Of a DNA stretch of 64,000 bases, positions 1 to 64,000 are shown one piece after another. The stretch spans positions 124,001 through 188,000 of the forward strand of contig NZ_JAALBX010000005.1 in the NCBI RefSeq assembly GCF_011077955.1. Reading direction: 5' to 3'. The first letter of the stretch is position 1. Every line of letters starts with the position of its first letter. A program made the position numbers and the translations under genes. Source of the stretch: Citrobacter freundii. GTDB taxonomy: Bacteria > Pseudomonadota > Gammaproteobacteria > Enterobacterales > Enterobacteriaceae. The notes below the pieces were generated by a model that ran no database searches, was not told the DNA's origin, and saw nothing but the letters and a program-made list of their open reading frames with translations.

Positions 1-1707
1 ACGCGATGTGACGCCGGTGGTCACCTGGTTTGCGGAAGCAATACGGTCCAGACCGCCATAGGTGCGATCGCGGAACAGACCCGAGTAGTCGGATTGCAGC
101 AACGAGGAGTCAAAGTTATTGATGCTGCTCTGATCGCGGTAAGGCACGTACAGATACTGCGCGCGAGGTTCAAGCGTTTGCGTGAACCCATCTGCCCAGA
201 GCATATCGCGCTCGAACACCATTTTGCCGTCAACTTTGAATTGCGGCAGGGTACGAGTGACGGAATCCCTGAGCTTATTCGCCGCGTCATTATTTCCGCC
301 CAGGTAATTCTGGAAGTGCTCGATGTTGTCCTGTTGATAATGCGTGGACATCAGTTTCGCTTCGGTATTGATACTGCCCCAGTCGTTAGACAGCGGCAGA
401 CTGATTACCGGCTCAATATGCAGTCGGGTCGCTTCCGGGTAGTTGGCATTCACGTTGACGAATTTCACCGCCTGCGCGTAAAGGCGGGTATCAAATGGGC
501 CGACGTTATTTTGATACCAGTTGACGTCCAACTGCGGCTCAGCGCCGTAGGTGTTGCCAGATGTAGTATTAAATACCTGGAATTTTTTCGTCGAAACGGT
601 GGCGTCAAAATTCTGAATCGCATAGCCGACGCTGAATTTTTGCGTGGCGTAACCGTCGGTACTCGACCCGTAAGTGGAGCTAAAGTCGTTGAAATAATAG
701 GGATCGCTGACTTTGGTAAAGTCAACGTTAAAGCGCCATACCTGATTCATGACACCGTTATGGTTCCAGTAATAGAGCCAGCGGTGTTTGTCGCTTTCTG
801 CGGGGTGATCGTCCTTGAAGTGGTCATCAGAACCCAGGTAATCAAACTCCATCAAGCCTGTGCCCGCCTGGGTCAGGTAACGGAATTCGTTACGCCACTG
901 CGTGCCACGCTTTTCCATATAGTTCGGCGTGATGGTGGCATCAAAGTTGGGCGCAATGTTCCAGTAATAAGGCAGCGTGAACTCAATGCCGTTATTGGTG
1001 CTGTATTTGGCGTTGGGGATCAAGAAGCCGGAACGGCGTTTATCGCCTACTGGCAATTGCAGATACGGGCTATAGAAAACCGGTACCGGGCCAAGCTTGA
1101 ACCGCGCGTTCCAGATTTCGGCCACTTGCTCTTCACGGTCGTGGATAACTTCACTCCCCACAATGCTCCAGGTATTCGAACCCGGTAAGCAGGAGGTGAA
1201 CGTGCCGTTTTCGAGAATGGTGTAACGGTTCTCGCCGCGTTGTTTCATAAGATTCGCGGTTCCGCGGCCCTGACGGCCCACCATCTGATAGTCGCCTTCC
1301 CAGACGTTAGTATCTTTGGTATTCAGGTTCGACCAGGCTTTGGGGCCTTTTAAGATCACCTGATTATCATCGTAATGCACATTACCCAGCGCATCGACGG
1401 TGCGAACAGGGTCCGGTTGCCCGTCGACCTGTTTCTGATGCAGTTGCACTTCGTCGGCCTGTAACCGGCTGTTGCCCTGTTGAATATCCACATTGCCGCC
1501 AAACACGGCGTTATCTGGATAGTCGCCTTTCGCGCTATCGGCATTAATCGTCACCGGCTGACTATTGGGCTCACCTTCAACTAAAGGGCGATTGTAGCTC
1601 GGTACGCCAAGCATACATTGTGAAGCGAGGTCTGCAGCCATACCGTGTTGGCTATAGAGGGCTGCGCCAATCATGGTGGCCAGCAAGGTGGGAATACGTT
1701 TATTCAT
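1..1707 (-). CDS. lptD: LPS-assembly outer-membrane protein LptD, N-terminal 569 residues (3' end outside window)
   Basis: This is the outer-membrane beta-barrel that, plugged by LptE, inserts lipopolysaccharide into the outer leaflet. Reading the minus strand from the ATG at 1707 gives an open frame of 569 codons to the window edge; the E. coli protein has about 784 residues, so roughly the last 215 are missing. A signal peptide ([19 protein letters not shown]...) ends near AA-D26. Cys31 and a second Cys near residue 173 (FTSCLPG) match the N-terminal partners of the essential LptD disulphides; the barrel Cys pair lies outside the window. The OstA/LptA-like domain occupies about residues 50-200 and barrel strands follow. 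In relatives surA and pdxA lie downstream. Recognition rests on extended similarity to the E. coli sequence recalled from memory. Confidence 0.96.
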
Positions 1708-2068
1708 ACGTGTTATTCGTTGTTCCGTCATCAGTGGCCTGTCCCCGTTATCGTTCAGGATCAAGAATACGTCACGCGCCTGGTCACACGGAAGCGTAGA
1801 TGCATCCTGAAAGAGTCAAAAGGGTGTAGCGGCGGCAAACGGTCAGAGACTAACTTACTCATCACTGCAGCGCTAGTATTAATCCTGCCCGCTTTCGAGC
1901 CTGTTTGTTAGGCACGGCTTTGAATGACAGGTATGATAAAGCAAATTATAGGCTATGTCCCGCAGTTGACCGTGCCGTCAACGCCGGGCTAAAAGACCTT
2001 TATTACCGCGGTACTTACACGTGAAAAAGGGATATCGCCTTCCTGTAGCCTGACGAATTGGGGAGTCT
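1708..2068. promoter_or_regulatory. lptD/djlA divergent intergenic region
   Basis: A 361-bp gap between the divergent lptD and djlA starts. It must hold both promoters, but I could not pick a convincing sigma70 or sigmaE hexamer pair. A short inverted repeat, GTTGAC-N6-GTCAAC, lies at 1965-1982. In E. coli lptD is in the sigmaE regulon; no clear sigmaE -35 was found here by eye. Confidence 0.4.
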
Positions 2069-2884
2069 ATGCAGTATTGGGGAAAAATAGTTGGCGTGGC
2101 GATGGCCCTGATGATGGGCGGTGGCTTCTGGGGCGTGGTTTTAGGCTTACTTATCGGCCATTTCTTTGACCAGGCGCGCAGCAGACGGATGGCGTTTTTT
2201 AGTACGCAACAGCAGCGACAATCGCTGTTTTTTAGCACCACCTTTGAAGTGATGGGGCATTTAACCAAATCAAAAGGACGGGTCACGCAGGCGGATATCC
2301 ATATGGCGTCTTTATTTATGGACCGTATGGATTTACACGGAAATTCGCGTACTGCCGCGCAAAATGCGTTTCGGGTCGGTAAAGAGCCGGGTTACCCGCT
2401 GCGCGAGAAAATGCGTCAGTTGCGTGGCATCTGTTTTGGCCGCTTCGATTTAATTCGGATGTTTCTGGAAATTCAAATTCAGACTGCCTTCGCGGACGGT
2501 TCCCTGCACCCTAACGAACGTGAGGTGCTGTACGTAATAGCGGAAGAGTTAGGGATTTCACGCACCCAGTTCGATCAGTTTCTGCGCATGATGCAGGGCG
2601 GGGCGCAGTTTAGCGGCGGTGGGCAGCAGGGCCATCAGCAAGGTCCGTGGCAGCAAGCGCCTCAGGGGCCGACTCTTGAAGATGCCTGTAATGTGTTGGG
2701 GGTAAAACCCACGGATGAACCCACCACGATTAAACGCGCGTATCGCAAGCTGATGAGCGAGCATCACCCGGATAAATTAGTGGCGAAAGGGTTGCCGCCG
2801 GAAATGATGCAAATGGCGAAGCAGAAAGCGCAGGAAATTCAAAAAGCGTACGATCTGATTAAAACCACCAAAGGGTTTAAATAG
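2069..2884 (+). CDS. djlA: Membrane-anchored DnaJ-like co-chaperone DjlA
   Basis: DjlA is a type III J-domain protein of the inner membrane that stimulates DnaK and, when overproduced, activates Rcs signalling. The 271-residue product equals the E. coli length. A glycine-rich transmembrane segment spans about residues 6-30, a TerB-like helical domain occupies the middle (about 55-185), a Gln/Gly-rich linker follows, and a C-terminal J domain carries the diagnostic HPD at 233-235. The ATG at 2069 is preceded by GGGGAG and begins the membrane anchor directly. It diverges from lptD and converges on rluA. Confidence 0.96.
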
Positions 2885-2903
2885 CGCTTTTACATGAAGA
2901 TGA

Positions 2904-2930
2904 CCGTTGCTCTCAGGCTGAAAGCAACGG
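2904..2930. terminator. Hairpin between convergent djlA and rluA
   Basis: CCGTTGCT at 2904-2911 pairs with AGCAACGG at 2923-2930 around an 11-nt loop. It lies between convergent stop codons but lacks a clear T-run on either strand, so its activity as an intrinsic terminator is uncertain. Confidence 0.4.
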
Positions 2931-2937
2931 CATAATA

Positions 2938-3591
2938 TCAAAATTCCGCAGGCGCGCGGAACGTCATGGCATTCCCGAAAGCCGGGTGGGTGATGGTCAG
3001 CGTCTGCGCATGCAGCAGCAGACGCGGCGCCAGCGCGAGTGCTTCCGGTGTGGCGTAGAAGCGGTCTCCTAAGATAGGGTGTCCCAGCGCGAGCATATGC
3101 ACCCGCAACTGGTGCGAGCGTCCGGTAATGGGTTTAAGTAATACGCGCGCGGTATTATCCTCGCCATATTCCAGCACCTCATACTCGGTTTGCGCCGCTT
3201 TACCGGTTTCATAACACACCTTCTGCTTAGGCCGGTTCGGCCAGTCGCAAATAAGCGGTAAATCAACCAGCCCTTTTTCAGGCGGATGGCCCCAGACGCG
3301 AGCCACGTACTGCTTACTCGGCTCGCGTTCGCGAAACTGGCGCTTTAATTCACGCTCTGCGGCCTTGGTCAGCGCGACCACGATAACGCCGCTGGTTGCC
3401 ATATCAAGACGATGCACCGACTCCGCCTTTGGATAATCACGCTGAATGCGCGTCATCACGCTGTCTTTGTGCTCTTCAAGCCGACCCGGCACGGAGAGCA
3501 GCCCGCTCGGCTTGTTAACCACCATAATATGGTCGTCCTGATACAGGACGACCAGCCAGGGGTCGGTGGGTGGATGATAGGCTTCCAGCAT
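2938..3591 (-). CDS. rluA: Dual-specificity rRNA/tRNA pseudouridine synthase RluA
   Basis: RluA makes pseudouridine 746 in 23S rRNA and pseudouridine 32 in several tRNAs. The 217-residue protein is close to the E. coli length (219). The RluA-family catalytic motif HRLDMATSG is at 60-68 with the nucleophilic Asp at 63, and the conserved GRSHQLRVHM segment lies in the C-terminal half. Its start lies 12 bp past the rapA stop, so the two are probably cotranscribed as in E. coli. Confidence 0.96.
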   Translation of the reverse strand: MLEAYHPPTDPWLVVLYQDDHIMVVNKPSGLLSVPGRLEEHKDSVMTRIQRDYPKAESVHRLDMATSGVIVVALTKAAERELKRQFREREPSKQYVARVWGHPPEKGLVDLPLICDWPNRPKQKVCYETGKAAQTEYEVLEYGEDNTARVLLKPITGRSHQLRVHMLALGHPILGDRFYATPEALALAPRLLLHAQTLTITHPAFGNAMTFRAPAEF

Positions 3592-3603
3592 AGTTTTTCC
3601 TGA

Positions 3604-6510
3604 TTACTGATGCGTCACGACGATAAGACGCAGCGCGTCCAGTCGCCAGCTCGCCTGGTCAAGGCTTTCGAGCACCTGGACACGGTTACTCTCAATCGCC
3701 GCGAGTTCATCGTCACGGATATTGGGATTGACCGCCTTCAGGGCTTCCAGACGCGACAGTTCGGCAGAGAGTTTTTCATCCGCTTCTTCGCGTGCTGTCT
3801 TAATCAATGCCTGCGCCGCGCTTTCTACTTTGCTTTCTGCCAGTTGCAAAATGGCATGCACGTCCTGTTGAACGGCGTTCACCAGTTTGCTGCTGGTATG
3901 GCGGTTTACCGCGCTGAGCTGGCGGTTGAAGCTTTCAAACTCCACCTGGGCTGCGAGGTTAGTACCGTTTTTATCCACCAGCATACGAACCGGCGTCGGC
4001 GGCAGGAAGCGGTTGAGCTGCAACTGCTTCGGCGCTTTCGCTTCCACCACATAAATAAGCTCAAGTAGCAGAGTGCCTACCGGCAGCGCTTTGTTCTTTA
4101 ACAAAGAGAGCGCACAGCTTCCGGTATCGCCGGAGAGGATCAAATCCAGGCCGTTACGAATCAGCGGATGCTCCCAGGTAATAAACTGCGCATCTTCGCG
4201 GGACAGCGCCACATCGCGGTTAAAGGTGATGGTGCAGCCGTCTTCCGGCAGGCCCGGGAAATCCGGCACCAGCATATGATCGGACGGAGTCAGTACAATC
4301 ATATGTTCGCCGCGATCGTCCTGGTTGATACCGATGATATCAAACAGGTTCATGGCAAAGTTCACAAGACCGGTGTCATTATCCTGCTGCGCGATCGAAT
4401 CCGCTAACGCCTGCGCCTGTTCCCCGCCGTTGGAGTTAATCTCCAGCAGGCGATCACGGCCCTGTTCCAGTTGCGCTTTTAAGGCATCATGCTGTTCGCG
4501 ACAGGACTTGATAAGCTCGTCAAACCCGTCGGTTTCTTCCGGCGCGGCAAGGTAGTTAATCAGTTCGTTATAGACGCTGTCGTAAATGGTACGGCCGGTC
4601 GGGCAGGTATGTTCAAACGCGTCGAGGCCTTCGTGATACCAGCGCACCAGCACCGATTGCGCGGTTTTTTCGAGCCACGGCACCAGAATCTGAATATCGT
4701 GCGCCTGACCGATACGATCAAGACGACCAATACGCTGTTCAAGCAAGTCGGGGTTGAACGGCAAATCGAACATCACCAGATGGCTGGCAAACTGGAAGTT
4801 ACGTCCTTCCGAGCCGATTTCGGAGCACAACAGCACCTGCGCGCCCGTGTCTTCTTCCGAGAACCAGGCGGCCGCACGGTCACGCTCGATGATGGACATG
4901 CCTTCATGGAATACCGCCGCGCGAATACCTTCACGTTCGCGCAGCACCTGCTCAAGCTGCAACGCCGTCGTCGCTTTGGCGCAGATAACCAGCACTTTCT
5001 GCGAGCGGTGGCTGGTGAGATACCCCATCAGCCAATCAACGCGCGGATCGAAGTTCCACCAGGTACCGGTGTCGCCTTCAAATTCCTGATAAATCTGCTC
5101 GGGATAGAGCATATCGCGTGCGCGTTCTTCAGCCGATTTGCGCGCACCCATAATCCCGGAGACTTTAATCGCCGTCTGATACTGCGTCGGCAGCGGGAGT
5201 TTAATGGTTTGCAGTTCGCGCTTCGGAAACCCTTTCACCCCGTTACGGGTATTACGGAACAGCACACGGCTGGTGCCATGGCGGTCCAGCAGCATAGAAA
5301 TCAGTTCCTGACGCGCCGCATCAGCGCCGTCGCGGGTACTGTTGGCGGTCTGCAATAGCGGCTCGATATCCTGCTCGCCAATCAGTTCGCCCAAGGTATT
5401 CAGCTCTGCATCAGAAAGATGCTTACCCGCCAGCAGCATGGCCACGGCATCCGCCACCGGGCGGAAATTCTTTTGCTCTTCAACAAACTGCTCGAAATCA
5501 TGAAAACGGTTAGGATCAAGCAGGCGTAAACGGGCGAAATGGCTTTCAAGACCGAGTTGCTCCGGCGTCGCGGTGAGCAGCAGCACGCCGGGGACCTGGG
5601 CGGCCAGTTGTTCAATCGCCAGATATTCGCGGCTTGGCGCGGCTTCGCTCCACACCAGATGGTGAGCTTCATCCACCACCATCAAATCCCACTCTGCGTC
5701 GCACAGATGTTCAAGCCGTTGCTTATTGCGGCGAACAAAGTCCAGTGAGCAGATCACCAGTTGTTCGGTTTCGAAAGGATTATCCGCATCGTGCTGGGCT
5801 TCGGCGTAACGATCGTCGTCAAACAGCGCGAAGCGTAAGTTGAAACGACGCAGCATTTCCACCAGCCACTGGTGTTGCAGGGTTTCCGGCACCACAATCA
5901 ACACGCGTTCTGCGGCACCCGCCTGCAGTTGCTGATGAATAATCATGCCCGCTTCGATGGTTTTACCGAGACCCACTTCGTCTGCCAGCAGAACGCGCGG
6001 CGCATGGCGACGACCCACGTCATTGGCAATGTGCAACTGATGCGGGATCAGGTTAGTACGCTGACCGCGCAGGCCGCTCCACGGCATACGGTATTGCTCA
6101 CTCTGATAGCGGCGAGCGCGAAAGCGCAGGGCGAAGCGATCCATACGGTCGATTTGGCCGGCGAACAGCCGATCCTGCGGTTTGCTGAACACCAGTTTGC
6201 TGTCGAGAAAAACTTCACGCAGCGTGACATTCGCTTCTTGCGTGTCGAGCCGGGTTCCGGTGTAGGCAAGCAGACCATTTTCTTCGGCGACCTCATCCAC
6301 TTTAAGCTGCCAGCCGTCATGGTTGGTAATGGTGTCGCCGGGGTTGAACATCACGCGGGTGATGGGGGAATCATTACGGGCATACAGACGGTTTTCGCCG
6401 GTAGCAGGGAAAAGCAGAGTAACCATACGCGCATCCAGCGCTACCACGGTTCCCAGTCCAAGTTCGCTTTCCGTGTCGCTAATCCAACGTTGACCAAGTG
6501 TAAAAGGCAT
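3604..6510 (-). CDS. rapA: RNA polymerase-recycling SWI2/SNF2 ATPase RapA (HepA)
   Basis: RapA binds RNA polymerase and uses ATP hydrolysis to release it from stalled post-termination complexes. The 968 residues equal the E. coli length. The N-terminal Tudor-like domains come first (about 1-105), then the Walker A motif DEVGLGKT with Lys183, the DEAH box at 280-283, the LLLTATP motif, and the second RecA lobe with the [11 protein letters not shown] motif near residue 600. The acidic C-terminal part ends in LIVVTHQ. It is cotranscribed with rluA and lies downstream of polB on the same strand. Confidence 0.97.
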
Positions 6511-6641
6511 ATCTATTCGGCTCTGGTTAATAATTTGCAGGCAATAGTGTGACCACCGCGAACTGCTCGCGGTGCATTAAATTTGGGAATCAGATTAGGA
6601 AAGGGCGCTATGGTACTGGATGGTAACGCGTTCGTCACGTG

Positions 6642-8999
6642 TCAAAATAACCCCAGTTGCCCTGTTAACAGTGTAGCAAAATCATCTTTCATAAACGGTA
6701 AAATCCCATCCGCGACGGGTTGAAGCTGGCGCGTCAGGTAATGATCATAGTCCAGCGGCGAGCGCTGGTAGTCGCGCGGTTCCGGCCCGTTAGTGGTCCA
6801 GACGTATTTTATTGTACCGCGATTCTGGTACTGCGCGGGCCTGCCGAGACGGGCATTTTCTTCATCCGCCAGCCGTGCGGCCCGCACGTGGGGCGGCACA
6901 TTGCGTTGATATTCTTTCAGCGGGCGACGCAGTCGCTTACGGTAAATCAGCTGGTCATCCAGCTCGCCATTTAGCAGGCGGGCAATGGTTTCGCGTACAA
7001 AATCCTGATACGGCTCGCGGCGAAATATTTTCAAATAGAGCGCCTGCTGGAAGTGTTGCGCCAGCGGCGTCCAGTCGGTTCGCACCGTTTCAAGGCCTTT
7101 AAATACCATGCGCGGCTCGCCGCCATCTTCAATCAGGCCGGCATAGCGCTTCTTACTGCCCATTTCCGCGCCCCGAATAGTCGGCATCAAAAAGCGATTA
7201 AAATGGGTTTCAAACTCAAGCTCCAGCGCGCTTTCCACATTCAGCGTCTGCCTGAGATGGTCGCGCCACCACTGATTGACTTTGGCAATCAGCGCGCGGC
7301 CTGTTTCGCTTGCCTCGGCATTGTTGTAGGGCTTTTTTAACCAGATGAACGTGGAGTCGGTGTCGCCATAAATCACGTCAAAGCCTTCTTCTTCAATCAA
7401 CGCTTTGGTCTGGCGCATGATGTCATGTCCGCGCAGGGTGATGGAGGACGCCAGCCGCGGATCGAAGAACCGGCAGGCGCTGGTGCCGAGCACGCCGTAA
7501 AACGCGTTCATAATGATTTTTAGCGCCTGCGATAGCGGTTTATTGCCATGCTTCTTGGCCTCTTCGCGGCCCTGCCAGATTTGCGAAACAATTTCCGGCA
7601 GGCAGTGCGTGGTGCGGGAGAAACGCGCATTCAAATACCCTTCCACACTCTGTTCATCATCCGGATGGGCGAGACCTTCCACCAGCCCCACCGGGTCGAT
7701 AAGAAAGGTGCGGATAATCGACGGATACAGACTTTTATAATCCAGCACCAGAACCGAATCGTACAATCCGGGCCGGGAATCCATGACGTAGCCGCCAGGG
7801 CTTGCCTGTGGCGGTACATCACCAAGATTGGGGGCAACAAAACCGGCGCGGTGCATACGCGGGAAATACAAGTGACTGAAGGACGCCACCGACCCGCCGT
7901 GGCGGTCAACGGGCAGGCCATTGACCGACGAACGTTCCAGTAAAAACGGCATAATCTCCGTTTTGTGGAAAATACGCGTCACCAGCTCGCAGTCTTTCAG
8001 GTTGTAGGTTGCCAGCGCCGGTTTGTCTTCGGCGAAGCGGCGGTCAATTTCCGCCATCCGATCCCACGGATTATCGATGGCTTTGCCTTCCCCGAGCAAT
8101 TCCTGCGACACCGCCTCAAGCGAGAAAGAGGAGAAGCTCCAGAACGCCGATTTCAGCGCATCGATGCCGTCAATCATCAATCTGCCCGGCGCCTGGGCGA
8201 AAAATACGCCTGCTTTAAAACCGTGCTCGCGCCACTCAAGCGCCTGCTGATTACGCCCAAGACGCAGCGGGATGCCGTAGCGTTCGGCATGCTTTTGCAG
8301 CATCTTTAAATCAAACTGAATCACGTTCCAGCCAATCAACACATCGGGATCAAATTCGGCAAACCAGGCGTTGAGTTTTTCCAGCAGTTGCGGACGGCTG
8401 GCGACATATTCGAGTTTGAAATCAAGTCCGCTGGCATCGCCATTTTCCGGGCCGAGCATATACACCGTACGTTCGCCGCAGCCCTCAAGGCCGATGCAGT
8501 ACAACTCGCCGTGGCGATTGGTTTCGATATCCAGCGATACCCATTTCAGGGCCGGGCGATACAGCGGGTTAGGTTTCATCTTCGCGTCGCGCAAGCCACC
8601 ATCGCGCATCTCGCCGGTGACCCAGACAGGCGCTGTGATAAAACGCTCCATCAGATAACGTTCCGGCGGGCGCACATCGGCTTCGTAGACCGTTACTCCC
8701 GCTTCGCGCAGCAGTTTTTCACAGCGCATAAGTTGCCGATGCTGGCGAAAGTAGAGGCCGTAAACCGGTTGATGATGAAAATCACGCAGGGAAAGCGCAT
8801 CAAGACGATAGGTTTCGCCCGTTAGCGCACGTTCGACGTCGGCACGCTGATGTTGAGGCACAAAGGCAACCGATTCCTGGGGCGGCAACGTTACGCACAG
8901 CGGCCCGTTATCGGTCGCCAGCCAGAATTCCACCTCAGTGCCCTGTGGCGTGTCCCGCCAGTGACGGGTTAAAACAAACCCCTGCCGCGTTTCTGCCAC
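6642..8999 (-). CDS. polB: DNA polymerase II (family B, SOS-inducible)
   Basis: Pol II is the family-B polymerase used in replication restart and translesion synthesis. The product has 785 residues (E. coli 783). The 3'-5' exonuclease Exo I motif DIE is at 157-159, and the polymerase motifs DYKSLYPSI (about 420) and YGDTDS (about 546) are intact. The C-terminal LTGQLGLF is the beta-clamp binding tail. The start codon is GTG at 8999-8997, after GAGAAG; this start gives the expected N-terminus. A LexA box lies 56-71 bp upstream, so SOS control is expected. An extra gene separates it from araD. Confidence 0.97.
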
Positions 9000-9012
9000 G
9001 TTTTCTTCTCAA

Positions 9013-9043
9013 TAAAAAACCAGGCCTGATTATAGCCTGGTTT
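9013..9043 (-). terminator. Intrinsic terminator between the DUF218 gene and polB
   Basis: AAACCAGGC (9017-9025) and GCCTGGTTT (9035-9043) form a 9-bp stem with a 9-nt loop, followed on the minus strand by T-rich sequence. It would stop read-through from the upstream DUF218 gene into polB. The loop contains TATAAT (minus strand, 9034-9029), the best candidate -10 box for polB. Confidence 0.7.
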
Positions 9044-9057
9044 CTGCGAAGGTGCTG
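9029..9057 (-). promoter_or_regulatory. Candidate polB promoter
   Basis: On the minus strand a perfect TATAAT (9034-9029) lies 17 bp after CAGCAC (9057-9052), which overlaps the LexA box. The -35 is a poor match, so the call rests on the -10 and on its position relative to the LexA site. Confidence 0.5.
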
Positions 9058-9070
9058 GTGTTTTATACAG
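9055..9070. promoter_or_regulatory. LexA (SOS) box of polB
   Basis: Read on the minus strand the site is CTGTATAAAACACCAG, matching the LexA consensus CTGT-N8-ACAG except for one base in the second half-site. Its position upstream of the polB GTG and its similarity to the known polB operator support SOS repression. Confidence 0.78.
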
Positions 9071-9080
9071 TATCAAGGCG

Positions 9081-9683
9081 TTACAAAACGCGATAAAGAC
9101 AGTAAACGCAATACCAGAACGTCTCACGCAACAGAAAGCGCGTTTTTGCGCTGAACGAACGATAACGCGATGTGGTGGTAGGTGAGGCCCAGGCCTCGAT
9201 GCCTTCATCACGCGCCATCAGCATGATGCGTTTCATATGCAGTGGATCGCTTACGATCAACGCGTTATGCAGCTGGTTCATCGCCATAATGGTTTTCGCG
9301 TAGCGTAAGTTTTCACGGGTGACCTGCGAGCGGTCCTCCACCAGGATCGCGGCGTCAGGAATGTGCAATGAAAGAAGATAACGACGCGCGACGGCGGCAT
9401 CTGAAAGCGCGTTAAAGTTGCTGTATCCGCCTGTAACGATAACTTTTTTAACATACCCGTCGCGGTATAAGCTTGCGGCATGGTTGAGCCGCTCCTGAAA
9501 TACCAAAGACGGAACGTCTCCCTTCACGGCGGCACCGGCTACGATCGCGCAGTCGGCAGTATGGGTTTCGTCCTTGAAACTGAACTGATAAATCGCAAGC
9601 GCGTTGCAAATGCCGATAATCAACACCGCCGTCATTAGCGCCGCTGAGATGAGGGCTATCATTTTTTTCGCACTCATTTCCAT
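9081..9683 (-). CDS. YdcF/SanA-family (DUF218) membrane-anchored protein
   Basis: The 200-residue protein has one N-terminal transmembrane segment (about 7-28), then a DUF218-type domain opening with DCAIVAGAAVKGDVPS and containing VIVTGGYS, EDRSQVTRENLRYAK and ALIVSDPLHMKR. These are typical of the SanA/YdcF/ElyC superfamily, whose members affect the cell envelope and vancomycin sensitivity; no biochemical function is firmly assigned. Two ATGs, six bases apart (9683 and 9677), both have an AAGGGA-type ribosome site; the first is used here. In E. coli polB and araD are direct neighbours, so this gene is an insertion relative to that order. It has its own terminator before polB. Confidence 0.85.
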   Translation of the reverse strand: MEMSAKKMIALISAALMTAVLIIGICNALAIYQFSFKDETHTADCAIVAGAAVKGDVPSLVFQERLNHAASLYRDGYVKKVIVTGGYSNFNALSDAAVARRYLLSLHIPDAAILVEDRSQVTRENLRYAKTIMAMNQLHNALIVSDPLHMKRIMLMARDEGIEAWASPTTTSRYRSFSAKTRFLLRETFWYCVYCLYRVL

Positions 9684-9825
9684 CCCTTCCCTTTGTTGGT
9701 CATCACTCTTCAGGCGTCGTGCCCGTGCGCTGTGTGGGATGCTATTTTCAGCGCTGAGAAGTGAGCTGAAAAGATGAGGAGCGGGCCTTTCAGTTTTTGA
9801 CCCGATGAAAGCCTGTTTTGAGCAA

Positions 9826-9861
9826 GTAATAAAAATAAAAAACCCAGAACATGTCTGGGTT
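9826..9861 (-). terminator. araBAD operon terminator
   Basis: AACCCAGA (9841-9848) pairs with TCTGGGTT (9854-9861) just after the araD stop; on the minus strand it is followed by a long T-rich run (9840-9826). Confidence 0.85.
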
Positions 9862-9880
9862 AGAAGGAAACGCGTGCGTA

Positions 9881-10576
9881 TTACTGCCCGTAATACGCCT
9901 TCGCACCGTGCTTGCGCAGATAGTGCTTATCGAGCAGCGTTTGCTGCATGGGGGGTAAATCTGGCGTGAGCTGGCGGCAGAAGATGCCCATATAGGCGAC
10001 TTCTTCCATGACGATGGCGTTATGCACCGCATCCATCGCGTCTTTGCCCCAGGCAAACGGGCCGTGGGAATGCACCAGCACGCCGGGCATTTGTTTCGCT
10101 TCAATGCCCAGTTCGCGGAAGGTTTCCACAATCACCGTCCCCGTATCCCATTCATACTGACCATTGATTTCATCATCGGTCATTTTGCGGGTGCAGGGGA
10201 TTGCGCCATAGAAATAGTCCGCATGGGTAGTGCCCGTCGCCGGAATGCTTTTCCCGGCCTGCGCCCAGATGGTGGCGTGGCGTGAGTGGGTATGCACAAT
10301 GCCGCCGATATCGGGGAACTGTTGGTAGAGCAGGCGATGCGTTGGCGTGTCGGAAGACGGTTTCTTTTTACCTTCCACCACCTCGCCGGTTTCGATACTC
10401 ACCACCACCATATCGTCGGCGGTCATCACCGAATATTCCACGCCCGATGGTTTGATGATAAACACACCCTGCTCGCGGCAGACGGCGCTGACGTTACCCC
10501 AGGTCAGCGTAACCAGATTGTGTGCCGGTAGCGCGAGATTGGCTTCCAACACCTGACGTTTCAGATCTTCTAACAT
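9881..10576 (-). CDS. araD: L-ribulose-5-phosphate 4-epimerase
   Basis: AraD converts L-ribulose 5-phosphate to D-xylulose 5-phosphate, feeding arabinose into the pentose phosphate pathway. The 231 residues equal the E. coli length. The class II aldolase-type zinc ligands His95, His97 and His171 and catalytic Asp120 are at the expected positions. The ATG at 10576 follows a strong GGAGGA ribosome site. It is last in araBAD, separated from araA by 60 bp containing a strong hairpin. Confidence 0.97.
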
Positions 10577-10590
10577 CGTAGTCCTCCGCT

Positions 10591-10620
10591 AAAAAAAGGG
10601 GCCAGCCGCGTGGGCTGGCC
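10591..10620 (-). terminator. araA-araD intergenic hairpin with T-tract
   Basis: GGCCAGCC (10600-10607) and GGCTGGCC (10613-10620) form an 8-bp GC-rich stem with a 5-nt loop; on the minus strand it is followed by CC and seven T residues. It looks like an internal terminator or attenuator that would lower araD expression relative to araB and araA, or a 3'-end stabiliser. Confidence 0.65.
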
Positions 10621-10636
10621 AAAGGTTCCCCTGTGA

Positions 10637-12139
10637 TTAGCGTTTAAAGCCGTAGTAAACCTCGTTCCAGCGCAGCGCATCTTTGAATGCGGGCAGGCGG
10701 GTATCGTTATCGATAACGGTCAGTTCAATGTCGTTGAGCTCTGCGAACAGACGCATGTCGTCGAGGGTCAGAGCGTGGCTGAATACGGTATGGTGCGCGC
10801 CGCCTGCCAGGATCCAGGCTTCAGATGCCGTGGTCAGATCCGGTTGCGCTTTCCACAACGCGTTCGCGACCGGCAGTTTCGGCAGGGCGTGCGGCGCTTC
10901 AACGGTATCCACGCAGTTAACCAACAGGCGGAAACGATCGCCAAGATCGATAAGGCTTGCGTTAATGCCCGGGCCAGTTTTACTGGAGAAAATCAGGCGT
11001 GCCGGATCGTCTTTGCCGCCAATGCCGAGGTACTGCACATCAAGGATCGGTTTTTCATCCGTCGCGATGGACGGGCAGACTTCCAGCATATGGGAGCCAA
11101 GCACCATATCGTTGCCGGACTCGAAGTTATAGGTGTAGTCCTCCATGAAGGAGGTACCGCCGTTCAGTCCGCCGGACATCACTTTCATGATGCGCAGCAG
11201 TGCGGCGGTCTTCCAGTCGCCTTCGCCCGCAAAACCATAGCCTTGCTGCATCAGACGCTGTACCGCCAGGCCCGGCAGTTGTTTGAGGCCATGCAGATCT
11301 TCAAACGTGGTGGTGAAAGCATGGAAGCCGCCCTGTTCCAGGAAGCGTTTCATACCAAGTTCAATACGCGCTGCGTCAATCACGTTCTGGCGTTTAGCGC
11401 CGTTCACTTGCGCCGCTGGCGTCAGGCGATAGCTGCTCTCGTATTCGTCGACCAGCGCGCTGATGTCGCCATTGCTGATTTCGTTAACAACCGCCACCAG
11501 ATCGCCGACGCCCCAGGTATTGACCGAGAAGCCGAATTTGATTTGCGCCGCAACTTTATCGCCGTCGGTCACTGCCACTTCACGCATGTTATCGCCGAAA
11601 CGCACCACTTTAAGGTGACGGGTTTCCTGTTTCGATACGGCCTGACGCATCCAGGAGCCGATACGCTGATGGGCTTTTGGATCTTTCCAGTAACCGGTAA
11701 CGACGCTGTGCTGTTGACGCATACGCGCGCCGATGAAGCCAAATTCACGGCCGCCGTGCGCGGTCTGGTTCAGGTTCATAAAGTCCATATCAATGCTGTC
11801 CCAGGGGATTTGCGCATTGAACTGGGTATGGAATTGCAGCAGCGGCTTATTGAGAATGCTCAGGCCATTGATCCACATTTTGGCAGGCGAGAAGGTGTGC
11901 AGCCACACCATCATCCCGGCGCAATTCTCGTGATAGTTCGCATCACGGCAGATGCTGGTGATTTCGTCCGGCGAGGTGCCAAGCGGTTTCAGTACCAGTT
12001 TGCAGGGCAGTTTGGCTTCGCTGTTCAGGGAATCGACCACCTGCTGAGCGTGTTGCGTCACCTGGCGCAGCGTTTCCGGGCCGTAAAGATGTTGGCTGCC
12101 GATTACAAACCATACTTCGTATTTACTAAAGGCTGTCAT
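10637..12139 (-). CDS. araA: L-arabinose isomerase
   Basis: AraA isomerises L-arabinose to L-ribulose, the first step of the pathway, using Mn2+. The 500-residue length matches E. coli exactly. The metal and catalytic residues Glu306, Glu333, His350 and His450 are all in place by direct count. It lies 10-11 bp after araB in the araBAD operon, so coupled translation is likely. A 514-codon open frame on the opposite strand is a coding shadow. Confidence 0.98.
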
Positions 12140-12149
12140 TGTCTTGTCC

Positions 12150-13856
12150 TTAAAGCGTCAGAGCTGCACGGTCTGCATCAGATGCCTCGGCCGTGTCAGA
12201 GGGGGAATAGTGAAGTTCGGCGCTCTCGCACCAGCGTTGATAGCGACGATACAATTCTTCAAAGCGTGCGGCGGTTGCCGGGTCCGGCTGGAGCGTTTTT
12301 TCCATCTCGCTCGCCATAGCCTGCTGCGCCTGCGGGATATCGTCGTATACGCCTGCCGCGACGGCGGCAAAAATCGCCGCGCCCAGCGCGCAACATTGAT
12401 CGGATCCGACAATTTGCAGCGGGCGATTAAGCACGTCGCAGCAAACCTGCATGATCACCTGGTTTTTACGGGCGATGCCGCCAAGCGCCACTACTTCGTT
12501 AACCGGAATACCCTGATCGGTAAAGCATTCCATAATCGCACGCGCGCCAAATGCGGTAGAGGCGATAAGCCCGCCGAACAGTAGCGGCGCGTCGGTCGCA
12601 AGATTCACATCGGTAATTACGCCTTTCAGGCGTTGGTTAGCGAACGGCGTACGGCGACCGTTAAACCAGTCGAGGATCACCGGCAGGTGATCAAGCGACG
12701 GCTGTTTTGCCCAGTCAGCGGTAAGCGCCGGCAACAGCGCTTTTTTGCTTTCGCTGATGTGGCTCGCTAATTCCGGGTGTTGAGCGGCGAGTTTATCCAG
12801 CGGCCAACTCAATAAACGACTAAACCAGGCATACATATCGCCGAATGCTGACTGGCCGGCTTCCATCCCAATAAAATCTGGGACTACGCTTCCGTCCACC
12901 TGTCCGCAAATGCCTTTCACCGCGCGGTCGCCTACGGTCTCTTTATCGGCAATCAGAATGTCGCAGGTGGAGGTGCCGATGACTTTAACAAGGGTGTTTG
13001 GTTGGGCATTCGCACCCACGGCGCCCATATGGCAGTCAAATGCACCACCGCTTATCACCACACTTTCAGACAGGCCAAGACGCGCGGCCCAGTCTGCCGT
13101 TAACGTGCCGACCGGCACATCAGCAGTCCAGGTGTCGGTAAACAGCGGCAAATCAAGATGCTGGCTGATGATGGGATCGAGTTCGTCAAAGAAACTGGTC
13201 GGCGGCAAACCGCCCCAGCTTTCATGCCACAGCGATTTATGGCCTGCGCTACAGCGTCCGCGGCGAATCGCGCCAGGTGCGGTGGTGCCGGAAAGCAGCG
13301 CCGGGATCCAGTCGCACAGCTCAATCCATGATGCGGCAGACTGCGCGACGGCGGCATCCTGGCGGGTGACATGCAGAATTTTGGCCCAGAACCATTCGCT
13401 GGAATACACGCCGCCGATATAGCGCGAGTAATCGATTTTGCCCGGTTGATGGCACAGGCGGGTAATGGCTTCGGCCTCTTCAACCGCCGTGTGATCTTTC
13501 CACAAGACGAACATCGCGTTCGGGTTATTGGCAAAAGCAGGGTTGAGTGCCAGCACATTGCCGTCGGCATCAATGGGCGCGGGTGTAGAACCGGTGGTAT
13601 CTACGCCGATGCCTACCACTTGCAGGCGTTGATCGTCATCCAGTTGGGTCAGCACGCCTTTTAGCGCGGCTTCCATGGACTCAATGTAATCTAGGGGATG
13701 GTGGCGGAATTGGTTATGAGCGGCGTTGCAAAACTGTCCGGCCTGCCAACGCGGATACCATTCCACACTGGTGGCAAGTTCAGCGCCCGAGGTGCAGTCA
13801 ACTGCTAACGCACGTACCGAGTCGCTGCCAAAGTCGAGTCCCAGCGCAATAGCCAT
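12150..13856 (-). CDS. araB: L-ribulokinase
   Basis: AraB is the FGGY-family kinase that phosphorylates L-ribulose. From the ATG at 13856 the product has 568 residues (E. coli 566), begins [20 protein letters not shown] with the N-terminal phosphate-binding loop, and contains a C-terminal GGIARKN-type FGGY segment. This start is preceded at the right distance by GGAGTG. The frame is also open from an in-frame ATG nine codons upstream (13883), which coincides with the predicted transcription start, so a longer leaderless product is conceivable but less likely. It is the first gene of araBAD, controlled by AraC and CRP. Confidence 0.97.
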
Positions 13857-13889
13857 TTTTTCACTCCATGGATAATCAAACATGGAGTG

Positions 13890-13919
13890 ACATTAGATTT
13901 CCGGGCGAAAAAGAGTCAG
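13890..13919 (-). promoter_or_regulatory. araBAD promoter
   Basis: On the minus strand -35 CTGACT (13919-13914) and -10 TAATGT (13895-13890) are separated by 18 bp. The -35 overlaps the distal AraC half-site araI2, as in the E. coli pBAD arrangement. The predicted transcription start falls near 13883. Confidence 0.8.
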
Positions 13920-13953
13920 GTGTATTTGGCTTATCTTATGGATTAAAGAGCTA
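13916..13953. promoter_or_regulatory. AraC half-sites araI2 and araI1
   Basis: araI2 is TCAGGTGTATTTGGCTT (13916-13932) and araI1 is TATGGATTAAAGAGCTA (13937-13953), 4 bp apart, aligning base for base with the E. coli sites. I1 keeps the TATGGAT...GCTA core. Arabinose-bound AraC should occupy both to activate araBAD. Confidence 0.85.
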
Positions 13954-13963
13954 TGCCTTCCTT

Positions 13964-13985
13964 ATTTGTGAGCTTACGCAAATAA
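13964..13985. promoter_or_regulatory. CRP site of araC-araBAD
   Basis: TGTGA (13967-13971), six bases, then GCAAA (13978-13982): one strong and one degenerate CRP half-site, at the same position between araI1 and araO1 as in E. coli. Confidence 0.75.
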
Positions 13986-13989
13986 TAGA

Positions 13990-14027
13990 TGTGGACAATT
14001 CTGTCGCACTTATAGACACTTTGGTTA
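13990..14027. promoter_or_regulatory. AraC operator araO1 (two half-sites)
   Basis: araO1L TGTGGACAATTCTGTCG (13990-14006) and araO1R TATAGACACTTTGGTTA (14011-14027) are 4 bp apart, nearly identical to the E. coli pair. They mediate araC autoregulation. Confidence 0.82.
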
Positions 14028-14149
14028 TCAAGCGAAAAGCCTGATGTGAGCGGTTATCTTGATGAGTTATTAGGTTCAAATCCGGTGGTAAAGTGGGTTA
14101 TTGTGGTTCATGGCTTCGGTTATTCCCAATTTTAAGGGGTGTCGTAAGA

Positions 14150-14166
14150 TATGGACAAATGGTCTC
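14150..14166. promoter_or_regulatory. AraC operator araO2 (DNA-looping site)
   Basis: TATGGACAAATGGTCTC matches the E. coli araO2 half-site, which lies in the araC leader and loops to araI1. The ATG at 14151 is part of this site; this is one reason for rejecting it as the araC start. Confidence 0.78.
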
Positions 14167-14195
14167 TTCCCACCGATGGTGGAGCACGATTTACT

Positions 14196-15047
14196 ATGGC
14201 TGAAACGCAAAACGATCCCCTCTTGCCGGGGTATTCATTTAATGCGCACCTGGTGGCGGGATTGACCCCCATTGACGCCGACGGTCATCTCGATTTCTTT
14301 ATCGACAGGCCACTGGGCATGAAAGGTTACATCCTGAATCTCACGATCCGCGGAGAAGGGGTGGTGAAAAACCAGGGTAAAGAGTTCATATGCAAACCGG
14401 GCGATATGCTGCTGTTCCCGCCAGGAGAGATTCATCATTATGGCAGAAGCCCGCAGGCCAGGGAGTGGTATCACCAGTGGGTTTACTTCCGCCCGCGCGC
14501 TTACTGGCAGGAGTGGTTAAGCTGGCCGGCGATTTTTGCCCAGACTGGTTATTACCGCCCGGCTGAAAGCGAGCAAGAGGCGTTTTGCACGCTGTTCCAG
14601 CAAATCATTGATGCCTCGCAAAGGCAGGGGCGGTATGCGGAACTGCTGGCGATTAATCTGCTGGAGCAGGTGTTTTTACGCCGCGTCGAGGCGATCAGCG
14701 AATCCATGAAAGCGCCGCTGGATAACCGTGTGCGGGACGCCTGTCAGTATATCAGCGACCATTTGGCCGATAGCCATTTTGATATCGCGGGCGTCGCGCA
14801 ACATGTGTGCTTATCGCAGTCGCGGCTGTCGCATCTGTTTCGCCAGCAATTGGGCGTAAGCGTACTGAGCTGGCGTGAGGATCAACGTATCAGCCAGGCG
14901 AAACTGCTGCTCAGCACGACGCGAATGCCCATCGCAACCGTCGGACGCAATGTCGGCTTTGAAGATCAACTCTACTTTTCCCGGGTATTTAAAAAATGCA
15001 CCGGCGCCAGCCCGAGCGAGTTTCGCGCCGGGTGCGAGTCAGGTTAA
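14196..15047 (+). CDS. araC: Arabinose-responsive transcription regulator AraC
   Basis: AraC represses by looping without arabinose and activates araBAD and the transport genes with it. From the ATG at 14196 ([15 protein letters not shown]) the protein has 283 residues: an N-terminal arm and cupin-like arabinose/dimerisation domain (about 1-165) and a C-terminal pair of helix-turn-helix motifs (about 185-280). The frame is open 15 codons further upstream to an ATG inside araO2, but family alignment favours the downstream start. The C-terminus stops after EFRAGCESG, about nine residues shorter than in E. coli; those residues are not part of the DNA-binding core. Confidence 0.96.
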
Positions 15048-15183
15048 CGCATTGGCGTGATGCGTATAAAAACGTAATGATTTTGGGCATGTCTAAACCG
15101 GTAAGCTATAAACATTAACGATGCCTTGACGCTGTGCGGGGCAGCCGGGAGAATCCCTCCCTCGTTTTTTTACCGGAACCCTT

Positions 15184-15957
15184 ATGGAAGCTTTCCTGGA
15201 TCATTTTATTACCCAATCAGCGACGTATTCGCTGGTTGCCATTGCGCTGGTGGCGTTCCTTGAATCCCTTGCGCTGGTGGGATTGCTGTTGCCGGGTACG
15301 GTCATGATGGCCGGATTAGGGGCGCTTATCGGCAGCGGCGACGTGAATTTTTATCAGGCCTGGGCGGTGGGGATTGTTGGCTGTATGCTCGGCGACTGGA
15401 TCTCATTCTGGCTGGGCTGGCGCTTTAAAAAACCGCTTCATCGCTGGTCATTTCTCAAGAAAAACAAAGCACTGCTTGATAAAACCGAACATGCTTTGCA
15501 TCAACACAGCATGTTCACGATTCTGGTGGGGCGCTTTGTCGGGCCGACGCGTCCGCTGGTGCCGATGGTCGCCGGTATGCTGGATCTCCCTGCGCTAAAG
15601 TTTCTTCCTCCCAATCTGGTGGGCTGCCTGTTATGGCCGCCGTGTTACTTCCTGCCCGGTATTCTGGCGGGCGCGGCGATTGATATCCCGGCGGATCAGC
15701 AAAGCGGTGGGTTTAAATGGATGTTGCTTGGCGTCGCGCTACTGCTCTGGCTGGCAGCGTGGCTGTGCTGGCGGCTGTGGCGCAGCGCCAGAGCCAATCC
15801 ACGCGATAAACTGGTGCAATGGCTGCCGCGCGCGCGGTTGATGTGGGTCGCGCCGTTGGTAAGCGTCGCGGCGTCAGGGGCGTTTATCGCTATCCTTAAT
15901 CATCCATTAATGCCAATTTACCGACATATTCTCTGGAACGTGGTGTCCGGGCATTAA
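15184..15957 (+). CDS. yabI: DedA-family inner-membrane protein YabI
   Basis: A 257-residue polytopic membrane protein (E. coli YabI 254) with the DedA/VTT signature: an N-terminal hydrophobic helix with [15 protein letters not shown], the [12 protein letters not shown] segment and [17 protein letters not shown], then further membrane helices. DedA proteins act as undecaprenyl-phosphate or phospholipid translocases; the specific role of YabI is not settled. The ATG at 15184 follows a moderate ribosome site. The gene overlaps the convergent thiQ end by 4 bp. Confidence 0.93.
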
Positions 15958-16652
15958 CGGTGGATGCCCAGTAACGCAGACGCGTCGCTATTTCCTGCAA
16001 GCAGTGCTGCGGTGGCGCCATCCCAGATGATGCGTCCATCGCGCACCACCAGGCTTCTTGGCGCGATGCTAAGCGCATCTTCCAGGCTGTGCGAGACCAT
16101 CAGCAGCGTCATATTGCGCTCGCGGCACTGGGTATCCAGCAGATTGAGCATTTCTTTGCGCAGCGCCGGGTCGAGCGCCGAAAACGGCTCATCCAGCAAC
16201 AAAATCGGCTGTTTGCGGATAAGACAACGCGCCAGCGCCACTCGCTGACGTTGACCGCCAGACAGCTCGCCGGGCAGTCGTTCCAGGTATTCCATAAGGC
16301 CCATTTTCCCGGCCAGAGCCTCTGTCTCTTCGCGCTGCGCGTCATTAAGCTTAAGGCCAGGATGCAACCCCAGCCCGATATTCTGGCGCACCGTCAGGTG
16401 GTTAAACAGGTTGTTCTCCTGAAACAGTACCGAAACGGGGCGCTTAGCAGGCGGCGTACGGGTATGGTTATTGCCCGCCAGGATGACAGCACCGCTCGCC
16501 GGGCTTAAAAACCCGGCAATTAAATTGAGCAGGGTGCTTTTACCGGCACCGCTTGGCCCCAGCACGGCAATGCGCTCGCCCGCGTCGGCGGTAAACGAAA
16601 ACCGCATCGGCAAATGGTGATAAAGCCAGGTTACATCAGTGAGCGTCAGCAT
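15954..16652 (-). CDS. thiQ: Thiamine/TPP ABC transporter ATPase ThiQ
   Basis: ThiQ energises uptake of thiamine, TMP and TPP with ThiP and ThiB. From the ATG at 16652 it has 232 residues, as in E. coli. The Walker [10 protein letters not shown] is near 35-43, the signature [13 protein letters not shown] near 128-140 and the Walker B LLLDEP follows. The start overlaps the end of thiP by 17 bp, so translation is probably coupled. A longer frame into thiP (to 16691) adds a non-homologous extension and was rejected. Confidence 0.96.
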
Positions 16653-18246
16653 GTCGTCCCGCCAGTTTTTCGATAAGCGTAAAAAGCGCAAAACATAATA
16701 GCAGCAGCAACAACGCGGTTACCGCGCCATCATCACTGCGGTACGAGCCAATTTGTTGATACAGGTAGTAAGGCAGTGTGCGGAAATTATCATTGCCGAA
16801 CAGCGCCACAACGCCAAAGTCGCCAATCGACAATACGCTGGCGAAAGCCATCGCCTGGGCTATCGGTTTTTTCAGCGCCCTCAGTTCAATAAGCCTCAGG
16901 CGGTTGATGCCCTGAATATCCAGCGACTGGCACAGAGGGCCGTAACGCAGCGCGATATCTCGCATCGGGTTATCGAGCACTTTTTGCGCGTAGGGCACCG
17001 CCATCAGCGCGTTGGTGAAAATCACAATGCCATCCGCTGAAGCCGGCAGACCAATGGTGTTGTTAAGCAGCAGGAAAAAGCCTGTCGCCAGCACAATGCC
17101 CGGCATCGCCAGAATCAGCATCCCGCTGAGCTCAAGGTTTTGGGCGGCAAATTGACGCTTGCGTAAATGCAGTTCGCGCCCGCTCCACAGCAGCATCATG
17201 GTCAGCATGACGCACAAAAGCCCTGCGCCCAACGCAATGCGCAGCGACGTCCAGAGCGCATCCCAGAAGAGCGATTGTGATAACACGCGCAGCATATCGC
17301 CTTTCAGGCCATCTACGATCACCGCCAGCAGCGGCGGCAACAGCAGCATCAACGCCAGAAGAATGAGTAGGCTGTCGATAAGCTTGCTGCGCCAGCTATC
17401 CTGCGGATCGCGCCAGCCCTGAATCTGATTCATGCCCGGCGCGATGGCTTTCCCCAGGCGCTGGCTTAACAGCACTAATGCCAGGCAGCAGGTCATCTGA
17501 ATAAGCGCCAGCAACGCCGCGCGCCCTGGGTCGTAATCAAAACTCAGCGCCTGGTAGATAGCCAGTTCAATGGTGGTGGCCTGCGGGCCGCCGCCGAGCG
17601 AAAGCACGGTGGCGAAGCTTGCGAAACAGAGCATAAAAATTAATGCGGCGATGGACGGGAGCTGGCGGCGCATCCAGGGCCATTCCACCAGACGAAAGAA
17701 ATACCAGCCGCGCATACCAAGCTGTGCGGCAATCTGGCGCTGTTCGCCGGGAATTTGCTCAAGGGTTTGCAACAGCAGTCGGGTCGCCATCGGCAGATTA
17801 AAAAACACATGCGCCAACAAAATGCCCTGCAAGCCGTACGGAGAGAAGGTCCACTGCAGGCCTATGTGTTGCCACAGCGACGCCAGCCACCCGGTGCGCC
17901 CGTAGACGCTAAGCAGGCCGAATACGGCCACCAGCACCGGTAAAATTAGCGTCATGGCGCACAGGCGCAGCAGCGCCTGACGACCGGGGAAACGCCGCCG
18001 GTACAGTGCGCGGGCAAGCGGAATAGCGGGGATGACTGATAACAAGGCAGAAAGGAGCGCCTGCCAGAAGGAAAAGCGCACCACATGCCAGAGATAACGA
18101 TCCTGCCAGAAGGCAGCGCCGCCTGCGGGCGGCGCGTTAAACCATAGCGCGCTAAAGGCCGCCAGCGCCACCGCCACCATGATAAGCGCGGCAATGACAC
18201 CCGGCCACAGCCAGCCCGGAATTAGCGGCTGACGGCGCGAAGCCAT
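16636..18246 (-). CDS. thiP: Thiamine/TPP ABC transporter permease ThiP
   Basis: A fused double permease of 536 residues (equal to E. coli) with about 12 hydrophobic segments and two binding-protein-dependent permease modules, each carrying an EAA-type loop ([16 protein letters not shown] in the first half, [16 protein letters not shown] in the second). It overlaps thiB upstream by 25 bp and thiQ downstream, consistent with a single thiBPQ transcript under the TPP riboswitch. Confidence 0.96.
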
Positions 18247-19205
18247 GTATTAATCCAGGCGGCGCGCTGGGACGCGACCTCTTGCGGCGTAAACTGTAGC
18301 GTGGTTTGCGGTTTGGTGAGCTTTTCGAAGCCCTGCGGCAGCGCCACATCCGTCACCGGATACATCCAGTTGCCAGTGGCAATGGTGTTCTGAAACGCCG
18401 GAGAAACCATAAAAGCCAGGAATTTTTGCGCCAGTTCAGGCTGCTTACTGCTGGCAAGACGCCCGGCGACTTCCACCTGCAAATAATGGCCTTCGCTGAA
18501 GTTGGCGGCGGCGTACTGATCCTTTTTCTCTTCAATGATGTGGTAGGCCGGAGAAGTGGTGTAACTCAGGACCAGATCGCTTTCGCCTTTTTGAAACAGG
18601 CCATAAGCTTCACTCCAGCCTTTGGTGACGGTGACGGTTTTCGCCGCCAGTTTTTTCCAGGCGTCTGATGCCTTGTCACCATACACTTTTTGCATCCACA
18701 ACAGCAGGCCAAGCCCCGGCGTACTGGTGCGCGGATCCTGGTAAATGACCCGCCATTTCTGATCGCTCTCTACCAGTTCTTTCAGGCTCCTGGGCGGGTT
18801 CGCCAGTTTGGTTTTATCGTAGACGAAGGCGAAATAGCCGTAATCAAACGGCACAAAGGTGTCGTTCTGCCAGCCGCCAGGCACGTTTACCGCGTCGTTT
18901 TTCACACCGCTTTTAGCAAACAGGCCGGTTTGCGAGGCCGCTTCCAGCAGATTGTTATCAAGCCCGAGGATCACATCGGCCTTGCTGTTTTTGCCCTCCA
19001 TCCGCAGACGGTTCAGCAGTGAAACGCCGTCTTCCAGCGCCACGAAGTTGAGTTCGCAGCCACACTCTTTTTCAAAAGCGGCTTTGACTTTCGGGCCAGG
19101 GCCCCAGTCGGCAGAGAAGGAATCGTAGGTATAAACGGTAAGCGCGGGTTTTGCGAAAACCGGGGCAGTCGCGAGGACCAGTAATGGCAGAAATTTTTTA
19201 AACAC
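18222..19205 (-). CDS. thiB: Periplasmic thiamine/TPP-binding protein ThiB (TbpA)
   Basis: A 327-residue substrate-binding protein, same length as E. coli. The N-terminus MFKKFLPLLVLATAPVFA is a signal peptide with cleavage near AKPALTVYTYDS. The mature part has the family-1 solute-binding fold, including DVILGLDNNLLEAA and DFGYFAFVYDKTKL-like segments. It is first in thiBPQ, about 45 bp from the TPP aptamer. Confidence 0.96.
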   Translation of the reverse strand: MFKKFLPLLVLATAPVFAKPALTVYTYDSFSADWGPGPKVKAAFEKECGCELNFVALEDGVSLLNRLRMEGKNSKADVILGLDNNLLEAASQTGLFAKSGVKNDAVNVPGGWQNDTFVPFDYGYFAFVYDKTKLANPPRSLKELVESDQKWRVIYQDPRTSTPGLGLLLWMQKVYGDKASDAWKKLAAKTVTVTKGWSEAYGLFQKGESDLVLSYTTSPAYHIIEEKKDQYAAANFSEGHYLQVEVAGRLASSKQPELAQKFLAFMVSPAFQNTIATGNWMYPVTDVALPQGFEKLTKPQTTLQFTPQEVASQRAAWINTWLRAVSR

Positions 19206-19231
19206 TTTGCACCTCTAAAGGAAGTGGCAAA

Positions 19232-19334
19232 GGATTTTGAGCAGGCAGCCTCAAATCCCTTCGCCGGCGTTATCCGGATCAGGTTCGACGGGTATTATCT
19301 CAGCGCGCATTGTGATGCGGCACCCCGTTGAGAA
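19232..19334 (-). ncRNA. TPP riboswitch (THI element; SroA in E. coli)
   Basis: On the minus strand the conserved TPP-aptamer blocks are present in order: GGGGTGC near 19327-19321, CTGAGA near 19303-19298, then ACCCG, GAACCTGATC, CCGGATAA and GCGAAGGGA. The aptamer covers about 19250-19334. It is followed by an expression-platform hairpin, GGATTTGAG paired with CTCAAAATCC (19258-19232), shortly before the thiB ribosome site AGGAAGTG/AAAGGAAG. TPP binding should reduce thiBPQ expression. Confidence 0.95.
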
Positions 19335-19373
19335 CGGTCAGTATTGTAATGATTTAATCAGTGTTTGAAAGGA

Positions 19374-21035
19374 TTATGGCTCCGGTGGCGCAAACCAGGC
19401 GGATTTAAAATCAAACCAGCCGAGGGTATTCATCCGCACGCCACGCATACTGCGCTGGCCCTGAATCATTAACCAGTGGTGAATGAGCGGGAAAATCGCT
19501 TGTTGCTCAACCAGTTGCTTGCACCACGCCGCATGGTTAAGCTCACCTGCCTGCCAGCGTTGCGCGTCCGCCTGCCAGTCAAAAGGAACGCAGTGCTGCA
19601 TCAGCGGCGTTTCGAACAAATGCGCGAACAGTGAAAACTCCAGCGGTAGCGTAAAGTTGGCGCTGTTAAGCCAGATATCGCTGACGATATCGCCCCGATG
19701 CCACTCATCGTAGTCGACTTCCTGGATCACCAGCTTCACGTGGTGTTCAGCCAGCAAGGATGACATGATCCCCGCTATCACCCGGTGCTCAATATGTTCG
19801 CCGTAAAAGGTCAGCGTCAGAGATTCCAGCCCGGCGGGTTTTTCATGGCTGGATGACGGATGCGTATGATGCCAGCGCGGCAGCAAGCCATAGGCCGGGA
19901 ACCAGTAGCGCTGATGATGTTCGCTGGCTCGCCACAGTAAGTTCACCGGCGACAACACATGGCTGAGCCAGCTTTTTACCTGGGGCAGCGCGCCGCGCGG
20001 GGAACGCTGGTCATAAAGCAGATAGTAACAGCCTTCTTCCAGACGGCTTTCCACCGCGGTTTCTTCACCTTCGGCAGAGGATTCCAGGTGTACGCCGGAG
20101 CTTAGCTCGTCGCCGGGATCCGGCAGAACCCAGAAATTCACTTCGTCGATCAACGCCCGATAACCAAAGTAATCATCAAACGCGTGGATCTTGAGCTGAT
20201 TATTATTGTTGCGTACCACTGCGTAAGGGCCGGTGCCTACGGGGCGGCTGGCAAAGTTTTGCATCGATGGCCATTCGCGCGGCAGGATCATGGCGGAGAC
20301 GCTACCCATAAGCCAGGGCAACCAGCGATCCGGCTGGGCGAGATGGATATCCAGCGTCCAGGCGGTGGGGGATTCGATACGCGTAATATGCGAATAGAGC
20401 GCAAGCGTACTGATGCGTTGTAAGGAGCCGATCACATCGAGCATATCCAGCTCGCGGCCGTGATGAAAATGGATGCCGGGGCGTAAGAAAAAACGCCAGT
20501 GCAGCGGGCTAAGCTGCTGCCAATGGTGGGCGATATCCGCTTCGATTTCCCCGTTTTCCTCATTTATGCGCGTCAGACCGCTGAATATCTGGCGCACGAT
20601 ATGGGTTTCGGAGCGCCGCAGCGCCGTACCCGGCAATAGATTTCTTAACGGACGATAATAGAGGATGCGCAGGATATGCCGCCCTTGCCGGAAACTGCGG
20701 CCAAGATGTGAAATCAGCATCTGGCGCACCGCCGCTTTATCGCCGACAATCTGCACCAGTTGATCGATACGATCCTGCTCCAGCAGGTCTTCAGCGCGTT
20801 GCTGCTGAAGCGCAAGGCCGGTATACAGGAACGTCAGTTTTGAGCGTTTTCCTCGCCCGGCTTCCGCCTCCCACATCAGCCAGCCTTTATCCTGCATGGC
20901 ATTAAGCAGGGTACGCATATGGCGGCGCGAACAGTTCAGCAACTCCGCCAGTTCGTTAAGCGTCGTCTCCTGCGGCTTCCCCTCACAGCATTGCCACAGA
21001 CGGATAAATTGTTGTTGGAGCCGGGCAGAAGACAT
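19374..21035 (-). CDS. sgrR: Glucose-phosphate-stress regulator SgrR
   Basis: SgrR activates sgrS when phosphorylated sugars accumulate. It has 553 residues (E. coli 551). The N-terminal winged helix-turn-helix (about 1-110, with [22 protein letters not shown]) is followed by a solute-binding-protein-like domain (about 165-550). It is divergent from sgrS, the usual arrangement, and the intergenic region is about 70 bp up to the sgrS start. Confidence 0.95.
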
Positions 21036-21069
21036 AAAAGGGGAACTCCTGTAATGAAACGTATCAATT

Positions 21070-21098
21070 TTTCTTTCCCTATATTAAGTCAATACTTT
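21070..21098 (+). promoter_or_regulatory. Candidate sgrS promoter
   Basis: -10-like TACTTT at 21093-21098 with a weak -35 (TTTCTT, 21070-21075) 17 bp upstream. A poor -35 would fit an SgrR-activated promoter. The predicted start lies at about 21104. Confidence 0.4.
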
Positions 21099-21103
21099 GT
21101 CCT

Positions 21104-21294
21104 GATGAAAGTGATGATTCCGCTGTGGCGAGGGTGGTTTTAGGGGAGAAGCGTTAGGGTGTCGCCGCTGGCCCGCGGTGAGGCAATAGCGTCCTGAACG
21201 CGTTCGGTTTTCCCGGCGAACATTGCAGGCATCGAGTGTGACTGAGTATTGGTGTTTTTCACCCGCCAGCGGTTTTTTAACTGCTGGCTTTTTT
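21104..21294 (+). ncRNA. sgrS: SgrS small RNA (glucose-phosphate stress)
   Basis: SgrS pairs with ptsG and other mRNAs via Hfq. The 3' half is unmistakable: the ptsG-pairing block GTGTGACTGAGTATTGGTG at 21236-21254 and the Hfq-type terminator at 21265-21294. The terminator is a 10-bp stem with one G-U pair and a 4-nt loop, followed by six T. The 5' end is inferred from the GATGAA start seen in E. coli. In the 5' half I find no SgrT-like peptide; the only AUG frame nearby is a 12-codon MKVMIPLWRGWF (21105-21143). It lies between divergent sgrR and setA, and setA starts 37 bp beyond the terminator. Confidence 0.9.
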
Positions 21295-21331
21295 CGTGTA
21301 TAACTTTTTCTTTCATGAAAGGATGCATGGT

Positions 21332-22510
21332 ATGCAGTGGTTATTAACACGTGGTCGCAGGTTGAATGGAGTCTATTTGGCCTTTATGGGCGTCGCCTTT
21401 ATGGTGGGGGTGGCGAGCGCGTTACAGGCGCCAACGCTGAGCTTGTTTCTCAGCCGTGAAGTGGATGTCCGTCCGTTTTGGGTTGGGCTTTTTTATACCG
21501 TTAATGCCTTAGCCGGGATTGTGGTGAGCCTGTGGCTTGCAAAACGATCCGATGCCCGGGGCGACAGGCGCAAACTGATCCTGTTCTGCTGCCTGATGGC
21601 TATCGCCAACTGTGTGTTATTTGCGTTTACCCGCCATTATCTCACCCTGATTACCGCAGGCGTGCTGCTTTCAGCGCTGGCTAATACCACCATGCCGCAA
21701 CTGTTTGCCCTGGCGCGTGAATACGCCGACAGTTCTGCGCGTGAAGCGGTGATGTTCAGTTCGGTGATGCGCGCGCAATTATCACTGGCGTGGGTTATCG
21801 GGCCGCCGCTGGCGTTTTTACTGGCGTTGAATTATGGCTTTACCACTATGTTCCTGGTTGCCGGATTCATCTTTTTGCTGAGTCTTGGCGTGATTGCGCT
21901 GGCGTTGCCGTCGGTCCCACGCGATACCCTGAAAACGGATGTCTCACTGACGCAAGTGAGTGGTTGGCAGGATAAAAACGTGCGGCTGCTCTTTATCGCC
22001 TCGGTATTAATGTGGACCTGCAACACCATGTATTTTATCGATATGCCGCTTTGGATAAGCAGCGAACTGGGATTGCCGGATAAGCTTGCAGGCGTATTGA
22101 TGGGCACCGCAGCCGGGCTTGAGATCCCGGTGATGTTGCTGGCAGGTTATTACGTAAAGCGTATCGGCAAACGGCGGATTATGCTGTTGGCGGTAATGTC
22201 CGCCGTGCTGTTTTATATCGGTCTGCTGTTTTTCCACAGCCAGCAGGCGCTGCTGATACTGCAGATCTTTAACGCGGTGTTTATCGGGATCATTGCCGCG
22301 ATCGGCATGATCTGGTTTCAGGATCTGATGCCGGGACGTGCCGGATCCGCCACCACGCTTTTTACTAATAGCATTTCCACGGGCGTGATCCTGGCGGGTG
22401 TTATTCAGGGGGCGCTGGTGGAAAGCTTCGGTCACTATGCCGTGTACTGGGCGGTCGCGGGAATGGGGATATTTACGTTGTTTATCACGTCTCGTGTGAA
22501 GGACGTATAA
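21332..22510 (+). CDS. setA: Sugar efflux transporter SetA
   Basis: SetA is a major-facilitator exporter of glucosides and lactose, linked to relief of sugar-phosphate stress. From the ATG at 21332 (MQWLLTRGRRLNGVYLAFM) it has 392 residues, the E. coli length, with 12 predicted membrane helices and the RSDARGDRRKL loop after helix 2. AAAGGA lies 8 bp upstream of this start. Longer in-frame starts run back into the sgrS terminator and were rejected. As in relatives, it follows sgrS. Confidence 0.95.
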   Translation: MQWLLTRGRRLNGVYLAFMGVAFMVGVASALQAPTLSLFLSREVDVRPFWVGLFYTVNALAGIVVSLWLAKRSDARGDRRKLILFCCLMAIANCVLFAFTRHYLTLITAGVLLSALANTTMPQLFALAREYADSSAREAVMFSSVMRAQLSLAWVIGPPLAFLLALNYGFTTMFLVAGFIFLLSLGVIALALPSVPRDTLKTDVSLTQVSGWQDKNVRLLFIASVLMWTCNTMYFIDMPLWISSELGLPDKLAGVLMGTAAGLEIPVMLLAGYYVKRIGKRRIMLLAVMSAVLFYIGLLFFHSQQALLILQIFNAVFIGIIAAIGMIWFQDLMPGRAGSATTLFTNSISTGVILAGVIQGALVESFGHYAVYWAVAGMGIFTLFITSRVKDV

Positions 22511-22547
22511 AAAAAAATGCCGGGCATAGCGCCCGGCATTCGTTTTT
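22511..22547. terminator. Bidirectional terminator between setA and leuD
   Basis: AATGCCGGGC (22516-22525) and GCCCGGCATT (22531-22540) form a 10-bp stem with a 5-nt loop, flanked by an A-run on the left and TTTTT on the right, so it can serve both convergent genes. Confidence 0.88.
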
Positions 22548-23151
22548 AGCTGATAAACGCCGGCTGGCGCTTTTCATAGTCGGCTATTGCGTCTTCATGC
22601 TGTAAGGTCAGCCCGATGCTGTCCAGCCCGTTCAGCATGCAATGGCGGCGGAACGCATCCAGCGTAAAGGGATAGCGCTTGTCGCCCGCTTTCACCTCCA
22701 GAGCTTCCAGGTCTACCTCAAAATAAATACCCGGATTAGCCTGCACGAGCGCAAACAGCTCATCGACGTCGGCCTCACTCAGTTTCACCGGCAGCAACTG
22801 GTTGTTAAAACTATTGCCATAAAAAATGTCGGCAAAGCTTGGCGCTATCACGACTTTAAAACCGTAATCCGTCAATGCCCAGGGCGCATGCTCGCGTGAA
22901 GAGCCGCAGCCGAAGTTTTCCCGCGCCAGCAGGATAGACGCGCCCTGATATTCCGGGAAATTCAGCACAAATTCCGGGTTCGGTTCATTGCCCTTGTCGT
23001 CCAGAAAACGCCAGTCATTAAACAGGTGCGCGCCAAAACCGGTACGGGTAACCTTTTGCAGAAACTGCTTGGGGATAATCGCATCGGTATCAACGTTGGC
23101 CGCATCCAGTGGAACCACAAGGCCAGTATGTTGCGTAAATTTTTCTGCCAT
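22546..23151 (-). CDS. leuD: 3-isopropylmalate dehydratase small subunit
   Basis: LeuD forms the aconitase-type isopropylmalate isomerase with LeuC. Its 201 residues equal the E. coli length. The swivel-domain motifs [13 protein letters not shown] (about 20-32) and [19 protein letters not shown] (about 75-93) are present. Start 11 bp after leuC; last gene of leuABCD. Confidence 0.97.
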
Positions 23152-23162
23152 GGTGTGGCTCC

Positions 23163-24563
23163 TTATTTCAGTGTGCGGATATCGGCGAAATGACCGGTCA
23201 CCGCTGCAGCCGCGGCCATTGCCGGGCTGACCAGGTGAGTGCGTCCGCCACGGCCCTGACGGCCTTCGAAGTTACGGTTACTGGTCGAGGCGCAGCGCTC
23301 GCCCGGGTTCAGGCGATCGTTGTTCATCGCAAGGCACATTGAGCAGCCCGGCAAACGCCATTCAAAACCGGCTTCGATAAAGATTTTATCCAGACCTTCC
23401 GCTTCCGCCTGGGCTTTCACCGGACCGGAACCCGGCACCACTAATGCCTGAACGCCCGGCGCGACTTTACGCCCTTTGGCGATGTCTGCCGCTGCGCGCA
23501 AATCTTCAATACGCGAGTTGGTGCAGGAGCCAATAAAGACTTTATCAATCGCCACGTCGGTCAACGGAACGCCAGGCTTAAGGCCCATATAGGCCAGCGC
23601 TTTTTCAGCCGAGGCGCGCTCGACCGGATCGGCAAACGAAGCCGGTTCCGGAATGCAGTCGGTTACTGAAATCACCTGGCCTGGGTTGGTGCCCCAGGTG
23701 ACTTGCGGGGCAATGGCAGCGGCATCCAGGGTAACGACGGTATCGAATACCGCGTCCGGATCGGTTTTGAAGGTTTTCCAGTATTCCACCGCATCGTCAA
23801 AATCTTTGCCTTTTGGCGCGTGCAGACGACCTTTAACATAGTTAAAGGTGGTGTCATCCGGCGCGACCAGGCCCGCTTTCGCACCCATCTCAATCGCCAT
23901 ATTGCAAAGCGTCATACGGCCTTCCATGCTCAATGCCGTAATCGCTTCGCCGCAAAACTCCACCACATGACCGGTACCGCCTGCACTGCCGGTTTTGCCG
24001 ATAATCGCCAGTACAATGTCTTTTGCGGTAATGCCCGGCGCGGCGGTGCCTTTCACTTCAATCTTCATCGTTTTAGCGCGGCCCTGTTTCAGGGTTTGGG
24101 TCGCCAGAACATGTTCCACTTCAGATGTGCCGATACCGAAAGCCAGGGCCCCAAATGCGCCGTGGGTCGCGGTGTGGGAATCGCCGCAGACGATGGTCAT
24201 ACCGGGCAGCGTGATGCCTTGCTCCGGACCCATCACATGCACAATTCCCTGGTAGGGGTGATTCAGGTCATACAGTTCGACGCCGAATTCATTGCAGTTT
24301 TTAATCAGTTCCTGCATCTGAATTCGCGCCATTTCGCCGGACGCGTTGATATCTTTCGTTTGCGTCGACACGTTATGGTCCATGGTGGCGAAGGTTTTAC
24401 GCGGCTGGCGCACCGGGCGACCATGGGCGCGCAGTCCATCAAACGCCTGCGGCGAGGTGACTTCATGCACCAGATGGCGGTCGATATACAGCAGCGGCGT
24501 TTCGTCCTTTGCTTCATAAACCACATGAGCGTCGAATAATTTTTGGTACAGCGTGCTGGCCAT
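23163..24563 (-). CDS. leuC: 3-isopropylmalate dehydratase large subunit
   Basis: LeuC carries the [4Fe-4S] cluster of the isomerase. The 466 residues match E. coli. The cluster ligands are in [14 protein letters not shown] (Cys near 347) and [10 protein letters not shown] (two Cys near 407 and 410). DHNVSTQ and [13 protein letters not shown] are further aconitase-family motifs. The start lies 2 bp after leuB. Confidence 0.97.
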
Positions 24564-24565
24564 GG

Positions 24566-27228
<2,663 letters not shown>

Positions 27229-27275
27229 GAATACGGTCCTTATTTCAGTTTTCTGCGCCTGCGACGAGCATAAAA

Positions 27276-27298
27276 AAACCCGCGCAGTGCGCGGGTTT
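27276..27298 (-). terminator. leu operon attenuator terminator
   Basis: AAACCCGCGC (27276-27285) and GCGCGGGTTT (27289-27298) form a perfect 10-bp stem with a 3-nt loop, followed on the minus strand by a run of T. It lies between leuL and leuA, the position of the leucine attenuator. Confidence 0.93.
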
Positions 27299-27324
27299 CG
27301 TTTTCTCTTGTGACTTGATTCAAC

Positions 27325-27408
27325 TTAACGCTGAACATCGCCCAACAGTCTACCGCGCAGAGATGCGTTAAGTAGTAGTAGACCGAGCAGGCGAGTAGTG
27401 CGAATCAT
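27325..27408 (-). CDS. leuL: leu operon leader peptide LeuL (27 aa)
   Basis: The frame from ATG 27408 reads MIRTTRLLGLLLLNASLR, then GRLLGDVQR and a stop at 27325. It has four consecutive leucine codons, three of them the rare CTA, as in the E. coli leader. Ribosome stalling there when charged tRNA-Leu is scarce should prevent the attenuator forming. Confidence 0.93.
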   Translation of the reverse strand: MIRTTRLLGLLLLNASLRGRLLGDVQR

Positions 27409-27442
27409 TTATCAAGCCTCAGAATGCGTTAAGATGCTTTTA

Positions 27443-27471
27443 GTGGTACTTGATTGGTGCGGAGGTGTCAA
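27443..27471 (-). promoter_or_regulatory. leuLABCD promoter
   Basis: On the minus strand a perfect -35 TTGACA (27471-27466) and a weak -10 TACCAC (27448-27443) are 17 bp apart. The position matches the E. coli leu promoter. Confidence 0.65.
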
Positions 27472-27991
27472 CTTTTCTTTGAACGAATCGTTATGGTACG
27501 GCGGTTGCAGGCGCTGATGATATTTAGCATAGCGTGCTAAAAAAACTGCACAAAAGGACGTTATTCTGCTGAACCACATGAAATGGCGTTATAGCTGTTT
27601 TAAAAAAGAGTGGGGGTTGAGTCGCGTTCTATTAATAAATATAACGCCAGCACATTATACATAGTTTCGAATTATGTCATTTGCAGCTTAAATGATTACA
27701 AACGATAAAATTTTAAGAATGTATCAATGAATTGCCGATGAAATATTTTAATATTCCTAAAATCATAATTCATTTGGTGAATTATTGAGAACTTTCTTGG
27801 TTTATGGTTTCATAATCGCCAGTTGCAATAAATCTTAGGCTGTCTACGTAGAATCTGTATTGTGAAACGGACTATTATTAAATAGCCCCAATACTGCTCG
27901 ACTTACAGCCTCCCGTCTTTTCCCTGATGATGCAACACGGATGGATAATAATATTTCAGGGAACGATGATTATCAATTTAGGGAGTGGATT
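27472..27991. promoter_or_regulatory. AT-rich leuL-leuO intergenic region
   Basis: About 520 bp without a gene between the leu promoter and leuO. It is visibly AT-rich, with many A/T tracts (for example around 27600-27800), unlike the GC-rich genes on both sides. In E. coli and Salmonella this region is bound by H-NS and LeuO and controls leuO; the composition suggests the same. No reliable leuO promoter was chosen. Confidence 0.6.
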
Positions 27992-28936
27992 ATGTCAGAT
28001 AATCATATTGAACAGTCGCCTTTAAATGAAAGTCTTAAGCCACAGTTACGCTCAGTAGACCTTAATTTGTTGACTGTCTTTGATGCTGTCATGCAGGAGC
28101 AAAATATTACCCGTGCGGCGCATCTGTTAGGGATGTCGCAACCTGCGGTAAGTAATGCAGTATCTCGACTCAAGTTAATGTTTAATGACGAGCTTTTTGT
28201 GCGTTATGGCCGTGGTATTCAGCCTACCATGCGTGCGTGTCAGCTTTTTGGTTCTGTCCGTCAGGCACTTCAGTTAGTCCAAAACGAACTTCCGGGTTCC
28301 GGATTCGAACCATTAAGCAGTGAGCGGTTATTTAATCTTTGTGTTTGTAGCCCATTAGATAATCTTTTAACGTCGATTATTTATAATAGTGTTACAAATA
28401 TTGCGCCAAATATACATTTAGCATTTAAATCATCTTTGAATCAAAATATCGAGCATCAATTACGTTATCAGGAAACGGAATTTGTAATCAGCTATGACCT
28501 TTTCCGTCGCCCTGAATTTTCTTGCGTGCCTTTATTTGAAGATGAAATGGTGTTGGTGTGCAGTAAATCGCATCCCCGGAAGAAAAATTTAACGAACGAA
28601 GCGGGGCTTTATCAGGAACAGCACGCTGTTGTCGCCCTGGATCGCTTCGGTTCATTTAGTTCGCCCTGGTATGACGGCCCGGAAAAACAGGCGGCTATTG
28701 CCTATCAGGGAATGGCAATGACAAGCGTACTGAATGTCGTTTCGCAAACCAGTCTTATTGCTATCGCGCCGCGTTGGTTGGCAGATGAGTTCATGGCAAC
28801 GCTTAGCCTGGATGTTTTACCTTTGCCGCTTGAGAACAACCGCCGGACTTGCTATCTCTCCTGGCATGAAGCCGCAGGCCGCGACAAAGGGCATCAGTGG
28901 ATGGAAGAGTTACTTATCAGGATTTGTAAGAAATAA
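27992..28936 (+). CDS. leuO: LysR-type regulator LeuO
   Basis: LeuO is an H-NS antagonist that controls many silenced loci. From the ATG at 27992 it has 314 residues, exactly the E. coli length; GGGAG lies about 7 bp upstream. The N-terminal LysR helix-turn-helix reads [20 protein letters not shown] (about residues 34-53). The C-terminal effector domain ends [16 protein letters not shown] start 17 codons upstream has no homology support. It is more AT-rich than its neighbours, typical of an H-NS-regulated gene. Confidence 0.95.
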
Positions 28937-28948
28937 GCCTGAATACAT

Positions 28949-28976
28949 AAACCGAATGGGACACCATTCGGTTTTG
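28949..28976 (+). terminator. leuO terminator
   Basis: AAACCGAATGG (28949-28959) and CCATTCGGTTT (28964-28974) form an 11-bp perfect stem with a GACA loop, followed by a T-rich stretch. Confidence 0.82.
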
Positions 28977-29303
28977 CTTTATATCCGCGATTTACTGGAA
29001 TTTTATTCTTTCGCTTAATCTCCATTCGCCCGACGATTTTCCTTTCCCGCTTTTCTTGATCTCTGACTGTTATACATAACACTTATGAAATATCCCGCCA
29101 TCACAACCGTTTCTTCCAGAGCTTTCTCTTAATTCTTTGCGATTCGTTTAGTTGGCGAGAAAAAAATCGCCTCAGGAAAGGGGCTGGAGGCCAATTGCCT
29201 GCCCGATCCTGAGCGGTTATGTTAAGGGACATAAGACAGCTCATCGCAACGGTGAGAATATGATTTCCGCCGTTAAAATAAAACAAAAGCCTGGAGGCAA
29301 ATG
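28977..29303 (+). promoter_or_regulatory. ilvIH upstream regulatory region
   Basis: About 330 bp before ilvI without a gene. In E. coli this interval holds several Lrp sites and the ilvIH promoter; I could not assign individual Lrp sites. The leader contains a possible long hairpin, CTCAGGA (29171-29177) paired with TCCTGAG (29207-29213). Confidence 0.45.
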
Positions 29304-31028
29304 ATGGAGATGTTGTCTGGAGCCGAGATGGTGGTTCAGTCGCTGATCGACCAGGGCGTGAAACAGATATTTGGCTACCCTGGTGGGGCTGTGCTGGATA
29401 TCTATGACGCGCTGCATACGATTGGCGGAATTGACCATATACTGGTGCGGCATGAACAAGCCGCCGTACATATGGCCGATGGCCTGGCCCGCGCAACCGG
29501 CGAGGTTGGCGTTGTGCTGGTGACATCGGGTCCCGGTGCGACCAATGCCATTACCGGTATCGCTACCGCGTATATGGATTCCATACCCCTGGTTGTGCTT
29601 TCAGGGCAGGTGGCTACGTCGCTGATTGGCTACGATTCCTTCCAGGAATGCGACATGGTGGGGATTTCGCGCCCGGTGGTGAAACACAGCTTCCTCGTCA
29701 AGCAAACGGAAGACATCCCAACGGTACTCAAAAAAGCATTCTGGCTTGCCGCCAGCGGTCGCCCAGGGCCGGTGGTCGTGGATTTGCCCAAAGATATCCT
29801 TAATCCCGCGAAAAAGATGCCTTATGTCTGGCCGGATTCCGTCAGCATGCGCTCTTATAATCCGACAACGCAGGGGCATAAAGGTCAAATCAAACGCGCA
29901 CTTCAGACGTTGCTTGCGGCTAAAAAACCAGTTCTTTATGTAGGCGGCGGGGCGATTAATTCCGGGTGCGGTGCGCCGTTGCGTCAGTTAGTGGAAAAAC
30001 TCAACCTGCCGGTCGCGTCTTCATTAATGGGGCTTGGCGCATTTCCGGGTACTCATCGTCAGTCATTAGGCATGCTGGGGATGCACGGGACCTATGAAGC
30101 CAATATGACGATGCATCATTCCGATGTGATTTTTGCCGTTGGCGTACGTTTTGACGATCGTACAACCAATAACCTGGCAAAATATTGTCCCAATGCGACG
30201 GTGCTTCATATCGATATCGACCCGGCTTCTATTTCGAAAACCGTCTCTGCCGATATTCCTATCGTGGGTGACGCAGGCATGGTGCTTGAACAGATGCTTG
30301 AGTTACTCCAACAAGAAGAAAACGTCCAGACGCCGGATGATATTCGCGACTGGTGGCAGCAAATTGAAGGCTGGCGCGGGCGTAAGTGCCTGAGCTACAA
30401 CACCGCCAGCGAAAAGATTAAGCCCCAGGCGGTAATCGAGACCATTCATCGACTGACAAAAGGGGATGCGTATGTCACCTCCGATGTGGGTCAGCATCAG
30501 ATGTTCGCCGCGCTTTATTATGCTTTTGATAAACCACGCCGGTGGATCAATTCCGGCGGCCTCGGCACGATGGGCTTCGGCTTGCCGGCGGCGTTGGGTG
30601 TAAAGCTTGCTCTGCCGGACGAAACGGTGATTTGCGTGACGGGCGATGGCAGTATCCAGATGAATATTCAGGAGCTTTCCACCGCGCTGCAATATGAACT
30701 GCCGGTGCTGGTGCTTAATCTGAACAACCGCTATCTCGGCATGGTGAAACAGTGGCAGGACATGATCTATTCTGGCCGCCATTCACAATCCTATATGGAA
30801 TCGCTGCCTGACTTCGCCCGCCTGGCGCAGGCGTATGGCCATGTGGGGATCAGTATTACCCGTCCTGACGAGCTTGAAAGTAAACTGAGCGAAGCCCTGG
30901 AGCAGGTGCGCAATAACCGGCTTGTCTTCGTCGATGTGATGGTCGATGGCACCGAGCACGTTTATCCGATGCATATTCGTGGCGGCGGAATGGATGAAAT
31001 GTGGTTAAGCAAAACGGAGAGGACCTAA
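29304..31028 (+). CDS. ilvI: Acetolactate synthase III large (catalytic) subunit
   Basis: AHAS III is the valine-sensitive, ThDP-dependent first enzyme of branched-chain amino-acid synthesis. From the ATG at 29304 there are 574 residues as in E. coli; GGAGG sits 6 bp upstream, favouring this over the adjacent ATG at 29301. The catalytic Glu is in [13 protein letters not shown] (near 49), the FAD-type central domain follows, and the ThDP motif [17 protein letters not shown]...LNN lies near 425-455. It is followed after 1 bp by ilvH. Confidence 0.97.
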
Positions 31029-31029
31029 C

Positions 31030-31521
31030 ATGCGCCGGATACTGTCAGTATTACTGGAAAATGAGTCGGGCGCGTTATCCCGCGTGATTGGGCTTTTTTC
31101 CCAACGTGGCTATAACATTGAAAGCCTCACCGTTGCGCCAACAGAAGATCCGACGCTGTCACGTATGACGATTCAAACCGTGGGTGATGCGAAGGTTCTC
31201 GAGCAAATCGAAAAACAGCTTCATAAACTGGTGGATGTGTTGCGCGTAAACGAACTGGGGCAGAGCGCCCATGTTGAGCGCGAAATCATGTTAGTCAAAA
31301 TCCAGGCCAGCGGTTATGGCCGGGAAGAAGTGAAACGCAACACCGAAATTTTCCGTGGCTCTATTATTGATGTCACACCGTCGGTCTATACTGTTCAGCT
31401 CGCCGGAACCAGCGATAAACTGGACGCGTTCCTGGCCACTATTCGCGATGTGGCAAAAATTGTCGAAGTTGCCCGTTCAGGTGTTGTCGGCCTGTCTCGT
31501 GGTGATAAGATTATGCGCTAA
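31030..31521 (+). CDS. ilvH: Acetolactate synthase III small (regulatory) subunit
   Basis: IlvH confers valine feedback inhibition and full activity on IlvI. It has 163 residues, same as E. coli, with an N-terminal ACT domain ([29 protein letters not shown]) and a C-terminal AHAS small-subunit domain. It starts one base after the ilvI stop, so translation is coupled. Confidence 0.97.
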
Positions 31522-31544
31522 CGACGACTTCCAATGTAGAAACG

Positions 31545-31574
31545 AGCCCGGCATGACTCGCCGGGCTTTTTTTT
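31545..31574 (+). terminator. ilvIH terminator
   Basis: AGCCCGGC (31545-31552) pairs with GCCGGGCT (31560-31567), 7-nt loop, then eight T. Confidence 0.92.
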
Positions 31575-31697
31575 GCCTGTAGACCAGCAAGAGCGCGTAA
31601 AAGCAGTTGCTCAGGTAATTATTCTGCGTTTAGATGTTATGGATTTTGCTATAACCCTAATAAGGCTATGGTGTATGTCATTCACTAAGGGGCAATT

Positions 31698-32702
31698 GTG
31701 AAACTGGACGAAATCGCGCGATTGGCTGGGGTATCGCGCACAACGGCGAGCTACGTCATTAATGGAAAAGCCCGACAGTATCGCGTAAGCGATAAAACGG
31801 TCGAAAAAGTGATGGCGGTCGTGCGTGAGCATAACTACCACCCGAATGCGGTGGCGGCCGGGTTGCGCGCCGGTAGAACGCGCTCGATTGGTCTGGTGAT
31901 ACCGGATCTTGAAAACACCAGCTATACCCGCATAGCCAATTATCTGGAGCGTCAGGCACGCCAGCGTGGCTACCAGCTTTTGATCGCGTGTTCTGAAGAT
32001 CAGCCTGATAATGAAATGCGTTGCATGGAACATCTATTGCAGCGCCAGGTTGACGCGATTATCGTGTCGACCTCTTTACCGCCGGAACATCCTTTCTATC
32101 AACGCTGGGCTAATAACTCATTCCCCATTGTCGCGCTCGATCGCGCTCTGGACCGCGAGCATTTTACCAGCGTCGTCGGCGCCGATCAGGATGACGCGGA
32201 AATGCTGGCTGGAGAATTGCGCAAATTCCCGGCGGAAACGGTGCTTTATATGGGAGCATTACCGGAGTTATCGGTGAGTTTCTTGCGCGAACAGGGATTC
32301 CGTACCGCCTGGAAAGACGATCCGCGCGAAGTGCATTACCTTTATGCCAATAGCTATGAACGCGAAGCCGCAGGGCAGCTTTTTGAAAAATGGCTGGAAA
32401 CTCATGCGATGCCGCAGGCGCTTTTCACCACATCGTTCGCTCTCTTGCAAGGCGTCATGGATGTGACGTTACGACGCGAGGGGCGGTTGCCGACCGATCT
32501 CGCGATTGCTACGTTTGGCGATCATGAGTTGCTCGATTTTTTACAGTGCCCGGTGCTGGCCGTAGCGCAACGTCATCGAGACGTAGCGGAACGCGTACTT
32601 GAACTGGTGCTGGCGAGCCTTGATGAACCGCGTAAGCCGAAGCCGGGGTTAACCCGCATTCGCCGTAATTTGTTCAGGCGTGGCAGTCTTAGCCGACGCT
32701 AA
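31698..32702 (+). CDS. cra: Catabolite repressor/activator Cra (FruR)
   Basis: Cra is a LacI/GalR-family regulator of carbon flow whose DNA binding is relieved by fructose 1-phosphate or fructose 1,6-bisphosphate. The 334 residues match E. coli. The DNA-binding helix-turn-helix is at the very N-terminus ([20 protein letters not shown]), followed by the hinge [15 protein letters not shown] and the periplasmic-binding-like effector domain. The start codon is GTG at 31698, preceded by AAGGGG; this gives the known N-terminus. Confidence 0.97.
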
Positions 32703-32712
32703 TATTTTAGAT

Positions 32713-32738
32713 AAAGGCAGCTAAGGCTGCCTTTTTAT
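32713..32738 (+). terminator. cra terminator
   Basis: AAAGGCAGC (32713-32721) and GCTGCCTTT (32726-32734) with a 4-nt loop, followed by T residues, 11 bp after the cra stop. Confidence 0.88.
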
Positions 32739-33172
32739 AATATTCGGAATATTCCGTACTTAAAGTAAGTATTCGGCAAGCCAATAATTTTTTTGCTTTC
32801 AAATGAAGAAATAATATCCACTTAGCAGTAAGATATTATTTCTAAAGAATTGTTTTGTAACATGTGGCCAACAACATCCGATAATTTTATAAGGCTTTTC
32901 AAACTCCTAAATGTAAAGGAAGCGTTGAATTACCCTACAGGGAACGCTGTTCAGCACGCATGAATTGCCTTAAAATGCCGCCCGCGTCGCAAACTTGGCA
33001 CATTGTATTTTTTTTGTACACAAATAGCCGTTTTTTCCTCGTTAGGTTTATTCGTTATTTTTCTTACAAATATTCATAACGTTAATTTTGCCTCGCTTTA
33101 AATGCAGCATTTTATTTACCTTTCCCCCTCCTCAGGAATGGATAATTTGTTTATTCCAGCGCTGGTGCTGGC
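32739..33172. other. AT-rich cra-mraZ intergenic region
   Basis: About 430 bp of AT-rich sequence before the dcw promoter. No convincing reading frame with a ribosome site and no clear sRNA terminator were seen. Confidence 0.5.
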
Positions 33173-33202
33173 TTGACAAGCTTTTCCTCCGCTCCGTAAA
33201 CT
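33173..33202 (+). promoter_or_regulatory. dcw cluster promoter Pmra
   Basis: -35 TTGACA at 33173-33178 and -10 TAAACT at 33197-33202, 18 bp apart. This corresponds to the E. coli Pmra promoter driving mraZ through the division genes. Confidence 0.9.
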
Positions 33203-33210
33203 CCCTAAGG

Positions 33211-33235
33211 TGGGAATTTGTGGGATATTGTGGTG
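33211..33235 (+). promoter_or_regulatory. MraZ operator: three TGGGA-type repeats
   Basis: TGGGA (33211), TGGGA (33221) and TGGTG (33231) recur at exactly 10-bp spacing just downstream of the -10. This is the direct-repeat operator to which the MraZ ring binds to repress its own operon. Confidence 0.88.
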
Positions 33236-33263
33236 AAAAGGTTTTTTTCAGGGTGAGGCTGGC

Positions 33264-33722
33264 ATGTTCCGTGGCGCTTCGTTAGTAAACCTCGACAGTA
33301 AAGGACGGTTATCCGTTCCGACCCGTTACAGGGATCAACTGCTCGAGACCGCTGCCGGTCAAATGGTTTGCACCATTGACATCCATCACCCCTGCCTGCT
33401 GCTTTATACGCTTCCTGAATGGGAAGTGATTGAACAAAAGTTATCGCGTCTGTCGAGCATGAAACCTGACGAACGCCGTGTTCAACGGCTGTTATTAGGG
33501 CATGCCAGTGAATGTCAGATGGACAGTGCCGGTCGATTGCTGCTGGCCCCCGTGTTAAGACAGCATGCCGGACTCACCAAACAAGTGATGCTGGTCGGGC
33601 AGTTCAACAAATTTGAGCTGTGGGACGAAACGACCTGGTATCAACGGGTCAAGGAAGACATAGACGCAGAGCAATCCTCCTCTGAAGTGATGTCGGAGAG
33701 ATTGCAGGATTTGTCCTTATAA
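33264..33722 (+). CDS. mraZ: Transcriptional regulator MraZ
   Basis: MraZ represses the dcw promoter. The 152-residue protein (E. coli 152) has two tandem SpoVT/AbrB-like domains, each with the DSxGR signature: [15 protein letters not shown] (N-terminal) and [15 protein letters not shown] (about 91-105). The ATG at 33264 follows GTGAGG. rsmH starts 3 bp after its stop. Confidence 0.97.
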
Positions 33723-33724
33723 AA

Positions 33725-34666
33725 ATGATGGAAAATTATAAACATAAAACGGTGCTGCTCGACGAGGCCGTTGATGGCCTGAATATTCGTCCTGATGGCA
33801 TCTATATTGATGGCACTTTTGGTCGTGGTGGCCACTCGCGTTTAATTTTATCTCAGCTTGGCCCGCAAGGCCGACTGATCGCAATCGATCGCGATCCACA
33901 AGCGATCGAAGCGGCTAAGGCGATTGACGATCCACGCTTTTCCATCGTTCATGGCCCATTTTCCGCGTTGGCGGACTATGTAGGCGAGCGCGATCTTCAA
34001 GGGAAGATCGATGGCATTCTTCTGGATCTCGGCGTTTCTTCACCGCAACTTGACGACGCAGAGCGCGGTTTTTCCTTTATGCGCGACGGGCCGTTAGATA
34101 TGCGCATGGATCCGACTCGCGGGCAATCTGCCGCACAATGGCTGCTTAGCGCCGAAGAGAGTGACATCGTTTGGGTGCTGAAAACCTATGGCGAAGAGCG
34201 GTTTGCTAAACGTATCGCGCGCGCCATTGTTGAACGCAATCGCGAGCAGCCCATGACCCGTACTAAAGAACTCGCGGAAGTGGTTGCCGCAGCGACCCCC
34301 GTGAAAGACAAATTTAAACACCCGGCGACCCGTACCTTTCAGGCGGTGCGCATTTGGGTAAATAGTGAACTCGATGAGATTGAGCTGGCGCTAAAAGGCT
34401 CGCTTGATGCACTGGCCCCGGGAGGGCGACTTTCTGTTATCAGTTTCCATTCGCTGGAGGATCGCCTGGTCAAACGCTTTATGCGCGAGCAAAGCCGTGG
34501 CCCTCAGGTTCCTGCCGGGATCCCGATGACAGAAGCGCAACTCAATAAATTGGGCGGTCGTCAATTACGGACATTAGGCAAGTTGATGCCGGGCGAAGAA
34601 GAAGTGGCGGAAAATCCACGAGCCCGTAGTTCAGTGCTGCGAATAGCAGAAAGGACGAACGCATGA
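33725..34666 (+). CDS. rsmH: 16S rRNA m4C1402 methyltransferase RsmH (MraW)
   Basis: RsmH N4-methylates C1402 in the ribosomal P site. It has 313 residues as in E. coli. The AdoMet-binding motif [10 protein letters not shown] is near 34-43, [13 protein letters not shown] follows near 98-110, and [19 protein letters not shown] near 235. Its end overlaps ftsL by 4 bp. Confidence 0.97.
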
Positions 34667-35028
34667 TAGGCAGAGTGACGGAGGCCCTGAGCAAAGTTAC
34701 CGGAACGTTAGGAAGCAACGAACGCCATGCATTGCCTGGCGTTATCGGCGGCGATCTGTTGCGTCATGGGAAACTGCCACTCTGCTTGTTCATTATCATT
34801 ATCATCACGGCGATTTCTGTCGTGACCACTGCTCACCACACCCGTTTATTGACGGCGCAGCGTGAGCAATTAGTACTGGAACGTGATGCGTTGGAAATTG
34901 AATGGCGCAACCTGATCCTTGAAGAAAATGCACTCGGCGACCACAGCCGGGTAGAGCGGATCGCTACCGAGAAGCTGCAATTGCAGCACGTCGATCCATC
35001 CCAGGAAAATATCGTGGTTCAGAAATAA
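34663..35028 (+). CDS. ftsL: Cell division protein FtsL
   Basis: FtsL is a bitopic divisome protein that forms a complex with FtsB and FtsQ and helps activate FtsWI. It has 121 residues, same as E. coli: a short cytoplasmic tail, one transmembrane helix at about 37-57 ([20 protein letters not shown]), then a periplasmic coiled coil ([19 protein letters not shown]). ATG overlaps the rsmH stop. Confidence 0.96.
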
Positions 35029-35043
35029 GGATTTAGAGCAGGC

Positions 35044-36810
35044 ATGAGAGCAGCGGCAAAAACGCTTAAACCGAAACGCCAGGAAGAACAAGCCAACTTT
35101 ATCAGTTGGCGTTTTGCGTTGCTCTGCGGGTGTATTTTTTTAGCGCTGGCATTACTGCTGGCGCGGGTAGCCTGGCTACAGATTATTGCGCCCGATATGC
35201 TGGTGCGTCAGGGTGACATGCGTTCGTTGCGTGTCCAGGAAGTCGCGACATCGCGTGGCCTGATTACTGACCGCTCCGGTCGACCTTTAGCGGTCAGCGT
35301 CCCGGTAAGAGCCGTGTGGGCCGATCCCAAAGAATTGCACGATGCGGGGGGAATCACCCTAGATAACCGCTGGAAAGCGCTATCAGATGCCTTGAAGCTG
35401 CCGCTCGACCAACTGTCTTCACGCATTAACGCCAATCCGAAGGGGCGCTTTATCTACCTTGCACGTCAGGTCAATCCTGATATCGGCGACTACATCAAAA
35501 AACTCAAATTACCCGGGATTCATCTTCGTGATGAATCTCGTCGTTATTATCCTTCCGGCGAAGTGACCGCTCACCTCATCGGCTTCACGAACGTGGATAG
35601 TCAGGGTATTGAAGGCGTTGAGAAAAGCTTTGATAAATGGCTCACGGGCCAGCCTGGCGAGCGCATTGTGCGTAAAGACCGTTATGGGCGAGTAATTGAA
35701 GACATCTCTTCTACCGACAGCCAGGCGGCGCACAACCTGGCGCTCAGTATTGATGAACGTTTGCAGGCGTTGGTATATCGCGAACTGAACAATGCGGTGG
35801 CGTTTAACAAAGCCGAATCGGGCAGTGCCGTGTTGGTGGACGTGAACACGGGTGAAGTACTGGCGATGGCGAACAGCCCCTCCTATAACCCGAACAATAT
35901 CTCGGGAACGCCGAAAGACATTATGCGTAACCGCACCATCACCGACGTTTTCGAGCCGGGTTCAACGGTGAAACCGATGGTGGTGATGACCGCGCTGCAA
36001 CGTGGCGTCGTTAACGAAAATACCGTTCTGAATACCGTTCCGTACCGCATCAATGGTCATGAGATCAAAGACGTGGCGCGCTACAGCGAATTAACCCTGA
36101 CCGGGGTGTTACAGAAGTCGAGTAACGTCGGTGTTTCAAAGCTGGCGTTAGCGATGCCGTCCTCAGCGTTAGTAGATACTTACTCACGTTTTGGACTGGG
36201 GAAAGCGACCAATTTGGGGTTGGTCGGAGAACGCAGTGGCTTATATCCTCAAAAACAACGGTGGTCTGACATAGAGAGGGCCACCTTCTCTTTCGGCTAC
36301 GGGCTAATGGTAACGCCGTTACAGTTAGCGCGAGTCTACGCAACGATTGGCAGTTATGGCGTATATCGCCCGCTGTCGATCACCAAAGTCGATCCGCCGG
36401 TTCCCGGCGAGCGCATATTCAGTGAATCCGTAGTACGTACCGTAGTGCACATGATGGAAAGCGTGGCGCTGCCCGGCGGCGGCGGCGTAAAAGCGGCAAT
36501 CAAAGGTTATCGCATCGCCATCAAGACCGGTACGGCGAAAAAAGTAGGCCCGGACGGGCGCTATATCAATAAATATATTGCTTACACCGCGGGCGTCGCG
36601 CCAGCGAGCCATCCGCGTTTTGCGCTGGTGGTGGTCATTAACGACCCGCAGGCAGGTAAATATTACGGTGGTGCCGTTTCTGCACCGGTGTTCGGAGCCA
36701 TTATGGGCGGCGTATTACGCACCATGAATATCGAACCAGATGCCCTGGCGACGGGCGAAAAAAGTGAATTTGTAATTAATCAAGCAGAGGAAAAAGGTGG
36801 CAGATCGTAA
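35044..36810 (+). CDS. ftsI: Division-specific peptidoglycan transpeptidase FtsI (PBP3)
   Basis: FtsI is the septal class B penicillin-binding protein. It has 588 residues, same as E. coli: a transmembrane helix at about 22-40, a pedestal domain with [15 protein letters not shown], and a transpeptidase domain with the active-site Ser307 in STVK (direct count), SSN near 359 and KTGT near 494. The last residues (about 578-588) form the cleavable C-terminal tail. It overlaps murE by 14 bp. Confidence 0.98.
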
Positions 36811-38284
36811 TTTGCGCGACCTTCTCGCGCCGTGGGTAACGGGTTTGCCTGCGCGCGCGCTACGAGACATGACGCTCGACAGCCGTGTGGCTGCCGCAGG
36901 CGATCTCTTTGTGGCAGTGGTCGGTCATCAGGCGGACGGGCGTCGATTTATCCCGCAGGCGATAGCGCAAGGTGTAGCTGCCATTGTGGCGGAAGCGAAA
37001 GGTGAAGCCACTGACGGTGAAGTCCGTGAAATTCATGGCGTCCCGGTTATCTTTCTTGAACAGTTAAACGAGCGTCTTTCCGCACTGGCGGGCCGTTTTT
37101 ACCACGAGCCGAGCCAACGGTTGCGCCTGGTGGGCGTGACGGGCACCAACGGAAAAACCACCACGACGCAATTACTGGCGCAGTGGACGCAACTGTGCGG
37201 TGAAACCAGCGCCGTAATGGGCACCGTCGGCAACGGTCTGCTTGGTAAGGTGAGTCCGACCGAAAATACCACCGGTTCGGCAGTAGATGTACAGCAAGTC
37301 TTAGGTGGCCTGGCAGATCAGGGCGCAACCTTCGCTGCGATGGAGGTTTCCTCGCATGGCTTGGTGCAACATCGCGTCGCCGCGCTGCAATTCGCCGCCT
37401 CGGTGTTCACTAATTTAAGCCGCGATCATCTGGATTATCATGGTGATATGGAGAGTTACGAAGCGGCTAAGTGGCAGTTATTTTCCTCTCATCAGTATGG
37501 TCTTGCGATTATTAACGCGGATGATGAAGTGGGGCGTCGCTGGCTGGCTAAGCTTCCTGACGCCGTTGCGGTATCGATGGAAGGCAACATCAACCCTGCC
37601 TGCCGTGGCCGCTGGCTGAGTGCCAACGATGTGCATTACCACGACAGCGGCGCGACCATCCGTTTTGAATCCTCCTGGGGCAATGGCGAGATAGAAAGCC
37701 GGCTGATGGGGGCCTTTAACGTCAGTAATTTATTGCTGGCGTTGGGAACCTTGCTGGCGCTTGGTTATCCGCTTGCCGCATTGCTGGAAACGGCAGGCCG
37801 CTTGCAACCGGTGTGTGGCCGTATGGAAGTGTTCAGCGCGCCAGGCAAACCGACCGTTGTGGTGGATTATGCCCACACCCCGGATGCGCTGGAAAAAGCG
37901 CTGGAAGCGGCTCGCTTGCATTGTGCCGGCAAACTGTGGTGCGTCTTTGGCTGCGGTGGCGATCGCGATAAAGGAAAACGTCCGCTCATGGGGGCGATTG
38001 CCGAGCAGTTCGCTGATGTCGTTATCGTTACCGACGACAACCCGCGTACGGAAGATCCAAAAGCGATTATCACCGACATTCTGGCGGGCATGATGGATGC
38101 AGGCCGCGCGCGCGCCGTTGAAGGCCGTGCAGAAGCGGTTACCAACGCGATTATGCAGGCTAAAGAAAACGACGTGGTGCTGGTAGCTGGCAAAGGTCAC
38201 GAAGATTATCAAATCGTCGGCACGCGGCGTCTGGACTATTCAGATCGGGTGACTGCGGCACGTTTACTGGGAGTTGTCGCATGA
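36797..38284 (+). CDS. murE: UDP-MurNAc-tripeptide synthetase (meso-diaminopimelate adding)
   Basis: MurE adds meso-DAP to UDP-MurNAc-L-Ala-D-Glu. It has 495 residues as in E. coli. The Mur-ligase ATP loop is [15 protein letters not shown] (about 111-125), and the DNPR motif (DDNPRTEDP, near 413-421) specifies meso-DAP rather than lysine. GTG start at 36797, inside the ftsI end, preceded by AGAGGAAAAA. Its stop overlaps murF by 4 bp. Confidence 0.97.
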
Positions 38285-39639
38285 TCCCGGTTTCTTTAAA
38301 ACAGCTCGCGACGCTTTTGGGCGGCGAGTTACGCGGCGGCGATCTGACTATCGACGCGGTGACGACGGATACCCGCAAATTAACAGCGGGTTGCCTGTTT
38401 GTGGCGCTTAAAGGCGAGCGCTTTGATGCGCACGATTTTGTGCAAACCGCCCAGCAAGGCGGCGCGGGGGCGTTGCTGGTCAGCCGCCCGGTAGATGTGG
38501 CGCTGCCGCAAATTATCGTCAGCGATACGCGCCTTGCGTTTGGCGAGCTGGGCGCATGGGTTCGCTCGCAAGTCCCGACACGCATCGTGGCGTTAACCGG
38601 TTCTTCGGGCAAAACCTCCGTCAAAGAGATGACCGCATCCATTCTCAGCGAGTGTGGGAATACGCTTTTTACGGCGGGTAACCTAAACAATGACATCGGC
38701 GTGCCGATGACATTGCTTCGCCTTACGCCGGAACATCAATATGCGGTGATTGAACTTGGCGCTAACCATCAGGGCGAAATCGCCTGGACGGTAAGCCTGA
38801 CACGTCCTGAAGCGGCGCTGGTAAACAACCTGGCCGCTGCGCATCTGGAAGGGTTTGGATCGCTTGCGGGTGTGGCGAAAGCGAAAGGCGAGATTTTCTC
38901 TGGCCTGACGCCAGACGGTATCGCGATTATGAATGCGGATAATAACGACTGGCTTAACTGGCAGAACGTGATTGGCGATCGCAAAGTGTGGCGTTTTTCA
39001 CCGAATGCTGCCGCAAGCGATTTCAGCGCGACCAATGTGCACGTCACAAGCCACGGTACTGAACTGACAATAGTCACGCCAACCGGGAATGTTGATGTTC
39101 TGCTGCCTTTACCTGGCCGCCACAATATCGCGAATGCGCTGGCAGCGAGCGCACTTTCTATGGCCGTTGGCGCAAGCCATGACGCCATTAAAGCGGGTCT
39201 TGCGAAACTGAAAGCCGTACCGGGCCGCCTGTATCCGATCCGGCTGACGGAAACTCAGCTGCTGCTGGATGACAGCTATAACGCCAATGTGGGCTCGATG
39301 ACGGCAGCCGCGCAGGTACTGAGCGAAATGCCGGGCTACCGGGTGATGGTGGTGGGCGATATGGCCGAGCTCGGCGATGAATCCGAAGCATGCCATCGCG
39401 AGGTGGGCGAAGCCGCGAAAGCCGCCGGTATCGATAAAGTATTAAGCGTGGGTAAAGCCAGCGAAATTTTGAGCACGGCGAGTGGCGCAGGCGAACATTA
39501 TCAGGATAAAAAAGCCGTTATCGAACGCCTTAACGCGTTACGTGCGGAACATACCATTATGACTATTTTAGTGAAGGGTTCACGCAGCTCCGCCATGGAA
39601 GAGGTGGTTCGCGCATTACAGGAGAACGCGACATGTTAG
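38281..39639 (+). CDS. murF: UDP-MurNAc-tripeptide:D-Ala-D-Ala ligase
   Basis: MurF adds the D-Ala-D-Ala dipeptide. It has 452 residues, same as E. coli. The ATP loop is [11 protein letters not shown] (about 107-117); LGANHQGEI and [12 protein letters not shown] are conserved MurF motifs. ATGA overlap with murE, and a 7-bp overlap with mraY downstream. Confidence 0.97.
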
Positions 39640-40715
39640 TTTGGCTGGCCGAGCATTTGGTCAAATATTATTCCGGCTTCAACGTCTTTTCCTATTTGAC
39701 GTTTCGCGCCATCGTCAGCCTGCTGACCGCCCTGTTTATCTCATTGTGGATGGGGCCGCGCATGATTGCGCATTTGCAAAAACTGTCTTTCGGTCAAGTT
39801 GTGCGTAACGACGGTCCGGAGTCGCATTTCAGCAAACGCGGCACACCGACCATGGGCGGGATTATGATCCTGACCTCTATCGTGATTTCCGTTCTGCTGT
39901 GGGCCTATCCGTCCAATCCTTACGTCTGGTGCGTGCTGTTTGTGCTGGTGGGATATGGGGCCGTAGGGTTTGTAGATGATTATCGCAAAGTGGTGCGTAA
40001 AGACACCAAAGGCCTGATTGCGCGCTGGAAATACTTCTGGATGTCGTTAATCGCGCTGGTTGTGGCGTTTGCGCTGTATTTAGCGGGTAAAGACACGCCG
40101 GCGACCGAGCTTGTGGTGCCGTTCTTTAAAGACGTGATGCCGCAACTGGGCATTTTTTATGTCATTTTGGCCTATTTCGTGATTGTCGGCACCGGTAATG
40201 CGGTCAACCTGACAGACGGTCTGGATGGCCTCGCTATCATGCCAACGGTGTTTGTCGCAGCGGGTTTCGCGCTGGTAGCGTGGGCGACCGGTAACATGAA
40301 CTTTGCAAGCTATCTTCACATTCCTTACTTACGGCACGCAGGGGAGCTTGTGATTGTCTGCACGGCGATAGTCGGCGCAGGGCTTGGATTTCTGTGGTTC
40401 AACACCTATCCGGCGCAGGTCTTTATGGGCGATGTTGGCTCCCTGGCGCTGGGCGGCGCGCTGGGCATTATCGCGGTGCTGCTGCGCCAGGAATTCCTGT
40501 TAGTGATTATGGGCGGTGTTTTTGTCGTCGAAACCCTGTCGGTAATTTTGCAGGTGGGATCGTTCAAGCTGCGCGGACAACGTATTTTCCGCATGGCGCC
40601 GATTCACCACCACTATGAGCTGAAAGGCTGGCCGGAGCCGCGCGTTATCGTGCGCTTCTGGATTATTTCGCTGATGCTGGTGCTGATTGGCCTGGCGACG
40701 CTGAAGGTACGTTAA
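39633..40715 (+). CDS. mraY: Phospho-MurNAc-pentapeptide transferase MraY
   Basis: MraY makes lipid I on undecaprenyl phosphate at the inner membrane. It has 360 residues, same as E. coli, with ten hydrophobic helices. Catalytic motifs are present: VDDYRKV (about 114-120), [16 protein letters not shown] (about 190-205) and the C-terminal [13 protein letters not shown]. Confidence 0.97.
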
Positions 40716-40717
40716 TC

Positions 40718-42034
40718 ATGGCAGATTATCAGGATAAGAAAGTCGTCATCATTGGTCTTGGGTTAACCGGGCTTTCCTGCGTGGACTTTTTCCTGGCGCG
40801 CGGCGTAACGCCGCGCGTGATGGATACACGGCAAGCGCCGCCGGGCCTTGATAATCTCCCTGAAACCATTGAACGCCATTTAGGATCGCTTAACGACGTC
40901 TGGCTACTGGAAGCGGATTTAATTATCGCAAGTCCGGGTATGGCATTGGCGCATCCTTCACTGAGCGCGGCGGCGGACGCAGGTGTAGAAATCATCGGCG
41001 ATATCGAACTGTTTTGTCGCGAAGCGCAAGCGCCCATCGTCGCCATTACTGGCTCAAACGGTAAAAGCACGGTCACGACGCTGGTCGGTGAAATGGCGAA
41101 AGCGGCAGGCGTAAGCGTGGGCGTGGGCGGCAATATTGGCCTCCCGGCGCTGATGCTCCTCGACCCTGAAAAAGAGTTGTATGTCCTGGAGCTTTCGAGC
41201 TTCCAGCTGGAAACCACCTACAGTCTGCACGCCAAAGCGGCGACGGTGCTCAACGTTACGGAAGATCATATGGATCGCTACCCGTTCGGGCTTCAGCAGT
41301 ACCGTGCCGCCAAACTGAAAATCTATGAAAACGCGCAAGTGTGCGTGGTGAATGCCGACGATGCGTTGACCATGCCGGTGCGTGGCGCGGATGAACGCTG
41401 CGTGAGCTTTGGCATCGACGTCGGGGATTACCACCTGAATCACCAGCAGGGCGATACCTGGCTGCGGGTGAAAGGGGAGAAGGTTCTCAACGCCAAAGAG
41501 ATGAAAATCGTTGGCCGTCATAACTATACCAATGCGCTGGCTGCGCTGGCACTCGCGGATGCCGTTGGCCTGCCGCGTTCAAGCAGCCTGCAAGCGCTGA
41601 CCACCTTTACCGGTCTGGCGCACCGCTTTCAGCTCGCTTACAACCATAACGGCGTGCGTTGGATTAACGATTCCAAAGCCACCAACGTTGGCAGTACCGA
41701 GGCGGCGCTTAACGGTTTACAAGTTGACGGTACGTTGCATCTGCTACTGGGCGGCGATGGAAAATCCGCCGATTTCTCACCGCTTACCCGGTATTTGCAA
41801 GGCGATAACATTCACCTCTACTGCTTTGGCCGTGATGGTGCGGAACTTGCGGCGCTGCGTCCTGATGCGGCAACCCAGACCAACACCATGGAAGAGGCGA
41901 TGCGTATGATTGCCGGGAAAGTCCAGCCTGGGGATATGGTGCTGCTTTCGCCTGCCTGCGCCAGCCTCGATCAGTTTAAAAACTTTGAACAACGCGGCGA
42001 TGTGTTTACCCGTCTCGCGAAGGAGTTAGGCTGA
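40718..42034 (+). CDS. murD: UDP-MurNAc-L-Ala:D-Glu ligase
   Basis: MurD adds D-glutamate. It has 438 residues, same as E. coli. The N-terminal UDP-binding fold has [15 protein letters not shown], the ATP loop is [15 protein letters not shown] (about 111-125), and [15 protein letters not shown] lies near 320-334. It begins 2 bp after mraY and overlaps ftsW by one base. Confidence 0.97.
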
Positions 42035-43287
42035 TGCGGTTGTCTCTTCCTCGCCCACGCATGCCCCGCGTACCACGCCTTCCGGGATTTGGCATCCTGG
42101 CATGGCTGTTCGTGGCGCTGAAAGGCTGGGTGATGGGGTCGCGGGATAAAGACGCCAACAGTCTTGTAATGTATGACCGTACGCTGTTGTGGCTGACGTT
42201 GGGCCTGGCGGCGGTTGGTTTCATTATGGTGACCTCAGCGTCCATGCCGGTTGGACAACGGCTTGCAGATGATCCGTTCCTGTTCGCCAAGCGTGACGCT
42301 ATCTATATCCTGCTGGCGTTTATGCTGGCGTTGGTGACGCTACGGATGCCGATGGAGGTCTGGCAACGCTATAGCGCCGCCTTGTTAATCGCCTCCATTG
42401 TGATGCTGCTGATTGTACTGGTCGTCGGCAGCTCCGTTAACGGCGCATCGCGCTGGATTGCGCTCGGGCCGTTGCGTATTCAGCCTGCTGAGTTTTCCAA
42501 GCTGTCACTGTTTTGTTATTTGTCGAACTACCTGGTCCGTAAGGTGGATGAAGTCCGCAATAACCTGCGTGGATTCTTAAAACCGATGGGGGTGATTCTG
42601 GTCATGGCGGTGCTTTTGCTCGCTCAGCCGGACCTCGGGACAGTGGTTGTGCTGTTTGTGACTACGCTTGCGATGCTGTTTTTAGCGGGCGCGAAGCTCT
42701 GGCAATTCATCGCTATCATCGGCATGGGTATCTCGGCCGTGGTGCTGCTGATTCTGGCCGAGCCTTACCGTATCCGACGTGTTACCTCGTTCTGGAATCC
42801 GTGGGAAGATCCCTTTGGCAGCGGTTATCAGCTGACGCAATCGCTGATGGCGTTTGGGCGTGGAGAACTCTGGGGGCAGGGCTTAGGGAATTCAGTACAA
42901 AAACTGGAATATTTACCCGAGGCGCATACCGACTTCATCTTCTCGATTATCGGGGAAGAGCTGGGGTATATCGGTGTAGTACTGGCCCTTTTGATGGTAT
43001 TCTTCGTCGCTTTTCGTGCCATGTCGATTGGCCGTCGCGCACTGGAGATAGACCAGCGTTTTTCCGGCTTTTTAGCCTGTTCGATTGGCGTTTGGTTTAG
43101 CTTCCAGGCATTGGTTAACGTCGGGGCTGCGGCAGGCATGCTGCCCACGAAAGGGTTAACGTTGCCGCTTATCAGTTACGGCGGCTCAAGCTTATTGATT
43201 ATGTCGACCGCGATCATGTTACTGCTACGGATTGACTATGAAACGCGTCTGGAAAAGGCGCAGGCGTTTACAAGGAGTGCCCGATGA
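42034..43287 (+). CDS. ftsW: Septal peptidoglycan glycosyltransferase FtsW
   Basis: FtsW is the SEDS polymerase partner of FtsI. It has 417 residues (E. coli 414), the difference being in the N-terminal cytoplasmic [12 protein letters not shown] stretch. Ten transmembrane segments are predicted. Conserved SEDS motifs include the [11 protein letters not shown] helix with its essential Asp, [25 protein letters not shown], and PLISYGGSS. Confidence 0.97.
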
Positions 43288-44351
43288 GCGGCCAGACGAA
43301 ACGGTTAATAGTGATGGCGGGCGGTACCGGGGGACATGTGTTCCCGGGTTTAGCGGTCGCGCACCATTTAATGGCCCAGGGTTGGCAGGTGCGTTGGCTG
43401 GGAACAGCTGACCGAATGGAAGCGGATTTAGTGCCGCAACACGGCATTGAGATTGATTTTATCCGTATCTCCGGTCTGCGTGGCAAAGGCATTAAAGCAC
43501 TGCTGCTCGCGCCGATGCGCATTTTCAATGCCTGGCGTCAGGCGCGCGCCATCATGAAGCGTTTTCAGCCCGATGTGGTATTAGGCATGGGCGGTTATGT
43601 TTCCGGTCCGGGAGGCCTTGCAGCCTGGTCGCTCGGCATCCCGGTGGTGTTGCATGAGCAGAACGGTATCGCCGGACTGACGAATAAGTGGTTGGCGAAA
43701 ATCGCCCGTAAAGTCATGCAGGCGTTTCCAGGCGCTTTTCCCAATGCCGATGTGGTGGGAAACCCAGTGCGTACCGATGTGCTGGCGCTGCCGGCACCAG
43801 AATTGCGTCTTGCGGGGCGTACAGGGCCGATACGCGTGTTAGTGATAGGCGGCTCACAGGGCGCGCGCATTCTTAACCAGACCATGCCACAAGTGGCCGG
43901 GCGTCTTGGTGAGCGTATTACCCTCTGGCACCAGTGTGGGAAAGGCGCGCTGACTGACGTGCAGCAAGCCTATGCCGCAGCGGGTCAGCCGCAGCATAAG
44001 GTGACGGAATTTATTGATGATATGGCGGCGGCCTATAGCTGGGCCGATGTCGTGGTGTGCCGCTCCGGGGCGTTAACCGTGAGCGAGCTCGCCGCAGCAG
44101 GTCTGCCTGCGCTGTTTGTGCCTTTTCAGCATAAAGATCGCCAGCAGTACTGGAATGCGCTGCCGCTTGAAAAAGCTGGCGCGGCGAAGATTTTTGAACA
44201 GCCGCAATTTACCGTCGACGCCGTTAGTGAAACGCTGGCGGGATGGGACAGGCCAACCTTGTTAACAATGGCTAAGCGAGCCCGTGACGCGGCCATTGTG
44301 GATGCTACTGAACGAGTGGCAAAAGAAGTGTGCGCTGTTACTCAGGCGTAA
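43284..44351 (+). CDS. murG: Lipid II-forming GlcNAc transferase MurG
   Basis: MurG transfers GlcNAc from UDP-GlcNAc to lipid I on the cytoplasmic membrane face. It has 355 residues, same as E. coli. The glycine-rich loops [10 protein letters not shown] (about 13-22), [11 protein letters not shown] (about 102-112) and GGSQGAR (about 191-197) are intact. It overlaps ftsW by 4 bp. Confidence 0.97.
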
Positions 44352-44420
44352 TTCTTGCGGACAATTTTGATCCGCGTGATTTTAGATGTTAAGGCGTTGA
44401 TGCCAAAAGGCTTTAGAAGA

Positions 44421-45896
44421 ATGAATACACAACAATTGGCGAAACTGCGTTCTATCGTGCCCGAGATGCGTCGCGTTCGGCACATTCATTTTGTCGGCAT
44501 CGGCGGTGCTGGCATGGGCGGTATTGCCGAAGTTTTGGCTAACGAAGGGTATCAGATTAGCGGCTCTGATTTAGCGCCCAACCCGGTAACCCAGCAGTTG
44601 GCTGATTTAGGCGCCACTATTTATTTTAACCATCGCCCGGAAAACGTCAGCGATGCCAGCGTGGTCGTGGTATCCAGCGCAATTTCGGCAGATAACCCGG
44701 AAATCATCGCCGCCCATGAGGCGCGCATTCCGGTGATTCGCCGCGCAGAGATGCTGGCGGAATTAATGCGTTTCCGTCACGGCATTGCGATTGCCGGTAC
44801 ACATGGCAAAACCACCACGACGGCGATGGTTTCCAGCATTTACGCTGAAGCGGGTTTAGATCCGACCTTTGTTAACGGTGGTCTGGTGAAAGCGGCGGGC
44901 GTGCACGCGCGTCTTGGTCACAGCCGTTATTTGATTGCCGAAGCGGATGAGAGTGATGCGTCGTTCCTGCATCTGCAACCGATGGTATCCATCGTGACCA
45001 ATATTGAAGCCGACCACATGGATACCTACCAGGGCGACTTCGAAAACTTAAAGCAGACATTTATTAACTTTCTGCACAACCTGCCGTTTTACGGACGTGC
45101 GGTGATGTGCGTTGACGATCCGGTTATTCGTGAGTTGTTGCCGCGCGTTGGGCGTCAAATTACGACTTACGGCTTTAGCGATGACGCTGACGTACGCGTT
45201 GAGCACTATGTTCAAAAAGGTGCGCAGGGGCATTTCGTCATTGTGCGTCAGGATAAGCCGGATCTGCACGTCACGCTGAATGCGCCAGGCCGTCATAATG
45301 CGCTCAATGCGGCGGCGGCGGTGGCTGTTGCCACAGAAGAAGGCATTGAAGATGACGATATCCTGCGGGCGCTGGAAAACTTCCAGGGAACCGGGCGTCG
45401 TTTCGATTTCCTCGGCGAATTCCCGCTGGCGGCGGTTAATGGAAAAACGGGTACCGCCATGCTGGTGGATGACTACGGTCATCACCCGACGGAAGTGGAT
45501 GCCACCATTAAAGCCGCCCGGGCAGGCTGGCCGGATAAAAATCTGGTTATGATTTTTCAGCCGCACCGTTACACCCGTACTCGCGATCTGTATGACGATT
45601 TTGCCAATGTGCTCTCGCAGGTCGATACGCTTTTGATGCTGGATGTATATTCCGCTGGCGAAGCGGTAATTCCCGGCGCGGACAGCCGTTCGCTTTGCCG
45701 CACTATTCGCGGGCGTGGAAAGGTTGACCCGATTTTAGTTTCTGACCCGAAACAGGTCGCTGAAATGCTGGCACCGGTGTTAACCGGCAATGACCTTATT
45801 CTGGTGCAGGGTGCCGGCAACATCGGCAAGATTGCTCGCCATCTGGCTGAAGTGAAGTTGCAACCGCAAACGCGTGAGGATGAGCAACATGGCTGA
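44421..45896 (+). CDS. murC: UDP-MurNAc:L-Ala ligase
   Basis: MurC starts the stem peptide by adding L-alanine. From the ATG at 44421 ([16 protein letters not shown]) it has 491 residues, the E. coli length. The N-terminal Rossmann motif [18 protein letters not shown], the ATP loop [12 protein letters not shown] (about 122-133) and DDYGHHPTE (about 345-353) are present. The frame is open to 44355, but those 22 residues lack family support. It overlaps ddlB by 8 bp. Confidence 0.97.
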
Positions 45897-46809
45897 GAAA
45901 ATCGCAGTATTACTCGGCGGTTATTCCGCGGAGCGCGACGTCTCTTTACAATCCGGCGCCGCAGTCCTGAAAGGCTTGCGTGAAGGCGGTATCGACGCGT
46001 ATGCCGTCGACCCGCGAGAAGTGCCGGTCACGACGCTGAAAGAAGAAGGCTTTGATAAAGTTTTTATCGCTCTGCATGGCCGCGGTGGCGAAGACGGTAC
46101 CTTGCAAGGCTTGCTTGAGTTTATGGGGCTGCCTTATACCGGCAGTGGCGTTATGGCCTCCGCCATCACCATGGACAAGCTGCGGACAAAATTGCTCTGG
46201 AAAGGTGCAGGACTGCCGGTAGCGCCCTGGGTGGGTTTAACCCGTAAAGCTTTCGTCGCAGGTCTTGATGATGCGACGCGTCAGGAGATCGCCGCGTTAG
46301 GTTTACCGTTAATCGTTAAACCCAGCCGCGAAGGCTCCAGCGTCGGGATGTCTAAAGTTGAGGCGTCTGAAACGCTGGATGCCGCTCTGGCGTTAGCCTT
46401 TGAGCATGACGATGAAATATTGATTGAGAAGTGGTTGAGCGGACCGGAATTTACGGTCGCTATTTTAGGCGAAGAAATTTTACCGTCGATTCGCATACAA
46501 CCCGCTGGAACCTTCTATGATTATGAAGCGAAGTATCTCTCTGATGACACTCAATATTTCTGCCCGTCAGGCCTTGAGGCCAGTCGCGAGTCCGCATTAA
46601 ACAACCTGGTACTTCAGGCGTGGAACGCTTTAGGTTGCCGGGGATGGGGACGCGTTGACGTCATGCTCGATAGCGATGGCGAATTTTATTTGCTGGAAGT
46701 CAACACGGCGCCTGGCATGACCAGCCATAGTCTTGTGCCAATGGCGGCGCGTCAGGCTGGCCTGAGCTTCTCGCAGTTGGTTGTACGCATACTGGCACTG
46801 GCGGAGTGA
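45889..46809 (+). CDS. ddlB: D-alanine:D-alanine ligase B
   Basis: DdlB makes the D-Ala-D-Ala dipeptide used by MurF. From the ATG at 45889 it has 306 residues, as in E. coli. ATP-grasp fold: N-terminal [47 protein letters not shown], and the metal/substrate site [19 protein letters not shown] near the C-terminus. The ribosome site GTGAGGA lies in murC. ftsQ follows after one base. Confidence 0.97.
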
Positions 46810-46810
46810 T

Positions 46811-47641
46811 ATGTCGCAGGCAGCGCTAAACACCCGAAACCGGTCTGAGGAAGTCAGTACCTCGAACCGCAATAATGGAACGCGGCTTGCAGGAATGTTG
46901 TTTCTGCTGGCGGTGTTATGTACCGTGCTTTTTGGCGGTTGGGTGGTGCTGGGCTGGATGGAAGATGCGCAGCGCCTTCCCCTATCAAAGTTGGTAGTGA
47001 CAGGGGAAAGACACTACACGCGTAATGATGATATTCGTCAGTCTATTTTGGCCCTGGGCGCGCCCGGGACCTTTATGACCCAGGATGTGAATATCATTCA
47101 GCAACAGATCGAGCGCTTGCCCTGGATCAAACAAGCAAGCGTAAGAAAGCAGTGGCCGGATGAATTGAAGATTCATCTGGTTGAATATGTGCCCATAGCA
47201 CGTTGGAATGACCAGCATATGATTGACGCGCAGGGAAATGCGTTCAGCGTGCCGGCATCGCGAACCAACAAACAGATATTACCGATGCTGTATGGCCCCG
47301 AAGGCAGTGAAAACGAAGTGCTTCAGGGGTATCGCGATATGGGACAAGTGCTGGCAAAGGACAGGTTCACAGTAAAGGAAGCGGCAATGACCGCTCGTCG
47401 CTCCTGGCAGTTGACGCTGACGAATGATATCAAGCTCAATCTGGGCAGAGGCGATACGATGAAACGTCTGGCGCGGTTTGTAGAGCTGTACCCGGTTCTA
47501 CAACAGCAGTCGCAGGCTGACGCAAAACGAATCAGTTACGTCGATTTGCGCTACGACTCAGGCGCGGCGGTGGGTTGGATACCCGCGCCAGTTGAAGAAC
47601 CTAATCAGCAACAGAATCAGGCACAGGCAGAACAACAATGA
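46811..47641 (+). CDS. ftsQ: Cell division protein FtsQ
   Basis: FtsQ is a bitopic divisome protein that recruits FtsB/FtsL. From the ATG at 46811 ([15 protein letters not shown]) there are 276 residues, the E. coli length: cytoplasmic tail, transmembrane helix at about 28-50, POTRA domain from [18 protein letters not shown], a beta domain, and a Gln-rich tail. The longer frame start inside ddlB has no homology support. It overlaps ftsA by 4 bp. Confidence 0.97.
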
Positions 47642-48894
47642 TCAAGGCGACGGACAGAAAACTGGTAGTTGGACTAGAGATCGGGACCGCAAAGGTCGCC
47701 GCTTTAGTAGGGGAAGTTCTGCCCGACGGTATGGTCAATATTATTGGCGTCGGGAGTTGCCCTTCCCGTGGAATGGATAAGGGTGGGGTTAACGATCTTG
47801 AATCGGTAGTGAAATGCGTACAACGCGCTATCGATCAAGCTGAATTAATGGCGGACTGCCAGATTTCTTCGGTATATCTGGCGCTTTCGGGTAAACATAT
47901 CAGTTGCCAGAATGAAATCGGCATGGTGCCTATTTCTGAAGAAGAAGTGACGCAAGAAGACGTAGAAAACGTCGTACATACCGCCAAATCGGTGCGTGTG
48001 CGTGATGAACATCGTGTTCTGCACGTTATTCCTCAGGAATATGCTATCGATTATCAGGAAGGCATTAAAAATCCGGTAGGGTTATCCGGTGTACGTATGC
48101 AAGCTAAGGTACATTTGATTACCTGCCATAACGATATGGCGAAAAACATTGTTAAAGCAGTTGAACGATGTGGCCTAAAAGTTGACCAACTCATTTTCGC
48201 AGGTCTGGCGGCAAGTTATTCGGTCCTGACTGAAGACGAACGCGAATTGGGTGTCTGTGTCGTAGATATCGGCGGTGGTACAATGGATATCGCCGTGTAT
48301 ACCGGTGGTGCGCTTCGTCACACGAAAGTTATCCCCTATGCCGGGAACGTGGTGACCAGTGATATCGCTTATGCTTTTGGTACGCCGCCAAGCGATGCCG
48401 AGGCGATTAAAGTGCGTCATGGTTGCGCGCTGGGATCGATTGTCGGTAAAGACGAAAGCGTAGAAGTACCGAGCGTTGGCGGACGTCCGCCGCGGAGTTT
48501 ACAGCGTCAAACGCTTGCCGAGGTGATTGAGCCGCGTTATACCGAGTTGCTCAACCTCGTCAACGAAGAAATTTTGCAATTGCAGGAGCAGTTGCGACAG
48601 CAAGGGGTGAAACACCATCTTGCGGCTGGCATCGTCTTAACTGGCGGCGCAGCACAAATTGAAGGCCTCGCCGCCTGTGCGCAACGCGTATTCCATACGC
48701 AAGTACGTATCGGGCAGCCATTGAATATTACCGGGCTTACTGATTATGCTCAGGAGCCTTATTATTCGACGGCGGTAGGCCTGTTGCACTACGGGAAAGA
48801 AACACATCTCAGTGGTGAAACGGAAACGGAAAAACGGACTTCAGTCGGCTCGTGGATTAAACGACTCAACGGTTGGCTACGAAAAGAGTTTTAA
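47638..48894 (+). CDS. ftsA: Divisome membrane anchor FtsA (actin-like)
   Basis: FtsA tethers FtsZ to the membrane and signals to FtsN/FtsQLB. It has 418 residues (E. coli 420). The actin-family phosphate loop [16 protein letters not shown], the [17 protein letters not shown] phosphate-2 motif and the [11 protein letters not shown]-type adenosine motif ([11 protein letters not shown]) are present. The C-terminal amphipathic helix [14 protein letters not shown] is the membrane-targeting sequence. The two-residue shortening lies in the variable linker before that helix. Confidence 0.97.
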
Positions 48895-48902
48895 TTTAAA
48901 AA

Positions 48903-48925
48903 GAGACTGCCGAATTCGCAGTCTC
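48903..48925 (+). promoter_or_regulatory. ftsA-ftsZ intergenic hairpin
   Basis: GAGACTGC (48903-48910) and GCAGTCTC (48918-48925) form a perfect 8-bp stem with a 7-nt loop in the 60-bp ftsA-ftsZ gap, 21 bp before the ftsZ ribosome site. No T-run follows, so it is more likely an RNA processing or stability element than a terminator. Confidence 0.55.
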
Positions 48926-48954
48926 AGGCGACAGGCACATTACGGAGAGAAACT

Positions 48955-50106
48955 ATGTTTGAACCTATGGAACTGACCAACGACGCGGTGATTAAAGTCA
49001 TCGGCGTCGGTGGTGGTGGCGGTAATGCCGTCGAACACATGGTGCGCGAGCGCATCGAAGGTGTGGAATTCTTTGCGGTGAATACCGATGCTCAGGCATT
49101 GCGTAAGACTGCGGTAGGACAGACTATTCAGATTGGTAGTGGGATCACGAAGGGCCTTGGCGCCGGCGCGAACCCTGAAGTTGGCCGTAACGCTGCGGAT
49201 GAAGACCGCGAAGCGCTGCGCGCCGCCCTGGATGGCGCAGACATGGTATTTATCGCAGCAGGTATGGGCGGTGGTACAGGTACGGGCGCAGCACCAGTTG
49301 TAGCGGAAGTGGCTAAAGACCTGGGTATCCTGACCGTAGCGGTTGTGACCAAGCCTTTCAATTTCGAAGGCAAGAAGCGTATGGCCTTCGCAGAGCAGGG
49401 GATTACTGAGCTGTCGAAGCACGTTGACTCGCTTATTACTATCCCTAACGACAAGTTACTTAAAGTGCTGGGTCGCGGCATTTCTCTGCTGGATGCCTTT
49501 GGCGCGGCGAACGATGTACTCAAAGGTGCCGTACAGGGTATCGCGGAACTGATTACGCGTCCGGGTCTGATGAACGTTGACTTCGCGGACGTGCGTACTG
49601 TGATGTCTGAAATGGGTTACGCGATGATGGGTTCTGGCGTAGCGAGCGGCGAAGACCGTGCGGAAGAAGCGGCTGAAATGGCTATTTCTTCTCCGTTGCT
49701 TGAAGATATCGATCTCTCCGGCGCGCGTGGCGTACTGGTTAACATCACGGCGGGCTTTGATTTACGTCTGGATGAGTTTGAAACTGTCGGTAACACGATT
49801 CGTGCGTTTGCCTCAGATAACGCGACCGTGGTTATCGGTACGTCTCTCGACCCGGATATGAATGACGAACTGCGCGTCACCGTGGTGGCCACCGGTATCG
49901 GCATGGACAAACGCCCGGAAATCACGCTGGTGACCAATAAGCAAACTCAGCAGCCTGTGATGGATCGCTACCAGCAGCATGGTATGGCGCCGTTGCAGCA
50001 AGAACAGAAGCCTGCGGCAAAAGTGGTTAACGACCCGACGCCACAAGTGGCTAAAGAACCGGATTACCTGGATATTCCGGCGTTTTTGCGCAAACAAGCT
50101 GACTAA
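48955..50106 (+). CDS. ftsZ: Cell division GTPase FtsZ
   Basis: FtsZ is the tubulin homologue that forms the Z ring. It has 383 residues, same as E. coli. The tubulin signature GGGTGTG is at about 106-112, with N-terminal IGVGGGGGNAVEHM, a synergy-loop NVDFADVRTVM, a variable linker rich in Gln/Lys/Pro, and the conserved C-terminal peptide DYLDIPAFLRKQAD that binds FtsA, ZipA and MinC. GGAGAG lies before the ATG. Confidence 0.98.
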   Translation: MFEPMELTNDAVIKVIGVGGGGGNAVEHMVRERIEGVEFFAVNTDAQALRKTAVGQTIQIGSGITKGLGAGANPEVGRNAADEDREALRAALDGADMVFIAAGMGGGTGTGAAPVVAEVAKDLGILTVAVVTKPFNFEGKKRMAFAEQGITELSKHVDSLITIPNDKLLKVLGRGISLLDAFGAANDVLKGAVQGIAELITRPGLMNVDFADVRTVMSEMGYAMMGSGVASGEDRAEEAAEMAISSPLLEDIDLSGARGVLVNITAGFDLRLDEFETVGNTIRAFASDNATVVIGTSLDPDMNDELRVTVVATGIGMDKRPEITLVTNKQTQQPVMDRYQQHGMAPLQQEQKPAAKVVNDPTPQVAKEPDYLDIPAFLRKQAD

Positions 50107-50186
50107 GAAAAACCCGGAAGTTGGGATTCAGCGCTCTTTGTGCTAAACTGCGCTGCCGATTGTGATATACACTCTCGGTTGTATAG

Positions 50187-51125
<939 letters not shown>

Positions 51126-51141
51126 CAACGCAGTTCAAATA

Positions 51142-51193
51142 CGGCTGGTTTTTTCTGGTACTCTCTCCGATCAGAAAAGCTGGCCGTTTTTTT
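51142..51193 (+). terminator. lpxC terminator
   Basis: CGGCTGG...TTTTCTG (51142-51157) pairs with CAGAAAAGCTGGCCG (51172-51186), with G-U pairs and one bulge, followed by seven T. Confidence 0.65.
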
Positions 51194-51369
51194 ATGGTTT
51201 TTTTCCGCTATCCTTATTCCTTAGCCGTTTAACTGCCGGTTTCTTGTGCAGATTGGTCCGCTTTACAGGGGATTACTGCTGCCTGCGACCGGGAATAATG
51301 ATAATATTTGTACGCAAATTTTAATGATTAACGAACGACGAAAACATTTCGTTTGTTCTGGTGGGTAAC

Positions 51370-51873
51370 GTGTCCGGACTTTTGACCTGTTGGCGACAAA
51401 TAGGTAGACGTTTTTTCTGGCCGCATCTCTTATTGGGGATGGTCGCGGCAAGCCTTGGGCTGCCTGCGTTAAATAACAGTGCCGAACCGGAATTACCTGC
51501 CAAAGCGTCGACCCGCAATATCGATAATCCTACGCTTTTCTCATTCGATACGCTGGCGCTGCAACATACTGCCCGACGCCCCTCTTTTACGGTGGATTAC
51601 TGGCATCAGCATGCCATTCGCACCGTTATCCGCCATCTTACCTTCGCTATGGCGCCGCAAGCGCTTCCCGTGGCGGAAGAAGTAAAAATTCCTCTTCAGG
51701 CGCAGCAACTTGCTCTGCTTGATACGTTAAGTACGCTTCTTACCCAAGAAATTCAGCCCTCCCGGGTGCTTAGTCTGCTTCCAGCGGCTCCTTTTACTGA
51801 GCGGCATTTTGCCGTTAGCCACTGGATAAGTCAGGTCAAAGGCATTCGCGCTGGTCCCAAGCGCCTCAGCTAA
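51370..51873 (+). CDS. secM: Secretion monitor SecM
   Basis: SecM is a secreted regulator whose translation arrest controls secA. From the GTG at 51370 ([21 protein letters not shown]) it has 167 residues (E. coli 170): an N-terminal signal sequence to about residue 37, a poorly conserved middle, and the C-terminal arrest motif [17 protein letters not shown] (147-163). All key spaced residues F-x4-W-I-x4-G-I-R-A-G-P are kept, although the intervening ones differ from E. coli. Only four residues follow the arrest Pro. secA lies downstream beyond an ERIC-like repeat. Confidence 0.93.
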
Positions 51874-51879
51874 GCCCTT

Positions 51880-52006
51880 TATACCCGATATCTTTTCGGT
51901 TACAGGTGCGTTGGCGTTACTCGCTCGCTCCCGCTACTTACTGAAGTAAGTCTCAGAGGAGCCAAAGCGTCGCCCCCTTCCTGCAAGCCGCATTATTCAG
52001 GGTATA
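51880..52006. repeat. ERIC-type (IRU) palindromic repeat, 127 bp
   Basis: The element is bounded by TATACCC (51880-51886) and its inverse GGGTATA (52000-52006), exactly 127 bp, the standard ERIC length. Recognisable ERIC blocks follow in order: ACAGGTGCGTTGGCG, TCGCTCGCTC, the central palindrome ACTTACTGAAGTAAGT (51936-51951), CCTTCCTGCAA, and ATTATTCAGGGTA. It begins 6 bp after the secM stop and ends 49 bp before the secA start. Confidence 0.9.
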
Positions 52007-52024
52007 TACTCATCTTTTTTCTTT

Positions 52025-52055
52025 CTTCGCACAGGCGAGGCGTTTGAGATTTATT
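52025..52055 (+). promoter_or_regulatory. secA translation-initiation region
   Basis: CTTCGC (52025-52030) can pair with GCGAGG (52035-52040; one G-U) just before GAGAT (46-50) and the secA ATG. In E. coli the SecM-stalled ribosome opens a structure masking the secA ribosome site; this hairpin is the likely counterpart. Confidence 0.5.
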
Positions 52056-54761
52056 ATGCTAATCAATTTATTAACTAAAGTTTTCGGTAGCCGTAACGAC
52101 CGCTCCCTGCGTCGTATGCGCAAAACAGTCGCGGCAATTAATGCCATGGAACCGGCGCTGGAAAAACTTTCTGATGACGAACTTAAAGCGAAAACCACAG
52201 AGTTTCGTGCTCGTCTGGAAAAAGGCGAATCCGTTGACAGCCTGCTGCCAGAAGCGTTTGCAGTCGTTCGTGAGGCCAGTAAACGCGTGTTCGGCATGCG
52301 CCACTTCGACGTACAGCTGATGGGCGGTATGGTGCTCAATGACCGCTGCATCGCGGAAATGCGCACTGGTGAAGGTAAAACCCTGACCGCGACCTTACCG
52401 GCCTACCTGAACGCGTTGAGCGGCAAAGGGGTTCACGTTGTTACCGTGAACGACTACCTGGCCCAGCGTGATGCTGAAAATAACCGTCCGCTGTTTGAAT
52501 TCCTCGGTATGACCGTTGGCATTAACTTGCCCGGTATGCCAGCGCCGGCGAAACGCGAAGCGTACGCTGCGGATATCACTTACGGTACCAACAACGAATA
52601 CGGCTTTGACTACCTGCGTGACAACATGGCGTTTAGCCCTGAAGAACGCGTGCAGCGCAAACTGCACTATGCGCTGGTGGATGAGGTGGACTCCATCCTG
52701 ATCGATGAAGCGCGTACGCCGCTTATCATCTCTGGTCCGGCGGAAGATAGCTCTGAGCTGTACAAAAAAGTGAATAAAATCATTCCTCACCTGGTGCGTC
52801 AGGAGAAAGAGGATTCCGACACCTTCCAGGGCGAAGGTCACTTCTCCGTGGACGAAAAATCGCGTCAGGTTAACCTGACGGAACGTGGTCTGGTATTGAT
52901 TGAAGAACTTCTCGTGAATCAGGGCATTATGGATGAAGGCGAGTCGCTTTACTCGCCAACTAACATTATGCTGATGCATCACGTAACGGCCGCGTTACGC
53001 GCTCACGTTCTGTTCACCCGCGATGTGGATTACATTGTAAAAGATGGCGAAGTCATCATTGTGGATGAGCACACGGGTCGTACCATGCAAGGCCGCCGTT
53101 GGTCTGATGGTCTTCACCAGGCGGTAGAAGCCAAAGAAGGGGTGGAAATCCAAAACGAAAACCAGACCCTGGCTTCCATCACTTTCCAGAACTATTTCCG
53201 TTTATATGAAAAACTGGCAGGCATGACCGGTACAGCGGATACCGAAGCCTTTGAGTTCAGTTCTATCTACAAACTCGACACCATTGTTGTGCCGACCAAC
53301 CGCCCGATGATCCGTAAGGATATGCCCGATCTGGTCTATATGACTGAGATGGACAAGATCGCGGCAATCATTGAAGACATTAAAGAGCGTACCGCCAATG
53401 GTCAGCCTGTGCTGGTCGGTACCATTTCTATTGAAAAATCAGAAGTGGTCTCCAACGAACTGACTAAAGCGGGTATCGCGCATAATGTTCTGAACGCCAA
53501 ATTCCACGCCAACGAAGCGGCTATCGTCGCACAGGCCGGCTATCCGGCGGCAGTCACCATTGCGACCAACATGGCAGGCCGTGGTACAGATATCGTGCTG
53601 GGTGGCAGCTGGCAGGCAGAAGTCGCTGAGCTGGAAGATCCAACGCCTGAACAAATCGCTCAGATTAAAGCCGACTGGCAGGTGCGTCACGAAGCCGTTC
53701 TGGCATCCGGCGGTCTGCATATCATTGGTACGGAGCGTCACGAATCTCGCCGTATCGATAACCAGTTGCGTGGTCGTTCTGGTCGTCAGGGCGATGCCGG
53801 TTCTTCCCGTTTCTATCTGTCTATGGAAGATGCGCTGATGCGTATTTTCGCCTCGGATCGTGTCTCTGGCATGATGCGTAAACTGGGTATGAAGCCAGGC
53901 GAAGCCATTGAGCACCCCTGGGTGACTAAAGCCATCGCCAACGCCCAGCGCAAAGTGGAAAGCCGTAACTTTGATATTCGTAAGCAATTGCTTGAATACG
54001 ATGATGTGGCAAACGATCAGCGTCGCGCGATCTACACCCAGCGTAACGAATTGCTGGATGTATCAGACATCAGCGAAACCGTGAACAGCATCCGTGAAGA
54101 TGTGTTTAAAGCGACCATTGATGCCCATATCCCGCCACAGTCTCTTGAAGAGATGTGGGACATTCCGGGCCTTGAAGAGCGTCTGAAAAACGATTTCGAC
54201 CTGGAATTGCCTATTGCCGAGTGGCTGGACAAAGAGCCGGAGCTGCACGAAGAAACGCTGCGTGAGCGTATTTTGCAGAACGCTATCGACGTTTATCGTC
54301 GTAAAGAAGAAGTGGTCGGCACCGAGATGATGCGTCACTTCGAGAAAGGCGTGATGCTGCAAACGCTGGATTCCCTGTGGAAAGAGCACCTGGCGGCAAT
54401 GGACTACCTGCGTCAGGGCATCCACCTGCGTGGTTACGCGCAGAAAGATCCGAAGCAGGAATATAAGCGCGAGTCGTTTGCTATGTTTGCCACCATGCTG
54501 GAATCGCTGAAATATGAAGTCATCAGCACCCTGAGTAAAGTTCAGGTGCGTATGCCGGAAGAAGTGGAAGCGATGGAACAGCAGCGTCGTGAAGAGGCAG
54601 AGCGCCTGGCGCAGATGCAGCAGCTTAGCCATCAGGATGATGACAGCGCGGCAGCCGCGGCGCTGGCGGAACAGACCGGCGAGCGTAAAGTGGGCCGTAA
54701 CGATCCGTGCCCATGCGGTTCCGGTAAGAAATACAAACAGTGCCATGGTCGCCTGAGCTAG
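52056..54761 (+). CDS. secA: Preprotein translocase ATPase SecA
   Basis: SecA drives post-translational export through SecYEG. From the ATG at 52056 ([21 protein letters not shown]) it has 901 residues, the E. coli length. Walker [10 protein letters not shown] (Lys near 108), [12 protein letters not shown] (about 209-220), the arginine-finger region [18 protein letters not shown], and the C-terminal zinc site [13 protein letters not shown] (near 885-897) are all intact. In E. coli mutT follows; here a terminator and the convergent hemW follow instead. Confidence 0.98.
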
Positions 54762-54779
54762 TCGGCAACCGTTAGACAT

Positions 54780-54815
54780 AAAAAAGCCCCTGCGATATCG
54801 CAGGGGCTTTTTTTA
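54780..54815. terminator. Bidirectional terminator between secA and hemW
   Basis: A perfect palindrome, AGCCCCTGCGATATCGCAGGGGCT, flanked by an A-run on the left and a T-run on the right. It can end both the secA and the convergent hemW transcripts and sits exactly at the junction where gene order departs from E. coli. Confidence 0.93.
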
Positions 54816-54833
54816 TAAGCACGTCTTAACAAC

Positions 54834-55970
54834 TCAGTCGGCCAGAAACAGCTCCAGCAACGAGTTCAGGAACAGCTTTCCATGCTCGGTAATTTGCCAC
54901 TCATCTGGCGTTTCCACTACATAACCGAGGTTTAACGCCTGGTCGATTTGCGGGCGAATGCTCTCTTCTGTTAAGCCGGTATAACGCGTGAACTCTGCGC
55001 GCGGCGCGGCTTCCAGCAAACGGAAGCGATTCATGAAAAACTCAAAAGGTTTATCCGCCGTTTCTACCTCATGCTGTTTGTCGAGATAGTTGCCCTGCAT
55101 ATAACCGTGCGGATGACGGGTTTTCGCGGTACGGATTATCCTGCCATCCGGGTAGGTGATTTTACCGTGCGCGCCGCAACCGATCCCCAGATAATCACCA
55201 AAGCGCCAGTAGTTGAGATTGTGCTGGCACTGGTAGCCCGGTTTTGCATAAGCCGAGGTTTCATACTGCAGATACCCTGCCGCGCTCAGCAATTGATGAC
55301 CCTGCTCGAAGATGTCCCACAGTGCGTCATCGTCCGGTAATACCGGCGGGCGCGAGCCAAACAGGGTGTTTGGTTCAATGGTTAGTTGATACCAGGAAAG
55401 GTGCGGCGGATTCAGCGCAATAGCCTGACGCAAATCCTCAAGCGCGTCTTCCAGCGTTTGATCCGGCAACCCGTGCATCAAATCCAGATTAAAACTGCGC
55501 AACCCTAAAGCATGGGCCAGGCGCGCGGCGCGTATCGCTTCTTCCGGGCCGTGAATACGCCCCAGCCGGGTGAGTTTCGTCTGTTCAAAACTCTGCACAC
55601 CGATGGAGATACGGTTAACGCCAGCACGTTGATAATCGACAAAACGGTCGGCTTCAACGGTACCAGGATTGGCCTCCATCGTGATTTCCGCATCCGCGCG
55701 TAACGTTAATCGCGTACGCACGCCGTCCAGCAGTGTTTGCATTGCCGGGCCGGAAAGCAGGCTTGGCGTACCCCCGCCAATAAAAATGGTACTGATTTCC
55801 CGTCCCTGAGCCATCGCAGCGTCATTATCCAAATCGGCTAAAAGATGCTGCACATAATCGTCGTGCGGCACTTCGCCCTTCAGCGCATGAGAGTTGAAAT
55901 CACAGTAAGGGCATTTCTGCACGCACCAGGGGATATGAATGTATAAACTCAGGGGTGGCAAATTAGCCAT
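54834..55970 (-). CDS. hemW: Haem chaperone HemW (radical SAM family)
   Basis: HemW resembles coproporphyrinogen dehydrogenase HemN but is a haem-trafficking protein. It has 378 residues, same as E. coli. The radical-SAM CxxxCxxC is CVQKCPYC (16-23), with Phe rather than the HemN Cys two residues later, as expected for Hem[21 protein letters not shown] and [12 protein letters not shown] are further family motifs. The start overlaps the rdgB end by 8 bp. Confidence 0.96.
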
Positions 55971-56556
55971 GTCGCATTGCTTCCAGTAACTGTTTCAGCG
56001 CTTGTCCACGGTGGGAAATGGCGCTCTTTTCTTCGCGGGTCAATTCTGCGGCGGTTTTGCCTTCAGAAGGAACATAAAAAATAGGATCGTAGCCGAAACC
56101 GCCTTCGCCCGCTGGGGCATGGGTAATTACGCCAGGCCAGACGCCATGGAACACCAGCGGAGTCGGATCCTCCGCATGGCGCAGGTAGACCAGGACGCAG
56201 TGAAATTGCGCCTGACGTTTCGAGTCTGGTACGTCTTTCAACGCCGCCAGCAGCTTCTCAAGGTTTTCTCGATCGCTTGCGTCTTCGCCCGCGTAACGTG
56301 CGGAGTAAATACCCGGCGCGCCGCCAAGTGCATCAACCGCGAGGCCGGAATCGTCCGCGATAGCGGGTAAACCGGTGATAGCCGCTGCATGGCGTGCTTT
56401 GAGAATTGCGTTCTCAATAAACGTCAGGCCGGTTTCTTCTGCCGACTCAACGCCTAACTCGGTCTGAGCAACAATATCGAGCCCAAAATCCTGTAATAAA
56501 GACGCGAGTTCACGCACTTTCCCGGCATTTCCGGTAGCGAGGACAACTTTTTGCAT
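55963..56556 (-). CDS. rdgB: dITP/XTP pyrophosphatase RdgB
   Basis: RdgB is a house-cleaning hydrolase that removes dITP, dHAPTP and XTP. It has 197 residues, same as E. coli. Ham1-family motifs: [13 protein letters not shown] at the N-terminus, [23 protein letters not shown] (about 67-90), [14 protein letters not shown], and [10 protein letters not shown] at the C-terminus. It lies 15 bp downstream of yggU. Confidence 0.96.
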
Positions 56557-56571
56557 AGTGAAATCCTGTGA

Positions 56572-56871
56572 TTAAAGCAGCGCCGCAATAGCGGGCGGGA
56601 TCTGTTGCGGTTCAGTAATGACTATCTGTTTGTGACGGCCCGTTTCGCCCTTTTCAATGGTCACCTGACTTTTAGGTACCCGAAATTGCTTAGCGAGAAA
56701 TTTGACCAAATGCGCATTGGCCTGGCCGTCAACCGGTGGGGCGGTGATGGCAATTTTTACTTCATCGCCATGCAATCCAATAATCGCGTCGCGACTGGCT
56801 TTCGGCTGAATATACAGCCGAAGCGTCAGTCCAGTCGCAGCGCGCTCTACGGCACTCATAGCGCCATCCAC
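56572..56871 (-). CDS. yggU: DUF167 family protein YggU
   Basis: A 99-residue conserved protein (E. coli 96) of unknown function. The DUF167 core is visible: [36 protein letters not shown] and [12 protein letters not shown]. Its start overlaps the yggT end by 16 bp, so translation is probably coupled. Confidence 0.9.
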
Positions 56872-57422
56872 AGCCCCGGCAGCAGCATGTTTCCGGTGCT
56901 TTGCAGTAATTCCATCATGCCCATATTCAGTACGTACAGCAGCAATACCAGCACCATCGGTGAGAAATCAATCCCGCCCATGGCAGGCAGCATACGACGA
57001 ATCGGCGACAGCAACGGCTCGGTAAGCTGTATCAATACATATTCAACCGGGCTGCGGCCACGACTGATCCAGCTCATTAACGCCATCACCAGCAGTACCC
57101 AGAAAATCAGCAACCCGATGGTTTTAATCAGGATGAGCAGGGCGGCTATCCAGATAATCGGCTGGAAAGTGATGACCATAAACAGCACCATCGACTTAAT
57201 CAGGCTGAGAACAAACGCCATCAATAGTGAGGCAGTATCGATAGGCCCCATTGACGGGATAATGCGGCGCAGCGGCCCCACGACCGGTTGCGTCGCTTTG
57301 ACAACGAACTGGGCGAGCGGATTGTAGAAATCGCAACGCGCCCACTGCATCCAGATGCGTAACAGCATCACCATGGTATTCAGTTCAAGCGCGGTGGAAA
57401 TCAGGAAAGTCAACGTCTTCAT
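56856..57422 (-). CDS. yggT: YggT-family inner-membrane protein
   Basis: A 188-residue protein (E. coli 188) with two YggT repeats, each with two hydrophobic helices and an [20 protein letters not shown]- or [15 protein letters not shown]-type amphipathic segment. YggT proteins have been linked to osmotic or ionic tolerance and, in other bacteria, to cell division/SepF regions; the precise function is open. It follows yggS by 15 bp. Confidence 0.93.
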
Positions 57423-57437
57423 GGCATTCCTCTGTGG

Positions 57438-58151
57438 TTATTGTCCTTGATGTGCCTGGTAATCGCGCGCGCCGAAAATGGCGGTGCCGATGCGCACCAT
57501 CGTGCTTCCGGCTGCAATCGCCGCCTCCATATCATCACTCATTCCCAGAGAAAGCGTGTCGACATGAGGATAGCGTTGTTTAAGCGCGTTAAATGCTACA
57601 GCCATTTGCTGTGCTACGGCAAACTGCCTTTCATAACTTGACTCAGGCGCCGGGATCGCCATTAAACCGCGCAGCGTCAGGCCGGGTAATTCCGCCACCT
57701 GGCTTGCCAGCGCATCCAGCTCCGCAAGGGGAATGCCGGACTTGCTGTTCTCATCGCTAATATTGATTTGAATCAGCACGTTAAGCGGCGGCATTGCCGT
57801 TGGACGTTGGTCGCTAAGACGGGTGGCGATACGCAGGCGATCGACGGTATGGCACCAGTCGAAATGCTCGGCAACCAGGCGGCTTTTGTTGGACTGTAAG
57901 GGGCCGATAAAGTGCCACTGCAACCCCAACACGCCCGCCTCGGCAAAATGACTGATTTTTTCCACGCCTTCCTGCACGTAGTTTTCACCAAACGCGCGTT
58001 GGCCGGCGGAAATGGCTTCTTCGATATCACTCGCAGGTTTAGTTTTGCTCACTGCAAGCAGGGTAACTTCTTCTGAAGATCTGCCGCAGCGTAACGCAGC
58101 CGCTGAGATCTTTGCTTTTATCTGCGCTAAGTTGCGCGCTATATCACTCAT
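57438..58151 (-). CDS. yggS: PLP-binding homeostasis protein YggS (PLPBP/COG0325)
   Basis: YggS holds pyridoxal 5'-phosphate and maintains B6 and amino-acid homeostasis; it has no known enzyme activity. It has 237 residues (E. coli 234). The PLP lysine is in LLAVSKTKPA (about 30-39), with FGENYVQEG, WHFIGPLQSNK and LSLGMSDDMEAAIAAGSTMVRIGTAIFG at the C-terminus. It is divergent from yggR with only 17 bp between start codons, and heads the yggS-yggT-yggU-rdgB-hemW operon. Confidence 0.95.
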   Translation of the reverse strand: MSDIARNLAQIKAKISAAALRCGRSSEEVTLLAVSKTKPASDIEEAISAGQRAFGENYVQEGVEKISHFAEAGVLGLQWHFIGPLQSNKSRLVAEHFDWCHTVDRLRIATRLSDQRPTAMPPLNVLIQINISDENSKSGIPLAELDALASQVAELPGLTLRGLMAIPAPESSYERQFAVAQQMAVAFNALKQRYPHVDTLSLGMSDDMEAAIAAGSTMVRIGTAIFGARDYQAHQGQ

Positions 58152-58168
58152 GATTGTCAGGAAGCTGT

Positions 58169-59146
58169 ATGGAAATGGAAGAAATGGTGGCCCTTAGTGT
58201 AAAGCATAACGTTTCGGATCTACACCTGTGCAGTGAGTTACCCGCACGCTGGCGACGAAAAGGCGAACTGGAATATGCCCCTGAGGGCGCGCCGCAACCC
58301 GATGCGCTGCTTTCAAGGTGGTTGTCAGCAGAACAACAATGCGCGTTGGCGCAACAGGGCCAACTGGACTTTGCGGTTACGCTTTCAAATGGGGCTCGTT
58401 TACGCGCCAATGCTTTTCAACAATCGCACGGCGTTTCGCTGGCGCTGCGTATCTTGCCCCAAATGGCTCCTGAACTGGATGCGCTCGGCGCGCCGCCCCG
58501 TATACGGGAACTGCTCGCCATGCAGGATGGATTAATTTTAGTGACTGGTGCGACGGGCAGTGGGAAATCCACCACGCTTGCCGCCATGGTGAATGAACTT
58601 AACAAAACGCTGAGCGGCCATATTTTGACGCTGGAAGATCCTATTGAATATCTTTACGCCAGTGATAAATGCCTGATTCAACAACGCGAAATCGGCACCC
58701 ATTGCAGCAGCTTCAGTGAGGGGTTGCGCGGCGCGCTGCGTGAAGATCCGGATGTGATTCTGCTTGGTGAATTGCGTGACAGCGATACTATCCGCCTTGC
58801 GTTAACCGCTGCAGAAACCGGCCATCTGGTACTGGCGACACTCCATACCCGCGGTGCGACGCAGGCGGTTGAACGCCTGGTGGATGTGTTTAGCGCCGAG
58901 GAGAAAAACATGATTCGCAGCCAGTTGGCTGGCAGCCTTAAAGCGGTGCTGGCGCAGAAGCTGACAGAAACAAAGCACGGAAGGCGCGCCGCGCTGTTTG
59001 AACTTTTAATTAATAACGCGGCCGTTGCGAATCTGATTCGCGACGGCAAGACCCACCAACTGCCCGGCGTGTTGCAAACCGGGCAGCAATTTGGGATGCA
59101 AAGTTTCGAACAGAGTCTGCAAAAGCTATCACTGTCGCAGGCGTAA
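58169..59146 (+). CDS. yggR: PilT-like secretion/retraction ATPase YggR
   Basis: A GspE/PilT-family hexameric ATPase. From the ATG at 58169 (AGGA 6 bp upstream) it has 325 residues (E. coli 326). Walker A is GATGSGKST (about 128-136), followed by the Asp box HILTLEDPIEYLY, LREDPDVILLGELRDSDTIRLAL, and the His box AAETGHLVLATLHTRGA. It resembles type IV pilus retraction ATPases, but no other pilus gene lies nearby; its role in enterobacteria is unclear. It converges on ruvX with a gap of 11 bp. Confidence 0.9.
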   Translation: MEMEEMVALSVKHNVSDLHLCSELPARWRRKGELEYAPEGAPQPDALLSRWLSAEQQCALAQQGQLDFAVTLSNGARLRANAFQQSHGVSLALRILPQMAPELDALGAPPRIRELLAMQDGLILVTGATGSGKSTTLAAMVNELNKTLSGHILTLEDPIEYLYASDKCLIQQREIGTHCSSFSEGLRGALREDPDVILLGELRDSDTIRLALTAAETGHLVLATLHTRGATQAVERLVDVFSAEEKNMIRSQLAGSLKAVLAQKLTETKHGRRAALFELLINNAAVANLIRDGKTHQLPGVLQTGQQFGMQSFEQSLQKLSLSQA

Positions 59147-59157
59147 TACAGGCGACG

Positions 59158-59574
59158 TTAAACGTGATTCTCAAAATAGCTTTCAAGGATGATAACGGCG
59201 GAGGCGGAATCAATACTGCCTTTATTCAGCGCCCGGAAGCCGCCGCGCTCGAACAGACCCGCCCGCGCTTCAACGGTACTTAACCGTTCGTCCTGTAATT
59301 CGACTTTAACGCCGAAACGGCCATGCAGACGATTTGCGAATTTACGCGCCCGGTCAGTCAGGGGTTGGTTGGTGCCATCCATATTCAATGGCAAACCGAC
59401 GACAACCAGTTCAGGCTGCCACTCTTTGAGAAGCTTTTCGAACTGCGTCCAGTCGGGGGTGCCGTCGTTAGCTTTTATCGCGGTGAGCGGTCTGGCTGTG
59501 CCGGTAATACGCTGCCCGATAGCAACACCGATGCTTTTGGTACCGAAATCAAAGGCCAATAGTGTTCCGCTCAT
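59158..59574 (-). CDS. ruvX: RuvX/YqgF Holliday-junction resolvase-like RNase H-fold protein
   Basis: An essential small RNase H-fold protein implicated in pre-16S rRNA 5'-end maturation. It has 138 residues, same as E. coli. The first catalytic Asp is in [15 protein letters not shown] (near residue 9), [11 protein letters not shown] lies mid-protein, and the C-terminal acidic [12 protein letters not shown] follows DERLSTVEA. Its start overlaps the yqgE stop by one base. Confidence 0.94.
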
Positions 59575-60137
59575 CAGGCATGCCCCGCCATGTCCGGCAT
59601 CGTGTGGATATCGATACCAATCAGTTTCGCCGCTTCACGCCATCGGTGCGCAATGGGTATACGGAAAAGAATATTCATGTCTGCCGGCGCGGTAAGCCAT
59701 GAATTTTCCAGGATCTCACGCTCCAGTTGGCCTTTATCCCAGGAGGAGTAACCCAGTGCGACAATCACCTCTTCCGGCTGGGATGCCGTGCCTAACGTTT
59801 CCAGTACATCGCGGGAGGTGGTGATAATGGTGTTATCGGAGATTCGGATACTGGAATTAAATTTATCCGGCGGCGTATGAAGGATAAAACCGCGATCTTC
59901 AGCCAGCGGTCCGCCGACGAAGACTGGCTTATCCAGACGACGAGCCGGATCGCGGGGTTCAGGCGTGATTTTGAGCTTCTGCAGGACACCATCCACTTTT
60001 AAGTTTTCGAGCGGCTTATTGATGATAAGCCCCATGGCGCCTTCCTCATTATATTCACAGATATAAACGACGGCGCGGCGGAACAGAGGATCCTGCAGGC
60101 CTGGCATAGCAATAAGAAAATGATGCTGTAAATTCAT
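59574..60137 (-). CDS. yqgE: UPF0301 (AlgH-like) family protein YqgE
   Basis: A 187-residue conserved protein of unknown biochemical function (E. coli 187). Family motifs: [36 protein letters not shown] in overlapping blocks at the N-terminus (about 7-42), [15 protein letters not shown], and [16 protein letters not shown]. It is cotranscribed with ruvX and follows gshB by 134 bp. Confidence 0.94.
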
Positions 60138-60271
60138 ATCAGCGGTCTGAATCCCTGGTTAAAAAAACATCTTCGCCCAAGTATGCGGGGAAAGCGATGG
60201 CCTGTCACTTTTTGGCAAAGCACATGACAGGACAGAAAACGTCGTTCGCGGGTTCCCTCCCGCGCAGGCTA

Positions 60272-61219
60272 TTACTTCGCCAGTCTTGCTTCGATAGCGT
60301 CCATCAGCATGCCGGTAATGGAGATGGGGAATTGTGCTTCAATCTCGCGAATGCAGGTGGGGCTGGTCACGTTAATCTCGGTTAAACGATCGCCGATGAT
60401 ATCAAGGCCGACAAAAATCAGTCCCTTCGCTTTAAGCGTAGGGCCGACACGACGAGCAATTTCCCAGTCGCTTTCGGTTAATGGACGTGGTTCGCCGCGC
60501 CCGCCTGCGGCCAGATTACCGCGCGTTTCACCGCCTTGCGGGATACGCGCCAGGCAATAGGGTACCGGTTCGCCATCAACCACCAGTACACGCTTGTCGC
60601 CATCGACAATAGCAGGGAGATAGTTCTGCGCCATGCAGTAACGGGTACCCAGCAGGGTGAGCGTTTCGGCAATAACAGACAGATTCGGATCGCCTGCTTT
60701 AACGCGGAAAATAGACGTGCCGCCCATACCGTCCAGCGGCTTGAGAATAATGTCGCCGTGCTCCTGCCAGAAGCTTTTGAGCTGCGCTTTGTTGCGCGTG
60801 ACCAGCGTGTGCGGCGTCAGGTCCGGGAACCAGGCGGTAAAGAGCTTCTCATTACAATCGCGCAGACTCTGCGGCTTGTTCACAATGAGGGTGCCCTGTT
60901 CTTCGGCACGCTCCAGGATATAGGTGGCATAAATAAATTCGGTATCGAAGGGCGGATCTTTACGCATCAGTACGACATTCAGGTCCGCCAGCGCAATATC
61001 CTGCTCACCGGTGAAGTCGTACCATTTGTCGTAATTCTGTTCAACGTTGAGCTGGCGGGTACGCGCACGCGCCTGGCCGTTTATCAGATACAAATCGGCC
61101 ATTTCCATGTAATGCAGTTCATAGCCGCGACGTTGTGCTTCCAGGAGCATGGCGAAGCTGCTGTCTTTTTTAATATTAATGGTTGCGATGGGGTCCATCA
61201 CAATGCCGAGCTTAATCAT
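60272..61219 (-). CDS. gshB: Glutathione synthetase
   Basis: GshB ligates glycine to gamma-glutamylcysteine. From the ATG at 61219 (MIKLGIVMDPI), preceded by AGGAGA, it has 315 residues (E. coli 316). ATP-grasp features: KDSSFAMLLEAQ, LMRKDPPFDTEFIYAT, ILKPLDGMGGTSIFRV (glycine-rich loop), and EINVTSPTCIREIE near the C-terminus. Twelve more in-frame codons upstream to 61255 lack family support. It lies downstream of rsmE. Confidence 0.97.
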   Translation of the reverse strand: MIKLGIVMDPIATINIKKDSSFAMLLEAQRRGYELHYMEMADLYLINGQARARTRQLNVEQNYDKWYDFTGEQDIALADLNVVLMRKDPPFDTEFIYATYILERAEEQGTLIVNKPQSLRDCNEKLFTAWFPDLTPHTLVTRNKAQLKSFWQEHGDIILKPLDGMGGTSIFRVKAGDPNLSVIAETLTLLGTRYCMAQNYLPAIVDGDKRVLVVDGEPVPYCLARIPQGGETRGNLAAGGRGEPRPLTESDWEIARRVGPTLKAKGLIFVGLDIIGDRLTEINVTSPTCIREIEAQFPISITGMLMDAIEARLAK

Positions 61220-61270
61220 TATGTTCTCCTGTGAACTGGCGTTGAGTGTTTGCAAGCCTGACGCCAGATA

Positions 61271-62002
61271 TTAACCCAGATCGCCAAAACGCACCTGTAG
61301 CGCGGTAATAGCGGTGAGCGCGGTAGTTTCGGTGCGCAATACGCGTGGTCCCAACAGAATATCAGTAAACTGGTGCTCTGCGGTCATGGCAATTTCCTCG
61401 CGGCTCAACCCGCCTTCAGGGCCAATCAGCAACCGCACCCGTTGCACCGGCAGGGGCAGCGTATTAATGCTCTGGCTGGCGCGCGGATGAAGATTGAGCT
61501 TCAGACCCTCATCAGGTTCGGCGCACCAGTCTTCAAGATCCATCGCCGGGCGGATTTCAGGGATCCGGTTGCGTCCGCACTGTTCGCACGCGGCGATGGC
61601 GATTTTTTGCCACTGCTGGATTTTTTTACTCAGTCTTTCAGCATCGAGCTTAACGCCGCAACGCTCGGAAAAAAGCGGGGTAATGATATTAACGCCAAGC
61701 TCGATGGATTTTTGGATGGTGAATTCCATCTTTTCGCCACGCGACATGACCTGGCCTAAGTGCAGATGGAGCGGGGATTCTCTGTCATCCTGAAGAGCAG
61801 TGATGACCTCGACCCGCACGCTTTTTTTATCAGCATGAGTAATGCGGGCGTCGAAAACCTGATTCGAACCGTCAAACAACTGTAACTGGTGGTCCGGGCC
61901 CATACGCAGGACGCGACCCACATGGTTTGCAGCGTCGTCAGTTAAATTCACCTGCAAGCCGACGCTCAACGGCTCGGGGTGATAAATGCGAGGAATGCGC
62001 AT
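61271..62002 (-). CDS. rsmE: 16S rRNA m3U1498 methyltransferase RsmE
   Basis: RsmE methylates N3 of U1498 in 16S rRNA. It has 243 residues, same as E. coli. It has an N-terminal PUA-like domain ([12 protein letters not shown]...NHVGRVLRM) and a SPOUT C-terminal domain with the knot motifs [14 protein letters not shown] (about 192-205) and [16 protein letters not shown]. gshB begins about 50 bp after it on the same strand. Confidence 0.96.
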
Positions 62003-62073
62003 AGTAATAATCCGGTCAAAGGCGCTCCCCAGCAGTGCGGGGAGCGGTAATTTTCAATGCCCGGTAGTGTAGG

Positions 62074-62781
62074 TTAGCTCTTTTGGGCCTGGCAAGCCTG
62101 CTGAACATAAGGGTTGTGATTGCCTTGTATATTGGCGATACGCTTGTCACGTTCACATTCCCAGGCACTCACCGGGTAAAGCTTATTCCATGCGTCAAAT
62201 AACTGCGTCTGCTGACGGGAAAGCGTAAGAGAATATTTGTCGCGCATATAGAAATAGGTGCGGGCGATAGCGCCGCGCGCCCTGGCTGGCGGTTCGGCGA
62301 GTTTTTCTTTGAAATCAATTTTCATGGCGCACTGCCCATACTGCCCTTCGCCGCCGTTCCACTGGCTGTACATAAAGTTGCCCCGGTCGCCGTTCACTTC
62401 ACCCACGGCGGGCTGCAGGTTATGCATATCGCTTTCCATCGCGCGATAAACGGGATCTTTGGCGCAGTTTTTCCGTCCGCCGTCCTGCCAGCACTGGCGC
62501 TGATGACCAAATTGCCAGGCGGGCACCACATGTTCCCATTCAATACGTGACGCGCGGTTTTCGTTTTTACGAACTTTATAACCACAAGATTCCAAATCCG
62601 GGATCCCTTTCTTTCCCTGCCAGGTGATTTTGCAGCCGCAATAGAAATCACCGGGTGCGTCAGCGTGGACTTTCACGCCTGCGGCCTTGGCCTGAGAAAA
62701 GTTTTGAATGCCGGCGCTAAAGGCGCTCCATGAAAAAGCCGCTGCAAATCCTGCAACCGCAAGAATGATTTTGCGAGACAT
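62074..62781 (-). CDS. endA: Periplasmic endonuclease I
   Basis: EndA is a non-specific periplasmic DNA endonuclease. From the ATG at 62781 ([24 protein letters not shown]) it has 235 residues, the E. coli length, with a clear signal peptide cleaved near AFSA-G. GGAG sits 6 bp upstream of this ATG. The active-site region is [20 protein letters not shown], with [25 protein letters not shown] downstream; eight cysteines suggest disulphides. The frame runs 19 codons further upstream without signal-peptide logic, so that start was rejected. Confidence 0.96.
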
Positions 62782-62877
62782 CTCGAACTCCATAGCAAAA
62801 TGAGTCCGCACCGTAACGAACGGCGGCAGGAGATGCAATCAGTCAGATCAGAAAATTTCCAGATAAAGCGCTTAAAA

Positions 62878-63387
62878 TTAATCGGTTGCCGGTTCGGGTT
62901 TGAGTGTCTCGCCGCAGTGGACGCAACGGTACTGGGTTTCGCCACGCAGCACTCGGTTATGGCGGCGCACGGTGAGTTGATGGCGCTGACAACCACAACG
63001 GTAGGGGAAGGTGCTTCTTACCAGCGAATCCAGCGCAAATTGATGGGTTCGTCTGGCAGGGATGCCCAGAACGCTTTCCATCATCCATTTCCACTCTTTT
63101 CCATGAGGCGCGACGCGGCCAAAGTGTTTCCAGACCAGCAAATGCGCCAGTTCATGGGGGACCACTTCGTCAGTAAACGCCTGCACGTTTTCCTGAAGCA
63201 ACGTGGGATTGAGGCGGATTTCGTAACGCTCAAGCCAGGCGGTGCCCGCCGCCGTGCCGCGCTGTTGGTAAACCAGTTTCGGCTCAGGATAGTCACGGTC
63301 AAGATGCTGGTTTGCGCGCGCTAAATGCTCGCGCAGGCTGCGCATCACGGCTTGTTGAATGGCGATGGGAAGACGAGGGGTTTTCAT
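62878..63387 (-). CDS. sprT: SprT-family zinc metalloprotease-like protein
   Basis: A 169-residue SprT protein (E. coli 165). The zinc-binding HELAH is at 78-82, and a C-terminal zinc ribbon has YRCGCQRH and YRCVHCGE. Related eukaryotic Spartan proteins degrade DNA-protein crosslinks; the bacterial role is unresolved. It sits between galP and endA as in E. coli. Confidence 0.93.
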
Positions 63388-63429
63388 AACGGCAAAGCAT
63401 AGAGCGAAGGAGGGGCATGCTGCAACAGA

Positions 63430-63456
63430 AAGACGCCCTCCGGGAAAGAGGGCGTA
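63430..63456 (-). terminator. galP terminator
   Basis: ACGCCCTC (63433-63440) pairs with GAGGGCGT (63448-63455) around a 7-nt loop, downstream of the galP stop on the minus strand; T residues follow. Confidence 0.72.
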
Positions 63457-63462
63457 TCGTGA

Positions 63463-64000
63463 TTAGTCGTGCGAGCCGATTTCGCGCAGGCGACGGCCTT
63501 TCATCAGGTTACGTTCGATGTGCTCAAGAGAGATATGTTTCGTCTCGGGCACCAGCCACAGGGTCAGCACGATAAAGAACAGGTTCAGCCCGCCATACAC
63601 CCAGAAAGTATTGGCGTTACCCAGCGTGTTCAGCATCGTCAGGAAAGTTGCGCCAACAATCATATTGGCAATCCAGTTTGTGGCGGTGGAGCAGGTAATA
63701 CCGAAGTCGCGCCCTTTCAGCGGCTGGATTTCTGAGCACAGCACCCAGATCAGCGGGCCGGCGCTCATCGCAAAGCCGACGATAAACATCAACAGCATGG
63801 CTACGGCGAAATACTGGCCTGCCGCTGTTTCAATGCCGATATGCATCAGGTAGCCCAAAATACCCATACCGGACGCCATGACCAAAAAGCCCAGCACCAG
63901 CGTTGGCTTACGGCCCCAACGGTCAACCAGACCGATGGCGATAAAGGTTGCCAGCACGTTTGTCAGACCGACGATTACCGTACCCCACATCTGCTCTTTA
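63463..64000 (-). CDS. galP: Galactose:H+ symporter GalP, C-terminal part (5' end outside window)
   Basis: A partial frame of about 179 codons, open to the window edge (codon phase complete at 63999). It starts in KEQMWGTVIVGLTNVLATFIA and ends LREIGSHD, matching the last two-fifths of the 464-residue E. coli GalP. It contains the sugar-porter signatures VDRWGRKPTL and LVPETKHISLEHIERNLM and helices about 8-12. No start codon is in the window. Confidence 0.95.
   Translation of the reverse strand, partial: KEQMWGTVIVGLTNVLATFIAIGLVDRWGRKPTLVLGFLVMASGMGILGYLMHIGIETAAGQYFAVAMLLMFIVGFAMSAGPLIWVLCSEIQPLKGRDFGITCSTATNWIANMIVGATFLTMLNTLGNANTFWVYGGLNLFFIVLTLWLVPETKHISLEHIERNLMKGRRLREIGSHD

Follow-up and report, generated by a model that had tools for sequence, protein, structure and literature searches.

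A secA|hemW gene-order break in Atlantibacter and its reciprocal yggN|mutT junction, best explained by one inversion spanning the replication origin

The stretch of DNA analysed here (64,000 nucleotides, called the window) contains two blocks that are colinear with different parts of the chromosome of Escherichia coli K-12. Positions 1-54788 correspond to K-12 55415-111011 in forward orientation (tblastx against K-12 50-125 kb), and positions 54834-63996 to K-12 3089145-3098403 in reverse orientation (tblastx against K-12 3080-3115 kb). At the place where the blocks meet, secA ends at position 54761 of the plus strand and the stop codon of hemW occupies positions 54834-54836 on the minus strand, so that the two genes converge (secA> <hemW). 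In K-12, secA is followed by mutT, which also adjoins secA in all 25 secA loci checked from other genera, and hemW is followed by yggM, ansB and yggN. The original prediction that secA is succeeded by a hemW-to-galP block on the opposite strand, instead of by mutT, thus describes the locus correctly. The products SecA, HemW, MutT and YggN all exceed their NCBIfam equivalog cut-offs. The features around the junction are:

1-54788, plus strand: block colinear with K-12 55-111 kb (tblastx against K-12 stretches), on the origin side of the proposed inversion, with secM and secA as terminal genes
52056-54761, plus strand: secA, 901 aa (open reading frame and NCBIfam equivalog), which once had mutT 3' of it
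54780-54813, no strand assigned: perfectly palindromic, terminator-like hairpin on either strand, containing A- and T-runs; its location is that of the secA hairpin in relatives, and its stem is altered
about 54815-54833, no strand assigned: putative inversion breakpoint interval of the secA|hemW junction (junction A), from secA-mutT spacers of relatives and from congeners
54834-55970, minus strand: hemW, 378 aa (open reading frame and NCBIfam equivalog), which once faced yggN (K-12 order) and now converges with secA
54834-63996, minus strand: hemW-to-galP block, K-12 3089-3098 kb reversed (tblastx against K-12 stretches), on the terminus side of the proposed inversion

Junction A was matched in one piece in five of five genomes of the genus, among them the window's own and a congener (G001) that is a single contig of 4,553,773 bp. 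Among named relatives, Atlantibacter hermannii 3608 is the closest, with a HemW that is 93% identical and DNA that is colinear with the window across the junction at 86-89% identity; from A. hermannii we infer that the five genomes (G000-G004) belong to Atlantibacter, a genus with two named species (NCBI). The junction spacer of G002 is that of A. hermannii 3608; these two may represent one species and are hence not counted apart. Among 80 hemW loci from other assemblies, secA adjoins hemW solely in A. hermannii. A search of 391 family genomes gave matches in 334, and among the matches listed only those of the five genomes of this genus span the junction, the other listed family matches ending near the secA stop codon. 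The original prediction considered a chimeric assembly, in which distant chromosome pieces are fused at 54.8 kb, as the main alternative, and the assembly of the window is indeed a 48-contig draft. A chimera, however, is recognized by a junction that occurs in one assembly and lacks a reciprocal, whereas here the same junction is present in all five genomes, one of them in a single contig, as well as in A. hermannii 3608, and its exact reciprocal is found in the same five. Two reciprocal joins in five assemblies are beyond a chimera, and this explanation can practically be dismissed. The gene-order break is confirmed to be real, neither chance nor the product of a single faulty assembly. The comparison of sister species that was suggested for dating the event, with the junction in all five genomes and in A. 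hermannii, makes the inversion at least as old as, and by this reasoning older than, the sampled species of the genus.

The reciprocal junction lies on another contig, C11, of the genome from which the window derives. There, guaC-coaE-zapD-yacG is followed by the tandem pair mutT and yggN, which share a strand, and then by yggL-trmB-mutY:

G000:C11, about 118.85 kb (L103 10841-10858), outside the window, yggN>mutT>: reciprocal junction yggN|mutT (junction B), from gene-by-gene reading

The arrangement yggN>mutT> occurs in five of five genomes of the genus, the same five that carry junction A, with 12-13 bp between the stop codon of yggN and the start of mutT in each of them; MutT at this junction matches the MutT equivalog over its full length. 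The expectation of a reciprocal junction in the same genome was therefore right, but the gene that mutT has come to adjoin is yggN and not, as had been expected, yggM (ansB). The ansB gene lies away from the junctions in all five genomes (e.g. G000:C2:137497-138540 and G001:C1:3522772-3523815) and is beside hemW in E. coli. A search for yggM gave no match in the five genomes, an absence that is weak evidence since the search had no positive control. In many loci of other genera hemW faces yggN directly, with neither yggM nor ansB between them, and hemW|yggN is therefore sufficient as the parental order. Judged from gene order, the pairs secA|mutT and hemW|yggN were turned into secA|hemW and yggN|mutT.

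The two junctions are arranged nearly symmetrically about the origin of replication. In G001, where oriC was placed by way of a match to mnmG-oriC-mioC of K-12 and dif by means of a pattern, the junctions are found, relative to oriC, at -777.5 kb on one arm and at +833.3 kb on the other, and their midpoint is offset by 0.61% of the chromosome; the two distances are 55.7 kb apart, so that the symmetry is approximate. The original prediction invoked a nearly equal distance of secA and hemW to oriC in K-12, and the actual values are 826.8 and 827.5 kb. Among 45 other complete genomes of the family, 40 have secA and hemW on opposite arms, with a median difference of 65 kb, and the two sites are usually in near-mirror positions across the family. 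In the remaining five they share one arm, a sign of additional inversions in the lineages concerned. Transcription of secA in G001 runs away from oriC and that of hemW runs towards it, as is the case for secA in 45/45 and for hemW in 43/45 of the other genomes. Reciprocal junctions, near-equidistant ends on opposite replichores, and an orientation that is kept with respect to replication were all found, and the predicted origin-symmetric inversion is supported by these properties, the reciprocal junction being present in 5/5 genomes. These positions concern the junction ends, oriC, dif and a few markers placed on G001, and later rearrangements may have occurred inside the stretch between the junctions. 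As a separate observation, mnmG-oriC was compared with the arm carrying secA in the 45 complete family genomes: its relative orientation matches that of K-12 in 22 and is opposite in 23, and it is not uniform inside either of the genera g139 and g69. Inversions of smaller size at oriC itself are apparently frequent in the family.

The best explanation for these data is a single inversion of the origin segment, with ends at hemW|yggN and secA|mutT, that reached fixation in the ancestor of the Atlantibacter genomes sampled (probability about 0.92), since both reciprocal junctions are present in every genome of the genus that was examined. It is very improbable that several steps, such as small transpositions or nested inversions, yielded both junctions. 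Steps of this kind are frequent in the family, as illustrated by the five of 45 genomes in which secA and hemW share an arm, by the 23 of 45 in which oriC is oriented relative to the secA arm unlike in K-12, and by G231, which needs another inversion besides the one at hemW|djlA that is described below. Nevertheless, the Atlantibacter junctions are exactly reciprocal, with just 12-13 bp between yggN and mutT, and one event is enough to produce them.

Comparison of spacers allows a rather precise placement of the break on the secA side. All 25 secA-mutT spacers inspected in other genera have a terminator-like hairpin that separates the genes, with its T-run about 12-20 bases ahead of mutT. In Atlantibacter the hairpin is retained at the secA side of the junction. 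The palindrome at 54780-54813 folds far better than shuffled sequences (z of -5.9 and -6.4 for the two strands) and is absent from the list produced by a consensus terminator scan of this stretch of the window; consensus scans gave 0 promoter-like sites in either junction stretch. The motif ATGG, which follows the T-run in most relatives, is kept in two of the three different Atlantibacter spacers compared, those of G003 and G004 being unmatched by a text motif. As the hairpin stays with secA and ATGG is kept in two of these spacers, the break can be placed after the T-run, at about 54815-54833, a tighter interval than the one originally proposed. The original prediction had the break fall cleanly between terminators. 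A palindrome does lie between secA and hemW, but at secA|mutT the break separates the secA hairpin from the tandem mutT gene and hence is not positioned between two terminators. The now convergent secA and hemW genes share this one putative terminator hairpin.

The gap between yggN and mutT folds no better than shuffled sequences and no terminator-like site was found in it, and a terminator-like hairpin is present on the coding strand of the yggL-yggN gap. As far as can be read from the DNA, the gene upstream of mutT is no longer secA but yggN, and no hairpin separates the two. The mutT gene is probably transcribed together with yggN in a new operon, and because of the hairpin between yggL and yggN the putative transcription unit may consist of just yggN-mutT. 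A scan of the yggL-yggN-mutT stretch gave 0 promoter-like sites against 2.3 in shuffled sequences, a result that gives no help on the position of the mutT promoter. The product of mutT, an antimutator gene, removes 8-oxo-dGTP. A symmetric inversion can apparently rewire a transcription unit, in this case by placing mutT 3' of yggN instead of 3' of the essential gene secA, and a change in mutT expression is a testable prediction.

Besides the Atlantibacter event, the hemW|yggN gap was shown to have served as an end in two or more other independent, reciprocal inversions that span the origin. Genes located 3' of hemW were mapped to K-12, after which yggN was located in the same genomes. Buttiauxella warmboldiae and B. 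agrestis carry the reciprocal pair hemW|setA and yggN|leuD (K-12 78799|78848; loci L024, L027, L312 and L314), and two genomes from two genera, G076 and G231, carry the pair hemW|djlA and yggN|rluA (K-12 58179|59687; loci L282 in G076, L257 in G231, L310 and L311). In K-12 the partner gaps secA|mutT, setA|leuD and djlA|rluA are 826.8, 794.6 and 774.7 kb from oriC, with hemW at 827.5 kb. The products of the djlA inversion lie at -648.7 and +700.3 kb from oriC in G076, and at -741.8 and +859.8 kb, thus less symmetrically, in G231, where secA is on the arm of hemW, which indicates that this genome was rearranged further. In a quick tree of four proteins (93 rows, with 53 of the 80 hemW loci included and 27 left out by hand, and with the lplT label of L066-L068 assumed without mapping), the partner groups form separate branches (secA 100 and djlA 99, both starred, and setA 91) with intact hemW|yggN rows between them. 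Three independent inversions with one common end and different near-mirror partners provide a natural experiment on what determines breakpoints, for which sister-fork position, tolerance of convergent gaps and local fragility are candidates. Other new neighbours of hemW were considered as symmetric cases and rejected: hemW|epmB (G124 and G290, epmB-efp side; L285, L290) has a 'same' orientation that misfits a single inversion, and both hemW|ftsP (G106, G211, G387 and G212, ftsP-plsC-parC; L266, L270, L272, L278) and hemW|lplT (lplT-aas; L046, L052, L072) map to hemW's own arm in K-12.

The repeated use of this gap would fit a convergent gap that is permissive to breaks, with symmetry as a constraint. 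No gene loses a promoter when a convergent gap is broken, so tolerance together with the constraint on symmetry may explain the reuse. Alternatively, the gap may be a fragile site, which breaks or recombines often. Of 46 complete genomes, 12 have no yggN within about 5 kb of hemW, whereas the convergent gap djlA|rluA, the sole control gap in this comparison, is apart in 2 of 46 (a single tree branch), and hemW|yggN is broken in 12 of the 79 assessable hemW loci (of 80). The three different reciprocal partners would also agree with fragility, as would the direction of hemW, which is read towards oriC in 43/45 genomes, so that a fork leaving yggN meets head-on transcription. However, yggN was located far off in seven of the 12 genomes; in G387, G211 and G290 hemW has the same new neighbour as in a genome with a located yggN, and G117 and G020 perhaps have mere inserts. 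No common repeat or motif was found. Furthermore, 11 of 79 loci lack an intact yqgF|yggS pair, with the break at the convergent yqgF> <yggR in five of six that were examined, which suggests that tolerance may be enough. We therefore consider a truly fragile site rather unlikely. The convergent gap nupG|speC is intact in 7/7 assessable loci, and neighbouring tandem and divergent pairs are almost always intact, yggU excepted, which is missing in 23 of 78 assessable loci in what looks like gene loss or divergence.

With respect to mechanism, illegitimate joining of two broken ends, either at near-synchronous sister forks or between lined-up chromosome arms, is favoured by us over decayed repeats at about even odds. 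Homologous recombination between inverted repeats (IS elements, rrn, REP) that have since been lost is a conceivable alternative, to which we give something short of an even chance. Long inversions within species are mostly flanked by inverted repeats, according to two papers (PMC5372343; PMC9584773), a REP-like sequence recognized by eye is present 3' of hemW in E. coli and Kluyvera, and B. agrestis has stretches of 16 bp (identical, E 0.004) and 22 bp (91%) at yggN|leuD that recur in inverted orientation some 1.4 kb away from hemW|setA. An inverted pair like this was not found in the junction flanks of B. warmboldiae. In Atlantibacter, however, the two junctions share nothing longer than 17 bp over 3 kb on either side in G000 and G001, so that the inverted repeats at both ends that mark a repeat-mediated inversion were not found in these genomes, and neither junction has a visible IS or rRNA gene. 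The possibility that similar terminators acted as recombining repeats was discarded as well: one hemW-yggN gap, of Pluralibacter, has a hairpin like that of secA, most of the gaps listed lack one, and the Atlantibacter junctions share no repeat. A product of illegitimate joining would have persisted because few transcription units were harmed and symmetry was spared; with ends nearly equidistant from oriC, gene dosage, leading or lagging orientation and replichore balance would hardly be altered, which may be the benefit. A more ambitious proposal is that origin-spanning inversions recur in Enterobacteriaceae at hemW|yggN, at about 0.83 Mb from oriC, without the help of repeats. Forks that leave yggN would run into head-on transcription of hemW, break, and be joined to any convergent or hairpin-bounded gap under the sister fork on the other arm, the partner (secA|mutT, setA|leuD or djlA|rluA) varying at a near-fixed distance from oriC. 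This proposal is speculative and in our opinion quite unlikely.

Origin-symmetric inversions are already known, and the reuse of a gap, the absence of an obvious repeat and the move of mutT are what is added here. The replication-associated inversions visible as 'X-alignments' (PMC9584773; PMC5850607; PMC2483231) likewise have reciprocal, near-equidistant junctions and a kept orientation relative to replication, but the Atlantibacter case is a fixed difference between genera, not a strain-level one, and has no repeat at its ends, whereas PMC9584773 reports the same repeat on both ends of inversions within species. Inverted-repeat inversions of E. coli and Pseudomonas aeruginosa (PMC5372343) resemble the present case in that one breakpoint takes part in different inversions; there, according to that paper, it is an inverted repeat, often an IS, that is used again, whereas the Atlantibacter flanks share no match above 17 bp. 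Endpoint hotspots near the origin in Yersinia (PMC2483231) are similar in the uneven distribution of endpoints and the dominance of symmetric inversions, but here one gap at about 0.83 Mb from oriC is involved, across genera and with differing partners on the other arm. Joining near sister replisomes, as well as selection, is discussed in PMC5850607, and a concentration of rearrangements near the origin is described in PMC12863080. The secA|hemW junction was not found in an open-access literature search by titles and the first part of abstracts, which is no proof of its absence elsewhere; in PMC7526173, the mentions of Atlantibacter and inversion concern flagellar loci. Where large inversions are, in the papers cited, mostly strain-level and repeat-mediated, the present one is reciprocal, genus-wide and defined to about 20 bases at its breakpoints, and the pair of junctions is a clean marker for the genus.

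Apart from the junction, the window contains three structured RNAs that were recognized by Rfam and are as expected for the region:

19238-19337, minus strand: TPP riboswitch
21177-21295, plus strand: SgrS RNA
27272-27423, minus strand: leucine operon leader

An additional Rfam match, to PssrA (RF02797, 'Plasmid-encoded Shigella sRNA A'; 77.3 bits, cut-off 69), is located at positions 48874-48963 of the plus strand. It covers the end of ftsA, the ftsA-ftsZ gap and the start of ftsZ, and thus represents a chromosomal site for an sRNA family that was named after a plasmid.
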